In this document: positions 1 through 64,000 of the stretch, piece by piece | Position numbering within the stretch: position 1 is the first letter of the stretch | How the letters are laid out: each line of letters begins with the position of its first letter | Source of the DNA: Bacillus sp. ISL-45 | GTDB taxonomy: Bacteria; Bacillota; Bacilli; Bacillales; Cytobacillaceae | Direction of reading: 5' to 3' | Assembly: GCF_018613195.1 (NCBI RefSeq) | Contig: NZ_JAGGQQ010000019.1 | Span: 62,001 to 126,000 of the forward strand | Length of the DNA: 64,000 nt | Made by a program: the position numbers and the translations under genes | The notes under the pieces: generated by a model | Told to the model about the DNA's origin: nothing | The model's database searches: none | What the model saw: only the letters and a program-made list of their open reading frames with translations

Positions 1-688
1 ATTATCAGAATCTAAATTAACATTCGTAAGTTCAGCTGGTGTACAGCCCGTGGGCACAATGCCTTTTGACACTGTTCATCCTATAGGAGATTATACATAT
101 CGAAAGGTTCCAACCCATTTAAAACCTGACCAGCTGGAAATTCATCAATTAAAGTACCCCACAATAGGTGCAAATCAGGATATAAATGTGATTTTTCCCA
201 TTGAACGGTTACAGGAATTAGCTGAAGAAGGAGTCATAGGAGGACTCACGGAAAACTTTTTTTCTTTTATTGGATATAATATGGACCCTGAACAACTTGA
301 ACGAAAATTAGCGGAAGATATCGCTGAAGCGGTAGTGAAAGATAATGCGGATATAGCTTTATTAAGCCCTGCGTGACCGATTTGACATCAATCTGTCGCG
401 CTCGTGCAGCGCGCTTTAGAACGAAGGGGAATTCCAACTGTTTCACTATCTGTAGCCCTGGATATAACAGAGCATGCTAAGCCCCCAAGAGCAGTGTTTT
501 TACCTTTCATGATGGGACACCATTTTGGAGTGCCATATCACAAAGAACTTCAGCGAAAAATTATTATTGAGTCTCTAGAACATTTAGTGCAGGCAAAGAA
601 AAGTGGAGAGATTAAATTTCCTCCTTTTACCTGGGCAGAAGCAAGAAAAGAAGGTATTAAAATTAAGAAATCAATGGGATTAAAATAA
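1..688 (+). CDS. GrdB/PrdB-like selenoprotein B family protein with U-x-x-U motif (5' partial)
   Basis: The reading frame is open from base 2 to 688 apart from two TGA codons at 374-376 and 383-385; no TAA or TAG interrupts it. The protein before the first TGA (SSAGVQP..., a PIGDYTYR segment) and after it (HQSVALVQRALERRGIPT, FMMGHHFGVPYH) is continuous and resembles the glycine/sarcosine/betaine/D-proline reductase selenoprotein B family. The two TGAs give A-U-P-I-U-H, a U-x-x-U redox motif. A GC-rich hairpin follows immediately, as expected for a bacterial SECIS. Family knowledge: GrdB and PrdB are selenoenzyme subunits that reduce substrate C-N bonds. Here no partner reductase subunits are visible, so the substrate is unknown and may not be glycine or proline. 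The N terminus lies outside the window. A naive caller would split this gene into two ORFs. A two-stop pseudogene is possible but less likely given the motif and hairpin. Confidence 0.85.
374..413 (+). promoter_or_regulatory. Bacterial SECIS-like hairpin serving two UGA codons
   Basis: A perfect 6-bp stem CGCGCT (397-402) / AGCGCG (408-413) closes the 5-nt loop CGTGC. The stem begins 11 nt after the second TGA. The first loop G (404) is 18 nt from the second TGA and 27 nt from the first, both inside the spacing known to work for bacterial SECIS elements. It is the most GC-rich segment of the gene. One hairpin would have to serve both UGAs. Its role is inferred. Confidence 0.7.
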
Positions 689-699
689 ATAAACTGTTC

Positions 700-744
700 C
701 CTGTGCAGCAGGCTTTTTAAATAAGTCAACTGCGCAGGTTTTTT
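700..744 (+). terminator. Rho-independent terminator after the selenoprotein gene
   Basis: CCTGTGCAG (700-708) pairs with CTGCGCAGG (730-738, one G-U pair) and is followed by six T's. The remaining bases up to 972 show no convincing gene. Confidence 0.7.
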
Positions 745-972
745 AATTTACTATAACTTACAATATGAAAAGATAACCCATGATGATTAAGAGGCTCTCC
801 AGACGCCGGCACTTGTAAAAACTAATGGAAGTATACTTAACAAAAAAATCAGTAACCAAATATGGATAATGGTTTTTCCTAGAAGGTAAATTCAAGCTTT
901 CAACAATGAGGTTTAGCAGGCTGCAGTACCGATGTGAAGTAACAAAAAAACCGCCCAATGGCGGCCTTTCCT

Positions 973-1848
973 CTAATTATCTAATCTGCTTAAGTCATAA
1001 TATTGAACGGACTTCCCATCCCGGTCGAATTGGATGGTCAGCTTGTTCTTGTTAAATTGGTAGATGAATTGTGCGCAAGCCGCGCTTTCGTAGCAAGTGA
1101 CGTTATGCACTTGGCTTGGATAGCCGTACTCATTAATTACTTGACTCTTCTGGGTCGGAAGGGTACTGAGTTTTAAAAATTCTGGGTAAACTTGCAGCCC
1201 GAATACAGAACCATTCTCCATGTTGAACTTCACGCGTACTCCGGCACCTTCACCAGTGTAATACAACGATCTGATATTCAACTGGTCCTCTATTTTAGCT
1301 GGCTTCCCGAATTGCTGCAAAAGCTGGCTGTAGTTGGAACCAATGTAAACACCATGAACTTGAAGGCTCTTATTCGTGTCGATGTAGGCATCTTTAATAC
1401 CGGTTTTACGTAACAGCTCTTTTTGCTTCTCAGCATTTGCTTTTTCCGAAAAAACTCCAGCCTGAATGCGGTAAAAGGTTTTATCGTTAATGGTCTTTGT
1501 AATGACTGTTGCTTCAATTCCTTTCTTTTTAAGATAAGCGATCTGCTTTGTTGCATTGACTTTCTTGGTAAAAGAACCACCCACAACAGCATACATTAGC
1601 TCCGATTCGGTAAAGCTAGGGAGCAGCAATTTTTGGCCAATATAAATCGTATTGTTCTTCAAGCCGTTGAAACCCTTTAACTCCTCGACAGTCAGGTTGT
1701 ATTTCTTAGAAAGGCTGTATAACGTATCGCCTTTTTTAACAGTGACTGCATGATCATCTGCATAGCCAGAACCGTTGGTAAAAAAGAGTAAGGAACCGAT
1801 CAACAAAAGACTCAAACCGAATTGCATAAAACGTTTTATTTTCTTCAT
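973..1848 (-). CDS. Secreted LysM and SPOR domain cell-wall protein
   Basis: This 291-residue protein has a signal peptide (MKKIKRFMQF plus a hydrophobic stretch, cleavage near GYA-DD at residue 30). A LysM domain follows at about 34-77 (VKKGDTLYSLSKKYNLTVEEL, 'NGLKNNTIYIGQKLLLP'). A SPOR-like repeat spans about 84-155 (AVVGGSFTKK... YRIQAGVFSEKANAEKQKE). The C-terminal ~130 residues form an unrecognised domain with a Cys pair (CYESAAC). LysM binds peptidoglycan GlcNAc and SPOR binds denuded glycan, so a wall-associated role at the septum or during sporulation is likely. No hydrolase catalytic domain is seen. It is divergent from spx. The start has a good upstream GAGGTGATAAAAA. Confidence 0.85.
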   Translation of the reverse strand: MKKIKRFMQFGLSLLLIGSLLFFTNGSGYADDHAVTVKKGDTLYSLSKKYNLTVEELKGFNGLKNNTIYIGQKLLLPSFTESELMYAVVGGSFTKKVNATKQIAYLKKKGIEATVITKTINDKTFYRIQAGVFSEKANAEKQKELLRKTGIKDAYIDTNKSLQVHGVYIGSNYSQLLQQFGKPAKIEDQLNIRSLYYTGEGAGVRVKFNMENGSVFGLQVYPEFLKLSTLPTQKSQVINEYGYPSQVHNVTCYESAACAQFIYQFNKNKLTIQFDRDGKSVQYYDLSRLDN

Positions 1849-1963
1849 TTTTTATCACCTCAAATAGTTTGACGAGTGGATTCCGACAGAGTTTCGAACG
1901 AATAAGCCTATTTTTAATGAGATAAAAAATTGTGTCATAATGGGAGGGGGAAAGAAACGACTA

Positions 1964-1992
1964 TTGACTTTTTTAACTGTAAAGTTTAATAT
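1964..1992 (+). promoter_or_regulatory. SigA-type promoter of spx
   Basis: TTGACT (1964-1969) and TAATAT (1987-1992) are separated by 17 nt. The inverted repeat at 1976-1998 overlaps the spacer and the -10, so a bound regulator would block RNA polymerase. Confidence 0.7.
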
Positions 1993-1998
1993 TACAGT
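1976..1998. promoter_or_regulatory. Inverted-repeat operator 1 (ACTGTAA-N9-TTACAGT), overlapping the spx -10
   Basis: ACTGTAA (1976-1982) and TTACAGT (1992-1998) form a perfect dyad with a 9-nt spacer. The same arms and spacer recur at 2039-2061 and 3007-3029. The best candidate binder is the Rrf2 protein encoded downstream of spx. In Bacillus anthracis an Rrf2 protein (SaiR) represses spxA2, which fits. Confidence 0.65.
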
Positions 1999-2038
1999 AT
2001 CGCTATTTTAGATAAAAAAGAGAACCTATTGCAGTTTA

Positions 2039-2061
2039 TCTGTAATTTTTATTTTTACAGT
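2039..2061. promoter_or_regulatory. Inverted-repeat operator 2 (TCTGTAA-N9-TTACAGT) in the spx leader
   Basis: TCTGTAA (2039-2045) and TTACAGT (2055-2061) repeat the first site with the same 9-nt spacer, just upstream of the spx ribosome binding site (AAGGAG, 2068-2073). Confidence 0.6.
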
Positions 2062-2082
2062 TGAACGAAGGAGCTGTGGATT

Positions 2083-2478
2083 ATGGTAACTTTATATATC
2101 ACATCAAGCTGTGCTTCCTGCCGGAAAGCAAAAGCATGGCTGCAGGAACATCAGATTGAATATACTGAAAGAAATATCGTGTCAGAGCCGCTCACCGTTG
2201 ATGAAATCAAATCCATTCTTCGGCTGACTGAGGATGGAACGGAAGACATTATCTCGACAAACTCAAAAACCTATAAGCAGCTGGATATGGATATTGACTC
2301 TCTTCCGCTGAATCAGTTATACGATTTAATCATCAAAAATCCGCAAATGCTGCGCCGTCCGATTATCCAGGACCATAAGCGATTGCAGGTTGGGTATAAT
2401 GAGGAAGAAATTCGCAGTTTCTTGCCACGCAAGCTGCGTACATTCCCCAGCTTTGAGTGGGAAAACATCGCGAATTAG
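2083..2478 (+). CDS. spx: Spx/ArsC-family redox-responsive RNA polymerase-binding regulator
   Basis: The protein has 131 residues, the normal Spx length, and starts [13 protein letters not shown] with the C10-x-x-C13 thiol/disulfide switch. Typical Spx blocks are present: [18 protein letters not shown]-like 'MLRRPIIQD', '[19 protein letters not shown]'. Spx binds the alpha C-terminal domain of RNA polymerase and activates disulfide-stress genes such as trxA and trxB. It begins with AAGGAG 10 nt before ATG. It is followed by an Rrf2 regulator and has two inverted repeats in its promoter/leader, a layout matching spxA2-saiR of B. anthracis rather than the ancestral spx locus. It could therefore be an additional spx paralogue; other spx copies cannot be seen here. 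Confidence 0.93.
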
Positions 2479-2556
2479 TTCTTTAATACTTTTTGCTTGG
2501 AATTTATCTGGATGAAATGTAGAATGTAGCATAACAAATCTGTTAGGAGGCAGGCA

Positions 2557-2979
2557 ATGAACAGCGATTTTACTCTTGCCATTCACAGTTTAACCTTACT
2601 TGCTCTGCAGCCGGACAGAATGTCGACAAGCGAAGCGATCTCGGAGAGTGCAGGGGTTCATCCTGTACGGATCCGCAAAGTGCTGGGCCTGTTAAAAAAA
2701 CATGGATTTATCAAATCAAAAGAGGGAACTGGCGGCGGATTCATTTTTGCACTGGATTTAAATGAGGTGAACCTCTGGGATATCTATAAATTGACCTCCG
2801 AAGGGGCACTGCAGCCTAAGTGTCCGGACTCTAATGAAAAATGTGTTGTCGGGGCGAATATGCACAAAGTGCTGTTTGCTATTTTCCTGGGTGCTGAAGA
2901 ACATTTGGGAGAATATTTGAAGCAGTATTCCATAAAGGAAATAGTCGACCTGGTCAAAGAAACGAACTGTTGTGACTAA
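2557..2979 (+). CDS. Rrf2-family transcriptional regulator (SaiR-like)
   Basis: The 140-residue protein has the Rrf2 layout: an N-terminal winged helix (FTLAIHSLTLLALQPDRMST, 'VHPVRIRKVLGLLKKHGFIKS', wing EGTGGGF) and a C-terminal dimer helix. Cysteines occur at about residues 89, 96, 138 and 139 (CPDSNEKCVVG and the terminal NCCD), spaced unlike the Fe-S Rrf2 proteins IscR/NsrR. Thiol-based redox sensing is inferred. It lies 78 nt downstream of spx with no terminator between them, so the two are probably co-transcribed. AGGAGGC precedes the ATG. It most likely binds the repeated TGTAA-N9-TTACA dyads nearby and autoregulates spx. Confidence 0.85.
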   Translation: MNSDFTLAIHSLTLLALQPDRMSTSEAISESAGVHPVRIRKVLGLLKKHGFIKSKEGTGGGFIFALDLNEVNLWDIYKLTSEGALQPKCPDSNEKCVVGANMHKVLFAIFLGAEEHLGEYLKQYSIKEIVDLVKETNCCD

Positions 2980-3006
2980 GGAGCACGCTGGCCTTCTTAG
3001 CTGGTA

Positions 3007-3029
3007 AATGTAATGAAAAATATTACAGA
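3007..3029. promoter_or_regulatory. Inverted-repeat operator 3 (TGTAA-N9-TTACA) before the IDEAL gene
   Basis: TGTAA (3009-3013) and TTACA (3023-3027) keep the 9-nt spacer of the two spx sites, placing the next gene in the same predicted regulon. Confidence 0.6.
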
Positions 3030-3052
3030 TTCTATTAAATGAGGTGACATAT

Positions 3053-3385
3053 ATGTTTTCCAATAATGACACGATTTTAAGAGTAGGCGATTGGATCAAG
3101 GGGAAATCCAGGGATGGAGAATTATTCATCGGATATATAGAGTCACTTGATATTTTGGATGATAAAGTAAATGCAACAATCACATCAAGTGATGATGAAT
3201 CAATGATAGGCAAGACGATTCCAATGGCCACAAACGGAGTAAAAAAATTGCCCGACCCGAAGGTGAAAAACAAAGAACAAATTCAATATCTCATTGATCT
3301 GGCCCTTGCCACTGGCGATGAAGAATGGTTCTTGGAGCTTTCCGAGAAGCTGAACTCGATGAGAGAGCTTGTTAAAGGTGTGTAA
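3053..3385 (+). CDS. IDEAL-domain small protein
   Basis: The ATG at 3053 is preferred over the GTG at 3044 because GAGGTGA (3041-3047) sits 5 nt before it. The 110-residue product has an N-terminal beta-rich part (DWIKGKSRDGELFIGYIESL) and a C-terminal helical pair 'QYLIDLALATGDEEWF' + LELSEKLN. The latter matches the IDEAL domain, a short helical domain found in several Bacillus proteins including regulators. No enzyme motif is seen. Its own copy of the spx-type operator suggests a role linked to thiol or Spx-related stress; this is inference. A strong bidirectional terminator follows. Confidence 0.75.
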   Translation: MFSNNDTILRVGDWIKGKSRDGELFIGYIESLDILDDKVNATITSSDDESMIGKTIPMATNGVKKLPDPKVKNKEQIQYLIDLALATGDEEWFLELSEKLNSMRELVKGV

Positions 3386-3390
3386 AGATG

Positions 3391-3427
3391 AAGACGGTCC
3401 TTCCTTTAGGAGGGACCGTCTCTTTTT
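3391..3427. terminator. Bidirectional terminator between the IDEAL gene and L,D-transpeptidase
   Basis: AGACGGTCC (3392-3400) pairs perfectly with GGACCGTCT (3413-3421), followed by CTTTTT. It can stop both convergent genes. Confidence 0.9.
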
Positions 3428-3436
3428 ATACTGATG

Positions 3437-4186
3437 CTACTTTATTCCGAGTGCCTTTTTGGTGGCTGGCCCTGCGATTCCATCCACCGTGAGCTTATTC
3501 GCTTTTTGGAAATTCTTTACGGCTGCTTCCGTAGCTGGACCGAATACTCCGTCGACTCCTTTAGTACTGTATCCTCTGTTTGTCAGCGCCTGCTGCAGCT
3601 GCTTCACTTCTGGACCTCGCATCCCTTTTTTAAGGACAGTGCTTGTTGGTACGGCTGACACTGGTACGGAAGCCTGACCGGTAACTTTATAACCATTAGC
3701 GGACGCAATCGCATTGAAGGATTTTTTGGATGATGTGATGACAACCGGGGTGTCTACCTTAACCTGGTCATAAAGCCATTGCACTTCGTTGTCGTACATC
3801 CTGATGCAGCCGGCACTGACGTATCCGCCGATTGATTTAGGGTTGTTATTGCCGTGGATCGCATACGTTGTTCCCCATGTTCCTCTAGCATTTATCCCCA
3901 ACCATCTGTCGCCAAGCGGATTTCTTGGGTCCCCGCCAGGGATCTTTCCACTGTAATATGGGCGATTCTTGATTTTGTTAACGATCTTGAACTTGCCCTC
4001 AGGCGTATAGGATGCTTTCCTGCCGGTTCCCACCTTAAACGTTTTTACCAGTTTATTATTTTTATAATAAGCCAGTTGATTGATAGACTTGTTTATGATA
4101 ATCAAATCCCCGCCGGCAGCCTCTGCAGGTGCCTCAAAGAACACCATAGATACAAGAAGCATCAATGATACCAGCCACTTTTTCAT
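3437..4186 (-). CDS. Secreted L,D-transpeptidase (YkuD family) with peptidoglycan-binding domain
   Basis: The internal ATG at 4186 is chosen because GGGGGATGGGGA lies just upstream; a longer reading begins at 4219. The 249-residue protein has a signal peptide (about 1-24), a YkuD catalytic domain (about 27-152) with 'AIHGNNNPKSIGGYVSAGC' holding H111 and the nucleophile C127, then a linker and a PG_binding_1 domain (about 185-246, LKKGMRGPEVKQLQQAL). It would form or remodel 3-3 crosslinks in the wall or spore cortex outside the membrane. It is monocistronic and convergent with the IDEAL gene. Confidence 0.92.
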   Translation of the reverse strand: MKKWLVSLMLLVSMVFFEAPAEAAGGDLIIINKSINQLAYYKNNKLVKTFKVGTGRKASYTPEGKFKIVNKIKNRPYYSGKIPGGDPRNPLGDRWLGINARGTWGTTYAIHGNNNPKSIGGYVSAGCIRMYDNEVQWLYDQVKVDTPVVITSSKKSFNAIASANGYKVTGQASVPVSAVPTSTVLKKGMRGPEVKQLQQALTNRGYSTKGVDGVFGPATEAAVKNFQKANKLTVDGIAGPATKKALGIK

Positions 4187-4438
4187 TCCCCATCCCCCTT
4201 TTTTCATTTGTAGGCCCATTTGCCTAACAGTCTATGGCCATGCGGTGTTAGTAAAGGTATTTACATCTTTATAAACGGTTTTTCCTCATAAAAGTTACAT
4301 GTTTTACCGTTATGTGGAATTTATTTGTTTCTTGTTTTTATGACATATGTAACACATTTTGTCGTTTTATGAAGGATTTTTTAAAAATAGCGGTTCAATT
4401 TCGAAAAATCTTCCCATAATGGGAAAGAAGGAGTGGGA

Positions 4439-5134
4439 GTGTTGAATCATTACTTATCAATCGCAGTAGAATTAACGAGCGGGTTTGTCTTTTTATTTAT
4501 CATGACAAAATTGCAGGGGAAGACGCAGTTCTCTCAAATCACACCGTTTGATTTTATTTCTGCTATTATCCTGGGTGAACTGGTAGGAAATGCAATTTAT
4601 GACCACGAAGTGAAAATAGGCGAAATTGCCTTTGCTGTTGCATTGTGGGGAGTGCTAGTTTATGTAACAGAGACTGTTACGCAAAAATTTCTCTATTCGC
4701 GGAAATTACTTGAGGGCGAGCCGAACATTGTGGTCCGCAAGGGAAAGATTAAATTCGAGGCCTTGAAAAAAGCAAAGCTGGATATCAATCAACTGCAAAG
4801 TCTTGTCAGACAGCAAGGTTATTTTTCACTTCGCGAAGTGGAATATGCCATCATCGAAACGAACGGAATGGTCAGTGTCCTCCCCAAAGCGGATTATGAC
4901 ACGCCTAAAAATAGCGATATGAAAATCAAAGCAGACGATCCAAGCCTGCCAGTCAACATGATCCTTGATGGAGAAGTGGTTAGAGAAAATCTTAAAGAAG
5001 CCGGTGTCGATGAGCAATGGCTGAAAAATGAGTTAGAGAAACAGAAAATCCATCAAGTTGAAGATGTGCTATTTGCCGAATGGATGCAGAATGAGCCACT
5101 TTATGTTTTGAAATATGAGAAGAAGGCGAATTGA
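4439..5134 (+). CDS. YetF/DUF421-family membrane protein
   Basis: Three transmembrane helices occupy the first ~85 residues, followed by the soluble DUF421 domain with the hallmark 'PNIVVRKGKIKFEALKKAKL' and LREVEYAIIETNGMVSVLP. YetF-type proteins are inner-membrane proteins of spore-formers. The GTG at 4439 is preferred to that at 4433 because AAGAAGGA then stands 6 nt upstream. The length (about 231) is normal for the family. It is a single gene closed by a strong terminator. Confidence 0.85.
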   Translation: MLNHYLSIAVELTSGFVFLFIMTKLQGKTQFSQITPFDFISAIILGELVGNAIYDHEVKIGEIAFAVALWGVLVYVTETVTQKFLYSRKLLEGEPNIVVRKGKIKFEALKKAKLDINQLQSLVRQQGYFSLREVEYAIIETNGMVSVLPKADYDTPKNSDMKIKADDPSLPVNMILDGEVVRENLKEAGVDEQWLKNELEKQKIHQVEDVLFAEWMQNEPLYVLKYEKKAN

Positions 5135-5137
5135 GCT

Positions 5138-5172
5138 AGGCTGAGTCAGGTGCTTGCTGACTCAGCCTTTTG
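5138..5172 (+). terminator. Terminator of the yetF-like gene
   Basis: AGGCTGAGTCAG (5138-5149) and CTGACTCAGCCT (5157-5168) form a perfect 12-bp stem with a 7-nt loop, followed by TTTT. Confidence 0.85.
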
Positions 5173-5241
5173 GTATGCGCTATTTTGAAGTTTTGCTTCT
5201 TTAATTATTGACCTGAATTGGTTTAAGTTGAATTAAATTTT

Positions 5242-5385
5242 ATTCAACCGGGAATATAATTGGTTCATCCAGGAATATATCATGTTCAACCGGGGCAAAG
5301 TTGGCCTAACACTTAAATAAATCTGGCCACCCGTTAAATTAATCATGCCAACCCTATAAATAACGCTGCCAATCGTAAAATTTCA
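5242..5385. repeat. Decayed 21-bp tandem repeat array
   Basis: About seven degenerate units of 20-23 bp can be aligned (for example TTCAACCGGGAATATAATTG, 'CCAACCCTATAAATAACGCT', CCAATCGTAAAATTT). They share the CCAACCGTAAATAA core of the near-perfect array at 12911-13187, so this is an older copy of the same repeat. Confidence 0.6.
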
Positions 5386-5406
5386 AAGAATTAAGGGTTG
5401 AAACAC

Positions 5407-5434
5407 AAAAAGCTGAACCAAGGTTCAGCTTTTT
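5407..5434. terminator. GCTGAACC-type hairpin terminator
   Basis: AAAAAGCTGAACC (5407-5419) and GGTTCAGCTTTTT (5422-5434) form a perfect 13-bp stem with a 2-nt loop. It is one of five related hairpins in the window and closes no recognisable gene. Confidence 0.8.
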
Positions 5435-5580
5435 ACTGTTTATGAGCTTATCCATTAAAATAACAGCAGAGTATAAGAAGTATTAAGAAAAAATCGCACA
5501 AACCAGTAATGGTTACAGACACTAATCCTTTTTAGCTGACTTAGTAATATCTGAACTTCTGCCATTTACTTGGATATGGT

Positions 5581-5725
5581 CAGAAAAAACGCCACGCATC
5601 CCCCTGATAGAGGCACGAAAATGGGGGAAATGCAGAAAAAGCGTTATCTATCCGCCCTATGGAGGCGCAAAAATGCGGAAATGCAGAAAAAAGAGTGATC
5701 CATCCGCCTTTTGGAGGCATGAATT
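5581..5725. repeat. Three tandem units of a 51-52-bp repeat with internal dyad
   Basis: Units begin with CAGAAAAA at 5581, 5633 and 5684 (periods 52 and 51). Each carries an imperfect dyad such as CCGCC-CTAT-GGAGGC. The rest of 5135-5911 shows no gene. Confidence 0.75.
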
Positions 5726-5911
5726 GGTTATTAGAGGTTTTAGTGTTGTGCTTATAAACTTAGACTTCACGCAGGCTTACAAATTATGGTTAAATAAAAG
5801 TATTATATTCGCGTTAAGTTTTCTTAGGCAGTATCTTTTAAATCTTGATAGATTGTAAGGAATTCTACGAAACTGACGAAAAGGTGAGTATTAAGGGAGA
5901 AGGAGTTTACG

Positions 5912-6457
5912 ATGACTAAAAGAATTCGTCTTCTTATGATTATAGGTATTGCCTTCCTTGGAGGATATTTTCTAAACATACACTTAAAAGATGATACTAA
6001 AGAAATCAAAAGGATTGTCCATACAATTAATGAACCTTTATTGAGTATGGCACATGTGGAATTTTTGGATAAAAACCATGCCGTTGCCTTTTATGAAACG
6101 GTTCCAACAGGTGAATTATATTTTGGAACAGCTATTTTTAAGAAAGGAATATTGGGATGGGAATCCGTAGGTTCATTTTCCAGTCAGATACCTAAAGACA
6201 AGAAATTAGATTGGGGCTACTCCGGCGTAAAACAAGATGGATTTGGGGATTTTACAGATTTGATTAGAGGTAAGATTTTATCACCTGAGATTGAGAAAGT
6301 AAAAGTTGTTACGAAAGAAGGCAATGAATACGAAGCTAGGATTATTGAATACAACAATAGTGAGCGGTTTTGGTTCTTGATTTCCAAAGGGGAAGAACTG
6401 TTAGGTGCTACCATTCTAGGTATATCTAAGGATGGAAAAATCCTTGAGGAATTATAA
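5912..6457 (+). CDS. Hypothetical membrane-anchored protein
   Basis: The 181-residue product starts MTKRIRLLMIIGIAFLGGYF, a single N-terminal membrane anchor, followed by a beta-rich exported domain (AVAFYETVPTGELYFGTAIF, 'GWESVGSFSS', EYEARIIEYNN). GGAGAAGGAG precedes the ATG. No catalytic motif is visible. The pattern of a charged TM, then 'D...VAFYE...YFGTAIF...GWE.VG' resembles the product at 41284-41805, so the two look like distant paralogues. Function unknown. Confidence 0.7.
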   Translation: MTKRIRLLMIIGIAFLGGYFLNIHLKDDTKEIKRIVHTINEPLLSMAHVEFLDKNHAVAFYETVPTGELYFGTAIFKKGILGWESVGSFSSQIPKDKKLDWGYSGVKQDGFGDFTDLIRGKILSPEIEKVKVVTKEGNEYEARIIEYNNSERFWFLISKGEELLGATILGISKDGKILEEL

Positions 6458-6536
6458 ATTGAAATTATTTTATACCGCATAAGGAAACTAATCCGGAAAA
6501 TTCCATCTGTTTATATATAGCGGGGGAGGAAAAACA

Positions 6537-6956
6537 ATGTACGTTAATAAAGTTGTGTTTGGATTGCTGTTACTGACTTTACTGTTGACGGGCTGCGTAA
6601 GTGAGCCTCGAGAAATTATCAGGGTAGATATGCGAAATAAGGAAAATGATCAATATGAAACTGTAAAAACAATCATGAATTCAGACGAAGTAACGGAAGT
6701 CAAAAACATACTTAATGAAGTTAAGTGGCAGGATGGTAATTGGGCTACTACAAGAGATCCTGCTTATATAATCTATTTTTTCTTGGATCAACACGAAACA
6801 GAAGGAAAACAAGCACCCTCTGCAGTTTACGAACTTTACGTTCAACCTAATGATATGATGGTAGGAATTCTATCCGATAGTGAAAAGTATGCAAAGTTAA
6901 GTGAGGAAGATTCACAAAAGCTGATGTCTATTTTGACTTATGTGGACAATAACTGA
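6537..6956 (+). CDS. Hypothetical lipoprotein
   Basis: A 139-residue protein with a lipoprotein signal (LLLLTLLLTGC, lipidated Cys at about residue 20) and a short extracellular domain with no recognised motif. GGGGGAGG lies 8 nt before the ATG. It stands 79 nt after the previous gene and shares its direction. Its C-terminal half (YELYV..., LSEEDSQKLMSIL) resembles the end of the next lipoprotein (LLWLYP..., LSKKDVQIIVNLI), suggesting an old duplication. Confidence 0.7.
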   Translation: MYVNKVVFGLLLLTLLLTGCVSEPREIIRVDMRNKENDQYETVKTIMNSDEVTEVKNILNEVKWQDGNWATTRDPAYIIYFFLDQHETEGKQAPSAVYELYVQPNDMMVGILSDSEKYAKLSEEDSQKLMSILTYVDNN

Positions 6957-7100
6957 AAGAGTGTGAGTTTTTTAAACTAGCATGCAGGATAGCAATCATC
7001 ATAAGGCAGGTTCTACTCCTTTTTATCCTGCTTGGGATTGTGCGTGCAAGGTTAGAGATATCCAAGCTATGAGATATCGTCTAAATTTATGGGGGATATA

Positions 7101-7577
7101 ATGATAAAGAATAGTGCACTTATAGTATTTGGAATCATCATGATTTTAGCTGCTTGCTCATCCGAAGATAAATCTTTTAATGACAATGAAAATCGCAGGG
7201 AAAAAGAAAGAATTGATGTGACCAAGGATGTTAATATGATATCAATAACCGGGAACGGTTTAGGTTTATTTTCAGAAACTGAGGACCAGCTAAAGGAGGG
7301 AAAAGTAGTATTTAAACAAACTGAAGAAATCGAAGTTATTTTAAAAGCAATAAAGGATGCCTCCGCTCATTCGGGTCCAATGACTGATGAAGGTGAAAAT
7401 TTCCAACTAGTACTTTCCTACAAAGATGATACCACTGACATAATACTCTTATGGCTCTATCCTGACAGAAATTCAGGGAGAATCCAAAGAGAAAATTACA
7501 CTGGACCAATGTACTTACTTAGCAAAAAAGATGTACAAATTATTGTGAACTTGATAGATAAAAAGGTATCGCAATAA
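7101..7577 (+). CDS. Hypothetical lipoprotein, probable paralogue of the preceding one
   Basis: The ATG at 7101 is chosen because GGGGGAT lies 5 nt upstream; reading from 7089 would place the start inside the binding site. The 158-residue protein has a lipobox (MILAAC) and an acidic extracellular domain. A pattern of beta strands followed by a C-terminal LSKKDVQIIVNLI helix parallels the lipoprotein at 6537. Function unknown. No terminator is seen immediately after it; 7578-7815 holds nothing recognisable. Confidence 0.7.
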   Translation: MIKNSALIVFGIIMILAACSSEDKSFNDNENRREKERIDVTKDVNMISITGNGLGLFSETEDQLKEGKVVFKQTEEIEVILKAIKDASAHSGPMTDEGENFQLVLSYKDDTTDIILLWLYPDRNSGRIQRENYTGPMYLLSKKDVQIIVNLIDKKVSQ

Positions 7578-7815
7578 TCTAAATGAGCAACAAAAATACC
7601 TCATCCAATTTCATATGTAAGCCATTAAGGTAATTTAAAATGGGAATCAAATAATGAAACGTTATTAAATAATAAAAAAGTGGCTAGTGTATGTGGAGTT
7701 ATTTTATATGCTAGATTTTTCATGATCAACCAATCTTGTGAAGAAATAAACTTAAAGTAAATGGGTGCTTATGTAGGAAAAGCCTTTTTTAAAAGCGAAA
7801 AAATAAGATGTACAA

Positions 7816-7862
7816 AAAATGGCGTGTCCTACTTATGTTAGTTCACACGCCATTTTCTTTTT
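7816..7862. terminator. Terminator, mainly for the FixH-like gene and possibly bidirectional
   Basis: AAAATGGCGTGT (7816-7827) pairs with ACACGCCATTTT (7845-7856), with CTTTTT on the plus side and A-rich sequence on the other. Confidence 0.8.
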
Positions 7863-7895
7863 CATTTATGTGATAGGTGACATAACTTAGTTGTT

Positions 7896-8669
7896 TTATT
7901 GTGGAACTACTTCAACCGTTTTTTCGATATGGTCATGGATATTGCCTTTTTCTACATGTATTTTCACATTGAAACGTCCTTTTACAGGGAAGGTGTAATC
8001 GGCGGAATAAGTGCCGGGTGAAGCTTCCTTCGTATCGATGAACTTATGTGTTGTTTCGTTTTCTTCCCAGATTTCAAAGCGGGCTCTTGCACCGGAAATA
8101 ATATGTTCTTCCTGAGTTACGTTGACAGTCAGCTTAGCTGGCTGGTTGCTTTTTATCACCGATGGCGCAAGAAATTCGAATGAAACCTTGCTATTATGAT
8201 GATCGTGATGTTCATGGTCGGTATGTTGATCCGTTTTTTCAATTTCCTCGTTCGATCCTTGATCGTCCTCCGACTCACTGCCGAGGACAGTCACTTCTTC
8301 CTTGGGCATACTATGCATCCGGTTTGCGGTAATGTGTGCAACGATAAAATAGTTCCCGCCTTCGCTGAAGGTTTTCTTGATTGAATAGGTACCGTCATTT
8401 TCGTTATGAGCCGGTATCATTTCATGGTCTCCTTGACCAGATTTCCATATTTCAAATTTAACCTCATCTGCCTTCGTTACGTTTTCCTCACCCTGAATGA
8501 TTTTCGCTTTAATTGTAACTTCCTGATTTGTTTCGATTTTCTCTGGAGTAATAATTGATACTTCCAGAAGTTCAGGGATCTTTTCAAGTGACCCATTTTC
8601 ATGATTTTGGCCAGCAGAACAGGCTGTTAACAACAATAAGATAATCATACTAAAAAAACTTTTTTTCAT
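7896..8669 (-). CDS. Lipoprotein with two FixH/YtkA-like domains and a His-rich linker
   Basis: The 257-residue product has a lipobox (LLTAC, C17) and two related beta-sandwich domains at about 35-128 and 163-255. Each shows '(V)KFEIW...' and 'GTYS...F...G.Y/F.V..H' elements typical of FixH/YtkA-like proteins. The linker (about 147-158) is a histidine cluster, QHTDHEHHDHH. YtkA-like proteins sit outside the membrane and are linked to copper handling and oxidase assembly. Metal binding here is inferred from the histidines. It is monocistronic. Confidence 0.8.
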   Translation of the reverse strand: MKKSFFSMIILLLLTACSAGQNHENGSLEKIPELLEVSIITPEKIETNQEVTIKAKIIQGEENVTKADEVKFEIWKSGQGDHEMIPAHNENDGTYSIKKTFSEGGNYFIVAHITANRMHSMPKEEVTVLGSESEDDQGSNEEIEKTDQHTDHEHHDHHNSKVSFEFLAPSVIKSNQPAKLTVNVTQEEHIISGARARFEIWEENETTHKFIDTKEASPGTYSADYTFPVKGRFNVKIHVEKGNIHDHIEKTVEVVPQ

Positions 8670-8884
8670 AATCTTCGGACTCCATTCATCTATTTAGGTT
8701 CTTAACAATAATAAGTTGTAAATGTGATAAATACGTGAAATCGCTCAGAAGTGTAAAATTTAGAGTTCCGTGGATTAGTCAAAGAAAAAGGCTGAAATCT
8801 GTATTTTTGCAGCGTTCACTCTCTTTCTTTTTTGTAGTTACGCAGTTATATTAAAATAAAGAAACGGACGAAAAGAGGTGCATT

Positions 8885-10237
8885 ATGCAGTTAACGATAC
8901 GGGCTGTTGGTGAGAATGTTCAGGTGATTTCTCACTTGTTGGCGAAAAATCCAAATAATTTGTATGAACGGAATCAGAAAGGCCATGCTGTTAGGCTGTT
9001 TTTCAGCTCTTTTACGGAACGGGAGGTTGAAGCAACGGTGTTTGTTGCACCGGACTCTCTTGAACTGGTAAAAAACCAGGGGAATCAATATGATATAACT
9101 CATTACATAAATGACCGGGAGTTTGCGGTCAGCAGCATTTTCATTTCATTAATCAGGAATGCACTTGGGACTGCGCTTAATGGACAGCCAAAGGAAGACT
9201 ACATTAAGTGGGTGAAGCATCCATTTGATCTTGAAATAAGTTTTGGCCCGGTGGCTTCGGGACTATCGGATCTGCAAATCGTTGACTTATTCGAACCGCT
9301 CGGATTTGATGTGAGCATCAACCGGCCAAAAATTGAGTATAGTTTCAAGCTGAAATCCAAAAGCACTGTCAGGTTTATCACTCTTAAAGGCAGGACAACA
9401 CTGCAAATGGCTTTGCGGCAGATTTTTGTGCTCATCCCCGTATTGGACAATTACAAGCATTATTTTATCGATGAAAAAGAGATTGAGAAACTTAAACGTT
9501 ATGGAGAGGGCTGGCTGGATGACCACCCGCAAAAATCCTTTATTTTAAAGAAGGCATTGCGATTCAAAAATGTGTATGAGCTGGTTGAAGGACAGGAAAA
9601 AGACGCTGCTGCTCCTGAGATGAAAAAAATCCGTCTAAATGATATGCGTTATGAAAAAATCGTGGAAACTGTGAAGGATTTTGAGGATAAGGAAAGCATC
9701 GTCGACCTTGGTTCTGGTGAAGGCAAGCTGAGCACAAGGCTGGGCTTTATCCCTGGTGTGAAAGAAATTCTCGCTGTCGAGCCTTCAGAAGACGCATCGA
9801 TCCGGGCGATGGAGCGATTCGCCCAGGCAGAGGGGAAAGATGATTTTATCAAACCAACCCAGCTATGGGGTTCGCTATTTTACTATGATGAGCGGTTAAA
9901 AGGGAAAGATGTCGTCATTTTATGTGAAGTGATTGAGCATATCGATGAGGACCGGCTTCCGAAAGTGTTCCAGACGATCCTGCAAGACTATCGTCCAAAG
10001 AACCTCGTGGTGACCACACCGAACAAGGAATATAATGCTCTGTATGAAATGGATACGAAATTCAGGCATGGCGACCATCGTTTTGAGTGGACAAGGGAAG
10101 AGTTCGAGGCCTGGTGCAGCGCCAGGAATACCGAAGGAGATTATGAGTTGATTTTCGACGGAATTGGCGAGTTGGACGAACAATTCGGCTTTCCAACTCA
10201 AATGTGTATCTTTAAAAGAAAGGAGGTTTCGGAATGA
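8885..10237 (+). CDS. hen1: 3'-terminal RNA ribose 2'-O-methyltransferase Hen1
   Basis: The 450-residue protein has the bacterial Hen1 layout: an N-terminal domain of about 240 residues that supports the Pnkp ligase, and a C-terminal methyltransferase with SAM motif DLGSGEGKLSTRLG (about 279-292). The metal-dependent catalytic segment 'CEVIEHIDEDRLPK' and 'HGDHRFEWTREEF' follow. Bacterial Hen1 methylates the 2'-OH at a cleaved RNA 3' end before Pnkp seals it, so the repaired junction resists renewed cleavage. The stop overlaps the pnkp start (ATGA, 10234-10237), showing a coupled operon. AAAAGAGG precedes the ATG. Confidence 0.95.
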   Translation: MQLTIRAVGENVQVISHLLAKNPNNLYERNQKGHAVRLFFSSFTEREVEATVFVAPDSLELVKNQGNQYDITHYINDREFAVSSIFISLIRNALGTALNGQPKEDYIKWVKHPFDLEISFGPVASGLSDLQIVDLFEPLGFDVSINRPKIEYSFKLKSKSTVRFITLKGRTTLQMALRQIFVLIPVLDNYKHYFIDEKEIEKLKRYGEGWLDDHPQKSFILKKALRFKNVYELVEGQEKDAAAPEMKKIRLNDMRYEKIVETVKDFEDKESIVDLGSGEGKLSTRLGFIPGVKEILAVEPSEDASIRAMERFAQAEGKDDFIKPTQLWGSLFYYDERLKGKDVVILCEVIEHIDEDRLPKVFQTILQDYRPKNLVVTTPNKEYNALYEMDTKFRHGDHRFEWTREEFEAWCSARNTEGDYELIFDGIGELDEQFGFPTQMCIFKRKEVSE

Positions 10238-12825
10238 GAATTTCAGTGCCGCACGCAGGAATCGTTTTGCTTGTTGGACCATCCAACAGCGGGAAGACAA
10301 CATTGCTTGAAAAATGGAAGGACGAATTAGTCATCGCGCCATCCGAAGTAGTCAGTTCCGATCAATTCCGCGCGCTTGTCAGTGACAAGGAGTTTATGGA
10401 CTGGCGAAACATGCCGAAGGAAGAAGCAGACATCCTGTTTGACGAATACAGCTTGATCTCGAAAGAAGCTTTTACCATGATGGACAGCATGATCCGCACC
10501 AGGTGCAGACTGAATAAGCTAACCTTTGTGGATGCTACCCATCTTCAGCCAGATGATCGAAAAAGATATATCGCGATGGCCAGGGAGAATCATGTCCCGA
10601 TTATTTCCATCGTTCTCGATGTGCCTGAAAAAGTTCTGCTGGAAAGGGACGAGCAGCGGGAGAATCCCCGCGGTAAACGTCGGGTCAAACAGCAATATCA
10701 GGTCTTCACACGGGAAAAACGCTTTATGAAAAAAGAAGGAATCAGGTCCGTATACTTTGTGAAGGAAATCGACCAGCTTGAACTGACAAGACGCAGCCAT
10801 CCACTTGAACTGGAAGCAGATGCTGGGATTGACATCATAGGGGACATCCACGGCTGTTATGATCAGTTGATCGAACTTCTGGAAAAACTCGGCTACAAAA
10901 AAGATGATGAGGATTCTTATTTGCACCCGGATGGCAGGAAGTTCCTCTCTATTGGGGATGTCATGAGCCGCGGTCCGGGATCGCTTAAGAGCATGATGTT
11001 CTTTTACCGCCATGTCCAGAAAGGGCTGGCCTATATGATCGACAGCAACCATGGCTGGAAGATTGCCAGGTGGCTTGATGGAAGAAAAGTCACCCTGTCG
11101 CATGGCGATGAAAAGGTTGAGCAAGAATTTTTGCAGTATGAAGAAGAGAGTGGGGCAGAAGCGGCAGAAGAGTGGAAAAGCAAGCTGAAGGAATTTCTTC
11201 TTCAAGCACCGTCGCATTATATTCTGAAAAAGAACGGCATTCCTGCAGTAGTCTGTGCGCATGCAGGTATTAAAGATGAGTTTATTGGCAAGCAATCGCC
11301 GGAAATCAGTGATTATTGCCGTTATGGAGATACTGATGGTTTTGATGAAAAAGGAAAACCGGTGCGGAAAGACTGGTTCATCGGACACAGCACAAGCCAG
11401 CTGATCGTCTGGGGCCATGATCCGAAGCCTCAGCCGCTGAAAATTAATAATAGTCTCAATATTGACCAGGGTGTTGTTTTCGGCGGAAAGCTCACGGCCT
11501 TCCGTTATCCGGAGAAGCAGATTGTTTCCGTACAGGCGAAGGAGGATTATTCTGGAGTCTCCGATAATCCGCTCCGTGAATGGGAAAAAAGCCGTCTGAA
11601 CCAGCCGAATATCGGCAAATTCCTGAATGGCTATTCTGTGCTGACCGAAGAATTTGGCGAGGTGGCAGTTCCGGCTGAAACGGTCAAACCCGCGATTGAT
11701 GCAGTCTCGCACCACACAATCTCGATCGAGCAGCTGCTCTATATTCCGCCAACGATGAGCCCGACGCCGGTGCCTTCAAATTTGGAACAATTCCTGGAAC
11801 ATCCTCAGGAAGCCATTAATTATTATCGAAGCAACGGAATCGGAAAAATGGTTGCCGAGAAAAAGCATATGGGCAGCCGTGGAATCCTGCTGCTGTTCAG
11901 GGATCTTGAAGCAGCGAAAAAACACGTTGGATCCGAAACACTTGGTGTTATTTATACAAGGACGGGCAGAAGGTTTTTCGAGAAGGATCTTGAGGAAGAG
12001 ATTATTCGCAAACTGAACGAGGATTTGCATCGTCACGATTATTTTTGCAGTAATCAAACGGATTATGTCCTGCTGGACGCTGAAATCATGCCCTGGAACC
12101 TGAAAGCAAAGGAATTAATCAGCAAGCAGTATGCACATGTCGCCGAGAATGCGATCATGGATCGGTCGATGATGATCGAAAAATTAACGGAAGCAGCAAA
12201 AGATAAACAGGACTTGGCAGCCTGGGTCGATGAATACAAGGGAAAATTAAGCAATGCAAAAGAGTTTGCGGAAGTTTTCCAGGGGTACTGCTGGGATGTC
12301 GTCACACTTGATGATATCCAGATTGCTCCGTTCCATGTGCTCGCCCACAGCAGCAGGACGTTCTTTGATGAAACGCATGAGTGGCATATGAAAATGAATC
12401 ACCAGTTTGCTCTCTATTCAAGCTTGTTTGTCGCTACGGAATACAAAGTTATCGACAGTTCGGCCAGTGAGGCAGAAGTGATTGAGTGGTGGGAAGAGAT
12501 GACGAAGGATGGACATGAGGGAATCGTCATCAAGCCGGAGCGATATATTTTGAGAAGCAGAGGTCAATTGCTTCAGCCAGCAATCAAGGTGAGAGGCAGC
12601 AAATACCTAAAAATCATTTATGGAATGGATTATTTGCACCCGGAAAATCTGAAACGACTAAAAAAGCGTAATACCGGCAAAAAACAGAAGCTTGCATTGA
12701 AAGAATTCGCGCTTGGAATCGAAGGAATCCGCCGATTCGTGAACGGAGAATCCATCGAGAGAGTTCACGAGTGCGTCCTTGCCACCCTGGCAATGGAACA
12801 AGATGCCGTGGATCCGCGTTTGTAG
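10234..12825 (+). CDS. pnkp: Polynucleotide kinase-phosphatase-ligase Pnkp
   Basis: The 863-residue protein has three modules: an N-terminal 5'-kinase with P-loop GPSNSGKTT (15-23) and an Arg-rich lid (about 139-165); a central metallophosphatase (GDIHG 204-208, GDVMSRGP 242-249, NHGW 273-276); and a C-terminal adenylyltransferase/ligase with nucleophile K545 in KHMGSR. It heals and seals RNA breaks in a complex with Hen1, typically tRNAs cut by ribotoxins. One oddity: the usual GDxxDRG phosphatase motif reads GDVMSRG, with Ser for the second Asp; the metal-ligand Asp and the Arg remain. It is closed by a hairpin terminator. Confidence 0.95.
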   Translation: MRISVPHAGIVLLVGPSNSGKTTLLEKWKDELVIAPSEVVSSDQFRALVSDKEFMDWRNMPKEEADILFDEYSLISKEAFTMMDSMIRTRCRLNKLTFVDATHLQPDDRKRYIAMARENHVPIISIVLDVPEKVLLERDEQRENPRGKRRVKQQYQVFTREKRFMKKEGIRSVYFVKEIDQLELTRRSHPLELEADAGIDIIGDIHGCYDQLIELLEKLGYKKDDEDSYLHPDGRKFLSIGDVMSRGPGSLKSMMFFYRHVQKGLAYMIDSNHGWKIARWLDGRKVTLSHGDEKVEQEFLQYEEESGAEAAEEWKSKLKEFLLQAPSHYILKKNGIPAVVCAHAGIKDEFIGKQSPEISDYCRYGDTDGFDEKGKPVRKDWFIGHSTSQLIVWGHDPKPQPLKINNSLNIDQGVVFGGKLTAFRYPEKQIVSVQAKEDYSGVSDNPLREWEKSRLNQPNIGKFLNGYSVLTEEFGEVAVPAETVKPAIDAVSHHTISIEQLLYIPPTMSPTPVPSNLEQFLEHPQEAINYYRSNGIGKMVAEKKHMGSRGILLLFRDLEAAKKHVGSETLGVIYTRTGRRFFEKDLEEEIIRKLNEDLHRHDYFCSNQTDYVLLDAEIMPWNLKAKELISKQYAHVAENAIMDRSMMIEKLTEAAKDKQDLAAWVDEYKGKLSNAKEFAEVFQGYCWDVVTLDDIQIAPFHVLAHSSRTFFDETHEWHMKMNHQFALYSSLFVATEYKVIDSSASEAEVIEWWEEMTKDGHEGIVIKPERYILRSRGQLLQPAIKVRGSKYLKIIYGMDYLHPENLKRLKKRNTGKKQKLALKEFALGIEGIRRFVNGESIERVHECVLATLAMEQDAVDPRL

Positions 12826-12835
12826 GAGATTGTTT

Positions 12836-12871
12836 GAAGCTGAACCAGGTTCATCACGGTTCAGCTTTTTT
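12836..12871 (+). terminator. Terminator of hen1-pnkp (GCTGAACC family)
   Basis: GAAGCTGAACC pairs with GGTTCAGCTT, followed by a T-run. Confidence 0.85.
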
Positions 12872-12910
12872 GTGCAACCAGATGAGGTCATTCCAACCAA
12901 GAATATACTT

Positions 12911-13187
12911 CAACCGTAAATAAAACTGATGCAACCGTAAATAAAACTATTGCAACCGTAAATAAAACTATTGCAACCGTAAATAAAACTATTGCAACCG
13001 TAAATAAAATTATTGCAACCGTAAATAAAACTATTGCAACCGTAAATAAAACTATTGCAACCGTTAATAAAACTGATGCACCGTAAATAACACTAACGCA
13101 ACCGTAAATAAAACTGATGCAACCGTAAATAAACCTGCAGGAACCATAAGCAAAAGAGTTTGAACCGTAAGTAAAATTTGCGCAACC
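12911..13187. repeat. 21-bp tandem repeat array, about 13 units
   Basis: The unit is CAACCGTAAATAAAACTATT plus G (21 bp). Units 2-7 are nearly identical; units at the right end (AACCATAAGC..., AACCGTAAGT...) are diverged. One unit is 20 bp and one 22 bp. Since 21 is a multiple of 3, the array stays open as a repetitive minus-strand ORF of period 7 residues, which I regard as an artefact. There are no unique spacers, so it is not CRISPR. It lies between convergent genes. Confidence 0.95.
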
Positions 13188-13320
13188 TAGTTTTTTTCCT
13201 AAACAATGATGCTTTCTTACAAGGAAAGGATATAAAAGTGGCTCAGTTGAAAACTTTTGATGCATCGGTTACATATGGAAAATGAATCTGTTGCTTTGCT
13301 AATTAATTTTCAATGAAAGT

Positions 13321-13348
13321 ATAAAACCCTGCAAATGCAGGGTTTTAT
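13321..13348. terminator. Perfect 12-bp hairpin terminator
   Basis: ATAAAACCCTGC (13321-13332) and GCAGGGTTTTAT (13337-13348) pair fully around AAAT. It ends the small minus-strand gene that follows and could also stop plus-strand transcription. Confidence 0.8.
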
Positions 13349-13539
13349 CTATGGTCCAGCCGCTTCGTCTGGATCCACCAATCAATATGGTCTGAGTTAA
13401 AGACAAATAGATTTTTAGTAGGTCTGAGGTGCGGGATGTCTTTCTCAGTAATGAATTGCTGGATTTGTTCCTCGGTCAGCGGATAGCCTGCCGAGGCCAG
13501 GTATGCGACCAGGTTGGGTATCCCATAGATTTTGCTCAC
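13345..13539 (-). CDS. Small putative DNA-binding (excisionase-like) protein
   Basis: The 64-residue ORF starts with GTG at 13539, 7-8 nt after a strong GGGAGGTGG. The sequence (IPNLVAYLASAGYPLTEEQI, 'FVFNSDHIDWWIQTKRL') has the helix-turn-helix plus wing pattern of MerR/excisionase-type small proteins, with the 'F...HIDWWI' ending. It overlaps its own terminator. No partner recombinase is nearby, so a regulator or orphan function is as likely as an excisionase. Family assignment is tentative. Confidence 0.6.
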   Translation of the reverse strand: MSKIYGIPNLVAYLASAGYPLTEEQIQQFITEKDIPHLRPTKNLFVFNSDHIDWWIQTKRLDHR

Positions 13540-13715
13540 CTAACCACCTCCCGCAAAACCCTCCTTACCCCTTTAGAAAGGAAAGCTCAGCAGAAAGTAC
13601 TTAGCAAGCAAGCCGGCTAGCATAGATTTTATTTACCCTTTTTTGAATTAAAATAACCTGCTAAATAGGAATCCTCCCCAATGCACAGGACATTCTATTA
13701 ACAGGAGGGATGTTC

Positions 13716-14918
13716 TTGAGACTGAGGATATTATTGTACATAATGTTCATTTATTTTTTACCAATGGAAGTAAATGCTGAAGCACCGCTGACTGCTGCTT
13801 TTGTCCGTGACCATCAGTTGTGGATCAAAACCGAAGAAGAAGAGGTTCAGGTGACAAAGGGGCGATATGTGCAAACGCCGAAATGGTCCCATGATGGGCG
13901 GTTTATTGCCTATATTGACGGAGATGCACATGGTGAGAAATCGGATTTATTCATTTACGATACGAAGGAAAAAGAGAGCTTTCAGCCGTATAAAATTGAG
14001 ACGTCTGATTATAAATGGTCACCGATTAAAAACCAATTAGCCTATAATACTCATGGTGTATTGAATGTTACGAAAATGAAGGATGGCAGGCCAAAGGGCT
14101 TCGAAAATGTGGCCCTGGGAGTGAGTGGCTTTGAATGGTTCCCGAATGGAAAGGAATTCATCGTTTCCTCTCCATCCAGTTTGCGGCCAACAGGGTGGGG
14201 ACCAGTTCCACTGTATAAAATACCGATCAATGCAAACCTGGATAAAAATAAAATGGAATCATTTTATACTATTAAAACAAGTGAACCCGATTTGTTCGGA
14301 ATCAATGCTGACTTTTTCAAGTGGAGTCAGGATGGAAAATGGGTTGCCTTCATTTTGATTCCGACGGCTTCATGGTCGATGGATAGCAATACATTATGTG
14401 TCCTTTCCAGCGAGGGAAAACTATTTCAATCGGTAGGGAATATGCTGGGCTTTAAAGACTGGATGAAATGGGCGCCATCAGCCAATCAACTTGCCTATAT
14501 TTCTGGTGAAGGACGTTTTTATGTAGAAAACAAGAAAACCACCATTGCGGACATGCCGGCTGCAATCCAGCAAAAACAGTACACACCTGAAGGCTATGTT
14601 GATCTTGATTTAGATTGGTACTCTCCTGATAAAGTGATTGTAGCTCGTTCGAAAGAAAACAAAGAGTGGGATGAAGGCCCTGTTCCAACGATGTTCACGG
14701 CACTGTATGCTATCGATATAAAAACGGATGAACAGACACAAATTTCTCATCCAAAGAAGAACGAACTCGATCGCCAGCCACAAGTAGTCGGAACAAATAT
14801 TACCTGGCTTCGTCAGGATGGTAAAAAGATTGATTTATGGATGAAAAAGGGATTGGATGGCCAGGAGTATAAATGGATCGAGAACATTGAAGAAGGGCCT
14901 GTCTTTTTACAGCCATAA
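13716..14918 (+). CDS. Secreted TolB-like beta-propeller protein
   Basis: The TTG at 13716 is preferred because AGGAGG ends 7 nt before it; the ATG at 13710 would be only 1 nt away. The ~400-residue protein has a signal peptide (about 1-22, ending VNAEA). Repeated PD40-type blades follow (PKWSHDGRFIAYIDGD, 'YKWSPIKNQLAYN', FKWSQDGKWVAFI, MKWAPSANQLAYI). A propeller scaffold for binding, with no catalytic triad seen, is the likely role. It resembles uncharacterised Bacillus TolB-like proteins. It is a single gene with a weak hairpin after it. Confidence 0.75.
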   Translation: MRLRILLYIMFIYFLPMEVNAEAPLTAAFVRDHQLWIKTEEEEVQVTKGRYVQTPKWSHDGRFIAYIDGDAHGEKSDLFIYDTKEKESFQPYKIETSDYKWSPIKNQLAYNTHGVLNVTKMKDGRPKGFENVALGVSGFEWFPNGKEFIVSSPSSLRPTGWGPVPLYKIPINANLDKNKMESFYTIKTSEPDLFGINADFFKWSQDGKWVAFILIPTASWSMDSNTLCVLSSEGKLFQSVGNMLGFKDWMKWAPSANQLAYISGEGRFYVENKKTTIADMPAAIQQKQYTPEGYVDLDLDWYSPDKVIVARSKENKEWDEGPVPTMFTALYAIDIKTDEQTQISHPKKNELDRQPQVVGTNITWLRQDGKKIDLWMKKGLDGQEYKWIENIEEGPVFLQP

Positions 14919-14933
14919 GAATAACCAACAAAT

Positions 14934-14960
14934 GCGTTAGTCCCAATGGAGGATTAACGC
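14934..14960 (+). terminator. Weak terminator hairpin (GCGTTAATCC family)
   Basis: GCGTTAGTCC pairs with GGATTAACGC (one G-U). The T-run after it is poor (TGTTTCT). Confidence 0.5.
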
Positions 14961-15012
14961 TGTTTCTGTGGAATTATTTTACTTATAGAACTATATCAAG
15001 AAGGAGAAGGAT

Positions 15013-15870
15013 ATGTGGGAACAACGGTTGATTCAGACGGAGAGGGGACAGTTCGAGGTATTTGTGGCAGGTGAGGGGGCACCGCTTTGTGTGACGCATC
15101 TGTATAGCGAGTTTAATCATCGGGGAAATTATTTTGCGGATTTGTTTGCTGACTTTTTCACAGTCTATCTTGTGAATTTGAAGGAAGCAGGGAAGTCTGC
15201 GAGAGTACAAGAGGAAGAAGAGCTAAGCATGAGTCAGTCAGTTGAGGATTTGGAAGCGATTCGGAAGGCCATCGGTTTTGAACAATGGAATTTTGGTGGA
15301 CATTCCACCGGCGGGATGTTAGGGCTGGCGTATGCTGCTCAACATCCTGGTTCATTAAAAAGTCTGATAGTAGGCGGGGCATCAGCTACAAATCAATATA
15401 TGGAGCATGGAGCTAGCATTTACAGTGCTAAAAACCCTGTAAATAAAAGATTGAAGGAAATCTTCTCCATTCTTAAATCAAGTGACTCAACAAGAGAAGC
15501 AAGAATGGAGGCGGGCAGAGAATGGACCGAAATGTCATTGTTTGATCCAGGCCGCTTTGATGAGTATTTTTCTAAGCCAAGCAGTGGAAAAGTGGTTCAG
15601 CAGCGATTGGATTATTTTTCGTATAAAGAACTTCCATCTTTCGATATTAGACAGGCCATTTCAAAAATCGATACGCCAACGATTGTTTATTGCGGCAGGC
15701 ATGACTCGCAATGTCCTCTTGTTTTTTCAGAAGAAATACACCATCTGATCCCTGCTTCGAAATTTTATGTCTTTGAAAAAAGCAATCATTCCCCCTTCCT
15801 GGAGGAAAAGGGAAATTTCAAAGAAATGATTAAGGTTTTTTATGAAATGAGCAAGGGGTTTCAAACTTGA
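15013..15870 (+). CDS. Alpha/beta-fold hydrolase
   Basis: The 285-residue protein has the nucleophile elbow GGHSTGG (Ser about 98), an acid in 'VYCGRHDSQCPLVFSEEI' near residue 230, and a catalytic His in SNHSPFLEE near residue 260. The oxyanion region is THLYSEFNHRG. The substrate cannot be told from sequence; relatives include proline-iminopeptidase-like and small-ester hydrolases. GGAGAAGG precedes the ATG. It has no signal peptide and is predicted cytoplasmic. It is a single gene. Confidence 0.85.
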   Translation: MWEQRLIQTERGQFEVFVAGEGAPLCVTHLYSEFNHRGNYFADLFADFFTVYLVNLKEAGKSARVQEEEELSMSQSVEDLEAIRKAIGFEQWNFGGHSTGGMLGLAYAAQHPGSLKSLIVGGASATNQYMEHGASIYSAKNPVNKRLKEIFSILKSSDSTREARMEAGREWTEMSLFDPGRFDEYFSKPSSGKVVQQRLDYFSYKELPSFDIRQAISKIDTPTIVYCGRHDSQCPLVFSEEIHHLIPASKFYVFEKSNHSPFLEEKGNFKEMIKVFYEMSKGFQT

Positions 15871-15890
15871 GATTGAGATGGAGTAAAGAG

Positions 15891-15922
15891 AAAGGCCTGC
15901 CTTAATGCAGGCAAGCCTTTCT
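15891..15922. terminator. Terminator between convergent hydrolase genes
   Basis: AAAGGCCTGC and GCAGGCAAGCCTTT form an interrupted stem around CTTAAT, with short T- and A-runs on its two sides. Confidence 0.7.
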
Positions 15923-15929
15923 AACCCAT

Positions 15930-16778
15930 CTATTTTTCCCCATCCACATATTTTCCGTAATCGGGGATGGCGATATCGTCAAATTCATCAACGAGCTTTC
16001 TGAGGTTTTCTCTTAAAGTCTCAGCTGCCATCGGGATTCCGTGCCCGGTGATGGCGTAAGCAGGCTGCAAGGCCTCAAGCTTCTGGACTGAAGTGCGGGC
16101 TGCTTCCCAATCGGTCGTCAAGTAGCGGGGAGGACCGCTTATTTCCTGGTCCTGAGTCAGCACGCTGTACAGTGATTCTTGTTTGACTGTGACAAAAGCA
16201 TCGCCGGCAATCAGTACTCGGTCGGACTCCCTGAACAGTGACACATGGCCGGGTGTATGCCCCGGAGTATGCAGCCATGTCCAACCGGCCATATGCGGTA
16301 TCGTTCCATCTTCGTTCAGAGCTTGTACACGGGTTCCAAGATCAATTCCCTCATGCGGAAAAGCAGGGGACATCTTAGCAACCAGGCCGCCCTCCACACT
16401 GGCATCCGGCTTCGGATAATCTTGTTGTCCTGTTAAAAATGGAAGCTCAAGCTGGTGGGCATAGACAGGAACCTGCCAGCGCTCGACTAAGTCGATTATT
16501 GCGCCTACATGATCAAAATGTCCGTGTGTTAAAATGATTGCCTTTGGCCTTGCTCCTTCACCAAAAATCTCTTCAGCGGCATCGATGATTTTATCAGCGG
16601 ACTTTGGCATTCCGGCATCAATCAGCACCCAGTCACCAGGTTCTTCGGAAACGCGGACAAAACAAACGTTTACAATCTGGACAGTAAGGCTGTATACACC
16701 TGCCGCACCATTCTGAATCATCCCGCTCATTGTTGAAGTCATAGGCATATAACGTTCGGTTGAAGAGCTTTCTTTCAC
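15930..16778 (-). CDS. MBL-fold metallohydrolase
   Basis: The GTG at 16778 is chosen because GGGAGGT sits 7 nt upstream; the open frame reaches 16889 without a better site. The product is about 282 residues with the metal-binding motif THGHFDHVG, downstream ligands in 'LHTPGHTPGHVSLF', GDAF, and a final GHG. This is the zinc metallo-beta-lactamase fold used by glyoxalase II-like and many uncharacterised hydrolases. The substrate is unknown. No signal peptide remains after the start choice. Confidence 0.88.
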   Translation of the reverse strand: MKESSSTERYMPMTSTMSGMIQNGAAGVYSLTVQIVNVCFVRVSEEPGDWVLIDAGMPKSADKIIDAAEEIFGEGARPKAIILTHGHFDHVGAIIDLVERWQVPVYAHQLELPFLTGQQDYPKPDASVEGGLVAKMSPAFPHEGIDLGTRVQALNEDGTIPHMAGWTWLHTPGHTPGHVSLFRESDRVLIAGDAFVTVKQESLYSVLTQDQEISGPPRYLTTDWEAARTSVQKLEALQPAYAITGHGIPMAAETLRENLRKLVDEFDDIAIPDYGKYVDGEK

Positions 16779-17107
16779 TAGTAAAACCTCCCATATATGA
16801 GCATCTTTTTGAGTATACCCTGTGTAAGGCCCTAGTATGCTACATGTTCGGTGTAAAAAGGACCTTCGAGATTCGTGTTGGGAATCCATTTACGGTAAAT
16901 CGCAGAATAATCCTGAACGGAGAAATCCAATGGGGAAATTGAAATGGCATTGTCATGACACGGCTTTGAAAGGTTTGTAGAAAGAAAAGATATTATATGG
17001 TGAGTGGATACAGAAACCTAAGCGGGAGGCTTAGGTTTCTGTTTTGAAGATTATTTGAACTGCATTAGGGATATAAGCTGCCATACAGTGTTGAAAGATA
17101 TCATAAA
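16779..17107. other. Intergenic region without a recognised gene
   Basis: It holds the leader of the MBL gene and a strong hairpin (17011-17046). An open frame at 16842-16941 of about 33 codons has no ribosome binding site, and I do not call it. Confidence 0.5.
17011..17046 (+). terminator. Orphan plus-strand terminator hairpin
   Basis: CAGAAACCTAAGC and GCTTAGGTTTCTG form a perfect 13-bp stem around GGGAG, followed by TTTT on the plus strand. No plus-strand gene precedes it, so it may end a small untranslated RNA. It could also work weakly for the minus-strand DUF2254 gene. Confidence 0.7.
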
Positions 17108-18412
17108 TTACTTAATCATTAACAGGCTATACAGTTTGTCTACCCGTTGTTTTTTCTTATCTAAAAGTACCTTATCCAATTCAGGAAATGAATCAACGTC
17201 CGCCTTTTCCATAACATATTCACTAAAGTCCTTTACCTTTTTCCGAATAGAATAGGTGTTTTCCTCGGCAATTTCTATTAAGCTATCATAAATGGCAAGA
17301 ACGACAGAAATATCATCTTTGCCATGGTGAATAATCTGGTAAAAGGATAGTCTTAAAAGCTCTTCAAATGGTCTCTGCGGGACTGAAACAATAGTTTGAT
17401 TCTCATCATTCTTGTAATTTAGATAACAACCATCCAGCTTAGCTGCCTCCTTAAGGCTGCTTCCCATATGTTGAATACACTCTATAGCAGTGTTGGGGTC
17501 GTTCACACCTGGCGAAATGGCCCGAAGCCCGATCTCAGCCAATTTTTGAAGCCCAAAGCCAACATCCTGCATTGTTGTTCTGTTATTCCCTACACTAATC
17601 TTCTTTTTTAAATAGCGAGGCGGCTTTTGGCCGTTATAATAAATCTTCATAATTACAGAGGAGCGGGAAATATAACTGCCGACAGGTTTGGTTACTTCAA
17701 TGAAACTATTGTTTTCCCTGGCCCAATCTGCCAGTTCGTCACCCTGTATTAACTGAATATACCCGAAAATGTCTGCAGTCAAATTTAAGCAGTCCGTATA
17801 ATGCTCTCCTTTTTGGGGAGTACTGGTACATAGGGAAAGTCGGTCGGTCTCCTCGATTTTATTTAATCCGCTTGCGATCGTCTCGCTGAGATCAGCGGTG
17901 ATTTTTTCTATTAGTTTATTAACCTGAATGGAGGTAGCAACATAGTGGATGAAATAAGCAAAAAAGGCAAGGCAAACGACAGCCACCAGTGTTCCAATAG
18001 AAGGAGAGAACGTTTTGTTTTCCACGAGATCATTTTTCATAAATAAAAGCGTTCCTATTGAATAGACAAACCCACCAATAAAAACCCCCATTACCCTTTT
18101 AGTAACAGAATCTGTAATAAAGGTTTGCAGTGTCCTCGGGGAAAACTGTGAAGAGTAGGTCGTCAATACAACCATAATGATGGAAAATGTAATAGTAGTC
18201 ATTGTCAATAAGGAGCCAGCGATCGTTGATAAAACAATCCGGGCAAGACTTACATCCACCAGAAAGTGTTTTAGGATGGTATTATGCCCTTCGTTGAAAA
18301 AGTGTATATCAAGCTGGATGGATACTGCAGCAAGGATAAATCCTGCAAGAGTATACAGGGCGGGAACCACCCAAATTTTATTTTTTACTCCCAAATACCA
18401 TTGATTATTCAA
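17108..18412 (-). CDS. DUF2254-family membrane protein
   Basis: The TTG at 18412 lies 6 nt after GGGAGGT, so it is preferred to upstream TTG codons that precede or touch the binding site. The ~434-residue protein has four N-terminal transmembrane segments (within about 1-170) and a long soluble C-terminal part. The blocks 'TMTTITFSIIMVVLTTYSSQ', FSPR and GLRAISPGVNDPNTAIECIQ are hallmarks of DUF2254. Its biochemical role is unknown. It is monocistronic on the minus strand. Confidence 0.85.
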   Translation of the reverse strand: MNNQWYLGVKNKIWVVPALYTLAGFILAAVSIQLDIHFFNEGHNTILKHFLVDVSLARIVLSTIAGSLLTMTTITFSIIMVVLTTYSSQFSPRTLQTFITDSVTKRVMGVFIGGFVYSIGTLLFMKNDLVENKTFSPSIGTLVAVVCLAFFAYFIHYVATSIQVNKLIEKITADLSETIASGLNKIEETDRLSLCTSTPQKGEHYTDCLNLTADIFGYIQLIQGDELADWARENNSFIEVTKPVGSYISRSSVIMKIYYNGQKPPRYLKKKISVGNNRTTMQDVGFGLQKLAEIGLRAISPGVNDPNTAIECIQHMGSSLKEAAKLDGCYLNYKNDENQTIVSVPQRPFEELLRLSFYQIIHHGKDDISVVLAIYDSLIEIAEENTYSIRKKVKDFSEYVMEKADVDSFPELDKVLLDKKKQRVDKLYSLLMIK

Positions 18413-18656
18413 GTCCAAACCTCCCAATACAAATTGACTAATGAAGAACTATAGCCATCATTGAGTTATCGTAAACTCGTATATTGATATATCTTTAATG
18501 TGAGGCGTTGTCAATATAAGTCTATCTTTATATTCATTCGTTTTTTATTGTTTTTTCCTAATGGAATCGTGGGGAAATTTACCACTTTATTAAAAGTCTA
18601 ATTCGCATAATAATTATCTTACGAACAGATTAACATTTTAGGAATGATGAATTTAA

Positions 18657-18893
18657 ATGGAAATAGTTTTCCTTTCAGTCTTTTTAATAGTATTGGGTAT
18701 ATTTTGTATAATGACGGCAATCTTCATTAAAAAAAAGGACCTAAAAGAGGTTGGTCCAGGTATACCAACAAATGTTGTCGAGTTTTTCTTAATGGTTCCT
18801 TATATGCTATTTCCGTCTATAATTAAGAGAATTTTGATTTTCCTATTAGGATTTGGTTTTATGACAGGAGCCTTCTTTCTGTTATTCTCATAA
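18657..18893 (+). CDS. Small hypothetical membrane protein
   Basis: The 78-residue product has two or three hydrophobic helices (about 3-25 and 43-77) joined by a basic loop KKKDLKEVGPG. AGGAATGA is a weak ribosome binding site. No family is recognised. A terminator follows directly. Confidence 0.55.
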   Translation: MEIVFLSVFLIVLGIFCIMTAIFIKKKDLKEVGPGIPTNVVEFFLMVPYMLFPSIIKRILIFLLGFGFMTGAFFLLFS

Positions 18894-18904
18894 TTGTTTC
18901 TAAT

Positions 18905-18937
18905 GCGTTAATCCAGGAAGGATTGACGTTTTTTTGT
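18905..18937 (+). terminator. Terminator (GCGTTAATCC family)
   Basis: CGTTAATCC and GGATTGACG pair around AGGAA, followed by seven T's. Confidence 0.8.
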
Positions 18938-18953
18938 TGCCTTTTTATTTTGC

Positions 18954-19125
18954 GGAACATGTGCCCGAAATGAAGAGGCTCCATGAATTTCAGTAAGAAG
19001 TTGAAGGAACATGTGCCCGAAATGAAGAGGCTCCATGAATTTCGGTAAGAAGTTGAAGGAACATGTGCCCGAAATGAAGAGGCTTCATGAATTTCGGTAA
19101 GAAGTTGGCGGAACATGTGCCCGAA
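18954..19125. repeat. 52-bp direct repeat, 3.3 copies
   Basis: GGAACATGTGCCCGAA starts at 18954, 19006, 19058 and 19110, exactly 52 bp apart. Copies differ at a few positions. Each full unit contains the dyad CCGAAAT-N15-ATTTCGG (the first has CAG for CGG). Because 52 is not a multiple of 3, it is unlikely to be coding. It lies between convergent genes. Confidence 0.95.
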
Positions 19126-19175
19126 GGAAAATTAACGAGAGTATTGAAAAGTGACTTATACGCAACTAATAAATA

Positions 19176-19209
19176 CAAAAAGCTGAACCAGAACATATTG
19201 GCACAGCTT
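19176..19209 (-). terminator. Terminator of the endonuclease I gene (GCTGAACC family)
   Basis: On the minus strand AAAGCTG...CAGCTTTTT forms the outer stem, with a GGT-TCAGC relation to the other family members. Confidence 0.65.
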
Positions 19210-20147
19210 TACCATGGAAATTCAATCTTCTTTGCTAACTCCGGGAAATCGATAAACGGGTTGCGGTTTCCCTGGATATAGTAGATGGCCTGGTTCCGGT
19301 GCTTTTCATAAAGGGTGGGCGGGAATTCTTCATTCCAGCGAGTGAGCAGCGCGATGTCGACCTTCTTTTTGAATTCTCTTTTCACTCTTTTTGGATACCT
19401 GAGGAAAAAGTACAGCATCGCCCGGGCGGAAGCTCCTTTGCCGTGCTCAGGTTCGAATTCGAATCCTGTCGTGACTCCGCAGTTATTCTGTATAGGTTCA
19501 TTTCCCGATTCTGGGTTATAGAAATCAAAGTCGGCAAACGGGTAGTTGGAGCGGGAAATGTTGCAATCAGGATCGCAGACAAACAGGTGATGCAGGTCAC
19601 CCTTCATCGGTTCAGCACCCTCGAACCAGGATTGCGTGACAATATGCTCGGTGTTCATCTTAAAATGATCCTCAAATACCTTAAGTTCCTTAATTGAATC
19701 AAAGCCATTCACCTGGATTTTCCGGGAACGCCTTCTAAACTCATCGTACTTCTCTCTTAGAGTTTCATTATCCTCAATAAGCAATGACTCAGCATCCTTC
19801 ATCTGGCTTGAATAGATACTCTTAGCAGATCCATCAGGATATAAATCGACCCAGGTGTACAGATACAGATCCTTTGCAAGGAAGTAGGGGAGCTGGTTCT
19901 TATGTGACTGGAATACGATTGTATGAAATTTGTAAAACAGGGCCAGACCGGACAAATCAAGATCCTGTGCACCGCGGTAATATTTCTTGATATCAAGCTC
20001 ATCCTGGTCAGGGTCGTAGTATAGCTGCTGATTGCTCTGAATGTCGCGGCGATTTTCCTTCAGAATTGTCAGCAGCTTTTTCAGGTCCAGCGAATCGTAC
20101 TTGTGCTCCCAGCTCTCCTGTTGCCGTAGCTTTTTATATTAAGACAT
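19209..20147 (-). CDS. Endonuclease I (EndA/NucM) family nuclease with in-frame TAA at codon 3
   Basis: Catalytic and metal motifs of endonuclease I are intact: 'NTEHIVTQSWF', KGDLHHLFVCD, SRSNYPFADF. Homology-like sequence extends upstream in the same frame (KKLRQQESWEHKYDSLDLKK) to an ATG at 20147 with AAGGAG before it. However, the third codon is TAA (20139-20141). A single C-to-T change (CAA to TAA) would explain it. The first standard start after the stop is the TTG at 19955, giving a 248-residue product with no good binding site. No signal peptide is seen, unlike many secreted family members. It may be inactive, or translated by reinitiation or readthrough. A sequencing error is also possible. 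Confidence 0.75.
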
Positions 20148-20252
20148 AACAAACTCCTTATTATCGTCATCGTATCCTTATTTTACTCTTTAAAAGTTTG
20201 TCCTTCAAAGACCTGAGGGGGATAAAATGCTTGGACTTAGAGTTTTTAATGA

Positions 20253-21020
20253 TTAATGCAAGTAACCAGAATTCTTCTTTTCGTCTCTCAGTTCATTTTT
20301 AAAGTTGCAGTCATCCTCGAATACACATTGACTGCAATTCTGAGAGGAAACGATATTGGTATATTCTTTGGGCTTTCTTATGTTCTCTTTGAGTTCATTA
20401 AAGTAAGCTTTGGCTAGCTGGACATCGTTTTCTTCAGGGTTATATTGAAAAAGAGTGCCATCAAGAAGGGTGATGATTTCAACCTTCTCAGGGAGCACCC
20501 CGAAAGCTGAATTGGAAAACAGTATTGTTAAATATGTATACAGTTTTACCATTGAATCATCTGCATCCAGCAGATATTTTGTAACGGTGAAGCTGCGGTC
20601 ACTCCAATTCCCGACCTCAAATTTGATTGAAACATTGATTTCCTCAATGGAGGTTTGGAATTGATCATACAGGAATAGAGGGGAGCTTTCAATCTCCCTA
20701 TTCGCCAAGGCCTGCAGCAAATGATCCGTTATTTTTGCCAGAGTTGTATAGTAATGAGCTTTATCCTGAAATAAATGAAGAGGGATTTGGTCCCAGTACT
20801 GCTGGATCAATCTTAGTACAGCGATTTTGCTCCTTGCGCCATGTGGCAGACTATAGTATTGATGGACAATTAGATTAACTGAATTTTGTACGACCTGGCG
20901 CCAACTATATTCGCTTAACTTCTTGCCGGTCACGAATCGGTGATAAAATTTGTACGGACATTGCAGAAATGTTTCCAAATGATAATCGGCCAGCAGTTTT
21001 CCTGTTTGTTTTTCCCGCAA
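20253..21020 (-). CDS. PD-(D/E)XK-like protein with a C-terminal cysteine cluster
   Basis: The TTG at 21020 lies about 6 nt after AAGGGGGA and is preferred to the TTG at 21044. The ~255-residue protein carries 'LETFLQCPYKFYHRFV' near the N terminus and 'NCSQCVFEDDCN' near the C terminus. This Cys + CxxCxxxxxC arrangement is typical of the iron-sulfur PD-(D/E)XK nucleases of the Cas4/AddB type. A VKLYTYL segment matches the QxxxY-like helix. The expected D-x-K catalytic element reads VTKYLLD, so catalytic activity is doubtful. It stands 20 nt after the ferredoxin-NADP reductase gene and is likely co-transcribed with it. No function is assigned. Confidence 0.65.
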   Translation of the reverse strand: MREKQTGKLLADYHLETFLQCPYKFYHRFVTGKKLSEYSWRQVVQNSVNLIVHQYYSLPHGARSKIAVLRLIQQYWDQIPLHLFQDKAHYYTTLAKITDHLLQALANREIESSPLFLYDQFQTSIEEINVSIKFEVGNWSDRSFTVTKYLLDADDSMVKLYTYLTILFSNSAFGVLPEKVEIITLLDGTLFQYNPEENDVQLAKAYFNELKENIRKPKEYTNIVSSQNCSQCVFEDDCNFKNELRDEKKNSGYLH

Positions 21021-21040
21021 GAGCAATCCCCCCTTAAAAA

Positions 21041-22087
21041 TCAATTGATTAACTCAAGAATCATTTCCTTGTTTCTCTCTGAAAAAACTTTATTATGGGA
21101 TGACACCATGGCAGAATGAGAAGCTGCCGGTTCAATGAACTGTTTTGCTTTATTTACCGCATTGGCTGCATCCTGGAATGTCCCGGCAATCAAATTCAAT
21201 TTGCCTTCATGCTTTAAAATATCCCCTGCAGCAAACAGGCCAGGTACGGACGTTTCACTCGTAGGTGTTCCGTCAATGTAAAAACCATCAATCATCCTCG
21301 GTTCAAGCTCGCTATTCTCAAGCAAGGATGCATCCTGATCAAATCCATGGTTGACCAAAACATCATCAACAGGAAGGCGAAGAACTTCACCGGTAATCTG
21401 GTTTGTTATTTCGACTTCGGCAATGGATGTCCGGTTTTCATCAGCATTTAAACTGCTGATACATGAATGGAATAAACATTCCACAGAGCTGTTCAGCAAC
21501 TGTGTGACCTGTGATTCATGGCCGGAGAAACATTCTCTCCTGTGCACTAGGTAAATCTTTTTTGCTACCGGTTCTAACGCATTGGCCCAATCGATTGCAG
21601 AATTGCCCCCACCAGAAATGACAACTGTCCGATCCTTGAAATACTTCAGGGAATTGACCATATAGTGCAGATTGGACACCTCGAATTTTTCCGCCCCTTC
21701 GAGCTTCAGTTTTTGTGGCTTTAAAATTCCACTTCCAATAGAAACGATGACCGATTTTGAATAATGGACTTTTCCAGAAACAGCTTTTAGTAAAAATAAA
21801 TCCTGATCCTTGCTGATGGATTCTATTTTTTCATTCAGTACGACATCAGGGCTGAATGTCATCGCCTGTTCTTTTAATTGTTTAATTAGATTTGCGCCTG
21901 TTATCGGTCCAATGCCGCCAACATCCCAGATTACTTTTTCAGGATAAACATGGATTTTTCCTCCCAGATCGGACTGGGCTTCAATAATCTTTGTTTTCAT
22001 TTCACGCAAGCCAGCATAAAAGGCTGAATATAATCCGGCAGGCCCGCCGCCAATAATCGTAATATCATAGACTTCAATGTTTTCCAT
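21041..22087 (-). CDS. Ferredoxin/flavodoxin-NADP(+) reductase (YumC/YcgT type)
   Basis: The ATG at 22087 lies 7 nt after AAGGAG, so it is preferred over the GTG at 22096. The 348-residue flavoprotein has the FAD motif IIGGGPAGLYSAF (about 10-22), an NADP motif VVISGGGNSAIDWANAL, and 'GLFAAGDIL' near the end. It lacks the thioredoxin reductase CxxC, as expected for YumC-type reductases. These enzymes pass electrons from NADPH to ferredoxin or flavodoxin, including for iron release from siderophores. The gene is divergent from the siderophore operon across a Fur box, which supports an iron-starvation role. Confidence 0.88.
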   Translation of the reverse strand: MENIEVYDITIIGGGPAGLYSAFYAGLREMKTKIIEAQSDLGGKIHVYPEKVIWDVGGIGPITGANLIKQLKEQAMTFSPDVVLNEKIESISKDQDLFLLKAVSGKVHYSKSVIVSIGSGILKPQKLKLEGAEKFEVSNLHYMVNSLKYFKDRTVVISGGGNSAIDWANALEPVAKKIYLVHRRECFSGHESQVTQLLNSSVECLFHSCISSLNADENRTSIAEVEITNQITGEVLRLPVDDVLVNHGFDQDASLLENSELEPRMIDGFYIDGTPTSETSVPGLFAAGDILKHEGKLNLIAGTFQDAANAVNKAKQFIEPAASHSAMVSSHNKVFSERNKEMILELIN

Positions 22088-22173
22088 TGGAAACACTCCT
22101 TGAAAGTATTGTGCAAATCCTTTTTGTATACGGTAAAGAAATCATGAAAAATGAAATTTTCACAAATCTGTCA

Positions 22174-22202
22174 TTGACTGAGAAAAATAATAGCTTTATA
22201 GT
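22174..22202 (+). promoter_or_regulatory. Promoter of the siderophore transport operon
   Basis: TTGACT (22174-22179), a 17-nt spacer, and TATAGT (22197-22202). The Fur box lies about 12 nt downstream of the expected start point. Confidence 0.65.
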
Positions 22203-22220
22203 ATACATTGTAAACGACAC

Positions 22221-22235
22221 TGATAATCATTATCA
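22221..22235. promoter_or_regulatory. Fur box
   Basis: TGATAATCATTATCA is a perfect 7-1-7 inverted repeat matching the Bacillus Fur consensus. It lies 32 nt upstream of the ATPase start and would repress the operon when iron is sufficient; it may also affect the divergent reductase gene. Confidence 0.9.
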
Positions 22236-22267
22236 ACGAGAAAATGAAAAACTTTGGAGGAATGATG

Positions 22268-23113
22268 ATGGTCCGCTTATACACAGACCAATTAAAAGTG
22301 GGATATGGGGAACGGACAATCGTGAAAAACCTGACTTTAGAGATCCCTGATCAGAAAATCACGATTATCATCGGCCCAAATGGGTGCGGAAAATCGACCT
22401 TGCTAAAATCGATGTCACGAATCATTCCCCATCAGTCTGGTTCTATATTCCTGGATGGGTCGAGTATCTCAAAAGAAGACACAAAAACCCTGGCAAGAAA
22501 GATGGCCATTCTTCCCCAGACCCCCGAAAGCGCAGCTGGCCTGACGGTAGGGGAATTAGTCTCATATGGACGCTTTCCTTATCAAAAAGGATTCGGAAGG
22601 CTGACGAAAAAGGATATCGAGACCATTGATTGGGCCCTTGAAGTAACGGGCACGGCGAGTTACAAATTCGAGCCTGTCGATTCGTTATCTGGTGGACAGC
22701 GACAGCGTGTCTGGATCGCACTCGCCCTCGCACAGGAAACAGAAATGATTTTCCTTGATGAACCGACCACATATCTGGACATGGCACATCAGCTTGAAAT
22801 CCTTGAGCTCCTGCAAAAGCTGAACAAAGAGCAGGGCCGGACAATAGTAATGGTGCTTCATGACTTAAACCATGCTGCAAGATTTGCCGATCACCTGGTC
22901 GCCTTGAAAGCGGGAAGCATCGTGAAAACTGGGTCAAGTGAAGAGGTCATCAAAAAGGAAGTACTCAGGGAAGTTTTCCAGATTGACGCTGAAATCGGCA
23001 AAGATCCGCGCACGAATAAACCAATCTGCATCACGTACAACTTACTAAAAGGAGAAGAAGACAATGAAGAAATTACTTATGCCATTCCTGCTTATGCTGG
23101 TGCTTGTTCTTAG
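22268..23113 (+). CDS. fhuC: Iron-siderophore ABC transporter ATP-binding protein (FhuC/FecE-like)
   Basis: Walker A GPNGCGKST (about 36-44), Q-loop LPQTPE, signature LSGGQRQR, Walker B MIFLDEPT and switch His in VLHDLNH are all present. Three ATGs lie in a row (22262, 22265, 22268); the last is spaced 7 nt from GGAGG. The 3' end overlaps the next gene by 50 nt in another frame, extending the C terminus with a short unusual tail. It is the first gene of a Fur-controlled operon and energises the two permeases downstream. The symbol is inferred from the FhuD-like partner. Confidence 0.88.
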   Translation: MVRLYTDQLKVGYGERTIVKNLTLEIPDQKITIIIGPNGCGKSTLLKSMSRIIPHQSGSIFLDGSSISKEDTKTLARKMAILPQTPESAAGLTVGELVSYGRFPYQKGFGRLTKKDIETIDWALEVTGTASYKFEPVDSLSGGQRQRVWIALALAQETEMIFLDEPTTYLDMAHQLEILELLQKLNKEQGRTIVMVLHDLNHAARFADHLVALKAGSIVKTGSSEEVIKKEVLREVFQIDAEIGKDPRTNKPICITYNLLKGEEDNEEITYAIPAYAGACS

Positions 23114-23984
23114 TGCTTGCGGAGGAGAAGAAAAGCAAGAAAATACAGGTGAGAAAAAGGAAGAAGATAAGCCTCAAACCATTACTTATGAATCTGAAAA
23201 TGGCCAAGTAGAAGTACCTGCAGATCCAGAAAGAGTCATCGTCCTTTCTTCCTTTGCCGGAAATGTAATGGCTCTTGATGTGCCAATCGTGGGAGTTGAC
23301 TCATGGTCAAAAATGAATCCGCGCTTTGAAGAATTGCAGGATGTTGAAGAAGTAACAGATGAAAACCTGGAGAAGATTATTGAGCTAAATCCAGATCTGA
23401 TCATTGGTCTATCTAACATCAAGAATGTCGATAAGCTGAAAGAAATCGCGCCTACTGTTACTTTTACCTACGGAAAGCTAGGGTATCTTGAGCAGCATTT
23501 GGAAATCGGGAAGGTTTTAAATAAAGAAAAAGAAGCCCAGGAGTGGATCGATAACTTTAAGGCCGACTCAAAAGCTGCCGGAGAAGAGATCAAAGCAAAA
23601 ATCGGAGAAGATGCGACGGTTTCTGTCATTGAGAACTTCGACAAAGAACTGTATGTATTCGGTGATAACTGGGCACGAGGAACAGAAATCCTGTATCAGG
23701 AAATGGGCTTGAATATGCCTGAAAAAGTAAAAGATGCAGCACTTAAGCCTGGTTACTATGCGATTTCGCCTGAAGTTCTGTCTGAATACGCCGGTGATTA
23801 CGTGATATTCAGCAAGAATGCTGAGGGAGATACTTCCTTCCAGCAAACAGAGACTTATAAAAATATTCCTGCCGTAAAGAATAACCGTGTATTTGAAGTG
23901 AATGCAAAGGAATTCTATTTCAATGATCCTTTAACACTTGAATACCAACTTGAATTCTTTAAAAATTCATTCTTGGAACAATAA
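23064..23984 (+). CDS. fhuD: Hydroxamate-siderophore-binding lipoprotein (FhuD-like)
   Basis: The 306-residue lipoprotein has a lipobox (VLVLSAC, C19), an acidic/Gln-rich linker, and the class III periplasmic-binding fold. Landmark segments resemble FhuD2-type proteins of Gram-positives: 'TVSVIENFDKELYVFGDNWA', RGTEILYQEMGL, 'YAGDYVIFS', FYFNDPLTLEYQLEFF. It would capture ferric hydroxamates such as ferrichrome or ferrioxamine at the outer membrane face and deliver them to the permeases. AAAAGGAGAAG precedes the ATG. A stable hairpin separates it from the permease genes and could raise its expression relative to them. The exact ligand is inferred. Confidence 0.85.
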   Translation: MKKLLMPFLLMLVLVLSACGGEEKQENTGEKKEEDKPQTITYESENGQVEVPADPERVIVLSSFAGNVMALDVPIVGVDSWSKMNPRFEELQDVEEVTDENLEKIIELNPDLIIGLSNIKNVDKLKEIAPTVTFTYGKLGYLEQHLEIGKVLNKEKEAQEWIDNFKADSKAAGEEIKAKIGEDATVSVIENFDKELYVFGDNWARGTEILYQEMGLNMPEKVKDAALKPGYYAISPEVLSEYAGDYVIFSKNAEGDTSFQQTETYKNIPAVKNNRVFEVNAKEFYFNDPLTLEYQLEFFKNSFLEQ

Positions 23985-23989
23985 TAAGA

Positions 23990-24026
23990 AGCAGGAGGAA
24001 TTCTTTTAAGGAATTCCTCTTCTTGC
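23990..24026 (+). promoter_or_regulatory. Intra-operon hairpin between fhuD-like and permease genes
   Basis: GAGGAATTC (23995-24003) and GAATTCCTC (24011-24019) form a perfect 9-bp stem around TTTTAAG. It is followed by TTCTTGCT rather than a clean T-run, so partial termination or mRNA 3'-end protection is more likely than full termination. Confidence 0.6.
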
Positions 24027-24041
24027 TATCAGAAAGATGAG

Positions 24042-25055
24042 ATGCAGATGATAACCCCAAACAGCTCGCTTTCCATGCTCATAAAGTTCGCTGCAGGTGT
24101 ACTCGTCCTGGCTGCCAGTTTCATGACGGCCATGGTTTTCGGGGCGGCTGACACGACCATCAAAGAGATTTGGCTGGCGCTTACTTCAACTGTTAAAACA
24201 GATACCATTACCATGATCAGGGAAATACGCCTGCCGAGGGAAGTTGGCGCCATTTTCGTAGGGGCTGCCCTTTCGGTAGCGGGTGCAATCATGCAGGGCT
24301 TGACGAGAAACCCGCTGGCAGATCCGGGTCTGCTTGGACTGACCGCAGGTGCCAATGCTGCACTTGCTTTGATTATGGCGCTCAGTCCTGGAGCCGGTTA
24401 CCTTGCCATCACTATTGCTTGTTTTATCGGGGCTGCAGTTGGTGTCATTCTTGTTTTTGGGATTGGCGCGTTAAAAAAAGGCGGATTCTCTCCATTACGG
24501 ATTGTATTGGCCGGAGCTGCGGTGTCAGCCTTTCTGTTTGCGGTAGCAGAAGGAATTGGTCTCTATTTTAAAATTTCAAAGGATGTTTCGATGTGGACTG
24601 CCGGAGGCCTGATGGGTACTTCATGGGCACAATTGAAAATTATTATGCCGTTTATCCTCGTCGGAATGCTGGCTGCTTTTTACCTGTCGAGGCAATTGAC
24701 GATTTTGAGCTTGAGTGAGGAAGTAGCAGTAGGGCTTGGCCAGAAGACCAACTTGATTAAACTGATCTTATTCATCGTAATTATTTTACTGGCAGGGTCA
24801 GCTGTAGCGCTAGTCGGCAACATGGCTTTCATCGGTCTTATGGTCCCGCACATCGTCAGGATGATTGTCGGCACAGATTATCGGTTTGTCCTTCCGATGT
24901 CTGCTTTATTTGGAGCATCCTTCATGCTTATTGCGGATACATTAGGCCGGACAATCAACGCTCCTTATGAGACGCCGATCTATGCGATCATTTCCATGCT
25001 CGGACTGCCGTTCTTCCTGTTCATTGTCCGTAAAGGAGGGAAGAGCTTCACATGA
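24042..25055 (+). CDS. fhuB: Iron-siderophore ABC permease (FecCD family), first subunit
   Basis: The 337-residue protein has about nine to ten transmembrane helices and the FecCD signatures 'RLPREVGAIFVGAALSVAGA', MQGLTRNPLADPGLLGL and a late GNMAFIGLMVPHIVRMIVG that contacts the ATPase. Its stop overlaps the ATG of the second permease (ATGA). The start is uncertain (ATG 24042 or 24048), with only a weak upstream site. The symbol rests on the operon. Confidence 0.88.
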   Translation: MQMITPNSSLSMLIKFAAGVLVLAASFMTAMVFGAADTTIKEIWLALTSTVKTDTITMIREIRLPREVGAIFVGAALSVAGAIMQGLTRNPLADPGLLGLTAGANAALALIMALSPGAGYLAITIACFIGAAVGVILVFGIGALKKGGFSPLRIVLAGAAVSAFLFAVAEGIGLYFKISKDVSMWTAGGLMGTSWAQLKIIMPFILVGMLAAFYLSRQLTILSLSEEVAVGLGQKTNLIKLILFIVIILLAGSAVALVGNMAFIGLMVPHIVRMIVGTDYRFVLPMSALFGASFMLIADTLGRTINAPYETPIYAIISMLGLPFFLFIVRKGGKSFT

Positions 25056-26059
25056 TCCATCCATCCATTATTAAGAAACAAAGATTCATAGTTGTGATTC
25101 TACTCCTTTTAATTGTGTTAACCATGATTGCGAGTCTTGGCCTTGGTTATTCTTCCGTTTCGTATGACCGGATTTTGCCAACGATATTGGGAAATGGCAC
25201 TTTTAAAGAAGAGTTTGTCTTGTTTGAGATCAGACTTCCGAGGATTATTGTAACGCTCCTTGCCGGGATGGCCCTGGCAATTTCAGGGGCGATTTTACAA
25301 GGATTGACCCGTAATGATCTGGCGGATCCGGGAATCATCGGCATCAATTCCGGAGCAGGCCTGGGAATTGCCGTGTTCTTTCTCTTCTTCCCAATTGATG
25401 CTGCTTCGTTTGCCTATATGCTCCCATTGGTCGCGTTCGCTGGTGCTTTGCTGACGGCTGTTCTCATTTATTTGTTTTCTTATAAAAAGGGAATCGGGCT
25501 TCAGCCTGTAAGATTGATTCTTGTAGGAATCGGGTTTTCGATGGCTTTGTCAGGAGCTATGATAGTCATTATTTCCGCAGCGGAGAGACAAAAAGTTGAT
25601 TTCATCGCCCGCTGGCTTGCAGGAAATATCTGGGGAACAGATTGGCCGTTTATATGGGCACTTTTGCCTTGGTTATTAATATTGATCCCATTCACCCTGT
25701 TTAAAGCCAATCGCTTGAACCTTTTGAGCTTAAGCGATCCTGTCGCCATCGGAGTAGGGGTATCGATTGAAAAAGAACGGATTGTCCTGCTTTTGACGGC
25801 TGTTGCATTGGCCGCCTCAGCTGTGTCGGTAACAGGCGGAATCGCCTTCATCGGGTTGATGGCTCCACACCTTGCCAAAGCAATGATTGGTCCAAGGAAC
25901 CAATTATTTTTGCCAATAGCGGTATTGATCGGTGGATGGCTGTTGCTGTTCGCAGACACCATCGGCCGCAACCTGCTAGAGCCGGAAGGAATCCCGGCAG
26001 GAATCATGACTGCGCTGATAGGAGCACCATATTTTGTGTATTTGTTACTGCGAAAATAG
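25052..26059 (+). CDS. fhuG: Iron-siderophore ABC permease (FecCD family), second subunit
   Basis: The 335-residue multi-pass protein carries 'RLPRIIVTLLAGMALAISGA', ILQGLTRNDLADPGIIGI and GGIAFIGLMAPHLAKAMIG. It pairs with the preceding permease to form a heterodimeric channel. Translational coupling through ATGA supports equal synthesis. A terminator follows, closing the operon. Confidence 0.88.
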   Translation: MIHPSIIKKQRFIVVILLLLIVLTMIASLGLGYSSVSYDRILPTILGNGTFKEEFVLFEIRLPRIIVTLLAGMALAISGAILQGLTRNDLADPGIIGINSGAGLGIAVFFLFFPIDAASFAYMLPLVAFAGALLTAVLIYLFSYKKGIGLQPVRLILVGIGFSMALSGAMIVIISAAERQKVDFIARWLAGNIWGTDWPFIWALLPWLLILIPFTLFKANRLNLLSLSDPVAIGVGVSIEKERIVLLLTAVALAASAVSVTGGIAFIGLMAPHLAKAMIGPRNQLFLPIAVLIGGWLLLFADTIGRNLLEPEGIPAGIMTALIGAPYFVYLLLRK

Positions 26060-26067
26060 GCAGACAG

Positions 26068-26096
26068 GCTGTCGGGAAAAAGCCCGGCAGCTTTTG
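26068..26096 (+). terminator. Terminator of the siderophore operon
   Basis: GCTGTCGGG (26068-26076) pairs with CCCGGCAGC (26083-26091), followed by TTTT. Confidence 0.8.
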
Positions 26097-26218
26097 TATT
26101 ATTTGAAGTATATCTATTGTCAGATCCTATCACTCTTAAAAAATGCTATGGGGATCACAAATAGGAAAACAAAAAACCCACCAAGGATGCACCATGAATG
26201 GGTATTGAAAAGTATATA

Positions 26219-26773
26219 CTATGAGACTTCATCGAATTTCTTCCGGGCAGTGAGCCAATGAGCGATAAGGTATATAACAAGATATATTGGAATGGAATAA
26301 TAAAATCTCCAATTCAGGGGCTTATAAATATCAGTAAATACGAGTAAAGGCTCGCCTATAAACGCTGTTAATAAAGCAAAGGATAATGCTTTTTTAATTG
26401 GTGAATATCTCGGTTTAAATTGTATTAGAGACATAATAATAACCGGCATTAAAGCCAAATCATAGGGAATGTATGCGGGAATGAAAGGGAAAACCTCATA
26501 TCGATAGGACCATAATCCTAGTTGTACACCTATGGCATCAAAGGAAACAGAAATTGTCATCACGAAGAATCCTGCAGTAAGCAATCTATATCGACTCTCT
26601 TTTTTATGGTATTTAAACCAGAATAACCAAGTAAGGATTGTAGTTAATAAACCGAACCACCACCGCCAGGTGAAAAGACTTTCATTCATCCAGAGCTCAA
26701 TAACCTGTTGGACAATTTCGTGAGTTTCTCTTGAGTAATGATCCATTTTTTCTATTGTAGTCAATATTCCCAC
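26219..26773 (-). CDS. CBO0543-family membrane protein
   Basis: The 184-residue protein has five or so transmembrane helices and the pattern typical of the CBO0543 family of spore-formers: WWFGLLTTILTWLFWFKYH, 'FDAIGVQLGLWSYRYEVFP', FIPAYIPYDLALMPVIIM. The function is unknown. The start is uncertain: GTG at 26773 follows GGGT only loosely, and TTG (26764) or ATG (26746) are alternatives. It is monocistronic. Confidence 0.75.
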   Translation of the reverse strand: MGILTTIEKMDHYSRETHEIVQQVIELWMNESLFTWRWWFGLLTTILTWLFWFKYHKKESRYRLLTAGFFVMTISVSFDAIGVQLGLWSYRYEVFPFIPAYIPYDLALMPVIIMSLIQFKPRYSPIKKALSFALLTAFIGEPLLVFTDIYKPLNWRFYYSIPIYLVIYLIAHWLTARKKFDEVS

Positions 26774-27008
26774 CCAATTGTGAAAGAATTTAAAGCCTTA
26801 TCATTATGGGCATATTATCGATATTTATTCCTCGAGTTGTTGTTTAATCGATGGTTTGAAGAAACATAAAACCTTCGTTTCCTTACAGTATGAATAATGA
26901 TTATTTGGTAAGGTCATTGAAAACAAACGAGTTTAGACCATTAGATTGGAATTCCACATTTATTTCAGATAGAATTAAACTAATTCACAATATTAAGGGA
27001 GTCTTATA

Positions 27009-28028
27009 ATGGTCAATTCTAACCATCAGATAAAAGTGAACAAAAATGAGTTTGTCTGGAATTTACAGGAGGGGGAGCTGACATTTGATGGTGCTCCTGC
27101 TTTGCTTTTCTGGGATTCAGCCATCGAGCTGTTTTTGAATACGATTGAAGAAATTTCCGGGAATGATGTATCGAAGACCGTATATGAAGTGACCGGGTTC
27201 CGGATGGGGCATCTTGTAAGTTCCTATTACGAAGGCAGGACAGACGTGGTTAAGCTGTTGAGTGAATACAGTGATATATATAAAAGTGCTGGCTGGGGAG
27301 TCGCTGAGATTCAAGAGTACTCTTATGAAGAGAAACGGGCGGTCGTCAGGATTCGTAACAGCTGGGAACATCGAATTTTCAAGGTGGCTGGTAAAAATAA
27401 AGCCGGTGTCCTGCTTCCAAGCCATTGGGCAGGCATTTTCAGCGGGCTCTTCAAGCAGGACATGTGGTATAAAATGGTGAAAAGCCAGCACGAAGGCCAT
27501 GATTATGATGAAGTGGAGATTTTTCCTTCATCCGTGACCATTTCACAAAACATCCATAAGCTAGCCCGAAAGAAAGAACAGGAAAGCATCATGGAATTGG
27601 AGCAGAAAGTAGAAGCACGAACGAAAGAGCTTAACTCTCTCGTTCAGGAGCTCAGCTCTCCAGTCATCCCAGTCTTGAATGGTATTCTGGTCATTCCGCT
27701 GATTGGACAATATAACGAAGATCGACTCAGCAGCCTGATGGAAAAAGCCTTGGTGGAACTCAAGAGGCTGAAGGCCAAATACTTATTGATCGACTTAACC
27801 GGTATTAAGCATGTCGATCCTTACACAATCCATGGTATTCAAAAGCTGATCCAATCCGTTCGCCTGATTGGAGGCCAATGCTTTATTGTCGGAGTATCCG
27901 CGGAGCTGAGCCTCAAAATCCTGGGTTCAAATGTTAATTTAGAGGGGATTCAATCCTTCTCGAATCTGCAGCAGGGCGTGGAATATGCCATCCAGCAGAA
28001 TGGATATGAATTGGTTAAAAAGAAATAA
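27009..28028 (+). CDS. STAS-domain protein with an N-terminal V4R-like sensor region (RsbR-like)
   Basis: The 339-residue protein has an N-terminal domain (about 15-185) resembling the XylR_N/V4R ligand-binding fold (VTGFRMGHLVSSYYEGRTDV). A coiled linker (about 185-213) and a C-terminal STAS domain (about 214-330) of the RsbR type follow, with 'ELSSPVIPVLNGILVIPLIG' and VRLIGGQCFIVG. Aligned to RsbRA, the two stressosome phosphothreonines T171 and T205 are replaced by E237 and P271. RsbR proteins form stressosomes that release RsbT to activate SigB. This one may be an input subunit that senses a small molecule and cannot be phosphorylated. Confidence 0.75.
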   Translation: MVNSNHQIKVNKNEFVWNLQEGELTFDGAPALLFWDSAIELFLNTIEEISGNDVSKTVYEVTGFRMGHLVSSYYEGRTDVVKLLSEYSDIYKSAGWGVAEIQEYSYEEKRAVVRIRNSWEHRIFKVAGKNKAGVLLPSHWAGIFSGLFKQDMWYKMVKSQHEGHDYDEVEIFPSSVTISQNIHKLARKKEQESIMELEQKVEARTKELNSLVQELSSPVIPVLNGILVIPLIGQYNEDRLSSLMEKALVELKRLKAKYLLIDLTGIKHVDPYTIHGIQKLIQSVRLIGGQCFIVGVSAELSLKILGSNVNLEGIQSFSNLQQGVEYAIQQNGYELVKKK

Positions 28029-28034
28029 TTTTTC

Positions 28035-28069
28035 GAGCTGGACCGGGAATTTCCTGGTTCAGCTTTTTT
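28035..28069 (+). terminator. Terminator of the STAS gene (GCTGAACC family)
   Basis: GAGCTGGACC pairs with GGTTCAGCT, followed by six T's. Confidence 0.8.
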
Positions 28070-28167
28070 CTGAAATGAAACTTTTTACATATTAGGACAT
28101 ATGTCCTTCCTTAGCTAGCTTGTTCTGTCATTTAATTATTACAAACATAAGGTTTGGGGAGAGAGAG

Positions 28168-28593
28168 ATGAAAGGTTTGATTTTTGCTTTATTAGGGGGA
28201 GCTTTTATTACGCTGCAGGGTGTGGCCAATGCGAGAATCAGCCAGGATATTGGTACATGGCAGACGGCTTCGCTTACACAGCTTACCGGATTTTTGACTG
28301 CATTCTTTGTCTTGATCTTTGCTGCAAAGGGACAGTGGCAGGGATTAAGGAAAGTGAAGCCTCTTTACTTGATTGGCGGGATGTTTGGTGCAATTGTTGT
28401 CTTTGGAAACGTTACGGCGATCCATTACATTGGCGTTACATTAACGGTCTCCGCGATGTTGATTGCCCAGCTGGGGATGACCTTCCTGATTGACCGTAAT
28501 GGATGGTTCGAGGTAAAGAAGCAAAAAATGAGGATGCCTCAGCTGATTGGTATTATAATGATGGTTTCAGGTGTGGTCATCCTGGGCTGGTAA
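28168..28593 (+). CDS. YdcZ/DMT-family transporter subunit A
   Basis: The ATG at 28168 is preceded by TTGGGGAGAGAGAG; an upstream frame from 28120 lacks a site. The 141-residue protein has five predicted transmembrane helices and the YdcZ (DUF606) start 'MKGLIFALLGGAFITLQG'. Proteins of this size are half the length of a classic 10-TM drug/metabolite transporter and probably dimerise. A second YdcZ protein lies at 29337, so a heterodimer is plausible. Substrate unknown. Confidence 0.85.
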   Translation: MKGLIFALLGGAFITLQGVANARISQDIGTWQTASLTQLTGFLTAFFVLIFAAKGQWQGLRKVKPLYLIGGMFGAIVVFGNVTAIHYIGVTLTVSAMLIAQLGMTFLIDRNGWFEVKKQKMRMPQLIGIIMMVSGVVILGW

Positions 28594-28619
28594 TCGAAAA
28601 AAAAGGCAGGGAAAGCTGT

Positions 28620-29318
28620 ATGAAGGAATTACATGCTACGGAAAAGATAGAAGGATATTTGCGGTCTTACAAGGTTGAAACATTATTTACTGACGAAATT
28701 ATTCGATACTTAACATTATTCGAATTTGAAAAAGGCGAACAGATTTGTTCGCAGGGTGAGCCTGTTGAGTACCTATATATACTGGTAAAGGGGAAAGTGA
28801 AGATTTTTACCACTTCAGAAGATGGCAAGACATTAATCCTTTCCTTTAAAACTCCAATAGAAGTCATAGGAGATATTGAATACGTACAGGAAATCGACAC
28901 GATCAATACGGTGGAAGCTGTTTCTCAGGTCGTCATGATTGGAGTCCGCCAAACTGTGGTGCGAAGATTTTTAAAAGACCACTCACCGTTCCTGCAATTT
29001 TTGTTAAAAATCATCACAAGGAAATTCTATATTAAATCCCAGTTCATGCGACATAACATCCTTTACCCGGTTGAAACCCGGTTAGCGAGCTATCTCGTGT
29101 CTGTCGCCTATGATGAAAACGAAGCGCTCGTCAACGGGAAGGTCAGTACATCGAACCTGACCGACATTGCTAATTTAATTGGAACAAGCTACAGGCATCT
29201 TAATAGAGTCATAAAGGATTTCTGTATAAAGGGCCTTGTGGAGCGGAATAACGGTGCAATTGTAATCAAGGATCTGGAGGGATTAAAGTCCCTGGCTAAG
29301 GAAGATCTTTATGAGTAA
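28620..29318 (+). CDS. Crp/Fnr-family transcriptional regulator (YeiL-like)
   Basis: The ATG at 28620 starts the homologous part and follows GGCAGGGAAAG; upstream in-frame residues overlap the previous gene. The 232-residue protein has a cyclic-nucleotide-binding-like beta-roll (about 20-125, 'GEPVEYLYILVKGKVKIFTT') and a C-terminal winged helix (about 150-225) with NLTDIANLIGTSYRHLNRVI. It lacks the four-Cys Fe-S pattern of Fnr. Its position between two YdcZ genes suggests it controls their expression in response to a small effector. Confidence 0.85.
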   Translation: MKELHATEKIEGYLRSYKVETLFTDEIIRYLTLFEFEKGEQICSQGEPVEYLYILVKGKVKIFTTSEDGKTLILSFKTPIEVIGDIEYVQEIDTINTVEAVSQVVMIGVRQTVVRRFLKDHSPFLQFLLKIITRKFYIKSQFMRHNILYPVETRLASYLVSVAYDENEALVNGKVSTSNLTDIANLIGTSYRHLNRVIKDFCIKGLVERNNGAIVIKDLEGLKSLAKEDLYE

Positions 29319-29336
29319 AAATTTGGAGGACAAACT

Positions 29337-29831
29337 ATGCTAGTAGGCTTACTATTTGCAATAATTGCCGGCACGCTTGTTGGTATACAGAATATTTTTA
29401 ACAGCAAGGTCAATGAAAAAGCGGGATCGTGGATGACAACCACATTAGTTTTGGGATTGGGTTTCCTGGCATCCTTCATCCTTGGACTGTTCTTTGAAGG
29501 CGGCCAAATGTTCAATCTGCAGGAAATGAAAAGATGGTACTGGTTCAGCGGATTGCTCGGAATCGGGGTCGTTGCCGGCATCGTACAAGCTATAAGGTAT
29601 CTAGGGCCGACTTTTGCGATATCGATTGTGTTGACTTCGCAACTTGGATTCGCAGTATTGTGGGATTCTTTAGGCTGGATGGGATTGGAGAAGGTTCCTT
29701 TTACCTGGCAGCAGTTCCTTGGTGTACTTGTTATAACAGCAGGAGTGATCGTCTTTAAATGGAGCGAAGGAAGCAAAGAAAAGGTTAATGTTATCACTTC
29801 CAAGCTCGATAAAAAAGCAGAAATCTCTTAA
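29337..29831 (+). CDS. YdcZ/DMT-family transporter subunit B
   Basis: The 164-residue protein has five transmembrane helices and YdcZ features (MLVGLLFAIIAGTLVGIQNI, 'GPTFAISIVLTSQLGFAVL'). It is distinct from subunit A by about twenty extra residues, mostly a charged tail. TTTGGAGGA precedes the ATG 18 nt after the regulator gene, so the three genes form one operon ended by a strong terminator. Confidence 0.85.
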   Translation: MLVGLLFAIIAGTLVGIQNIFNSKVNEKAGSWMTTTLVLGLGFLASFILGLFFEGGQMFNLQEMKRWYWFSGLLGIGVVAGIVQAIRYLGPTFAISIVLTSQLGFAVLWDSLGWMGLEKVPFTWQQFLGVLVITAGVIVFKWSEGSKEKVNVITSKLDKKAEIS

Positions 29832-29844
29832 TGAAAAACTTTCG

Positions 29845-29872
29845 CGGCAGCTCGCTAACTGCCGTTTTTTTT
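29845..29872 (+). terminator. Terminator of the ydcZ-regulator-ydcZ operon
   Basis: CGGCAG and CTGCCG pair around eight bases, followed by eight T's. Confidence 0.85.
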
Positions 29873-29960
29873 GTTGAAGGTAGTTGAAATTATATATAAC
29901 TATCTAAACGTGGTATAATCTTTAAAAGAAAAAGCGGATTTAATTATAGGAGCTGAATTT

Positions 29961-30788
29961 GTGAATTCCATCGAAAGATTTTCTAAATACCTCATTGACC
30001 ATGCAGAAGCGATCAGTAGGGAAATTACAGATTATAACCTGAAAAAGCTTGAAATCAATCTGCCTGAAGAAATTATCCAACAAACAATAAATACAAACAT
30101 AGCCTTTCTGGAGTTTCTCGGTGAGACATTAAAACTGTCAAAAGAAACAGTGGCTGAGAAATTTATTGATTGGTATGAAGTTAGACAAGCAAATAAGCCT
30201 GAATATCAATTCAGCCATGAAGAACTTGCAAGTATCCTTAAGCCATATGCAGAAACACGGCTCCAACTGATCGAAATGATGACGAAAATATCAATCGGAG
30301 AGGGGCTTTCAACCGAAGAAGTAGTGTTCGTCAATAACCGGGTAAGCTACTTGCTTGATTTGAGTATTACGGAAACAATGATTGAACGCGAAAAACTCGC
30401 GAATGAAGAGAACACTAAGAACCAAAAAATCATCACAAATCTATCATCCCCAATCGTTCCGCTCGCAGAGGACATGGCCATCCTGCCATTGATCGGCGAA
30501 TTTGATTTCGAACGCAGTGACCATATCTTAACCGATGTAATCCCAAAAATAAGTGGACTCAGAATCAAGAATCTGATCATCGACTTTTCTGGTATCGCCA
30601 TGATTGATGCAGAAATCGCCGCGCGCATCTTCAATATCAATAAAGTCCTGAGACTGATCGGAATCGAAACGATGCTGACAGGCATTCGACCTGAACTCGC
30701 AGTCGATGTCATTAACACAGGAATTGATTTCTCTCAATTAAACACTTATGGAACCGTACAGCAGGCGATTCTGGCGAATAGAGCATAG
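29961..30788 (+). CDS. RsbR-paralogue STAS protein lacking both phosphothreonines
   Basis: The 275-residue protein has a helical, globin-like N-terminal domain (about 1-140), as in RsbR paralogues, and a STAS domain (about 158-273) with 'NLSSPIVPLAEDMAILPLIG', IDFSGIAMIDAEIAARIF and VLRLIGIETMLTGIRPELA. Positions equivalent to RsbRA T171 and T205 are F183 and A217. It may enter stressosomes as a non-phosphorylatable subunit. The GTG start follows TATAGGAGCTG. It is monocistronic. Confidence 0.82.
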   Translation: MNSIERFSKYLIDHAEAISREITDYNLKKLEINLPEEIIQQTINTNIAFLEFLGETLKLSKETVAEKFIDWYEVRQANKPEYQFSHEELASILKPYAETRLQLIEMMTKISIGEGLSTEEVVFVNNRVSYLLDLSITETMIEREKLANEENTKNQKIITNLSSPIVPLAEDMAILPLIGEFDFERSDHILTDVIPKISGLRIKNLIIDFSGIAMIDAEIAARIFNINKVLRLIGIETMLTGIRPELAVDVINTGIDFSQLNTYGTVQQAILANRA

Positions 30789-30832
30789 GAGGAAGGTAGG
30801 GGAAAAGAGTACATCTACCGGACTCCTGATGT

Positions 30833-30873
30833 AAAAAGACCATCTCTCACACATTAGATTTGGTCTTTTTTTT
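30833..30873 (+). terminator. Terminator of the RsbR-like gene
   Basis: AAAAAGACCA and TGGTCTTTTT form a 10-bp stem, followed by further T's. Confidence 0.75.
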
Positions 30874-30931
30874 ATTTCGGAAAACTTTTATCTAACCGGA
30901 ACATTTTTACATATTTGTTCGTATTAGGATT

Positions 30932-31444
30932 ATGGAGGTGTTTGATATCAAAATTTCTAGAATCGTGTTGTCACTTCTTTTATCCGGGGTTGTTTTGTTC
31001 GTCGCTGGCTGCTCTTCACCTGTTAAGTCAACAACACAAGATCCAAACATCAGTGCTATCAAGACAGTTTTAGAGCATCAGTTCACAGGACCTAATCCAG
31101 AATTTATTGAAGGATCGGACAACATAGAAAAACTTGAACAATATTATGAAAAACGCTATAAACCTTATTTTACAGAAGAGAGGTACAATAGCTTCATTGC
31201 AACCTTAGCTTACCATTATGTCCATGTCGCTCATAATAACGATAAGCAAATAAAGGTTGATAAAGTAAGTGTTGAAAAGGATGAAGATACTTATAATTTT
31301 AAAGTGACCGTATTGTACGGAAAGGAAGACAGCGGTCAGAATTCTGCTGAGGTTACAGGCCGAGCCAAATTCAATGAGGAAGGCAAAATCACTCATATTC
31401 AATACTTGAATGATGGTGAATTAACTGAAAAGTTGATGAATTAA
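30932..31444 (+). CDS. Hypothetical lipoprotein with ambiguous start
   Basis: A lipobox (VLFVAGC, Cys about residue 27) and an exported domain of about 140 residues are clear; no family is recognised. The only ATG (30932) overlaps the best Shine-Dalgarno, GGAGGTG (30934-30940). That site is ideally spaced from an in-frame ATC (30947), giving a normal signal peptide IKISRIVLSLLLSGVVL. A non-AUG start, or use of the upstream ATG with an unseen site, must be assumed. It is a single gene. Confidence 0.65.
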   Translation: MEVFDIKISRIVLSLLLSGVVLFVAGCSSPVKSTTQDPNISAIKTVLEHQFTGPNPEFIEGSDNIEKLEQYYEKRYKPYFTEERYNSFIATLAYHYVHVAHNNDKQIKVDKVSVEKDEDTYNFKVTVLYGKEDSGQNSAEVTGRAKFNEEGKITHIQYLNDGELTEKLMN

Positions 31445-31630
31445 ACTCAAAGAGAAAGGTGCGCTCTAAACTGAGTTCACCTTTCATTTGAATAAAATAT
31501 CCATAGAAGTATTATGAACTTTAGAAAACACAGCTCTTATTCTGAACGGTTGGTTATTAATGCAACTTATACATACTATAGGTTATTTATGGGGAAGGTA
31601 TTTTTAGTATATCTTTTTTGGAGGTTACTT

Positions 31631-32653
31631 ATGGAGGGAAAGGGAAACCAGATCAGGCTAACAGCAGGTGAGATTGCTCAACTTTGGATTCAATACTTGA
31701 ATGATAGCGCAAGTATATGTATTCTGTCGTATTTTTTAGAAAAAGCTGAGGATGAAGAAATTAAGCCTCTCATTAAATTTGCTTTAGGGTTATCTCAATT
31801 ACATATTCAAAAAATCACAGCGATTTTAACAGAGGAAAAAAATGTTGTGCCATATGGATATAGTATAAAAGAGGATGTTGACTTGACTGCCCCCAGGCTT
31901 TATTCAGACAGTTATGTCCTTAATTTTCTACACCAAATGGCTAAGGTTGGACTTACATCCTATGCTGGCAGTCTATCTACATCTGTAAGAGACGACATCA
32001 AAACCTATTATATGGATTGCCTTACCGAAACGATGAATTTATATAAAAAATCAACCGATTTATTATTGTCAAAAGGATTGTTTATCAGGTCTCCCAGTTT
32101 GCCTAATTTAGAAAAAGTTGAATTTGTGAAAAAGCAATGGTTTATATTAGATGTGTTTGGCGAGAAAAGGCCATTAATAGCTGCTGAAGTAGATCATTTA
32201 TATGCTAATCTCCAAAGAAATGCATTGGGGGTGGCAACTCTTACTGGATTTAGTCAGGTTGCGCAAAATAAGGATGTAAAACAATTCTTTTTAAAAGGAT
32301 TAGAAATTGGCAATAAACATATAAAATTATTTAGAGCTAAGTTAGAGGAAAGTAAACTTCCTGCACCAATGGGCTGGGATTCAGAAATAACAAATAGTAC
32401 ATCGCATACATTTTCTGATAAACTTATGATGTTTTTTACATCTGGTTTGATTTCTTTGAGCGTAGGCTATTACGGTACAGCCACCAGTCAAAGTCCCAGA
32501 GGTGATATTGGGGCGATGTATAACAGGTTATCAATGGAAGTTCAGATGTATTCTGAAGATGGAGCTAATATAATGATAAAAAATGGCTGGCTGGAACAGC
32601 CTCCAATGGCATCCGATCGAGATGAATTAATAAGGAGAAAAAATCATTTATAG
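31631..32653 (+). CDS. DUF3231-family protein
   Basis: The ATG at 31631 lies 4-5 nt after GGAGGTT; the frame is open further upstream without a site. The 340-residue protein has two related halves of about 165 residues, each beginning with a helix (LTAGEIAQLWIQYLNDSASI and 'LIAAEVDHLYANLQRNALGV') and containing conserved His-rich helices (HIQKI, HIKLFR). This duplicated four-helix pattern is that of DUF3231, common in sporulating Bacillaceae. The function is unknown; a ferritin-like bundle is possible. Confidence 0.8.
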   Translation: MEGKGNQIRLTAGEIAQLWIQYLNDSASICILSYFLEKAEDEEIKPLIKFALGLSQLHIQKITAILTEEKNVVPYGYSIKEDVDLTAPRLYSDSYVLNFLHQMAKVGLTSYAGSLSTSVRDDIKTYYMDCLTETMNLYKKSTDLLLSKGLFIRSPSLPNLEKVEFVKKQWFILDVFGEKRPLIAAEVDHLYANLQRNALGVATLTGFSQVAQNKDVKQFFLKGLEIGNKHIKLFRAKLEESKLPAPMGWDSEITNSTSHTFSDKLMMFFTSGLISLSVGYYGTATSQSPRGDIGAMYNRLSMEVQMYSEDGANIMIKNGWLEQPPMASDRDELIRRKNHL

Positions 32654-32661
32654 ATCGATTC

Positions 32662-32699
32662 AAAGGCCGTATGTATATATCCATACGGCCTTTCTTTTA
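32662..32699 (+). terminator. Terminator of the DUF3231 gene
   Basis: AAAGGCCGTATG and CATACGGCCTTT form a perfect 12-bp stem, followed by CTTTT. The remaining bases to 32955 hold no recognised gene. Confidence 0.85.
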
Positions 32700-32955
32700 T
32701 GTATCTTCCCCCGATAGCTAGTGAAAAGTTTCCAGCTTCTATATGGACTGATATTAAGATGCTTGGGACCAAAGTATATGGACCCGGGCATTTTTTTGTG
32801 CTTTACTTTTCCAAACTGCTTGCAAGGGTCTGTTCAAGGAAGGTACCAATATATCGAACTTACTTCAGACGATAATCGCTGCTGTATTTTGTTTGTCGTA
32901 AATACAAGAGGGGAACTTCTATTATGTAGTTTGTAATGGAAGGGGTTCTGGCTAT

Positions 32956-33690
32956 ATGATTGCAAACAAAACAAAGGCAAAAAACGTGATCCTTCCGATC
33001 CTTTTGGTTGCTGCAGGTTTAGGAACATCGATTGCTTTTCTTTACTTATTTGCCGAGCTGGCGGAAGAATTGCTGGAATCCGAGGTTAAAAAATTCGATG
33101 AAAGCATTATTCAATTCCTTTATCATATAGAAAATAATGTGTTAGATATGATCTTGTTTATCTTCACCGAGTTGGGTTCCGTCTGGTTCCTGACCATTTT
33201 TTCGATCATGATCATTTCATTCCTATGGTTTAAAAAGAGAGACAAATGGAGCATCCTCTTTTTCATTATCGGCATAGGCGGGGGAGGCCTCCTGACCAAA
33301 CTTTTGAAATACTATTATAGAAGGGAACGACCTTCAATCGATGAAACCATTGACGCGATCGGCTACAGCTTTCCGAGCGGCCACGCAATGGGGTCTTTAA
33401 TTTTTTACGGATTTCTGAGTTACTTACTGTTTCGTTCCAGCCTTCGAAAAAGAATCAAGGGGGTCGCGCTGTACATATGTGGTGTGCTGATTATGTTCAT
33501 CGGGATCAGCAGGATTTATCTGGGAGCCCATTATCCAAGCGACGTCATCGCCGGCTATCTGGCAGGAAGCATCTGGCTCATCCTCTGTATTCTTGCGTTG
33601 GAATATGTAAAGTGGAGGAGTACTTCACAAAGAAAACCGATGAAGGCATTTAAGAAGTTTATTGGGAAGCAGTTGAGCAGCAGGGTTTAG
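32956..33690 (+). CDS. PAP2-family phosphatase
   Basis: The 244-residue, six-helix membrane protein has all three PAP2 motifs: KYYYRRERP, 'SFPSGHA' and SRIYLGAHYPSDVIAG. These catalyse dephosphorylation of lipid phosphates such as undecaprenyl pyrophosphate or phosphatidylglycerol phosphate on the outer membrane face. GGAAGGGG precedes the ATG. It is a single gene, and no terminator is obvious before the repeat array. Confidence 0.9.
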   Translation: MIANKTKAKNVILPILLVAAGLGTSIAFLYLFAELAEELLESEVKKFDESIIQFLYHIENNVLDMILFIFTELGSVWFLTIFSIMIISFLWFKKRDKWSILFFIIGIGGGGLLTKLLKYYYRRERPSIDETIDAIGYSFPSGHAMGSLIFYGFLSYLLFRSSLRKRIKGVALYICGVLIMFIGISRIYLGAHYPSDVIAGYLAGSIWLILCILALEYVKWRSTSQRKPMKAFKKFIGKQLSSRV

Positions 33691-33727
33691 GTGACTATTT
33701 AGGGAATTGTAGGTAAATGAGCAAGAA

Positions 33728-34175
33728 CTTGTCCGAAGAAGGTGCATCTTCAGACAAGATGGAAGGGCAGAAGCGAAAAGCTGTCAGAAATCGAGGTGAC
33801 TACGGACAAAATTACGGTATAAACGCAAGATTTTGCCCGAAGTAGTGGCAGGTTCGGACAAAATTGAAGGCAACCAAGCAAAAGTTGTCCGAAGTAAGGG
33901 TAAGTTCGGACAAAATTACCGTACCAGGACAGGAAGTTGTCCGAAGAGGGTGCATCTTCAGACAAGATGGAAGGGCAGAAGCGAAAAGCTGTCAGAAACC
34001 GAGGTGACTTCGGACAAAATAGCGGTATAAACGTAAGATTTTGTCCGAAGTAGTGGCAGGTTTGGACAAAATTGAAGGCAATCAAGCAACAGTTGTCCGA
34101 AGTAAGGGTAAGTTCGGACAAAATTACTGGCCCAGGTCCAGGACAGGAAGTTGTCAGAAGCAAGTGTACGGAAAA
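33728..34175. repeat. 52-bp dyad repeat array with a 208-bp higher-order period
   Basis: About 8.4 units of 52 bp start with TTGTCCGAA or a variant. Four unit types (a-b-c-d) occur in the same order twice; equivalent landmarks are 208 bp apart (TGCATCTT at 33743 and 33951). Most units carry TTGTCCGAA...TTCGGACAA as a hyphenated dyad. The last unit type is 6 bp longer in the second copy. There are no unique spacers and no coding potential. Confidence 0.95.
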
Positions 34176-34325
34176 AGCAGAAGAGGGTTCGAATCTATTT
34201 AATTCTCCTTGTCCCAAATCATACTATAAAATATACGAACATACATTCCACTGATATACTTATCTATGTACAGCAAATGCGGGGTGGGAGCACCCATTCC
34301 TCACTTTCTTAGGAAAGGGGGTCCG

Positions 34326-34448
34326 CTGAAGGTTACGGACGAAGCAATGGACATAATGATTAATTTTGCTACTTTAGTCATTGCCGTCGGCGCATTAGGT
34401 ACTTCTTCAAATAAAAAAATGATCTACCCTGCAATCCACAATGTTTGA
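34326..34448 (+). CDS. Putative holin-like toxin peptide (type I toxin-like), CTG start
   Basis: Forty residues, LKVTDEAMDIMINFATLVI..., match the pattern of the small Bacillus Hol_Tox peptides (start, V-x-x-x-A, then one hydrophobic helix, then a Lys-rich tail). AGGAAAGGGGG (34311-34321) stands just upstream, but the start position is CTG (34326), where ATG is normal. The mRNA end forms a hairpin (feature at 34416). It may be a decayed toxin gene or one translated weakly. No antisense antitoxin promoter could be identified. Confidence 0.4.
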   Translation: MKVTDEAMDIMINFATLVIAVGALGTSSNKKMIYPAIHNV

Positions 34449-34466
34449 GTAGACCATTTCTTATCC
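34416..34466 (+). terminator. Hairpin at the end of the toxin-like gene
   Basis: AAATGATCTAC pairs with GTAGACCATTT (one A-C mismatch) across the stop codon. This position, overlapping the end of the coding region, is typical of the small toxin genes. Confidence 0.5.
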
Positions 34467-34581
34467 ATATTTGGCTGCTGCACGTCAAGCAGCTTGCTAT
34501 ACATTAAGTCTCCGGTAGCAGCCGGATGCTCTGTTACATTAATTGTACAGAATTTCAATCCTAAATCTAAATGGTTTTCTT

Positions 34582-34968
34582 TTACCTCTCAATAAAGAAG
34601 GTAACCACCACAAACAGGATAAACGCAATCAGCAGCAATGATCCGCCTACGATGAATAGGACCATCACCAATGTATCACCGAGGTTGAATGGGTTGATAT
34701 TGTACATCCACATTCCAATCGTTAGCCCAAGAGAACCGATCATCCCGGTGATAGAATGAATGGCTACTAGTTTTTTAGATTTGATTTGATAGTTTTTGTA
34801 AAAAATTCCCCAGGCGAATACGGATAGCCAGCCGACTAACAGGATGTGGGCGTGGATCGGGCGCATGGCATAGTCGCCGGCACCCGCCATATGTGAGCCC
34901 ATGAATGTTCCGATGAGTCCGAAAATCGCTGCAAATCGTATAAGCCGAATACTCCAAGTTTGTTCCAT
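34582..34968 (-). CDS. Four-helix membrane protein resembling oxidase subunit I fragments
   Basis: The 128-residue protein has four transmembrane helices with 'MRPIHAHILLVGWLSVFAWG', a His-x-His on helix 2 that recalls the haem-ligand region of haem-copper oxidase/NnrS-like proteins. It is far too short for an oxidase. It is the last gene of the MMPL-response regulator-kinase operon, 4 nt after the kinase stop. It may be an accessory or sensing subunit; the function is unknown. Confidence 0.65.
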   Translation of the reverse strand: MEQTWSIRLIRFAAIFGLIGTFMGSHMAGAGDYAMRPIHAHILLVGWLSVFAWGIFYKNYQIKSKKLVAIHSITGMIGSLGLTIGMWMYNINPFNLGDTLVMVLFIVGGSLLLIAFILFVVVTFFIER

Positions 34969-34972
34969 TTTT

Positions 34973-36367
34973 TTATTCCTCCGTCTGTTTTTCTTTAGGG
35001 AGCTTTATCGTAAAAGTCGTGCCTTTTTGAATCTCGCTCTCCACTTCAATTTTTCCATTGTGTAATTCAATGATATGTTTAACAATCGACAGGCCCAACC
35101 CGGTTCCGTCTTTCTTTCGCGCCGCATCGACACGGTAAAAGCGTTCGAAGATTTTTGAAGCTTGCTCCTTGTTCATGCCGATTCCGGTGTCCTTGAAGGT
35201 GACCGTGGCAGAATCGTCGTTTCCGAAAATTTGAATAAAAATACTGCCGCCAGTTTGATTGTATTTAATAGCATTCGTAAGCAGGTTGTCCCAGACCGTC
35301 ATTAAAAGTTCCGGGTCAGCGAGAATCGGGGCCGGGGGAAGAAGATAGGAGATTTCAATCTCCTTTTCCTCTAGCCGCCATTGATGCCTTCTGACCGTAT
35401 CCTTGATTTGTGTGTCAATCCTTGTGACGCCCAGCTTCATGGGATATGATTTTTGGTCCAGTGAGGTAAGAAGCAGAAGCTGCTTCGTTAAATTGGACAG
35501 CCGTTTCGATTCCTGGTCAATGATATCGACATACTCGAGGTGCTCCTCATCGAGCGCCTGGGTTTTTAACAGCTCTGCATATCCCTGGATATTCATCAAT
35601 GGTGACTGAAAATCATGCGATACATTATTGATGAAGGATTTCCGCGCTTCATCATTATGCTGCAATTGAACCTGCATTCTGCTGAAGCTTTCGGCAAGCT
35701 GGCCGATTTCATCGCTTCGGTGGATATTCAATGGGTAGTTAAAGTTTTCCCTGGTGATTTCCCTGGTGGCTTCTGTGAGCTTGGTGATCGGCTGGATCAG
35801 GTGTTTGGCAAACCAAATGACACCGCTGATACTGACGATTGAAACCGCGACGAAAAACCAGGCGAAAATAACATGGACGTCGGAAAATAACAATTTGTTA
35901 TTTGGTCTCAGGTACAAGCCATAGTCCTCCTCTCCAATCGTAAAGGGGACCCCAACGGTATTATCCAGTTGATTGGAAAAATGGCTCATCATCATCCATG
36001 GAGAGTTTGAATTGTCCATTCCATGGTAGATTTCCTTATTTTCAACCACATTTACTGCCTCATCTGGCAGGTTCTTTTTCGAAAAAGGTTCTCCAAAGAA
36101 GAACTCCTCGCCTGATTCACTTAGCACATAAAGTTGGTACCCCAGTTTGCTGATCGAATCGAGATAAGCCGTAAAACTTAAATGGGATGTTGAGTGCATT
36201 TGCTCAAGACTTGATGCGACCTCTTCGGCAACCCTTACGTTCTGTGAGTCAATCCTTTCTCTGGTTGAGGTCATATAGACCCAATTGGCCAGTATGAAGG
36301 CGATCACGATACTGATCCCTAGGATGAGAAGGGTTGCGATGATGAATTTCCGGTACAAAGTTTTCAT
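34973..36367 (-). CDS. Membrane sensor histidine kinase
   Basis: The 464-residue kinase has two transmembrane helices (about 10-30 and 168-190) flanking an extracellular sensor loop, then HAMP (about 190-243). HisKA has the phospho-acceptor in VSHDFQSPLMN, and HATPase shows N-box 'WDNLLTNAIKYN', GIGMNKEQ and GTGLGLSIVKHI. Its start overlaps the response regulator stop (ATGA on the minus strand), so the pair is translationally coupled. The signal is unknown; the neighbouring MMPL transporter suggests envelope or hydrophobic-compound stress. Confidence 0.92.
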   Translation of the reverse strand: MKTLYRKFIIATLLILGISIVIAFILANWVYMTSTRERIDSQNVRVAEEVASSLEQMHSTSHLSFTAYLDSISKLGYQLYVLSESGEEFFFGEPFSKKNLPDEAVNVVENKEIYHGMDNSNSPWMMMSHFSNQLDNTVGVPFTIGEEDYGLYLRPNNKLLFSDVHVIFAWFFVAVSIVSISGVIWFAKHLIQPITKLTEATREITRENFNYPLNIHRSDEIGQLAESFSRMQVQLQHNDEARKSFINNVSHDFQSPLMNIQGYAELLKTQALDEEHLEYVDIIDQESKRLSNLTKQLLLLTSLDQKSYPMKLGVTRIDTQIKDTVRRHQWRLEEKEIEISYLLPPAPILADPELLMTVWDNLLTNAIKYNQTGGSIFIQIFGNDDSATVTFKDTGIGMNKEQASKIFERFYRVDAARKKDGTGLGLSIVKHIIELHNGKIEVESEIQKGTTFTIKLPKEKQTEE

Positions 36368-37035
36368 TTCAATTCCTCGAGTCTGTAACCAATTCCACGG
36401 ATGGTCTGGATTTCAACTGTAGCTTGATGCTTTTTCAGCCGTTCCCGAATCCGGTTGATATGGGTGTTCAGCGTTTGCTCACTGCCCTCATAGTCAGCTC
36501 CCCAGGCCTGTTCAATCAATGACGCGCGGGGAGTGGTTTTATTGATCCGTGAGGCGAGGATGCTCAACAGCTCGAACTCCTTCAGAGGAAAAAGAATCGT
36601 TTCTTGATTGATTTCCACTTCAAAGCTGTTGCGGTCAATTTTCATATTCCCAGCCTGGATAAGCGAATCGATGACCCTCTGCATCCTCCGGAGGACAACG
36701 GCCACTCTGAATAAAAGCTCCTTTACTTCGAACGGTTTAACAATATAGTCCTCGCCGCCCGACAGGAATCCTTCTTCTTTATCGCTTAACTGGCCTTTTG
36801 CAGTAAGGAGGATGACAGGAATTTCCCAGTCATCAGTCAGGATTTTTGTCAGCTCGAACCCGTTCATCCCTGGCATCATCACATCAACAATCGCCAGGTC
36901 CACATTTTGTTTTTCAAGCAGGGATAAAGCTTCCTCAGCATCATTGGCTTTGAAAACCTGATATCCTTCCTGGGTTAAATGGATGGTCACGAGTCTTTGG
37001 ATATTCAGATCATCATCGACAACCAAAATTCTCAT
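36364..37035 (-). CDS. OmpR-family response regulator
   Basis: The 223-residue protein has a receiver domain (acidic DD at 7-8, phospho-acceptor in AIVDVMMPG, conserved Thr in LLTAKG and Lys in IVKPF). A C-terminal winged helix follows (about 128-222) with 'LKEFELLSILAS' and TLNTHINRIRERLKKHQ. It is partnered with the downstream kinase and lies 50 nt after the MMPL gene, so it probably controls this operon. Confidence 0.93.
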   Translation of the reverse strand: MRILVVDDDLNIQRLVTIHLTQEGYQVFKANDAEEALSLLEKQNVDLAIVDVMMPGMNGFELTKILTDDWEIPVILLTAKGQLSDKEEGFLSGGEDYIVKPFEVKELLFRVAVVLRRMQRVIDSLIQAGNMKIDRNSFEVEINQETILFPLKEFELLSILASRINKTTPRASLIEQAWGADYEGSEQTLNTHINRIRERLKKHQATVEIQTIRGIGYRLEELK

Positions 37036-37085
37036 TTTTTCAAGCCTCCTAAAAAGGGAATAAGAGAGGAGGCCCTCTCCATTCC

Positions 37086-39206
37086 TTAATGAATCTCCGG
37101 ACTGTTTTGCTTGTCTTTTTCAAAGAAAAGAATCAAGGCCGGCAGCAGCATGCCGCGGACAAGGAAGGTGTCGATCAGGATCCCGATCGCTACCATGAAT
37201 CCGAAAATGAACAGGTCGGCGATTGGCATCGTCGTCAGGGCTGCAAATGTTGCCGCCAAAATGATCCCTGCGGATGAAATAACACCGCCTGTATTTCGAA
37301 TCGCGATTTCCAGTGCTTCCTTCACTTTATGGTTTTGACATTCCTCAATAAAGCGGGACGCTAAAATTATATTATAATCGATTCCGAGTGCGACGAGGAA
37401 AATGAATGCATAGACCGGCACACGGGTGCTGATGGCATCATACCCAAACAGCACGTCGATCAGGAATATTCCGAGACCTAAAGCGGATACGTAGGAAAGC
37501 AGGATTGTTCCCATCATATAGATTGGCATCTTCAAGCGTCGAGTCAGAACAACGAGCAATCCAAGAATAAGGGCCGTTTCCAGCAGTACGATTTTGATAA
37601 TGTCGCCATTATTGTATTCACGCTCATCTACCAGCTTAGGTGTGACTCCGCTATAGTAAGCCTCAGCATCCAAACCTAAATCGTCAAGAATTTCTGGTGT
37701 TTTTTCCTGCAAATCCTCTATATAATCCATCGCCTCTACCGAGTATGGATTCATGGCGAGGGCGATGCTGAACTTGGCAGCTTCATTGTTTTCCGTTATT
37801 CCCGAAAAGCGGACAGATGCGATTTCCTCATCATCCTTCAGCTTCTCGGTGATTTCGATAGCATCTTCTTCAGTTAACGAGTTATCAGCTACTATCAAAA
37901 GTGTAGTAGGAGCTAGCTCACCTTTGTCATATCTCCGTTCCACTATTTCATAGCCAACTCGTGAAGGCAAATCTTCTGGGAAGCTTTTCACCATATCGAA
38001 TTCATATTCCAGATTGAATACGTTCAGAGCTGAAACAAACAGGAAAATCGCGACCAGACCGCCGGAAAGCCCGGGTTTGTTGACAACGAATCTGGCAATC
38101 GGTCCCCAAACACCATGCTTGACCTCTGTTTCAACACCATACTTAGGCACCTTCGGCCAGAAAGCCTTTCGTCCGAATAAAGTGAATAATGCAGGCACAA
38201 GTGTCACCGAAGCGAGCATGATGAAGAACATAGCTGTTCCGAAAATCGGGGCAAAGTTTTGATAATCGCGGAAATCTGCAAACAGCAGCACAAGCATCGC
38301 TGCCAATACCGTTCCTCCTGCAAAAAAGACCGGTTCACCTGTCGCACGCATTGCATGCTTCATGGCATCAAATTTATTCTCATAATGGTTCAGTTCTTCG
38401 CGGAAACGTGAGAATACAAATAAAGAATAATCAATAACGGCCGCGAAAAGCAGGATACTCATAATTGAGGTTGTCTGGTTATTGATTTCCAGTCCGCCTG
38501 CCCCCAAAAGCGCCACACTCTGGTTCACGACCTGATAGACAATGGCCGTCGCCAATAATGGAATGATCGCCAACAATGGCGAGCGATAGATCACAATCAG
38601 CAGGACAAGGATGATGCCGACCGTTGCTAGTAACAGCACGAAATCTGCCCGCTCAAAAAGCTTAATTGTATCACCAGAAATCCCGGCAGGACCTGTTATA
38701 TAGAAAGCTGTACTTTCTAGCTTGTCAGCAATACCTGTGCCAATTTCAGTTGCTTTATCATTGATTTCAGCATACTCATCATTGCCTAACCCTTGTTCAA
38801 GTTCCATCGGGACAATCATCGTTGTTTGGTCCTCGGAGATAAACCCACTTAGCGCCTGCGGCGGAAGGGAACGTGTGTCTACGATGTTTCTTATTCCTTC
38901 GATATTTTCTGAAATGATTCCATCAAGAATTTGATTCACTTCATCAAGATTAATGTCCCCGTTCTCGTTATGGAAAACGAGAATACCTGGAGTTCCCTGT
39001 TCCTTCGGGAAAAATTCCTCCGTTTTTTGCTGCGCGATGATGGACTTTGCTTCATCCGGCAGTGATTGAAAGTTGTTTATTTTGTAATTGCTAAGTTGCG
39101 GGCCTGCGCTTAAGCCAAGCATCAGCACCAGCCAGGCAATAATGGTAATCCACATCCCGCGTTTCGTTGAAACCCAGTCCGTGATGGAAAAAAGCATTTT
39201 CTTCAT
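37086..39206 (-). CDS. MMPL/RND-family transporter
   Basis: The 706-residue protein has 12 transmembrane helices arranged as 1+5 and 1+5, with two large extracellular loops. It carries MMPL signatures such as 'LLFAAVIDYSLFVFSRFREE' and FLVALGIDYNIILASRFIEE, with the Asp-Tyr relay pair in each half. These proteins export lipids or drugs using the proton gradient. It is the first gene of the operon with the two-component system and probably its main target. AGGGGGCC lies before the ATG. Confidence 0.92.
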   Translation of the reverse strand: MKKMLFSITDWVSTKRGMWITIIAWLVLMLGLSAGPQLSNYKINNFQSLPDEAKSIIAQQKTEEFFPKEQGTPGILVFHNENGDINLDEVNQILDGIISENIEGIRNIVDTRSLPPQALSGFISEDQTTMIVPMELEQGLGNDEYAEINDKATEIGTGIADKLESTAFYITGPAGISGDTIKLFERADFVLLLATVGIILVLLIVIYRSPLLAIIPLLATAIVYQVVNQSVALLGAGGLEINNQTTSIMSILLFAAVIDYSLFVFSRFREELNHYENKFDAMKHAMRATGEPVFFAGGTVLAAMLVLLFADFRDYQNFAPIFGTAMFFIMLASVTLVPALFTLFGRKAFWPKVPKYGVETEVKHGVWGPIARFVVNKPGLSGGLVAIFLFVSALNVFNLEYEFDMVKSFPEDLPSRVGYEIVERRYDKGELAPTTLLIVADNSLTEEDAIEITEKLKDDEEIASVRFSGITENNEAAKFSIALAMNPYSVEAMDYIEDLQEKTPEILDDLGLDAEAYYSGVTPKLVDEREYNNGDIIKIVLLETALILGLLVVLTRRLKMPIYMMGTILLSYVSALGLGIFLIDVLFGYDAISTRVPVYAFIFLVALGIDYNIILASRFIEECQNHKVKEALEIAIRNTGGVISSAGIILAATFAALTTMPIADLFIFGFMVAIGILIDTFLVRGMLLPALILFFEKDKQNSPEIH

Positions 39207-39596
39207 GAATATGGCCCCCTATGTTCTTTACTGAAATGAGTCGAACTTCAGCACTCTTTCCTGAGAAATCAAAATTACAGAATGAGCCCTGAACAATGAA
39301 CATCATAACCGATGAAAATAAACACAACCTCAACTTTCAGTTACAAATTACGGGGTTAGGAAAATAAAGGAATCTATCTGCCTGGAATAGAATGAATAAG
39401 GAGGGACGTAAACAGGAGCGAGGGCCAATCGTTTATAGCAAAAATACGGTTTGGATGTTTGGAAGTTCAGGAGAAGATATGTTTTTAGAAAACTAATCTC
39501 CTCTTTTGTTGGAGCACCTATGATGATCATGTCTAAAACAGGTGGCAGCGCTCTCTAAAAACTATAGTGCATTTCAAAGATTTGGAGGGAAATGGA
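39207..39596. other. Divergent intergenic region between the MMPL operon and the next gene
   Basis: It must contain the operon promoter. I saw no clear repeat suitable as a response-regulator site and no gene. The base composition is AT-rich. Confidence 0.4.
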
Positions 39597-40208
39597 ATGA
39601 TGCACGATACTAAAAATGAATTACCTACTGGATTCGAGATGGAAATAAATGCACCCTATTCATTAAATTACTTAATAATGATCCAAAACATTTATCTAAA
39701 CAGCAAAAATACAGAAGGAGAAAGACTGTTATTTCCTTATGTGAATAGTTCAACGTGGGGACTTTTAGAGGGAGAATTCGAAGAAACTTTTACTGAAGTC
39801 TGGAAGGTAGCTGTCGATAAGAATTCCCAGGATCATATGTATGATCACAATGGAGTATTTCATCTGGACAATGAATTATATCAAAAGTTGTTTTATAAAA
39901 ATGAAGCAGGTGCATTCGGATACTCAGAAAGTGTGAAGTTCTTTTTAGCCTGGTGGAGCGAGATTCATGGAAAGATCGCCATTGAAGGCGTGTTTGATCA
40001 TGACAGAATGGATAAGGTTTATAGGGAGTTATCTGAATCTATAAAGATCAATAAACGATTAAGAATTCATTTGAGCTATGATAACCCCGTCTTAACTGGA
40101 AGAAGTGAACGTTCGTGGTATGCAGTGGTGCCTATAGAGGATGTTTTTATACATAAAAGACGACCAGAGTTACTATCAAATCTATTAAATAGTTGTAAAA
40201 GTATATGA
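39597..40208 (+). CDS. Hypothetical cytoplasmic protein
   Basis: The ATG at 39597 (or 39600) follows TTGGAGGGA. The ~203-residue acidic protein has no signal peptide or membrane segment. Its motifs (LPTGFEMEINAPYSLNYLIM, 'SVKFFLAWWSEIHGKIAI', RSWYAVVPIEDVF) do not identify a family for me. It is the first gene of the AT-rich accessory stretch. Confidence 0.6.
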   Translation: MMHDTKNELPTGFEMEINAPYSLNYLIMIQNIYLNSKNTEGERLLFPYVNSSTWGLLEGEFEETFTEVWKVAVDKNSQDHMYDHNGVFHLDNELYQKLFYKNEAGAFGYSESVKFFLAWWSEIHGKIAIEGVFDHDRMDKVYRELSESIKINKRLRIHLSYDNPVLTGRSERSWYAVVPIEDVFIHKRRPELLSNLLNSCKSI

Positions 40209-40284
40209 TTGCTTAAGCAGGACTTAACTTTATAAGTTGATGATTTATATGGCAAAGTACCAAGTGATGATAAGGAGTGGGGTA

Positions 40285-40557
40285 ATGAATACGGTTAGAC
40301 GCTGGATCATCGCAGTTATTCTATTTTTATTTGCAGCATTATTATTTAACAAAGGGTTAGATTTAAGGTCTCTTGGAACAAATGTTGATGGCGATGGCAT
40401 TGGAGTATATTTTTTTGCCATTGAGATAAATGACAGAGTACCGGAGGAAAGAATCCCATCTTATGCAAGTGGATTTTTTATATCGAGCTTTCTTGTCTTT
40501 ATTATTTCTAGTTTATTCGTATGGATGAATTTGAATTCAGGAAATAAACAACGGTGA
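40285..40557 (+). CDS. Small two-TM hypothetical protein
   Basis: The ATG at 40285 follows TAAGGAGTGGGG; the upstream in-frame ATGs have no site. The 90-residue protein has two membrane helices (about 6-24 and 62-82) and a short acidic extracellular loop (NVDGDGIGVYFFAIEINDR). No family recognised. Confidence 0.6.
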   Translation: MNTVRRWIIAVILFLFAALLFNKGLDLRSLGTNVDGDGIGVYFFAIEINDRVPEERIPSYASGFFISSFLVFIISSLFVWMNLNSGNKQR

Positions 40558-40681
40558 AGTGATTCCTTTTCCTGACAAGGGAGTTAATTTTTAATCAATT
40601 TAGAGAAAAAAGCGTTAACCTTTTTGATTAAAATGAAACGTTTACTTAAATAAAACGTAGTTAATTAAAGGGGGAAAGTTC

Positions 40682-41125
40682 ATGAAAAGGATAGTATATA
40701 TGTTATTTTTATTAGTTCCATTTATTATAATGGGTTGCAGTCAAAATGACGAAAAGTTTGATCATACGGCACTTAAAAAAGAATTAAAAGAAGAAGGGAT
40801 CGCCCCAAAGCTTCCGACGAAATTTCCAGTGACCATAGTAAGTTACGAACGAGTTTCCCCTCCTCACGAAACAAATATTAACGAGGTGATCTTCAAAGGG
40901 GAAGAGGGAGGAATGCAGTTTTCATTGACTATTCAACCACCGCCAGTGGAATACCATTTCGAGGGATACGAAGTGACCGTTAACGGTAACGACGGTTTCT
41001 TTATAGAAGGACCTGGAGCTTCGATTCATTGGACGGATGGCGATTATCATTACATCTTGACATCCTATTCAGAAGAAAACGGAACCAAGGAAATAATGGT
41101 TGAAACAGCCGAGTCCTTTCGATAA
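40682..41125 (+). CDS. Hypothetical lipoprotein
   Basis: The 147-residue protein has a lipobox (FIIMGC, C19). Its extracellular domain ends with 'FIEGPGASIHWTDGDYHYIL' and VETAESF, a pattern like the DUF4367-type domain that follows anti-sigma and germination lipoproteins. Assignment to that family is tentative. GGGGGAAAG precedes the ATG. Confidence 0.65.
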   Translation: MKRIVYMLFLLVPFIIMGCSQNDEKFDHTALKKELKEEGIAPKLPTKFPVTIVSYERVSPPHETNINEVIFKGEEGGMQFSLTIQPPPVEYHFEGYEVTVNGNDGFFIEGPGASIHWTDGDYHYILTSYSEENGTKEIMVETAESFR

Positions 41126-41283
41126 AAAAAGCATCCTTGGTCAATAACCTGGTGCTGAGATGATTAACGGCCTTTCTTTTTGAACTCCTTATTGAAAAAA
41201 ATGCCGTAAAGCTTTATTTGGGAAGAGACAGTAACTTTAAATTTTAAATGCAAGAAACCTTATAAACACTGAAGGGGGAAACG

Positions 41284-41805
41284 ATGAGAAGAATACAATT
41301 TGGTATTGCACTTATTGTAATAATAGTGGCGTCCGCTTTTTTATATTTAGAGAATAGTAAAAAGAATAATTCTTTTTCAACACCGGAAGAAGCATTAAGT
41401 AATGTTAAAAATCCCACAATTGATGTTTTGGAAATCATTGATACAAAGCTCTACGATCGTGTTGCGTATGTTTTTTACTATTCAGAAGCAGGTGAAACGC
41501 CTAAGAACTACTTAGCCGCAGCAAAGATAAAAGAGAATAAACAGGGCTGGCGTTTTGATGAAATAATTGGTGTTGGAAATATTGATCAAAGTAATGCGGG
41601 AATGGTCTCAGGCAAGGATGATTACATAGTCGGATTTGCCACAAAAGAAGTAGATAAAGTGCATTTTGGAAGTCTTGAGGCTAAATTGATCACGATGGAT
41701 AAGAAAGATATGAAAGCATTTTTATTTCACGGTGTAGAACCTGATTTAATGAGTCAAGCTGATTTCAAATATTTTGATAAAGAGGGCAACGAATTACCTT
41801 ATTAA
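41284..41805 (+). CDS. Hypothetical membrane-anchored protein
   Basis: The 173-residue product has one N-terminal helix (about 6-24) and an exported domain with 'YDRVAYVFYYSEAGETPKNY', LAAAKIKENKQGWRFDEIIG and a C-terminal ELPY. Its layout parallels the protein at 5912-6457. GAAGGGGGAAACG precedes the ATG. Function unknown. Confidence 0.65.
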   Translation: MRRIQFGIALIVIIVASAFLYLENSKKNNSFSTPEEALSNVKNPTIDVLEIIDTKLYDRVAYVFYYSEAGETPKNYLAAAKIKENKQGWRFDEIIGVGNIDQSNAGMVSGKDDYIVGFATKEVDKVHFGSLEAKLITMDKKDMKAFLFHGVEPDLMSQADFKYFDKEGNELPY

Positions 41806-41814
41806 GAAATAACG

Positions 41815-41847
41815 GGAGAGTTTTTCCAGGAGGATAAACGCTCTTTT
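41815..41847 (+). terminator. Probable terminator (GGATTAACGC family)
   Basis: AGAGTTTTTCC pairs imperfectly with GGATAAACGCTCT, followed by TTTT. Confidence 0.5.
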
Positions 41848-42051
41848 TATAAAATTCTGCGATCTGTATCATCTAATTTGGCTGGCAGAGAGTTAAAATC
41901 TATCCTTACTTATTGAATATACGGGTCCTCCCTTTAAAAATTGCTGTCGAAAGCGATCTGGTTCATCTTGCTCTTTTTAATTGGAAAATGGTAGTCAATC
42001 TTGTAATTGTGCTATAAACATATTAAATAACTTCAAAGGGGCCTATAAAAG

Positions 42052-42651
42052 GTGATTTCGATAAAAGATGGAAAAATTACCGTAAGCAAACGAAATGCTT
42101 TACTAATGTTATTTGTCATACTGCTTCTTTATTTTGCATGGAATTACCAGGATATTAGATTATGGTTTCATTCAGTGACTTTAGAAGGTGAGAAATATAC
42201 AAGTGTACAACAGATAAGTGATGATTTGAATTTCGTTTATCAAGGTAAATATAAGATAGATGATGTTGGAGAATGGACCATTGATAAAGACTTCATTAAT
42301 GATTTATTAGAAGATGATCGAAGAACGCTGCTAAGATTTTCTCACTCAAGCGGGAATAAACTATTGCAAATTAGTTTTACAGATGTCCATACCATAAGTG
42401 GTATTAATTTGAGTTATAAGGAAGTATTAACCCGCGAAGCTGTTAGCATATTGTATTTTCTATCCCAGAGAGAATTGATGGAAGATATAAAAGCAGTGCA
42501 ATTTTTCTATCATCCAAACTTTGGCCCTTTAGCTATGGTGGGGGGCGAGAACATTATTATTCCGTTGGATGAGTTTGAGAAAGAGTTGCAAGAAAATAAA
42601 GGAAATTCTATTGAGGAAAGCTTAACGAAAATACAATTGAGTTTTTACTAA
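42052..42651 (+). CDS. Hypothetical membrane-anchored protein
   Basis: The GTG start at 42052 follows AAAGGGGCC. The 199-residue protein has a short cytoplasmic segment, one transmembrane helix (about 16-32) and an exported alpha/beta domain ('EKYTSVQQISDDLNF', FFYHPNFGPLAMVGGENIII). No family recognised. It is a single gene with a terminator. Confidence 0.6.
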   Translation: MISIKDGKITVSKRNALLMLFVILLLYFAWNYQDIRLWFHSVTLEGEKYTSVQQISDDLNFVYQGKYKIDDVGEWTIDKDFINDLLEDDRRTLLRFSHSSGNKLLQISFTDVHTISGINLSYKEVLTREAVSILYFLSQRELMEDIKAVQFFYHPNFGPLAMVGGENIIIPLDEFEKELQENKGNSIEESLTKIQLSFY

Positions 42652-42736
42652 TTAATCTAAGAGTACCATGCTGGACAAACGGGAAGGATTTCAGTAATTC
42701 AGCAATAGTCGTGAAAAAGTGCACTTAAACATAACG

Positions 42737-42772
42737 TGCGTTGATTCAGAAAGAATTAACCGCCTTTTTTTT
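42737..42772 (+). terminator. Terminator (GGATTAACGC family)
   Basis: GCGTTGATTC and GAATTAACCGC pair around AGAAA with one bulge, followed by eight T's. Confidence 0.7.
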
Positions 42773-42836
42773 GATTTCATTGAGCTAATCCAGCAGGATT
42801 GTTGAAAAAAAGGAACTTGTTGGGGGAGTTAATATT

Positions 42837-43403
42837 ATGAGTACCTTTGTTTATATGGTGAGACATGGTGAATCGCCAACAGAAGGAAATGAAAGAACAA
42901 GAGGGTTAACCGAACAAGGGTATTTAGATACTCAGAGAGTAACTGACATATTGAAAAATGAAGAAATTGATGTAGTTGTTTCAAGTCCATACATACGCTC
43001 AATTTTAACTGTTGAAAGTTTAGCTCAACAAATAGGAAAAGAAGTTTTAGTGTTTGAAGATTTAAAAGAGAGGGAATTTTCTTCCGATGGCAATCGTCTT
43101 TCTGATAAAGAATTGGTACCGCTTTTGGAAAAGTCATTTTCTGAATCAAATTTCTCTTTAGAGGGAGGAGAATCAAATGCCGATTGTCAAAAAAGAGCTA
43201 TCAAAGTCTTAACAGAACTTTTAGAAACTTATAGAGATAAGAAAATACTGATAGGTACTCACGGAGCTGTTATGACCTTGATGATGGGATATTTCGATAC
43301 CGCTTATGACTTAAACTTTTTACATTGCACATCAAAGCCTGATATATATAGAATGGAATTCAATGAAAAGGAATTAGTGAAGGTTCAAAGACTATGGGTT
43401 TAA
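42837..43403 (+). CDS. Histidine phosphatase-family protein
   Basis: The 188-residue enzyme has the phosphohistidine motif VRHGES (H10), the substrate-binding Arg in SSPYIRSILTVE and the second catalytic His in IGTHGAVM. This is the branch of phosphoglycerate mutase-like phosphatases. The substrate is unknown. GGGGGAG lies before the ATG. Single gene. Confidence 0.88.
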   Translation: MSTFVYMVRHGESPTEGNERTRGLTEQGYLDTQRVTDILKNEEIDVVVSSPYIRSILTVESLAQQIGKEVLVFEDLKEREFSSDGNRLSDKELVPLLEKSFSESNFSLEGGESNADCQKRAIKVLTELLETYRDKKILIGTHGAVMTLMMGYFDTAYDLNFLHCTSKPDIYRMEFNEKELVKVQRLWV

Positions 43404-43448
43404 ATAATGGTGTTAACCAATAAAAATTACTTTTCATTCTAAAGCTAA

Positions 43449-43489
43449 CGGGTTTAGTTGATCCAGGAAGGATTACCCGCCTTTTTTTT
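43449..43489 (+). terminator. Terminator (GGATTAACGC family)
   Basis: CGGGT...GATCC and GGAT-ACCCG form an interrupted stem around AGGAA, followed by eight or nine T's and then TTGAACTCCTTATTGAA. Confidence 0.75.
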
Positions 43490-43583
43490 GAACTCCTTAT
43501 TGAAACATACAGTCCAGCAATGCTTAAGAAGGAAAATTATTACATAGTGTAGAAAAGGTAATGTATCGGAAAAGAAAGAGGAT

Positions 43584-44240
43584 GTGATTATTATTAAAGC
43601 AGTAATTTTTGACTTTGATGGTACGCTTGCTGATACGTTACCGGTGTGTTTCCTGGCATTTGAATCTGTCTTTAAGAAATTTGATAATCGAGAGGTTACA
43701 TCGGAGGAAATTAAGGCAATGTTCGGACCGTCAGAGACTGGCATTATCCGCGAAAACCTTAAGAATAATAATTATGATGAGGCCATTGAGTTGTATTATG
43801 AAATTTATAGCGAACGACATAAAAATGTTGTTCAGAATAATGAGGATATTAACACTTTACTTAGACTGCTAAGAACAAACGGGTATAAACTTGGGATAGT
43901 GACCGGAAAAGCAAGAAGAAGTCTCGATATATCCTTAGAGTATCTTGGGTTACATAACTTTTTTGATGTAATCATTACGGGCGATGACGTAGAATTTCCA
44001 AAACCTCACCCAGAAGGAATCTATAAGGCATTGGAAAATCTAGGCGTTTTACCAAGTGAGGCTGTTTTCCTGGGAGATAGCGACGCTGATATTATGGCTG
44101 GTAAAAAAGCGAATGTACTTACAGTGGGAGTACATTGGCTGCCAAATTATCAGACAATCGATTTCAATGTCCAACCAGATAAAGTTTATAGGAGTATCAA
44201 TGATTTCATATCTTCCTTTTCAGTAAAAAAGGTAAAGTGA
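43584..44240 (+). CDS. HAD-superfamily hydrolase (phosphoglycolate phosphatase-like)
   Basis: The GTG start at 43584 follows AAAGAGGA. The 218-residue protein has motif I DFDGTLADT (nucleophile Asp about 10), motif II VTGK, Lys in FPKPHPEGI and motif IV LGDSDADI. An alpha-helical C1 cap lies between about 18 and 90. The likely substrate is a small phosphoester such as phosphoglycolate or pyrophosphate, not determined. Confidence 0.9.
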   Translation: MIIIKAVIFDFDGTLADTLPVCFLAFESVFKKFDNREVTSEEIKAMFGPSETGIIRENLKNNNYDEAIELYYEIYSERHKNVVQNNEDINTLLRLLRTNGYKLGIVTGKARRSLDISLEYLGLHNFFDVIITGDDVEFPKPHPEGIYKALENLGVLPSEAVFLGDSDADIMAGKKANVLTVGVHWLPNYQTIDFNVQPDKVYRSINDFISSFSVKKVK

Positions 44241-44623
44241 GTTTAAAGTTTGACTAGCTGCCAAATCAGGCGGCTTTTTTCGTATTTGCACGAAAGGTGC
44301 AGTCAAGTTGAAGAAGGATTTCCCATTATCCACAGCGTAATTGATTAGTATATGCAAGAACCTGAATCGTTGCAAAGCAATTAGCACTATTTATATTTAA
44401 GCCGGTTAACAGCATTACTTTCAGATCCTAGATTATGTAACTCTGTCCAAACAAATTACATAGCAAAGTAGAGAGGAAATGGGTTGTTTTTTATAATAGA
44501 AGTGAAAAAGGCTGATATTAATCATTAAAACGGAATTAATAAGGTTTGTTCAGAAGGTTATAACTCAATGAATCTTACATTTATTGAATTAAAAGGGATT
44601 AGAACTTTTCGAGGGGAGTTACC
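44241..44623. other. Intergenic region
   Basis: It contains a terminator hairpin GCTGCC-AAATCA-GGCGGC with six T's (44256-44280). I see no gene in the remaining AT-rich bases. Confidence 0.5.
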
Positions 44624-45250
44624 ATGGGTTTTTTCAAAATAATTAGAGAATTTATTGATAGTCATTATAAAACGCCAAGAGGAATTATAGGTGCATATAT
44701 TGGTGAAAAGATGGTAAGGCAGCACAAGACTGAAACAAATTGGTCATTAGAGCTAATGAATATTCAAAAAGGGGATAGGATTTTAGAGTTAGGGTGTGGG
44801 GCAGGATATGCAATTAAATTGATTTTTGAAAGGAATTTAGCTGAAGAAATAGTCGGTTTGGACATTTCTCCAACAATTATTCGATCAGCAAGAATTAGAA
44901 ACAAAAAGGCAATAAACGAGAAGAGAGTAAAACTAGTACAAGCGAATTTTAATAAGTTGCCCTTTCATAATGAAAATTTTAATACGGTCTTTAGTATCCA
45001 AACTATTTATTTCTGGACTGATATAGCTACGACCTTATCAGAAATATTTAAGGTTCTAAAGCCAAAAGGAATAGTAATTCTCACTTTTTCTGACGGGAAA
45101 GAAGACAAAACCTGGGAAGGCATTAGAGGTATTACAGAAAATCAAGTAATTCCGTATATGGAGAAGGCAGGATTTAGGGACATATCTTTTGTCAGAGGTC
45201 CAGATTCAAGAGGGTATCATACAGTTGCAGTTAAGGGAATTAAGAATTAA
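44624..45250 (+). CDS. Class I SAM-dependent methyltransferase
   Basis: The 208-residue protein has motif I ILELGCGAGYAIKLIFE (about 53-69), an acidic motif II GLDISPTII, and 'FNTVFSIQTIYFW'. This is the UbiE/Methyltransf_11 type. The N terminus (HYKTPRGIIGAYIGEKM) resembles small-molecule methyltransferases of Bacillus. Substrate unknown. CGAGGGGAG precedes the ATG. Confidence 0.85.
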   Translation: MGFFKIIREFIDSHYKTPRGIIGAYIGEKMVRQHKTETNWSLELMNIQKGDRILELGCGAGYAIKLIFERNLAEEIVGLDISPTIIRSARIRNKKAINEKRVKLVQANFNKLPFHNENFNTVFSIQTIYFWTDIATTLSEIFKVLKPKGIVILTFSDGKEDKTWEGIRGITENQVIPYMEKAGFRDISFVRGPDSRGYHTVAVKGIKN

Positions 45251-45280
45251 CTTAAACCTTTCATACTTTTTTGTTCCAAT

Positions 45281-45319
45281 AAAAGGTGCGTTCAGCCATG
45301 AGGTTTGAGGCACCTTTTT
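45281..45319 (+). terminator. Terminator of the methyltransferase gene
   Basis: AAAAGGTGC and GCACCTTTT form a 9-bp stem with a 20-nt loop, then TTTT. Confidence 0.65.
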
Positions 45320-45440
45320 AATTCATTCCTTATTTAACTAATAGGCAAGTTAGTATAAAAATGGTTTAATGAAATAGCACCCAAATATTTATAAAAGTGT
45401 TAAAATAATGTAAATTTGCAATTTAATAAGGGGCATTATT

Positions 45441-46913
45441 ATGACTATTAGTTTTAATGAGTTTTATAGGGAAGAATTAACGATTAATGAGATTCAAAGT
45501 GCCATGGAAAGTGGGTTCATAACTTCAAAAGGATTAGTAATGTACTATTTGTATCGGATTGCGAAATATGACCAGGACGGACCAATAATCAATTCCGTTC
45601 TTGAAATAAATCCTGACGCTATCTTTTTAGCCGAAGCCCTTGATCACGAAAGAAACACTAAGGGTGTTAGAGGACCGTTGCATGGAATTCCTGTCCTATT
45701 AAAAGATAATATTGAAACTTCGGATTCTATGCATACAAGTGCAGGTACGATTGCATTGGAGCAATATATTGCGGAAAAAGATGCGTTTCTTGCTGAAAAG
45801 CTCCGTGAAGCAGGTGCGGTTATTTTAGGTAAGACGAATATGACTGAATTAGCTAATGCAATGTCTTCAACAATGTGGGCTGGGTATTGCTCGAGAGGAG
45901 GGCAAGTATTAAACCCTTATGGAGACCCTGACCTTTTTGTGGGCGGGTCTAGTTCTGGTTCTGCTGTGGCAGTTGCTGCTAATTTTACGGTTTTATCCGT
46001 AGGTACAGAAACAGATGCTTCAATTCTTAGTCCTGCTATACAAAATTCAGTGGTGGGAATCAAACCAACCGTAGGTTTAATTAGCAGAAGCGGTATTATT
46101 CCTTTTACATATTCTCAAGATACTGCTGGGCCAATGGCAAGGAATGTTACGGATGCAGCCCTTTTGCTCGGGGTTCTGGCTGGTATAGATAAGGAAGATG
46201 CTGCTACCTTTAAAAGTGAAGGAAGGATAGAGCAGGACTATTCTTTATTCCTTGATTCCGAGGGCCTAAAAGGAGCCAGGATCGGCATAGTTAAAAATCC
46301 ATCCAATGACTTTCTAACTTCGGATGAGTATGATGAGGCCTTGTTTCAAAAAGCTATACAAGTTATTAAAAATCAGGGAGGCATTATAGAAGAGATAGAA
46401 ATACCTTCCTTTCATATGGAATGGAAGTGGGGAGTAAGTCTCTACGAACTGAAACACAGTTTAGATAATTTTCTTTCACAACTCCCAACAAACTTACCTA
46501 TTCATTCAATTAAAGATTTAATTCAATATAATCAAAACAACAAGGAAAAAGCATTAAAATATGGCCAGGATAAATTGGATCAAAGAGTCTCTTTTCCAAA
46601 TACATTAAGGAATCCCGATTATATATTAAACAAATTGGAAGACCTGTATTTTTCCCAGGATCAAGGTATCGATCTTGCTTTGGGAAAATACAATCTAGAT
46701 TCAATTCTTTTTCCTTCTTATATAGGTTCAACAATTAGTGCGAAGGCAGGGTATCCATCCATTGCCATACCTGCTGGATATAAGCAAAACGGCCGGCCTT
46801 TTGGAATTACCTTTGCAGGAACAGCTTACAGTGAAGGGAAATTAATTAAATTGGCATATGCCTTTGAACAGGCCACTAACCTTCGAAAAAAACCGAACTT
46901 TGGAACAGAATGA
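45441..46913 (+). CDS. Amidase signature-family enzyme
   Basis: The 490-residue protein has the Ser-cisSer-Lys triad: Lys in PVLLKDNIETSD, cis-Ser in 'LFVGGSSSGSAVAVAANF', and Ser in GTETDASILSPA. It ends with GRPFGITFAG, typical of GatA-like amidases. It is not GatA because gatC/gatB are absent and the N-terminal part differs. It probably hydrolyses a peptide- or small-molecule amide. TAAGGGG lies before the ATG. Cytoplasmic, single gene. Confidence 0.9.
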   Translation: MTISFNEFYREELTINEIQSAMESGFITSKGLVMYYLYRIAKYDQDGPIINSVLEINPDAIFLAEALDHERNTKGVRGPLHGIPVLLKDNIETSDSMHTSAGTIALEQYIAEKDAFLAEKLREAGAVILGKTNMTELANAMSSTMWAGYCSRGGQVLNPYGDPDLFVGGSSSGSAVAVAANFTVLSVGTETDASILSPAIQNSVVGIKPTVGLISRSGIIPFTYSQDTAGPMARNVTDAALLLGVLAGIDKEDAATFKSEGRIEQDYSLFLDSEGLKGARIGIVKNPSNDFLTSDEYDEALFQKAIQVIKNQGGIIEEIEIPSFHMEWKWGVSLYELKHSLDNFLSQLPTNLPIHSIKDLIQYNQNNKEKALKYGQDKLDQRVSFPNTLRNPDYILNKLEDLYFSQDQGIDLALGKYNLDSILFPSYIGSTISAKAGYPSIAIPAGYKQNGRPFGITFAGTAYSEGKLIKLAYAFEQATNLRKKPNFGTE

Positions 46914-46959
46914 TTGAATACAACTTGAAAGTATTAAAGTTAAACATTGGTATTTATAC

Positions 46960-46996
46960 AAAAGGGTTGATCAAGTGCTGAATAACACCCCTTTTA
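46960..46996 (+). terminator. Probable terminator of the amidase gene
   Basis: AAAAGGGTT can pair with the downstream ACCCCTTTT region. The stem is imperfect. Confidence 0.45.
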
Positions 46997-47189
46997 TGTA
47001 GGCTAGTTCATCAAAAGGAGATATTAATGTCACTGTGGAATTAATTGCACTCTGCTATAGGTTGCGTTCCTAATTGTGCTGCCATTCAAGAGCGGCATTT
47101 TTGATATTGAAATAACGAAACAGGTTCAGAAGGTAATGGTTGTCTTTAAATAGAATATATTTTATTAAGCTGAATTTGGGGTGTGTACA

Positions 47190-47666
47190 ATGATTAAATT
47201 CTTTGAATATAACTGGCAGGTAAGAGATGAGTGGTTTGACTGGTGTGATCAAGTAACAATTGAAGAGCTATTAATGGATCGTAAAGGAGGAGTAAGAAAT
47301 ATTTTATACACACTCTTTCATATAATTGATGTGGAATATAGTTGGATTCGTGGTATCCAGGGGAAAGAGGATGTAGTTTTTCAGTTTGCTGATTATTATA
47401 CACTTGAAAAGGTTAAGTCTCTTTCAGATCAATTACGTATTGAAATAGCTGATTTTTTAAAAGTAGATCTTTCTGACTTAAAGGAACTGAGTGTCAGTGT
47501 ACCCTGGGATGAAGCAAGATACACTGTGAATGATATACTTCACCATATTATTGCACACGAAATTCATCATATCGGTCAGCTTTCAGTTTGGGCAAGAGAA
47601 TTGGAACTACAGCCTGTATCCTCTAATTTGGTTGGCCGTGAGTTAAGATCTGTCCATTCTTACTGA
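47190..47666 (+). CDS. DinB-family protein
   Basis: The ATG at 47190 follows TTGGGGTGTG. The 158-residue protein has the DinB four-helix bundle with metal-binding histidines in 'LYTLFHIIDVEYSWI' and 'ILHHIIAHEIHHIGQL'. DinB-like proteins in Bacillus are often thiol-transferases or thiol-dependent hydrolases; the substrate is unknown here. It is a single gene with T-rich sequence after it. Confidence 0.88.
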   Translation: MIKFFEYNWQVRDEWFDWCDQVTIEELLMDRKGGVRNILYTLFHIIDVEYSWIRGIQGKEDVVFQFADYYTLEKVKSLSDQLRIEIADFLKVDLSDLKELSVSVPWDEARYTVNDILHHIIAHEIHHIGQLSVWARELELQPVSSNLVGRELRSVHSY

Positions 47667-47857
47667 AAAAAACCGTACGATTCCCTTTAAGATTTTCTCT
47701 CAAAAGGCAGCTTTTTTTGTTGAACTAAAGAAATAGTTTAATTAGATAAAGAATGAATGAAATTGTGGGTATAGTGCTAAAATGCTGGATAAATAATACA
47801 CTAATGATCTGTCCATTTTTAATTCGGAGAATGCTAACATACAAAAGAGGTGGTAAA

Positions 47858-48283
47858 TTGATTAAGATTTTAATAGCAATAACGTCTCTAATATTTGTAT
47901 TTATTGGTATGTTACACTTTTTTTGGGCATTTGGAGGAAGTTGGGGAGTAAATTCGGCTCTTCCGACTAGAGATGACAGTAAATTACCAGTTTTACAACC
48001 AAGAATGTTAGGTACACTTTTTATCGGATTTCTTTGCTTTTTTGCATCTGTACTTCTATTAGTTCAAATAGATTGGTTCATAGCCATCAAATCCTCCCCC
48101 CTTACAAAATGGCTTTGTATAGCTGGAGGACTTGTTTTCTTGTTACGTGCTATTGGTGAAGGAAAATATATAGGTTTTTTTAAGAAAATCAAACATACAA
48201 GATTTGCAAAACGAGATACCGCCTTCTATTCACCTCTATGTGTATGGATTAGTCTCATTTTTTTGCTAGCATCATTTATATGA
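47858..48283 (+). CDS. DUF3995-family membrane protein
   Basis: The TTG at 47858 lies 4 nt after GAGGTGG; the upstream in-frame sequence is unlike the family. The 141-residue protein has four transmembrane helices and the characteristic 'LHFFWAFGGSWGVNSALP', LVFLLRAIGEGKYIGFFKK and a final DTAFYSPLC block. Function unknown. Confidence 0.82.
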   Translation: MIKILIAITSLIFVFIGMLHFFWAFGGSWGVNSALPTRDDSKLPVLQPRMLGTLFIGFLCFFASVLLLVQIDWFIAIKSSPLTKWLCIAGGLVFLLRAIGEGKYIGFFKKIKHTRFAKRDTAFYSPLCVWISLIFLLASFI

Positions 48284-48358
48284 AATTTGTTATTAGCGAA
48301 CGTGGCAGGATAGTGAGAGAAGGAGTTGAAAATTTTAAAGATATTAAGGTGATATAAA

Positions 48359-48826
48359 TTGGCTTATAAATTTAATTTTTTGATACAAGAGCAAGCTGAA
48401 AATATTGCATTTAATTGGCATTATGACGGAGAATATTCTTTTTATGATATGGAAGCTGATGAAGAAGATTTAGCTGAATTCTTAAATCCCCAAAAAAGAG
48501 GAACTTCTAAATACGCTGTTACAGTAAGAAATGAATTGGTCGGGTTCTTAAGTGTTATAAAAATTTCAGATAAAACTTGTGATATTGGACTTGGAATGAG
48601 ACCCGATCTAACCGGGAAAGGCGGGGGAACAGGGTTTATAAGAGAATGTATGGACTTTATTCAATCAGAATTTAGACCTGAAAAAATCATCTAATCAGTG
48701 GCAGCTTTTAATCAAAGGGTAATTAAATTATATAGAAAAGTTGGCTTTATTGATAAAAAGACTTTTAAGCAAGATACAAATGGTAGCTCCTTTGAATTTC
48801 TTGAAATGGAATATGAATGTAAATAA
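48359..48826 (+). pseudogene. GNAT-family acetyltransferase interrupted by an in-frame TAA
   Basis: The frame starts with TTG (48359) after AAGGTGAT and encodes a GNAT fold with the acetyl-CoA loop 'LTGKGGGTGF'. The TAA at 48692-48694 interrupts it. The same frame continues as SVAAFNQRVIKLYRKVGF, the expected last GNAT block, to the stop at 48824-48826. The break lies exactly where Leu is usual (L-S-V-A), so one TTA-to-TAA change would explain it. The 111-residue truncated product lacks part of the CoA fold and is probably inactive. Confidence 0.8.
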
Positions 48827-48905
48827 AACTTTTATCTAACTAAAGATGCAGTAATGTAGAAGATAAAGTGCTAAATAAGGATGGGAAATGTTAAGGGGGC
48901 TTAGT

Positions 48906-49094
48906 ATGGAATTACTATACGGCATTATTTTTTTATTTATTTTTTATCTAATTATTAAAACAGCCGTTACAAAAGGCATAGACGACTCACGTTTAATAAA
49001 GGAATTGAAAAAAGAGATTAATGGGTTAAAAAAGCAAAAGTCGAAAGAACAAAACAGGGGAGACTCTAAACATATCATAAACAGAAAAGCTTAA
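48906..49094 (+). CDS. Small membrane protein with charged tail
   Basis: The ATG at 48906 follows TAAGGGGG. The 62-residue product has one N-terminal helix (about 3-19) and a long charged, coiled-coil-like tail (LIKELKKEINGLKKQKSKEQ). No family recognised. Confidence 0.55.
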   Translation: MELLYGIIFLFIFYLIIKTAVTKGIDDSRLIKELKKEINGLKKQKSKEQNRGDSKHIINRKA

Positions 49095-49179
49095 TTCCTT
49101 ATTGAACGAAGAAGGATAGTTAAATAAACTAGAAGATATCAAAATGTGATTAGATCAAGGTACAAAGGGGAAATCTGCC

Positions 49180-50043
49180 ATGGCTATATTGAAAAAGTCG
49201 GAATTAGAATTAGTGCAATTTCATAAGAATGATATCAAGGGTTTAATAGAGTTATCAGCATCAGTCGGGTGGGATTATAATGAATATGAGATTGGAACAG
49301 TGTTATTGTCTGGTAAAATATTCGGCCATAAAAATTTTGAGGGGAAAATTGTTTCTAGTGCTGCATTAATTCCATATGATACTAAGTTAGCTTCGATTGG
49401 TATGGTAATTGTTCATAAAGAGTATAGGGGAATGGGTTTAGGGAAAGATGCAACTCAAAAGTGTATAGATTTTACTTTAAGCAACACTTCAATTATGTTA
49501 ATTGCAACTGAAGAAGGTAGACCCCTTTATGAAAAAATGGGCTTTATAACTGTCGATTGTGTTCATAAGTTTCTTTGTGATGACTATAAACCATTTAGCA
49601 AAAGCGGTAGTGTTACTATTGAAGAGTTCAATAGTAATGATCTTAAAGAAATTTTAAAGTTAGATAAGGCTGCATTTGGAGATAAAAGAAGCAAATTTCT
49701 TCAAAATAGAATTAATCAATCAGAAAAATGCTTAGTAGTTAGAGATAACCAAGCGAACATTATTGGTTTTGGAATATCTATTTTAGGACCAATTAATCTA
49801 ATATTAGGACCTATCGTAGCACCTGATTCTCAAACAGCTGCTTTATTAGTAGATAGATTAGCCTCTAGGCACCAAGGAAATTTAAGGATTGATGTGCCTT
49901 CAGGCAATGAAGAGTTTATGTTATTTTTGGAGCAACGAGGATTTAAACAAGTGAGTCAACCACCAGTAATGGTGATTCATTCTGCTGAAATGCCGCCTAG
50001 AAACAATACATTATTCGGAATTGCTGCCCAGATTTTTGGATAA
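49180..50043 (+). CDS. GNAT-family N-acetyltransferase, two-domain (YitH-like)
   Basis: The 287-residue protein has an N-terminal GNAT domain (about 1-130) with the acetyl-CoA loop 'VHKEYRGMGLGKDATQK' and PLYEKMGF. A C-terminal Acetyltransf_18-type domain follows (about 140-275) with IVAPDSQTAALLVDRLA and LFLEQRGFKQV. Substrate unknown. AAAGGGGAA precedes the ATG. Single gene. Confidence 0.88.
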   Translation: MAILKKSELELVQFHKNDIKGLIELSASVGWDYNEYEIGTVLLSGKIFGHKNFEGKIVSSAALIPYDTKLASIGMVIVHKEYRGMGLGKDATQKCIDFTLSNTSIMLIATEEGRPLYEKMGFITVDCVHKFLCDDYKPFSKSGSVTIEEFNSNDLKEILKLDKAAFGDKRSKFLQNRINQSEKCLVVRDNQANIIGFGISILGPINLILGPIVAPDSQTAALLVDRLASRHQGNLRIDVPSGNEEFMLFLEQRGFKQVSQPPVMVIHSAEMPPRNNTLFGIAAQIFG

Positions 50044-50147
50044 AAAAATAATTATTATTGGGACTAAATGCCCTTAAACATAAGGGTGCGTATCCTCAAT
50101 AAGCAGGTTTGCTCCGTATAGTTAAAGTCGAAAGAGAAGGTTATAGA

Positions 50148-50579
50148 TCATTCTTTTCTCTCCATGGTAATGTTAATGCTTCCACCATCAGTAACTTCAT
50201 TCATCCCTATAAGCTGAGCTTCTATATGGTCGTGAAGAAAAGGCTTGTCAATTTTCCATGTTAACGAAAATGTCTGTGGACTATTAAAAGTTTTTTCTTT
50301 TTCTGTATTTATTGCATATCCAATAAGAGTTCTTTCCCACCATGTCTCAGTACCAGTTGGTATAAGCCAAAATAGAACAGTTTCTGTGTTTTCGGCTTCT
50401 ACATAAATTGTTAATTCTTCAGTACCTTTTGGTACAGTAACCCAATTGTTCGTTTCGGGAATGTTTGTATGAATACTTTTTATCACTTTTGGCGGAGGTA
50501 CAGTAATTTGGCTGTTAGCCGTTATAATCCCTAAGTTGCAAAAAAGGCTTAGGGAAATCAACATTTTAGGAATTAACAT
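50148..50579 (-). CDS. Hypothetical exported protein
   Basis: The 143-residue protein has an N-terminal signal sequence (about 1-22, LISLSLFCNLGIITANS) and a beta-rich domain (VPKGTEELTIYVEAENTETV, 'LTWKIDKPFLHDHIEAQLIG'). AGGTGATATT lies just before the ATG. No family recognised. It is the only minus-strand gene in this stretch besides DUF2200. Confidence 0.6.
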   Translation of the reverse strand: MLIPKMLISLSLFCNLGIITANSQITVPPPKVIKSIHTNIPETNNWVTVPKGTEELTIYVEAENTETVLFWLIPTGTETWWERTLIGYAINTEKEKTFNSPQTFSLTWKIDKPFLHDHIEAQLIGMNEVTDGGSINITMERKE

Positions 50580-50660
50580 AATATCACCTCATAGGGTTAT
50601 TATTTTCTGGAACTAGAAAAGTATGTGGTTTTCGCTAGGCGGTTTATGTTCAATATAGGC

Positions 50661-50700
50661 AAAAAAAACACACCGACCTTTTTTAATAGTCGGTGTGTTC
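50661..50700 (-). terminator. Terminator of the DUF2200 gene
   Basis: On the minus strand AACACACCGAC...GTCGGTGTGTT is followed by T's. The 11-bp stem is perfect. Confidence 0.85.
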
Positions 50701-50712
50701 TTGAATTTCTTT

Positions 50713-51063
50713 TTATTTCCGCAAAATCTTTACCATAGCTTTTCCCTTTGCAAGCTCATCGATCAGCTTGTCCAGGTAGCGAATTTCCCTCATGGTCGGT
50801 TCTTCGATGTTTTCGACTCGGACTCCGCAGATTACGCCTTTGATCAAGTCCCTCGATGGATTCATTTGAGGAGCTTCTGCAAAGAAGGTCTCAAAGTCTG
50901 TCTGTTTTTCCAGTATTGCTTCTAACTCTTCCTGGTTATACCCTGTCAGCCAAGTGATGATTTCATCGACTTCTGATCTCGTACGTCCTTTTCTTTCCGC
51001 CTTATTGACGTAATGTGGATAGACACTTGCGAAACTCATAGTATAGATTTTATGTTTACTCAA
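50713..51063 (-). CDS. DUF2200-family protein
   Basis: The 116-residue protein has the DUF2200 pattern: '[20 protein letters not shown]', [26 protein letters not shown] and [16 protein letters not shown]. Family members are small cytoplasmic proteins of unknown function. AAGGGAG precedes the start. Single gene. Confidence 0.88.
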
Positions 51064-51203
51064 GATACAAACTCCCTTAAAATTGTTTTCTTCATTATAG
51101 TACGAAGAATTAGCTGGTACAGATTTGTTTTTATTAAAGAAATCAAAGGAAATTGGCCTGTTAGGAAAGAATATTAAAGCATATGTATTTGGGGGTGTGG
51201 TTG

Positions 51204-51476
51204 ATGGCTAAGACAGTGCTTTCCAACAAGGGAAGTAAAACACCTAGAATCTTTTTCGAAGAAAGCTCTTTTTTCCGTATGCTTCGGTTTGTCTTCTTAT
51301 TATTTCTTTCCTTTTTATTGGTGTATATCTACTATCTGCACCTTACAGACAATCTTCAAAAAACCATTCTGCATATCTGGTCTACTCATCAGCAAATCAT
51401 CATTGCCACATCGATTTTCGTTACCTATACAGGGATTGTTTTTCAGTTGGGTGTATGGAGAGGGAGAAGAAGGTGA
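51204..51476 (+). CDS. Small two-TM hypothetical protein
   Basis: The ATG at 51204 follows GGGGGTGTGG; an in-frame ATG at 51183 lacks a site. The 90-residue protein has two hydrophobic helices (about 27-47 and 62-82) with basic ends, ending WRGRRR. No family recognised. Confidence 0.55.
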
Positions 51477-51619
51477 AGGGGTATCTCTGCTTTTTCGTGT
51501 TAAGAGCTATCCAAATAAAGCTGACCCATATCCTTTCACCAATCAAAGTCATAGGTGATATACTAATGGTCTAATATAATAGAAACAGATTTGTTATATA
51601 GAGCAAAGGAGTCAACAGT

Positions 51620-52258
51620 ATGGCCAATGTACATAATTTTACGAAGAGAGAGGAAATCGCGAATGCAATTATCCATGGCATCGGTGGATTATTAAGCATT
51701 GCTGCCCTTGTTATCCTGATTGTGTTTGCTTCCCTGTACGGAACAGCATGGCATGTCGTGAGTTTCACCTTATTTGGCGCGACCATGGTTCTGTTATATA
51801 CATCATCCACTCTTGTCCACAGCTTTCCGCCTGGCAAAGCAAAGGACTTCTTTGAAATCATGGACCACTCATCCATCTATTTCTTCATTGCCGGCACCTA
51901 TACACCATTCCTGTTCATCGCTGTAAAAGGAGCATTAGGCTGGACACTGTTCGGAATCGTATGGGGCCTTTCCATCGCAGGAACAGTATTCAAATCCTTA
52001 TTCGTCAAACGCTTCCTGCATACATCCACCGTGTTATATGTCGTCATGGGCTGGCTGATCGTCTTTGCCTGGGGACCACTGACACAGAATGTATCATCAC
52101 AAGGACTATTATTCCTGGTGATCGGAGGAGTCTTGTATACAGTAGGAGCCATCTTTTACGTCTGGCGCGGATTCCATTACCACCATGCAATTTGGCATGT
52201 ATTTGTATTAGCTGGCTCGATTATGCACTTTTTTGCGGTTTTGAGTTTGCTGCCTTGA
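51620..52258 (+). CDS. Hemolysin III-family membrane protein (PAQR superfamily)
   Basis: The 212-residue protein has seven transmembrane helices and the PAQR/HlyIII motifs 'EEIANAIIHGIGGL', MDHSSIYFFIAGTYTPF and GFHYHHAIWHVFVLAGSIMH, with conserved His/Asp/Ser that bind zinc in the superfamily. The B. subtilis relative is YplQ. Its role in the membrane, possibly lipid homeostasis, is not settled. CAAAGGAG precedes the ATG. Confidence 0.93.
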   Translation: MANVHNFTKREEIANAIIHGIGGLLSIAALVILIVFASLYGTAWHVVSFTLFGATMVLLYTSSTLVHSFPPGKAKDFFEIMDHSSIYFFIAGTYTPFLFIAVKGALGWTLFGIVWGLSIAGTVFKSLFVKRFLHTSTVLYVVMGWLIVFAWGPLTQNVSSQGLLFLVIGGVLYTVGAIFYVWRGFHYHHAIWHVFVLAGSIMHFFAVLSLLP

Positions 52259-52294
52259 AGCTAGAAAAATATCGATAAAAGCGGAGGTCTTTGC

Positions 52295-52879
52295 ATGCTT
52301 ACTGTCGAGGTTAGAAGGCCGAAACCTGAGGATAAAGAACTGTTAAATGAATTTTTTAGAACAGTGATCACCGATACGTTTATTAAAGAAGGTATTGGGG
52401 ACCAATTGGATGATATTAAAGAAGAAATAGAAGCAAAAAGAAGATACTTAGAAAGTGATTTTGATAGCAATGGTAAGAGCCGGTATTTTCTAATTGCCTT
52501 CTATGGTGACAAAATCATTGGCTCTATTGAATTTGGCCTAGCAAATGAAATCATAAGAAATTGCATAAACAATGAAGTTCTTGTTGAGGTAGGTACAGTA
52601 TTTGTTCATCCTGATTACCAAAGGAATGGAGTAGGTAATTTACTCTTGAAGGCAATGTATGACACCTTACATCAAAGAGGGATAAAAGAATTTTGGTTGG
52701 ATAGTGGGTATAAAAGGGCCCAATCAATCTGGAAAAAGAAATTTGGAGAACCAGAAATCTTATTAGAGGATTACTGGGGTGAAGATTTTGATCATATGAT
52801 TTGGAGAGTAAAGGTCAGAGAAATAAATGGACCAGGTCAGAGTCGATATCGTAATTATCATGAAAAAGGAATGGAGTAA
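52295..52879 (+). CDS. GNAT-family N-acetyltransferase
   Basis: The 194-residue protein has a GNAT domain with 'VGTVFVHPDYQRNGVGNLLL' holding the CoA loop and WLDSGYKRAQSIWKKKFGEP as the last block. An N-terminal extension (about 1-50) is acidic and Glu-rich. Substrate unknown. AAGCGGAGG precedes the ATG. Confidence 0.88.
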   Translation: MLTVEVRRPKPEDKELLNEFFRTVITDTFIKEGIGDQLDDIKEEIEAKRRYLESDFDSNGKSRYFLIAFYGDKIIGSIEFGLANEIIRNCINNEVLVEVGTVFVHPDYQRNGVGNLLLKAMYDTLHQRGIKEFWLDSGYKRAQSIWKKKFGEPEILLEDYWGEDFDHMIWRVKVREINGPGQSRYRNYHEKGME

Positions 52880-53197
52880 AAGCTTGCAAAAAAAGTTTTA
52901 AAAAAGTACAGATAGATAGATTGGATATTAAAAAGAGAGAAGCATAATCAATGGCAGAGAGTAGGGTTCTCACAGAACCTGATCGTTATGCTATATGTGC
53001 ACGGAAGACGAATCCAGATCAATTGATCATGTTTTGGGTGGAAAATAGAACAGACAAGCCTTGTGATCAATAAAGGGCTTGTCTTTTTTATTGCTGCAGT
53101 CATTTTGCTTAAAAATTAATAAGTTATTGTACAAGTGAAAAGGGTATCTAACTTATAAGAAAGCTTTCCTAATATAAAACAGAAAGGAAAATGTGCA
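52880..53197. other. Intergenic region with a possible micro-ORF
   Basis: A 40-codon frame (52951-53073) ends inside a hairpin terminator (GACAAGCC...GGGCTTGTC, 53053-53084, then T's). Its ribosome binding site is weak, so I do not call it a gene. Confidence 0.4.
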
Positions 53198-54106
53198 GTG
53201 GCTATAGCGAGAGATTTTTTCATGGCGTTGTCAAAAAATCAGTTACTAAATGCTAGTGCAAAAAAATGGGGATTTAAACTCGGGGCGGGGAAAGTTGTAG
53301 CAGGAATTGACACAGATGGAATGATACAATCAGTGAAGAATCTAAACTCTCATGGTATTAGTGCAACAGTAGACCATCTAGGTGAATTTGTTACTCATGA
53401 GCATGAAGCAATAGAAGCCAAAGAGAATGTCCTAAGAACATTGCAAGCCATTAAACAATCAGGTGTAGACGCACATTTATCAATTAAATTAACACAACTG
53501 GGATTAGATGTTGATCAAGAATTTTGCTTGAAAAATATGCGGGATATAATGAAAGCAGCAAAAGAATACGCAATATTTGTAAATATAGATATGGAAGATT
53601 ACAGTCATCTCCAAATGACGTTTGATATATTAAAACAGCTGCAAGTTGAATACGATAATATCGGCACAGTCATTCAAGCCTATCTCTACAGGTCAGAAAA
53701 TGATATTGAAAATCTAAAGCATATGCGGCTGCGACTCGTAAAAGGCGCATATAAGGAAAATGAACAAGTCTCTCTGCAAAAAAAGGAAGAAATTGATGCG
53801 AATTACTTGAAACTGATTAAAAAGCGACTGATGCATCCAGGTTTCACATCGATCGCAACACATGACCACAACATTATTAATGAAGTTAAAAAATTTGTGA
53901 TGGAGAATGATATTCCGAAAGATAAGTTTGAATTCCAAATGCTATATGGTTTCCGAACAGATATGCAGCTAGAACTAGTAGAAGAAGGATATTCGTTCTG
54001 CACCTACGTACCATATGGGCATGACTGGTACGGATATTTTATGAGAAGACTGGCAGAACGCCCACAAAATTTGAATCTTGTGTTGAAAAGTTTAGTGGCG
54101 AAATAA
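53198..54106 (+). CDS. Proline dehydrogenase
   Basis: The 302-residue enzyme is the single-domain FAD-dependent PRODH of Gram-positives (PutB/FadM type). Landmarks include LSIKLTQLGLD, 'VNIDMEDYSHLQMTFDI', YLYRSENDI, MRLRLVKGAYKE, IATHDHNII, 'FEFQMLYGFRTDMQLELV' and YVPYGHDWYGYFMRRLAE. It oxidises proline to pyrroline-5-carboxylate at the membrane or in the cytoplasm. No P5C dehydrogenase gene is adjacent. The GTG start at 53198 follows GAAAGGAAAATGTG. Confidence 0.93.
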   Translation: MAIARDFFMALSKNQLLNASAKKWGFKLGAGKVVAGIDTDGMIQSVKNLNSHGISATVDHLGEFVTHEHEAIEAKENVLRTLQAIKQSGVDAHLSIKLTQLGLDVDQEFCLKNMRDIMKAAKEYAIFVNIDMEDYSHLQMTFDILKQLQVEYDNIGTVIQAYLYRSENDIENLKHMRLRLVKGAYKENEQVSLQKKEEIDANYLKLIKKRLMHPGFTSIATHDHNIINEVKKFVMENDIPKDKFEFQMLYGFRTDMQLELVEEGYSFCTYVPYGHDWYGYFMRRLAERPQNLNLVLKSLVAK

Positions 54107-54414
54107 ACTTCTTACTAATATTGATTTGCCGCCTAGCCTGCAAACTCTCATTTTGTGGCATGGGGGATATGAAGTGTGGATCGAAATGAAATGAAAGCAA
54201 CCACAATGCTGAACGATCGGCTAATTGAAAGCGGTATCGAGAAAAAAAGGCTGAACCAGATAAGATGCTGGTTCAGCCTTTTTATGTAACCACAGAAAAT
54301 GAATATCGATTAATGAATAACACAGCTATCTTGATCACCTTTAAAATCTATCCCGTTAATATGCGAACCACATAAATACGTTTACTCATTTTTTCACCAT
54401 TAAAAAAGTTGCTG
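54107..54414. other. Intergenic region with a terminator and a gene remnant
   Basis: GTG at 54176 after GGGGGATATGAA opens a 37-codon frame that ends within a strong terminator. It is more likely a remnant than a gene. Confidence 0.4.
54244..54283. terminator. GCTGAACC-family terminator
   Basis: AAAAAGGCTGAACCAG and CTGGTTCAGCCTTTTT form a perfect 16-bp stem around an 8-nt loop. Confidence 0.85.
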
Positions 54415-55056
54415 TCAATAAAGCCTTTTTGTATAACCTTCATTTAATTCCTTTGCCACTTGTTCAGCAGAAACATTCGGTATCTTTGAGTGAGCGACTA
54501 ACATGCTGGGAACGGAGGGAAGAACCTCTTTGTCCAGCCATGAATCAGGCTTCCATAATTCTGATCTGATAAGTGCTTTTGCACAATGTGCATAACATTC
54601 TTCAACTTCTACTAAAATTCCAAACAATGGAGTTTTTCCATTTACAGCACTTTTCTCGAGCAGTTCAGGATCACGACTAATATAGGCTTTACCATTAATT
54701 CTTAATGTTTCACCTAATCCAGGGATGAGAAACAGCAGGCCAATATTAGGATTAGTCATAATATTATGTACAGAATCCATTCGTCGGTTTCCTGGCCGTT
54801 CAGGAATGAACAAATGCTTCTCATCAAGGACGGCTACAAACCCGGGAGCATCCCCACGTGGTGACACATCACACTGACCGTTTATATGCGAAGTGGCCAA
54901 AGATAAAAATGGGGATTTCGAAATGAAGTTCCTGCAATGTTCATCCACAATTGAGATGACTTTATTGGCTGCACGTGGGCTAGGATTTCCGATAGTGGAA
55001 CGAAATTCTTCAAATTCATCTTGAGTAGAAATAATATGTTGATATTTTATAGTCAT
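54415..55056 (-). CDS. Pyridoxamine 5'-phosphate oxidase-family protein
   Basis: The ATG at 55056 follows AAAGGTGAT. The 213-residue protein has the split-barrel FMN-binding fold with 'PFLSLATSHINGQCDVSPRG', HLFIPERPGNRRMDSVHNI and a late HCAKALIRSELW. This is the MSMEG_1061/PPOX-class oxidoreductase pattern rather than true PdxH. It binds a flavin or F420-like cofactor; the substrate is unknown. Single gene. Confidence 0.82.
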   Translation of the reverse strand: MTIKYQHIISTQDEFEEFRSTIGNPSPRAANKVISIVDEHCRNFISKSPFLSLATSHINGQCDVSPRGDAPGFVAVLDEKHLFIPERPGNRRMDSVHNIMTNPNIGLLFLIPGLGETLRINGKAYISRDPELLEKSAVNGKTPLFGILVEVEECYAHCAKALIRSELWKPDSWLDKEVLPSVPSMLVAHSKIPNVSAEQVAKELNEGYTKRLY

Positions 55057-55345
55057 GGAATCACCTTTCAAAATGGAATATATACCAATAATACCATTTT
55101 ATTGATGTTATAGTTTCAGTGAATTTAAGTGAGCATTGAATATGAGTTACCACCACAATCTCTGAGCCTTTCTAATCGTTCCTCATCGACTTATTTCCCA
55201 ACTCCCAATAGGTCTTTCCTCCCTTTTCCATTTATGTAAATAACTTAATATTTAATTAATACTAGATTAATAGAGGCGAAATATGATGGAGAAGGAAAGA
55301 GGAGCATTACATAGCAATTGAATCAACCTTAAGAGGGGGAGAACG

Positions 55346-58300
55346 ATGAAGAAGAAATGGGAAAAGGGATTCAAAGCCACTCTGGTTTCTGCGGTAATGG
55401 CGAGCACGTTGATTTCTCCATCATCAATGTCAGCTCTGGGAACCTTCGAATTAAACTCGCCGGTCATCCAGACGCCGATCAATCAGTACAATGCCGATCT
55501 GGCCTCTGGAGTCACGGAAAAGCATTACAGCTTTGAAAACAAGGAAGGGAAAAAGCTTGAGAGTTTTGTTGTTGAGGTAGACATGCAGGACCCATCTGTT
55601 GCCATTGAGGCGGGTACACCTAATGATGGCACTGCATTCGGTTTGCAGCCGGTCAGGAAGCAGGCGGAAGCTGCAAACGGTGAAAACCATACCGTGGTCG
55701 CTGCAGTGAATGCTGACTTTTACAATATGGCAACAGGAGAACCATCTGGCTATGTGTATAAGGATGGACAGGCCATTAAGGGCACGTCACTGTCATCTCA
55801 GGAATTCTTTGCGATTAAAAAATCAGGCGAGGCTGTGATTGGTACTCCAGGTGAATTTGAAGGAATGAAGGACCAAATTAAAGAAGCTTTAGGCGGGAAT
55901 GCAATTCTAGTAAAAAACGGCCAAGTCTATCAGACTCCTCAAACAGGTGCGGATAAAGAGCCGCGGACAGCTGTCGGAATCAAACAGGATGGAGATGTGT
56001 TCTTTGTCGTTGTAGATGGAAGGCAGGAGCCTTATTCGGCCGGGATTTCAATGCCCGACCTGGCTCAAATGATGATTGACCTTGGAGCGGTGAGTGCCCT
56101 TAACCTTGATGGCGGCGGGTCATCAACCTTCACAACACGTGAATTAGGGGGAGACCAGCTGGAGGTTGACAATAAGCCATCTGACCGGGCAGAAAGAAGC
56201 GTCGCCAACTCGTGGCTGATCGTTTCCAATACTCCTTCTGATCATGTTTTCGATTCAGCTTATATTCATCCGTATGACCAGTCGTTCACGCCTGGATCAA
56301 CGATAGCCTTCTCGGCAAAAGGCAGGGACAAGTCATTGGCTTCGGCTTCATTGCCTGAAACGGGAATAACCTGGGAGCTGTCCGACCCTTCATTCGGTAC
56401 AATCCTTGAGAATGGCACATTTGTTTCTAATGGAAAAACAGGCCAGTTTCATGTTGTTTTAAAGCATGAAGGAAGAGAAGTAGGCAAAAGTATCATCGAG
56501 ATTGCCCAGCCGGATGATATGGCTTTTTCAGCTGCTGAACTGACCGCAGCTAGAAACAGTGAAGTGAATCTTGGACTCATCACAAAGTTTCAAAAGCGGG
56601 AAGTAGATTGGAACTTAAACGATATTGAATTTGAGATACCGGTAGGAATGGGAACCATCAATGAAGCGGGCGTGCTGCAAACAGGAGAGCAGAATGTAAC
56701 CGGGATGGTAACAGCCCGACTAAAAGGGACTGATCTCTCTGCAGAAATGAAGGTTTCAGTCGGGAAGCTTCCTGAAGTGGTATTCGATTTCGAAAAAGAC
56801 CTTGGTAGCTGGAGGACGGCCACTGCCAACCGCGGAGAAAAAGGGGTTGTCAGCCTTTCGAAATATCCTTCCCCAGTACGGTTCGGCAATCAGTCATTAA
56901 AGCTGGACTTTGATTTTACCAATTCACCGGTTGGGACGACACTTGGCGTTTATGCAGGCCCGGGTTTGAATACCACAATCAATGATAATCCTACAGGAAT
57001 CGGAATGTGGGTTTATGGGACGCCTGAAGCTCAAGGCTACTGGCTGCGCATGCTCATCGTAGACGGAAATAACAAAAGCCAGGCCCTCAATTTTACCGGG
57101 GAGAAGCCAGGCATCGACTGGATAGGCTGGAAATACGTTGAGGCGGAAATCCCGGATTCTTTTACTGGTCCATTCAAACTTTCAGGGACACAGACAATCC
57201 GCTTGATGTCCACAAAATCGGGGATTTCTGGCCCGATGACAAAGGGCTCCATCTATGTTGATAACATCCGTGCCGTCTACGGTGAAAAAATGGATGATTT
57301 GTATCCACCGGAGATTCAATCCATTAACGTGGAAGGCAACAATTTTACGACCAGTGCAGTGAACTTGAAAGCAGAAGTCAATGAGTATGAAGATGATCCA
57401 TTTAAAACGGGAATTGACTGGGAAAAAATCAATGTATTTGTCGACGGCAAGAATTATGCCGGCACAGAGGGCCATTTCTCTTATGATATGGACGGAAGCA
57501 TATCCTTAAGCGGACTGAACTGGGCTGACGGAACGCACAAAGTCACGCTGATGGTACCTGACCAATTCGGCAACCAGGCAATTAAGACAGTCTATTTTAC
57601 CGTTGATACTGGTTCAGCAAAAATCGATTTGTTGAAGAAGCAAGAAAAAGCCCTTCTTGGAGATGTGGTTGAGCTCGCTGTCAAGGCAACGATTTCCAAT
57701 GAGATCACCGGGACTGCTATTAAGCTCCAGGTTGATAAGAACTTCCCGGTAGAAGATGTCCAGTTTGCTGAAGCATTCAAGACAAGCACATTCAGTTATG
57801 AAAAAGAGACTGGATTGCTGACCATGAACATCGTCAAGAGCGGAGAACTAGCTGCCGATGCAGATGCGGCATCCATTAAAATCAGGATTCCTGCTTCTGT
57901 GAAGGAAGGCAGCAAGTTAACTTATGAGATTTTGGAAGCTGACCTAAACTACCAGACTCCTCGGGGTGAAAACTTTGTTTCTACCTATTCAATGGAACCA
58001 ATGAGCGTTAATGTGGAAGGGGCCTATGCCATTGAAGGGGAGCCAATCCTGATTGGAAAACCATTCAGCCTGACGGTCAAAAATGACCAGAACCAAGTGG
58101 GAAAAGGCATTGAAGTATATGCTTTAGTCGATGGTGTAACTGAGCCTGTTCTGTTAGGGAAGACAGATCAAGAAGGAAAGCTCGCAGTTGAATCACTGAC
58201 AAGTGAGGTAAAGAAAGTTGCCCTTTACGCTTTCAAGGATGGCAAGTATTCGTTCAAGTGGAATACACAAACCTATCCTGCACTTGCAGAAATCGATGAA

Positions 58301-59455
58301 ATGAAAAACATCTTATCGACTCCAACAGGGGATCCTTATAAGGAAAAGGCGTTGACCTGGATGTCCAGTCCATTGGCAGAAGGAGAAAGTTTGATTCAAT
58401 TTGCCAGAAAACAGGACTATGACAGAAAGGGTGAAGTTGCTCTTGAAACCATTACTGGATCATCAAGCAGCCAGGTTTTCTCAGGCGAGCAGGATATCAA
58501 AAAGAACGGAATTGTCAGAGTGAATGAAGTGAAGCTAGAAAAACTGCAGCAGGATACGGCCTACATCTACCGGGTAGGTGACGGGAAGAACTGGTCAGAT
58601 TTTGATGAATTCACGACATTGAAACGAAAGCAAAGCTTCCAGTTTGCTGTCCTGGGAGATACCCAGTCTCCTTCAGACCTGACTGATTTTAATAAAATCC
58701 TTGGAGACCTGAATGAAAAAGACCTATCATTCATGATTCATGTTGGAGACCTGATTGATGAATCAAGCAAGTTCGGTCAGTGGGATGGCGCATTGAACTC
58801 ACTAAACCAATACGATAAAATCCGTACAACCGATTTCGTCGGGACCTTAGGCAATCATGAATACATGGGTGATGCAGATGGAAGTCTGGCCAAAGCGATT
58901 TTTAACTCACCTGCAAACGGGCCGGAAATCGATCGAGGCGGGACCTATTCAGTTGAGTACAATAACATGCACATCAGCGTGTTAGGGTACACGAGCGAGA
59001 AAGAAGTGCTGGAACAGCAGCTTGAGTGGCTGAAACAGGATGTGAAGAATTCAGACAAGCCATGGAAAATCCTTGTGACCCATAAGCCGCCATACTTTAC
59101 AAATCCATTTGGCGGAAATGACATCATGAAGGAAAAACTGCCTCCAGTCGTTGATGAGCTGGGAATTGATATCGTCTTCTCAGGCCATGACCATTCCTAC
59201 GGCAGGACGAAAAAACTGAAGGCCGGCAAGGAAGATTCAAATGGCACCGTTTATGTAGTAGCCGGAACAACTGGCAAAAAACACTACGACGCAGTCGCTG
59301 ATGAGAAATTTGAATACGTCAACATGGAGAACATCGCTGTATCCATGCAGGCAAAGGTCGATAAAGACAAAATCACCTTTACGACGGTTACATCAGACGG
59401 AGAAGTCATCGATGAATTTACAGTAGTGAATGAAGATTATTTTTTAGAAGAATAA
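55346..59455 (+). CDS. Secreted phosphodiester glycosidase (NAGPA) - metallophosphoesterase fusion
   Basis: The 1369-residue protein has a signal peptide (about 1-30) and a NAGPA/DUF2233 phosphodiester glycosidase domain (about 60-295) with VNADFY (121-126), PRTAVGIKQDG, VVDGRQEP and 'LNLDGGGSSTF'. Ig-like and carbohydrate-binding-like segments follow (about 300-650; FDFEKDLGSWRTA), then a cohesin-like region (about 755-870). A purple-acid-phosphatase FN3-like domain (about 990-1090) and a calcineurin-type metallophosphoesterase (about 1097-1340) complete it, the last with LGDTQ, HVGDLIDE, LGNHEY, THKPPY, FSGHDHSYG. Plausible role: remove a sugar from a phosphodiester and then release phosphate, for example from wall polymers. 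AAGAGGGGGAG precedes the ATG. Confidence 0.88.
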   Translation: MKKKWEKGFKATLVSAVMASTLISPSSMSALGTFELNSPVIQTPINQYNADLASGVTEKHYSFENKEGKKLESFVVEVDMQDPSVAIEAGTPNDGTAFGLQPVRKQAEAANGENHTVVAAVNADFYNMATGEPSGYVYKDGQAIKGTSLSSQEFFAIKKSGEAVIGTPGEFEGMKDQIKEALGGNAILVKNGQVYQTPQTGADKEPRTAVGIKQDGDVFFVVVDGRQEPYSAGISMPDLAQMMIDLGAVSALNLDGGGSSTFTTRELGGDQLEVDNKPSDRAERSVANSWLIVSNTPSDHVFDSAYIHPYDQSFTPGSTIAFSAKGRDKSLASASLPETGITWELSDPSFGTILENGTFVSNGKTGQFHVVLKHEGREVGKSIIEIAQPDDMAFSAAELTAARNSEVNLGLITKFQKREVDWNLNDIEFEIPVGMGTINEAGVLQTGEQNVTGMVTARLKGTDLSAEMKVSVGKLPEVVFDFEKDLGSWRTATANRGEKGVVSLSKYPSPVRFGNQSLKLDFDFTNSPVGTTLGVYAGPGLNTTINDNPTGIGMWVYGTPEAQGYWLRMLIVDGNNKSQALNFTGEKPGIDWIGWKYVEAEIPDSFTGPFKLSGTQTIRLMSTKSGISGPMTKGSIYVDNIRAVYGEKMDDLYPPEIQSINVEGNNFTTSAVNLKAEVNEYEDDPFKTGIDWEKINVFVDGKNYAGTEGHFSYDMDGSISLSGLNWADGTHKVTLMVPDQFGNQAIKTVYFTVDTGSAKIDLLKKQEKALLGDVVELAVKATISNEITGTAIKLQVDKNFPVEDVQFAEAFKTSTFSYEKETGLLTMNIVKSGELAADADAASIKIRIPASVKEGSKLTYEILEADLNYQTPRGENFVSTYSMEPMSVNVEGAYAIEGEPILIGKPFSLTVKNDQNQVGKGIEVYALVDGVTEPVLLGKTDQEGKLAVESLTSEVKKVALYAFKDGKYSFKWNTQTYPALAEIDEMKNILSTPTGDPYKEKALTWMSSPLAEGESLIQFARKQDYDRKGEVALETITGSSSSQVFSGEQDIKKNGIVRVNEVKLEKLQQDTAYIYRVGDGKNWSDFDEFTTLKRKQSFQFAVLGDTQSPSDLTDFNKILGDLNEKDLSFMIHVGDLIDESSKFGQWDGALNSLNQYDKIRTTDFVGTLGNHEYMGDADGSLAKAIFNSPANGPEIDRGGTYSVEYNNMHISVLGYTSEKEVLEQQLEWLKQDVKNSDKPWKILVTHKPPYFTNPFGGNDIMKEKLPPVVDELGIDIVFSGHDHSYGRTKKLKAGKEDSNGTVYVVAGTTGKKHYDAVADEKFEYVNMENIAVSMQAKVDKDKITFTTVTSDGEVIDEFTVVNEDYFLEE

Positions 59456-59466
59456 ATTCCATAGAT

Positions 59467-59503
59467 AAGGCCAGCCCTTTGATCAGCAGGGGGATGGCCT
59501 TTA
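59467..59503 (+). terminator. Terminator of the glycosidase-phosphatase gene
   Basis: AAGGCCAGCCC pairs with GGGGGATGGCCTT (one bulge), followed by TTATT. Confidence 0.7.
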
Positions 59504-60194
59504 TTAATGATTTAGCTTTGTATCACATTAATTGAAGATATGTTGTTAGGTTACCAAATAAGTTGAACAGCCCGAACTGGACTATTTTATAGTCGATGTA
59601 AAAGAGGAAGAACTTTTGGACAGGGAATTGAAAAAGAAGTGAACGGAGGCATAATTTAATTTCATTTGCTTCGAATAGACCCCGTTTTTCACCAATAAAA
59701 TAAGACCTTGAATAAGGTCTTGAAAAATATTACTCATTTTTATGATTCATTTCTGTTTAGTCTTTAATCGTTTGTTGTTTCTTTTATGTGTTCTAATAGC
59801 TATTTGCTTATCCTTTAAACTTGTTGTAATCACTCCATAACTTTCGACAACTACTAAATTGTTGTTCCCGCCTTGATAATCCCTATAGGAAATTAACAGA
59901 AATATCATCCTTCCTCTATGAATAATATTTGTTTTTCCTTTTTATTGTTCCACCACATTCTAGCTTTTGTTTTTTAAGTTAAAATTAAGAACCAATTAAG
60001 GTTTTATAATTTTTTTTTATAGATTTTAGCAAGCTGTATAACGTTTCTAAAGACTCGGAATTTTGAGCTGAAGTACAGAACATGAGGGGTGCTGCTGAAG
60101 AGAATGGAGTATTTTTCCAATTATTAATTGGATAGAAGAAAGGGGTCAGGCTGAACAACCAAGCTGTCCTCAAATGAAATTTTTTATAACTGAG

Positions 60195-60220
60195 CGACAT
60201 CTATAGGCTGTCGTTTTTTT
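60195..60220 (+). terminator. Orphan terminator hairpin upstream of the XRE gene
   Basis: CGACA (60195-60199) and TGTCG (60209-60213) pair around nine bases, followed by seven T's. No gene precedes it closely, so it may end a small RNA or be an attenuator. Confidence 0.55.
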
Positions 60221-60323
60221 GCTATTCAGCATAAATGTTGCACTAGACAAACAAATGGCCATTATAGTGCGTGGTCAGCGTTTTTCCTTAGGTATCTAAT
60301 GGTTTTAAAAAGGGGTAACCGCC

Positions 60324-60608
60324 TTGAAAGAGAAACAGACCATTATATTCGGCCACAAATTAAAACCGTTACGTAAAAAACATTTCCTAAGCCAAGAAGA
60401 TTTAGCAGAATTAAGTAATTTGGACAGAAAGTACATAAGCAATTTAGAGAAAGATGTATCTAGTCCGACGCTACATACATTGTATAAACTAGCCGCAGCA
60501 TTCAGCATAACATTTTTGGGACTGAGTCAGGAGAGTAATGAAGTAGAAGAAAACCAAAATTACCTTATCAGCACCACAAAAGAAGTAGAAGAAATAAAGG
60601 CTATGTAA
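60324..60608 (+). CDS. XRE-family helix-turn-helix regulator
   Basis: The TTG start follows AAAAAGGGGTAA. The 94-residue protein has a helix-turn-helix (about 11-65): FGHKLKPLRKKHFLSQEDLA, 'LSNLDRKYISNLEKDVSSP', TLHTLYKLAAAF. The acidic tail (about 70-94) may mediate dimerisation. This type controls phage, plasmid or defence genes. It is 39 nt before the next small gene and may be co-transcribed with it. Confidence 0.88.
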   Translation: MKEKQTIIFGHKLKPLRKKHFLSQEDLAELSNLDRKYISNLEKDVSSPTLHTLYKLAAAFSITFLGLSQESNEVEENQNYLISTTKEVEEIKAM

Positions 60609-60646
60609 AAAAAAAGCGGTAGATCCCTATCCCACAGGAGGTAACT

Positions 60647-60943
60647 ATGCAGACAATAGATTTTATTGACAGAAAAGTATCGCAATTCATCAATGAGTAT
60701 AACGATGAGATTGAGATGGAAATCATTAAGTATCCAGATCATTATAAAGTCGTTGTGACGATTTGCCAGGAAGAGCCACCTTTTAAGGATTTTATAGGGA
60801 CTGGGATGGATAGGCGGAGTGCGAGGAGAGCGGCTAGGAAGGCATTAATGATTTATATTTGGAAGCATATAGTGAGGAATAGAAGAATTGGCCTATTGCG
60901 AATGGAACCAACATTAGTAGTGTCTCACTTGCATAAAAAATGA
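60647..60943 (+). CDS. Hypothetical protein
   Basis: The 98-residue protein has an acidic N-terminal half (RKVSQFINEYNDEIEMEI) and a basic C-terminal half (MDRRSARRAARKALMIYIWK). ACAGGAGG lies 7 nt before the ATG. The last residues follow the homologous core and may be a fusion to junk. A degenerate second copy of the core (PPFKDFIG...) occurs at 61050-61170. No family recognised. Confidence 0.6.
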   Translation: MQTIDFIDRKVSQFINEYNDEIEMEIIKYPDHYKVVVTICQEEPPFKDFIGTGMDRRSARRAARKALMIYIWKHIVRNRRIGLLRMEPTLVVSHLHKK

Positions 60944-61021
60944 AAGTCTTATCCATTGCTGAAAAGGCTCTTTTAGTGGTGACCAAAGCAAAGGTTGAGT
61001 TTCTATTTCGCTTCCCGAGTG

Positions 61022-61047
61022 AGACGCAAGAACCGTCCCCATGTCTT
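61022..61047. repeat. REP-like element (AAGAACCGTCCCCATGTCT)
   Basis: AGACGCAAGAACCGTCCCC followed by ATGTCT resembles the short palindromic elements common between genes in Bacillus and linked to REP-associated transposases. Only one copy is seen here. Assignment is from memory of the pattern. Confidence 0.4.
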
Positions 61048-61049
61048 TG

Positions 61050-61170
61050 ATTCCGCCTTATAAGGATGTTATTGGAGTAGAGACTGATAAAAGTAGTGCG
61101 AGGAGAGCTGATAGGAAGGCGTTAAAAGGTTTATATTTGGAAACATATAGTGAGGAAAAGAATCAGTAAC
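61050..61170 (+). pseudogene. Frameshifted partial copy of the upstream hypothetical gene
   Basis: The bases encode PPYKDVIGVETDKSSARRAD, matching the core of the gene at 60647 at both DNA and protein level. After KAL an extra base shifts the frame (TTTATATTTGGAAACATATA aligns to TTTATATTTGGAAGCATATA). The start is missing; the segment joins directly to the REP-like element. Confidence 0.7.
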
Positions 61171-61417
61171 CTATATCTTAATAAAAAAATGTTTATTGTT
61201 TTCACACTCTACACATGTGGAGTATGGAAACATTCTACACTAGGCATATACTTGTTTCAGTAGTATAAAGGGTTTGACCGTTATTTTGACCCCGACCACG
61301 AGTGTCAACAAAAGTGATTGGTAAGTGGTTATTTAATTTTGACTTTAGGGCTGTTTCCATTACCTGAAATTTAATTTTTTCAAATATAAATCGCTATTAA
61401 TAGATTATCTATGAAGC

Positions 61418-61423
61418 TATAAT
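61418..61423 (+). promoter_or_regulatory. -10 element of the pyrophosphohydrolase-helicase operon
   Basis: TATAAT at 61418-61423 stands 41 nt before the ATG. The -35 is poor (TATTAA, 61395-61400), suggesting an activator or weak expression. Confidence 0.4.
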
Positions 61424-61464
61424 GATACTAAGTGAATTTAATTAGTTAAATCGGAGGAGATTCT

Positions 61465-61791
61465 ATGTCAATTTATAATAAATTAGTACGAGATTATATT
61501 CCAGAGGTAATTGAAAACACAGGAAAGAAATACTCAACAAGGATTTTAAATGAAATCGAATACATAGAACAACTCAAGAAAAAAGCCTACGAAGAATTAG
61601 ATGAATACGTCAACACTGATAACAAGAGAGATGCTGTTGAAGAACTTGCAGATTTATTAGAAATTATCCATGCTCTGTCTGAGTATCATGGTTCTTCTAT
61701 TGATGAAGTAGAAGAAATTCGTAAGCTGAAGGCACAGAAGCGCGGTGGTTTTAAGGAGAAGATTTTCTTGATTGAGGTTGAAGATGAGTAA
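61465..61791 (+). CDS. MazG-like nucleoside triphosphate pyrophosphohydrolase
   Basis: The 108-residue protein has the all-alpha NTP pyrophosphohydrolase pattern: MSIYNKLVRDYIPEVIE, metal-binding EELDEY (about 43-48), and a second acidic helix 'DAVEELADLLEIIHALSEYH' (about 57-76). Such enzymes cleave NTPs or dNTPs to NMPs and pyrophosphate, in house-cleaning or in nucleotide depletion during defence. CGGAGGAG precedes the ATG. The stop codon overlaps the start of the helicase gene by 8 nt, so the two are translationally coupled and probably act together. Confidence 0.88.
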   Translation: MSIYNKLVRDYIPEVIENTGKKYSTRILNEIEYIEQLKKKAYEELDEYVNTDNKRDAVEELADLLEIIHALSEYHGSSIDEVEEIRKLKAQKRGGFKEKIFLIEVEDE

Positions 61792-64000
61792 AATTGAGTT
61801 AATTACAAATGACTTGGGTAGTCATTTGTTGCGTCAAATTGAAAAGGCGTCGACAATATGTATTCTAACTTCTTTTGTAATGAAATCTGGTGTTGCGTTT
61901 TTAAAGGATGCTTTGGCAAGTGCTGCAAAGGCAGGTGCTGATATTAAGGTTTGTACTGGGGATTATCTTCATATCACTCAGCCTGAAGGTCTTGCAGAAT
62001 TACTAGCTATTGATGACAATATTGAGATTCGTCTTTGGAAGAGCAATGGTGTTTCTTTTCATCCAAAGGCTTATTTGTTTAAGTCCGATTCTGAGGATTT
62101 CTTGTTTATAGGTTCTTCGAATCTATCGAAATCTGCACTTAATAATGGGGTTGAATGGAACCTTTCAGTAAGCAATGATGAGGCAGTCTTCAACGATGCT
62201 CTTGATGAGTTCCTAAAGGTATTTTATGCTGACCAAACTGTTAAGTTAAATGATGGAACGTTGAAGGATTATAAAGAAGCTTATGACCAATACCATAAAG
62301 AAAACCACAATATCGCTAAGGTTTGGTCAGATACAGAAGAACTGGATTTGATGTTACCTACTCAAAAAGACTTACCTGTCCAGCCTGAAATTATCCATGA
62401 TCCACCGATAAGTGAAACTTATGGAGATATAAAGCCACGGTTTGCTCAGATTGAAGCACTTGAAGAGCTTGATAAGACTAGGGAAGAAGAATACCAAAAG
62501 GCACTTGTGGTAATGGCGACAGGCTTGGGTAAAACTTATCTCGCCGGGTTCTTTGCTAAGGATTTTAAGAAGGTCTTATTTATAGCACATAGGGAAGAGA
62601 TTTTGTACCAAGCGAGGAAATCTTTCGAGAATATAATGCCTAACAAAAAGTATGGGATATACAACGGAAAGTACAAGGATAGCGAAGCAGATGCTATTTT
62701 CGCTTCCATTTATACCTTAAGCGTGAAGGTACATATTGAGAGATTCAATCCTTATGAGTTTGACTTAATTATAGTGGATGAGTTTCATCATGCTGCAGCT
62801 GAATCTTATCAGAGAGTATTGGACTATTTTAATCCAAAATTCTTACTTGGAATTACGGCAACTCCTCATCGTAATGACAATAAGGATGTATACGCTATTT
62901 GTGATGGGAACGTAGCATACAGGTTAGACTTCCTGGATGCTATTAATCGTGAATGGCTTGCTCCATTTAAATACTATGGAGTCTATGATGATACTGATTA
63001 TACTCAAATTACATGGTTAGGAACACGTTATAATGAAGAAGAACTACTTGACTTACAGTTAAAAGAAGAGATGGCTTCGAAAATTCTAGAAGCCTGGGAA
63101 GACAAAAAACAGACAAGAACAATTGGTTTTTGTTCTTCAATTAGACAGGCAAACTTTTTATCTAGCTTTTTTAACAAACAGGGGTATAAAACAGTCAGCC
63201 TCCATTCTCAACAAAAAGAAGTAGGCCGTGCGAATGCCATAAAAATGCTTAAAGCAGGAGAACTGGACATCATTTTTACGGTCGATCTTTTCAATGAAGG
63301 TGTGGATATTCCCCCAGTAGATACACTTCTATTTGTGAGGCCGACAGAATCATTAACTGTATTTACTCAACAAATCGGGCGTGGTCTACGTTTAGCTCCT
63401 GGTAAGGACCATTGTGTGATTATCGACTTGATTGGAAATTATCGTAATGCGGATGTTAAGTTAAGCTTATTTGATACCGAAAGAGGTGAAGGTAAGTCCA
63501 AGAAGATTGAACCAAGAGTTCCTTCAAATTGTGAATTGAACCTGGATTTACAGGTGGTCAACCTTCTTAAAGAAATGGCTAAGAAGAGATCACCACGTAA
63601 AGAAAAGCTACTTAATGACTACTTCGATCTTAAACATGATCTCGGCAGAAGACCTACATATCTTGAACTGCATCTAAAGGGGCATTCTGATTCCTCTCAT
63701 TATAAGCAAGAATTTAACTCCTATGTAGGTTTCTTAGATTGGGCCAATGAGTTAAGCGAGCAAGAAAGGGTTACCTTTGAGCGGTATGAGAATTGGTTGG
63801 TCGAAGTAGAAAAAACGAGCATGTCCAAAAGCTATAAAATGGTTTTGCTGCTGGCAATGCTCAATCGAGGAATTACTGAATGGTCCAAACCTATTACTTC
63901 AAAAGAAGTAGCACCATTTTTTCATCATTATTTGACCGAAACAGAGTATAGAAAGAGAATCGACTTCTCCGATAAATCATCGAAAAAACTTTGGGAATAC
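61784..64000 (+). CDS. PLD-nuclease-like SF2 helicase (DUF3427 type), 3' partial
   Basis: The frame is open from ATG 61784 to the window end (739 codons). An N-terminal phospholipase D-like domain (about 1-150) has one HxK motif 'SFHPKAYLF' (H93, K95) and GSSNLS (110-115). An SF2 helicase follows: Walker A ATGLGKT (245-251), DEFH box (332-335), TAT (358-360), and motif VI QQIGRGLR (529-536). The part after about 570 resembles the DUF3427 region. The helicase-PLD combination is typical of restriction or defence enzymes. A single HKD motif suggests dimerisation for nuclease activity. The C terminus lies outside the window. Confidence 0.88.
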   Translation, partial: MSKIELITNDLGSHLLRQIEKASTICILTSFVMKSGVAFLKDALASAAKAGADIKVCTGDYLHITQPEGLAELLAIDDNIEIRLWKSNGVSFHPKAYLFKSDSEDFLFIGSSNLSKSALNNGVEWNLSVSNDEAVFNDALDEFLKVFYADQTVKLNDGTLKDYKEAYDQYHKENHNIAKVWSDTEELDLMLPTQKDLPVQPEIIHDPPISETYGDIKPRFAQIEALEELDKTREEEYQKALVVMATGLGKTYLAGFFAKDFKKVLFIAHREEILYQARKSFENIMPNKKYGIYNGKYKDSEADAIFASIYTLSVKVHIERFNPYEFDLIIVDEFHHAAAESYQRVLDYFNPKFLLGITATPHRNDNKDVYAICDGNVAYRLDFLDAINREWLAPFKYYGVYDDTDYTQITWLGTRYNEEELLDLQLKEEMASKILEAWEDKKQTRTIGFCSSIRQANFLSSFFNKQGYKTVSLHSQQKEVGRANAIKMLKAGELDIIFTVDLFNEGVDIPPVDTLLFVRPTESLTVFTQQIGRGLRLAPGKDHCVIIDLIGNYRNADVKLSLFDTERGEGKSKKIEPRVPSNCELNLDLQVVNLLKEMAKKRSPRKEKLLNDYFDLKHDLGRRPTYLELHLKGHSDSSHYKQEFNSYVGFLDWANELSEQERVTFERYENWLVEVEKTSMSKSYKMVLLLAMLNRGITEWSKPITSKEVAPFFHHYLTETEYRKRIDFSDKSSKKLWEY

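Follow-up and report, generated by a model that had tools for sequence, protein, structure and literature searches.

A PrdB/GrdB-like selenoprotein with a predicted Sec-x-x-Sec pair and a single SECIS-like hairpin in range of both UGA codons

The closest described systems to the selenoprotein considered here are PrdB and GrdB. In the accessible parts of two reviews (PMC13188914, PMC9312934), GrdB and D-proline reductase are tabulated with the motif UxxC, where U is selenocysteine (Sec), and the text of one or the other of these reviews also gives the GrdB motif as UxxCxxC. Two ocean surveys (PMC2398784, PMC1088965), as far as accessible, likewise give PrdB as UxxC. Two Sec residues spaced as UxxU are listed in the same reviews or surveys for Prx-like proteins, for a putative mercuric reductase/metal-binding protein and for the FmdB family; these are other families, and the accessible parts of the sources make no mention of how a hairpin is placed with respect to two UGA codons. 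Given these listings, paired Sec is rare rather than unheard of, and the claim of rarity made in an earlier note on this DNA holds with that restriction. The limits given for a bacterial SECIS element in the accessible part of PMC13188914 are a loop of 3-9 nt, a stem of 4-16 bp, a G as the first or second base of the loop, a UGA-to-loop distance of 16-37 nt and a folding energy of at most -7.5 kcal/mol. In a search confined to one open-access library, no description of a UxxU protein in the PrdB/GrdB family was encountered. What appears to be new here is UxxU in a PrdB/GrdB-like family, as UxxU itself is already listed for others.

The stretch analyzed, 64 kb from Bacillus sp. ISL-45 (the window), opens inside a gene on the + strand whose motif departs from the tabulated one, with UxxU rather than UxxC. 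The 3' part of the gene occupies positions 1-688, with the frame running from base 2. Before the TAA stop at 686-688, the only in-frame stops are the TGA codons at 374-376 (UGA1) and 383-385 (UGA2), and re-reading gave A-U-P-I-U-H around them, as the earlier note had it. The frame stays open up to an ATG that lies 121 nt 5' of the window, preceded by GGGGGA and read from a 19-kb segment of this contig (L002:9879, equivalent to G000 C12:61879), so the complete gene (G000 C12:61879-62688) would encode a selenoprotein of 269 amino acids with Sec166 and Sec169. Under the standard code the frame breaks into pieces of 165 and 94 amino acids; gene callers can therefore be expected to split it, in agreement with the earlier prediction. 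By comparison of sequences, we put the probability at about 0.87 that this is a PrdB/GrdB-like selenoprotein with Sec166-x-x-Sec169, in which both UGA codons are decoded via one SECIS hairpin.

For family searches, U was written as C in the 269-aa protein. The PrdB equivalog model TIGR04483 scores 138.2 bits over residues 37-252, which misses the cut-off of 300, and Pfam GRDB (PF07355) scores 39.1 bits against a gathering cut-off of 22, at model positions 208-344 of 347 and in the region before the motif. Scores for the NCBIfam GrdB-type models are below their cut-offs, and nothing beyond Pfam GRDB exceeds a specific cut-off among the libraries searched (Pfam, NCBIfam, PHROGs and PADLOC). A sequence search of solved structures returned nothing significant, with best E values of 0.66 and 0.94 for the selenoprotein and for the 96-aa protein encoded next to it. 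On these profile matches the protein is a member of the GRDB superfamily and not PrdB proper, and the GrdB/PrdB kinship proposed in the earlier note holds. It is alignable with PrdB over most of its length as given above and, like PrdB, has Sec in the first motif position; it differs in that PrdB is listed, in the accessible sources, as UxxC with one Sec, and in that its neighbors here are the 96-aa gene and sometimes a nitrilase gene. The likeness to GrdB, which is also listed as UxxC in those sources, exceeds a cut-off only in the Pfam match upstream of the motif. A further comparison is with GRDB-superfamily paralogs in genomes of the same taxonomic family, of which 28 (L026-L053) were read among more matches. 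They are 32-40% identical and have U first in 28 of 28, but Cys second in 28 of 28, with a hairpin loop too near the UGA for a second UGA to be served.

A scan of a genome collection for orthologs yielded 41 loci, with 62-84% identity over the best segment. Five of these have no readable motif (L087, L088, L090, L092 and L093), which leaves 36, or 37 with the window. Four further loci stand outside the counts: L095 and L096 encode the same proteins as L056 and L057, and L097 and L098 are both UxxC. In the alignment of homologs that the earlier note had proposed, the first place is Sec in 37 of 37, and the second is Sec in 14 and Cys in 23. It is possible to read both UGA codons as ordinary stops, with the two frames as separate genes or a remnant, given that the standard code does split the frame; with UGA retained at the first place in every readable ortholog and conserved sequence on either side, that reading is extremely improbable.

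The UxxU loci on the Bacilli side are the window and L057 from Bacillus fonticola. The others are L058 and L077 from one Armatimonadaceae MAG, L059, L085, L089 and L091 from Acidobacteriota, L066 from Rubrobacter, L075 and L084 from Thermomicrobiales, L081 from Chloroflexia, and L072 and L078, which are taxonomically unassigned. The set spans six NCBI phyla and two unassigned MAGs, with the phylum of the window itself taken from its kinship. Near relatives of the window are mixed, as L057 is UxxU and L054-L056 are UxxC. On a maximum-likelihood tree of 36 orthologs and six outgroup rows, which was built without L091 and in which the frameshifted L089 is represented by its second piece alone, at least four changes between UxxU and UxxC are needed, with gain and loss indistinguishable. 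This number of changes suggests that Sec at position 169 is not essential to the family.

The gene is rare among the relatives of its host. It is present in two of 21 genomes of the genus, in one of them as a fragment that ends before the motif, in five of 397 genomes drawn from the order, and among 398 from the phylum in its own genome only. A phage origin was considered and rejected, as there is no PHROGs match and a scan of viral contigs with a 33-row ortholog alignment found no relative. Carriage on plasmids was rejected as well, with 24 plasmid records all below 60% identity, as was a role in anti-phage defense, with no PADLOC match. The two UxxU copies in the Armatimonadaceae MAG are near-identical; the selenoprotein of L077 has an odd stretch near its N-terminus, and in L058 the upstream 96-aa gene is replaced save near its end.

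A reading that requires only one Sec is that UGA1 is decoded and that UGA2 arose by a nonsense mutation or through an error in the reads, such that the protein ends at residue 168. The orthologs closest by identity (L054-L056 and L086, about 84%) do carry Cys at the second place, and UGA2 of the window is one base away from a Cys codon. A mutation private to the genome of the window, or an error in its sequence, was rejected, as UGA2 is present in 13 other loci. The codons that follow are also conserved among the UxxU genes. Over the 95 codons past position 169, dN/dS is 0.08-0.24 in seven UxxU-UxxU pairs and 0.04-0.08 in three UxxU-UxxC pairs, with dS high, at 1.4-2.6, in the pairs that include the window. 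The dN/dS of 0.73 for the upstream half of the L059-L089 pair is meaningless because L089 is frameshifted. Comparison thus supports purifying selection on the downstream part and, with it, translation past UGA2. Taken with a hairpin that lies in range of UGA2, this makes termination at residue 168 very unlikely.

The codon before UGA2 differs between the two kinds of gene. In the window the Ile codon at 380-382 is ATT, but in the 13 other UxxU genes it is ATA, for 13 of 14, as compared to one of 23 UxxC genes (Fisher p 5e-8, uncorrected for kinship). At other Ile positions, counted in 12 UxxU genes, ATA accounts for 22 of 176 codons. Another reading is that a near-cognate tRNA inserts a different amino acid at UGA2, or that translation is programmed to stop or restart there. 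A UGA followed by C is a weak stop context, and C follows both UGA codons; UGA2 also overlaps an out-of-frame ATG in 13 of the 14 UxxU genes. In the 14 UxxU genes, however, the out-of-frame reading at UGA2 extends over no more than 12-32 codons and varies in length; an overlapping gene was rejected on this ground, and an overlapping frame does not account for the preference for ATA either. In addition, wherever residue 169 is not Sec it is Cys, which commonly stands in for Sec. This reading as a whole is highly improbable.

The hairpin CGCGCT-CGTGC-AGCGCG, at 397-413 on the + strand, begins 11 nt past UGA2, as the earlier note had described. Its 6-bp stem, CGTGC loop and energy of -8.1 kcal/mol are within the published SECIS limits, and the spacing to its apical loop is 26 nt for UGA1 and 17 nt for UGA2, which upholds the claim that it is in range of both. 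The pattern is unique in the 64 kb at up to two mismatches and was found in none of 100 shuffles. In 34 of the 37 orthologs the top-scoring stem begins 20 nt past UGA1 and hence 11 nt past codon 169, with a start at 19 nt in L082 and at 21 nt in L094. In L057 the script favored another hairpin; the conserved one is also present, at -6.2 kcal/mol, which falls short of the -7.5 limit. The hairpin is common to the low-GC Bacilli as well. Of the 37 orthologs, 36 have a single hairpin that lies within the limits for both codons, L057 being the exception, versus 0 of 28 paralogs. In the paralogs the loop of the main hairpin is 18 or 20 nt from UGA1, which leaves only 9 or 11 nt between it and the second codon, so that none could serve a second UGA; the energy limit is also missed by 13 of them, with twelve at -7.4 and one at -6.8 kcal/mol.

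Codon-freedom and hairpin-control analyses were carried out on 35 rows, with L089 and L091 left out. A hairpin within the limits for both codons is found in 34 of 35 orthologs; among synonymous recodings the figure is 943 of 7000, and at other codon positions in the same genes it is 253 of 7403. Codon choice is least free at the hairpin, with a mean heterozygosity of 0.32 over eight conserved positions versus 0.58 over the other 145. Across orthologs 99.5% of cells are paired, and one of the six pairs is altered on both sides. With the 3' partners slid by +3, the covariation score is 0.083, versus 0.072 for the true pairing, but only 33.8% of cells are paired. The case for the hairpin as a SECIS element is thus built on position and codon constraint and not on covariation, which is thin. 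The window strand at 374-425, folded alone, has no unusual stability (z 0.25, with 113 of 200 shuffles as good), and Rfam has nothing near its cut-off for the hairpin region.

The genome of the window (4.6 Mb in 27 contigs, 99.84% complete) carries selA (560 bits), selB (366 bits) and selD (395 bits), the last with an in-frame UGA of its own in the context KAGUGCK. A tRNA-Sec is above the Rfam cut-off and is called by ARAGORN as tRNA-SeC with anticodon tca. The search for Sec machinery that the earlier note had advised was therefore positive for all four genes, and of the two outcomes on which that note had staked its reading, neither went against it: the machinery is present, and homologs carry Sec in the first motif position and either Sec or Cys in the second. 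Among 18 ortholog genomes searched, selA is found in 17, in 16 of them over the cut-off; it is absent from the MAG with the UxxU locus L072, and the genome of L091, also UxxU, has a fragment only. In L090, from Terrihalobacillus insolitus, the gene is broken just after the first UGA (about 6495-6528), with the 96-aa gene and selA present.

Directly upstream of the selenoprotein gene, and overlapping its start by 17 nt in the window genome, is a gene for a protein of 96 amino acids, exactly that length in 38 of 41 loci and in the window genome. Three loci lack it; in two of them a contig edge falls within the selenoprotein gene, where the locus begins, and the third, L058, is rearranged. The 96-aa protein has no match in Pfam, NCBIfam, PHROGs, PADLOC or the PDB. 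A nitrilase gene (Pfam CN_hydrolase, with NIT4, other nitrilases and cyanide dihydratases as closest solved relatives) is present at 19 of 41 loci within the flanks that were fetched; twelve of these have it 17-94 nt downstream on the same strand, once as a fragment (L062). None of the eight Bacilli loci has it nearby, with almost no downstream sequence available for L092, nor is it in the 19-kb stretch around the window gene. At E 1e-40 the window genome has no nitrilase match, and nine of 18 genomes searched do, one of them from Bacilli. No paper that treats a selenoprotein, a nitrilase and glycine reductase together was found in the open-access library searched.

Other genes in the surroundings are recorded as separate observations. 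A family with no Pfam or NCBIfam match, which reads WKRTIVYRDE in the window genome, occurs there at L002:3309-3959 (-) and in the flanks of five of 41 loci (L061, L065, L067, L073 and L077). Genes for Hen1 and a Pnkp-type ligase, a bacterial RNA repair pair, are at 8885-12825 (+) of the window (Hen1_L 1.4e-46, PNKP_ligase 2.8e-143). About 3-5 kb before the window is a CadA-type P-type ATPase, at L002:4814-6943 (+), or G000 C12:56814-58943, whose metal site reads GFT-U-A-G-C with a TGA at L002:4877-4879. Among 30 loci fetched from the same family by means of its N-terminal part, this site has U in 29 and Cys in one; the ATPase has matches in 178 of 193 family genomes, and one internal TGA is found in many of the rows listed. 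A Sec-containing cation ATPase, as UxxC, is listed in the accessible part of a review.

Decoding of both UGA codons is strongly supported by comparison, and a mechanism can be proposed in which SelB and tRNA-Sec decode both with the single hairpin. With its loop at 26 nt from the first UGA and at 17 nt from the second, the same hairpin could serve UGA1 first and then UGA2, three codons on, before the ribosome opens it. The chemistry and substrate are matters of inference. First-place Sec is the nucleophile in PrdB and GrdB, and Sec166, never replaced among the orthologs seen, would play the same part. Position 169 would supply the resolving residue, with Sec and Cys exchangeable in evolution, and given this exchange, oxidation would produce a diselenide in UxxU proteins and a selenenylsulphide in UxxC proteins. 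It could also be that two Sec residues are made, but as a ligand for soft metals rather than as a redox center. UxxU is listed for a metal-binding protein in the accessible literature, and genes for the CadA-like ATPase, ArsR, CopC and a CopD-like protein are upstream in the window genome; yet no metal-resistance gene belongs to a neighbor cluster common to three or more loci, and the protein is related to reductases, such that a metal-binding role is unlikely. With a redox pair as the preferred reading, the 96-aa protein would be co-produced with the selenoprotein and is probably a subunit. The nitrilase gene near many non-Bacilli loci may faintly hint at nitrogen-containing or nitrile-derived substrates.

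As to history, the hairpin placed for two codons is the form of all readable orthologs, those with UxxC included, and that placed for the first codon only is the form of the paralogs read, so the simplest course would be that UxxU was the founding state and that Cys169 came later. SECIS-like structures are retained in two Cys sequences derived from Sec ones, FdhA and HesB-like, according to a figure legend in PMC1794560, and by analogy this fits UxxC orthologs as later losses of Sec. Alternatively, a hairpin farther from UGA1 may have arisen first and permitted the second UGA. Tentatively, and at somewhat less than even odds as a whole, the elements may be joined as follows: the SECIS was shifted by about 9 nt to serve two UGA codons, UxxU was the founding state, UxxC losses keep the hairpin, and the AUA retained before UGA2 belongs to the decoding signal; the product would be a diselenide reductase with a 96-aa subunit, in a two-gene system that crosses phyla and is often linked to a nitrilase.

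Because in the libraries searched the 96-aa protein has no match and the selenoprotein has none over a specific cut-off beyond Pfam GRDB, and because its gene is split by standard gene calling, the system has probably been overlooked. Together, the orthologs form a natural series in which much the same protein and the same hairpin come with either one or two UGA codons. Given this series, the rules by which one SECIS serves two stop codons, as well as the chemistry of a diselenide versus a selenenylsulphide, may be tested in matched pairs.
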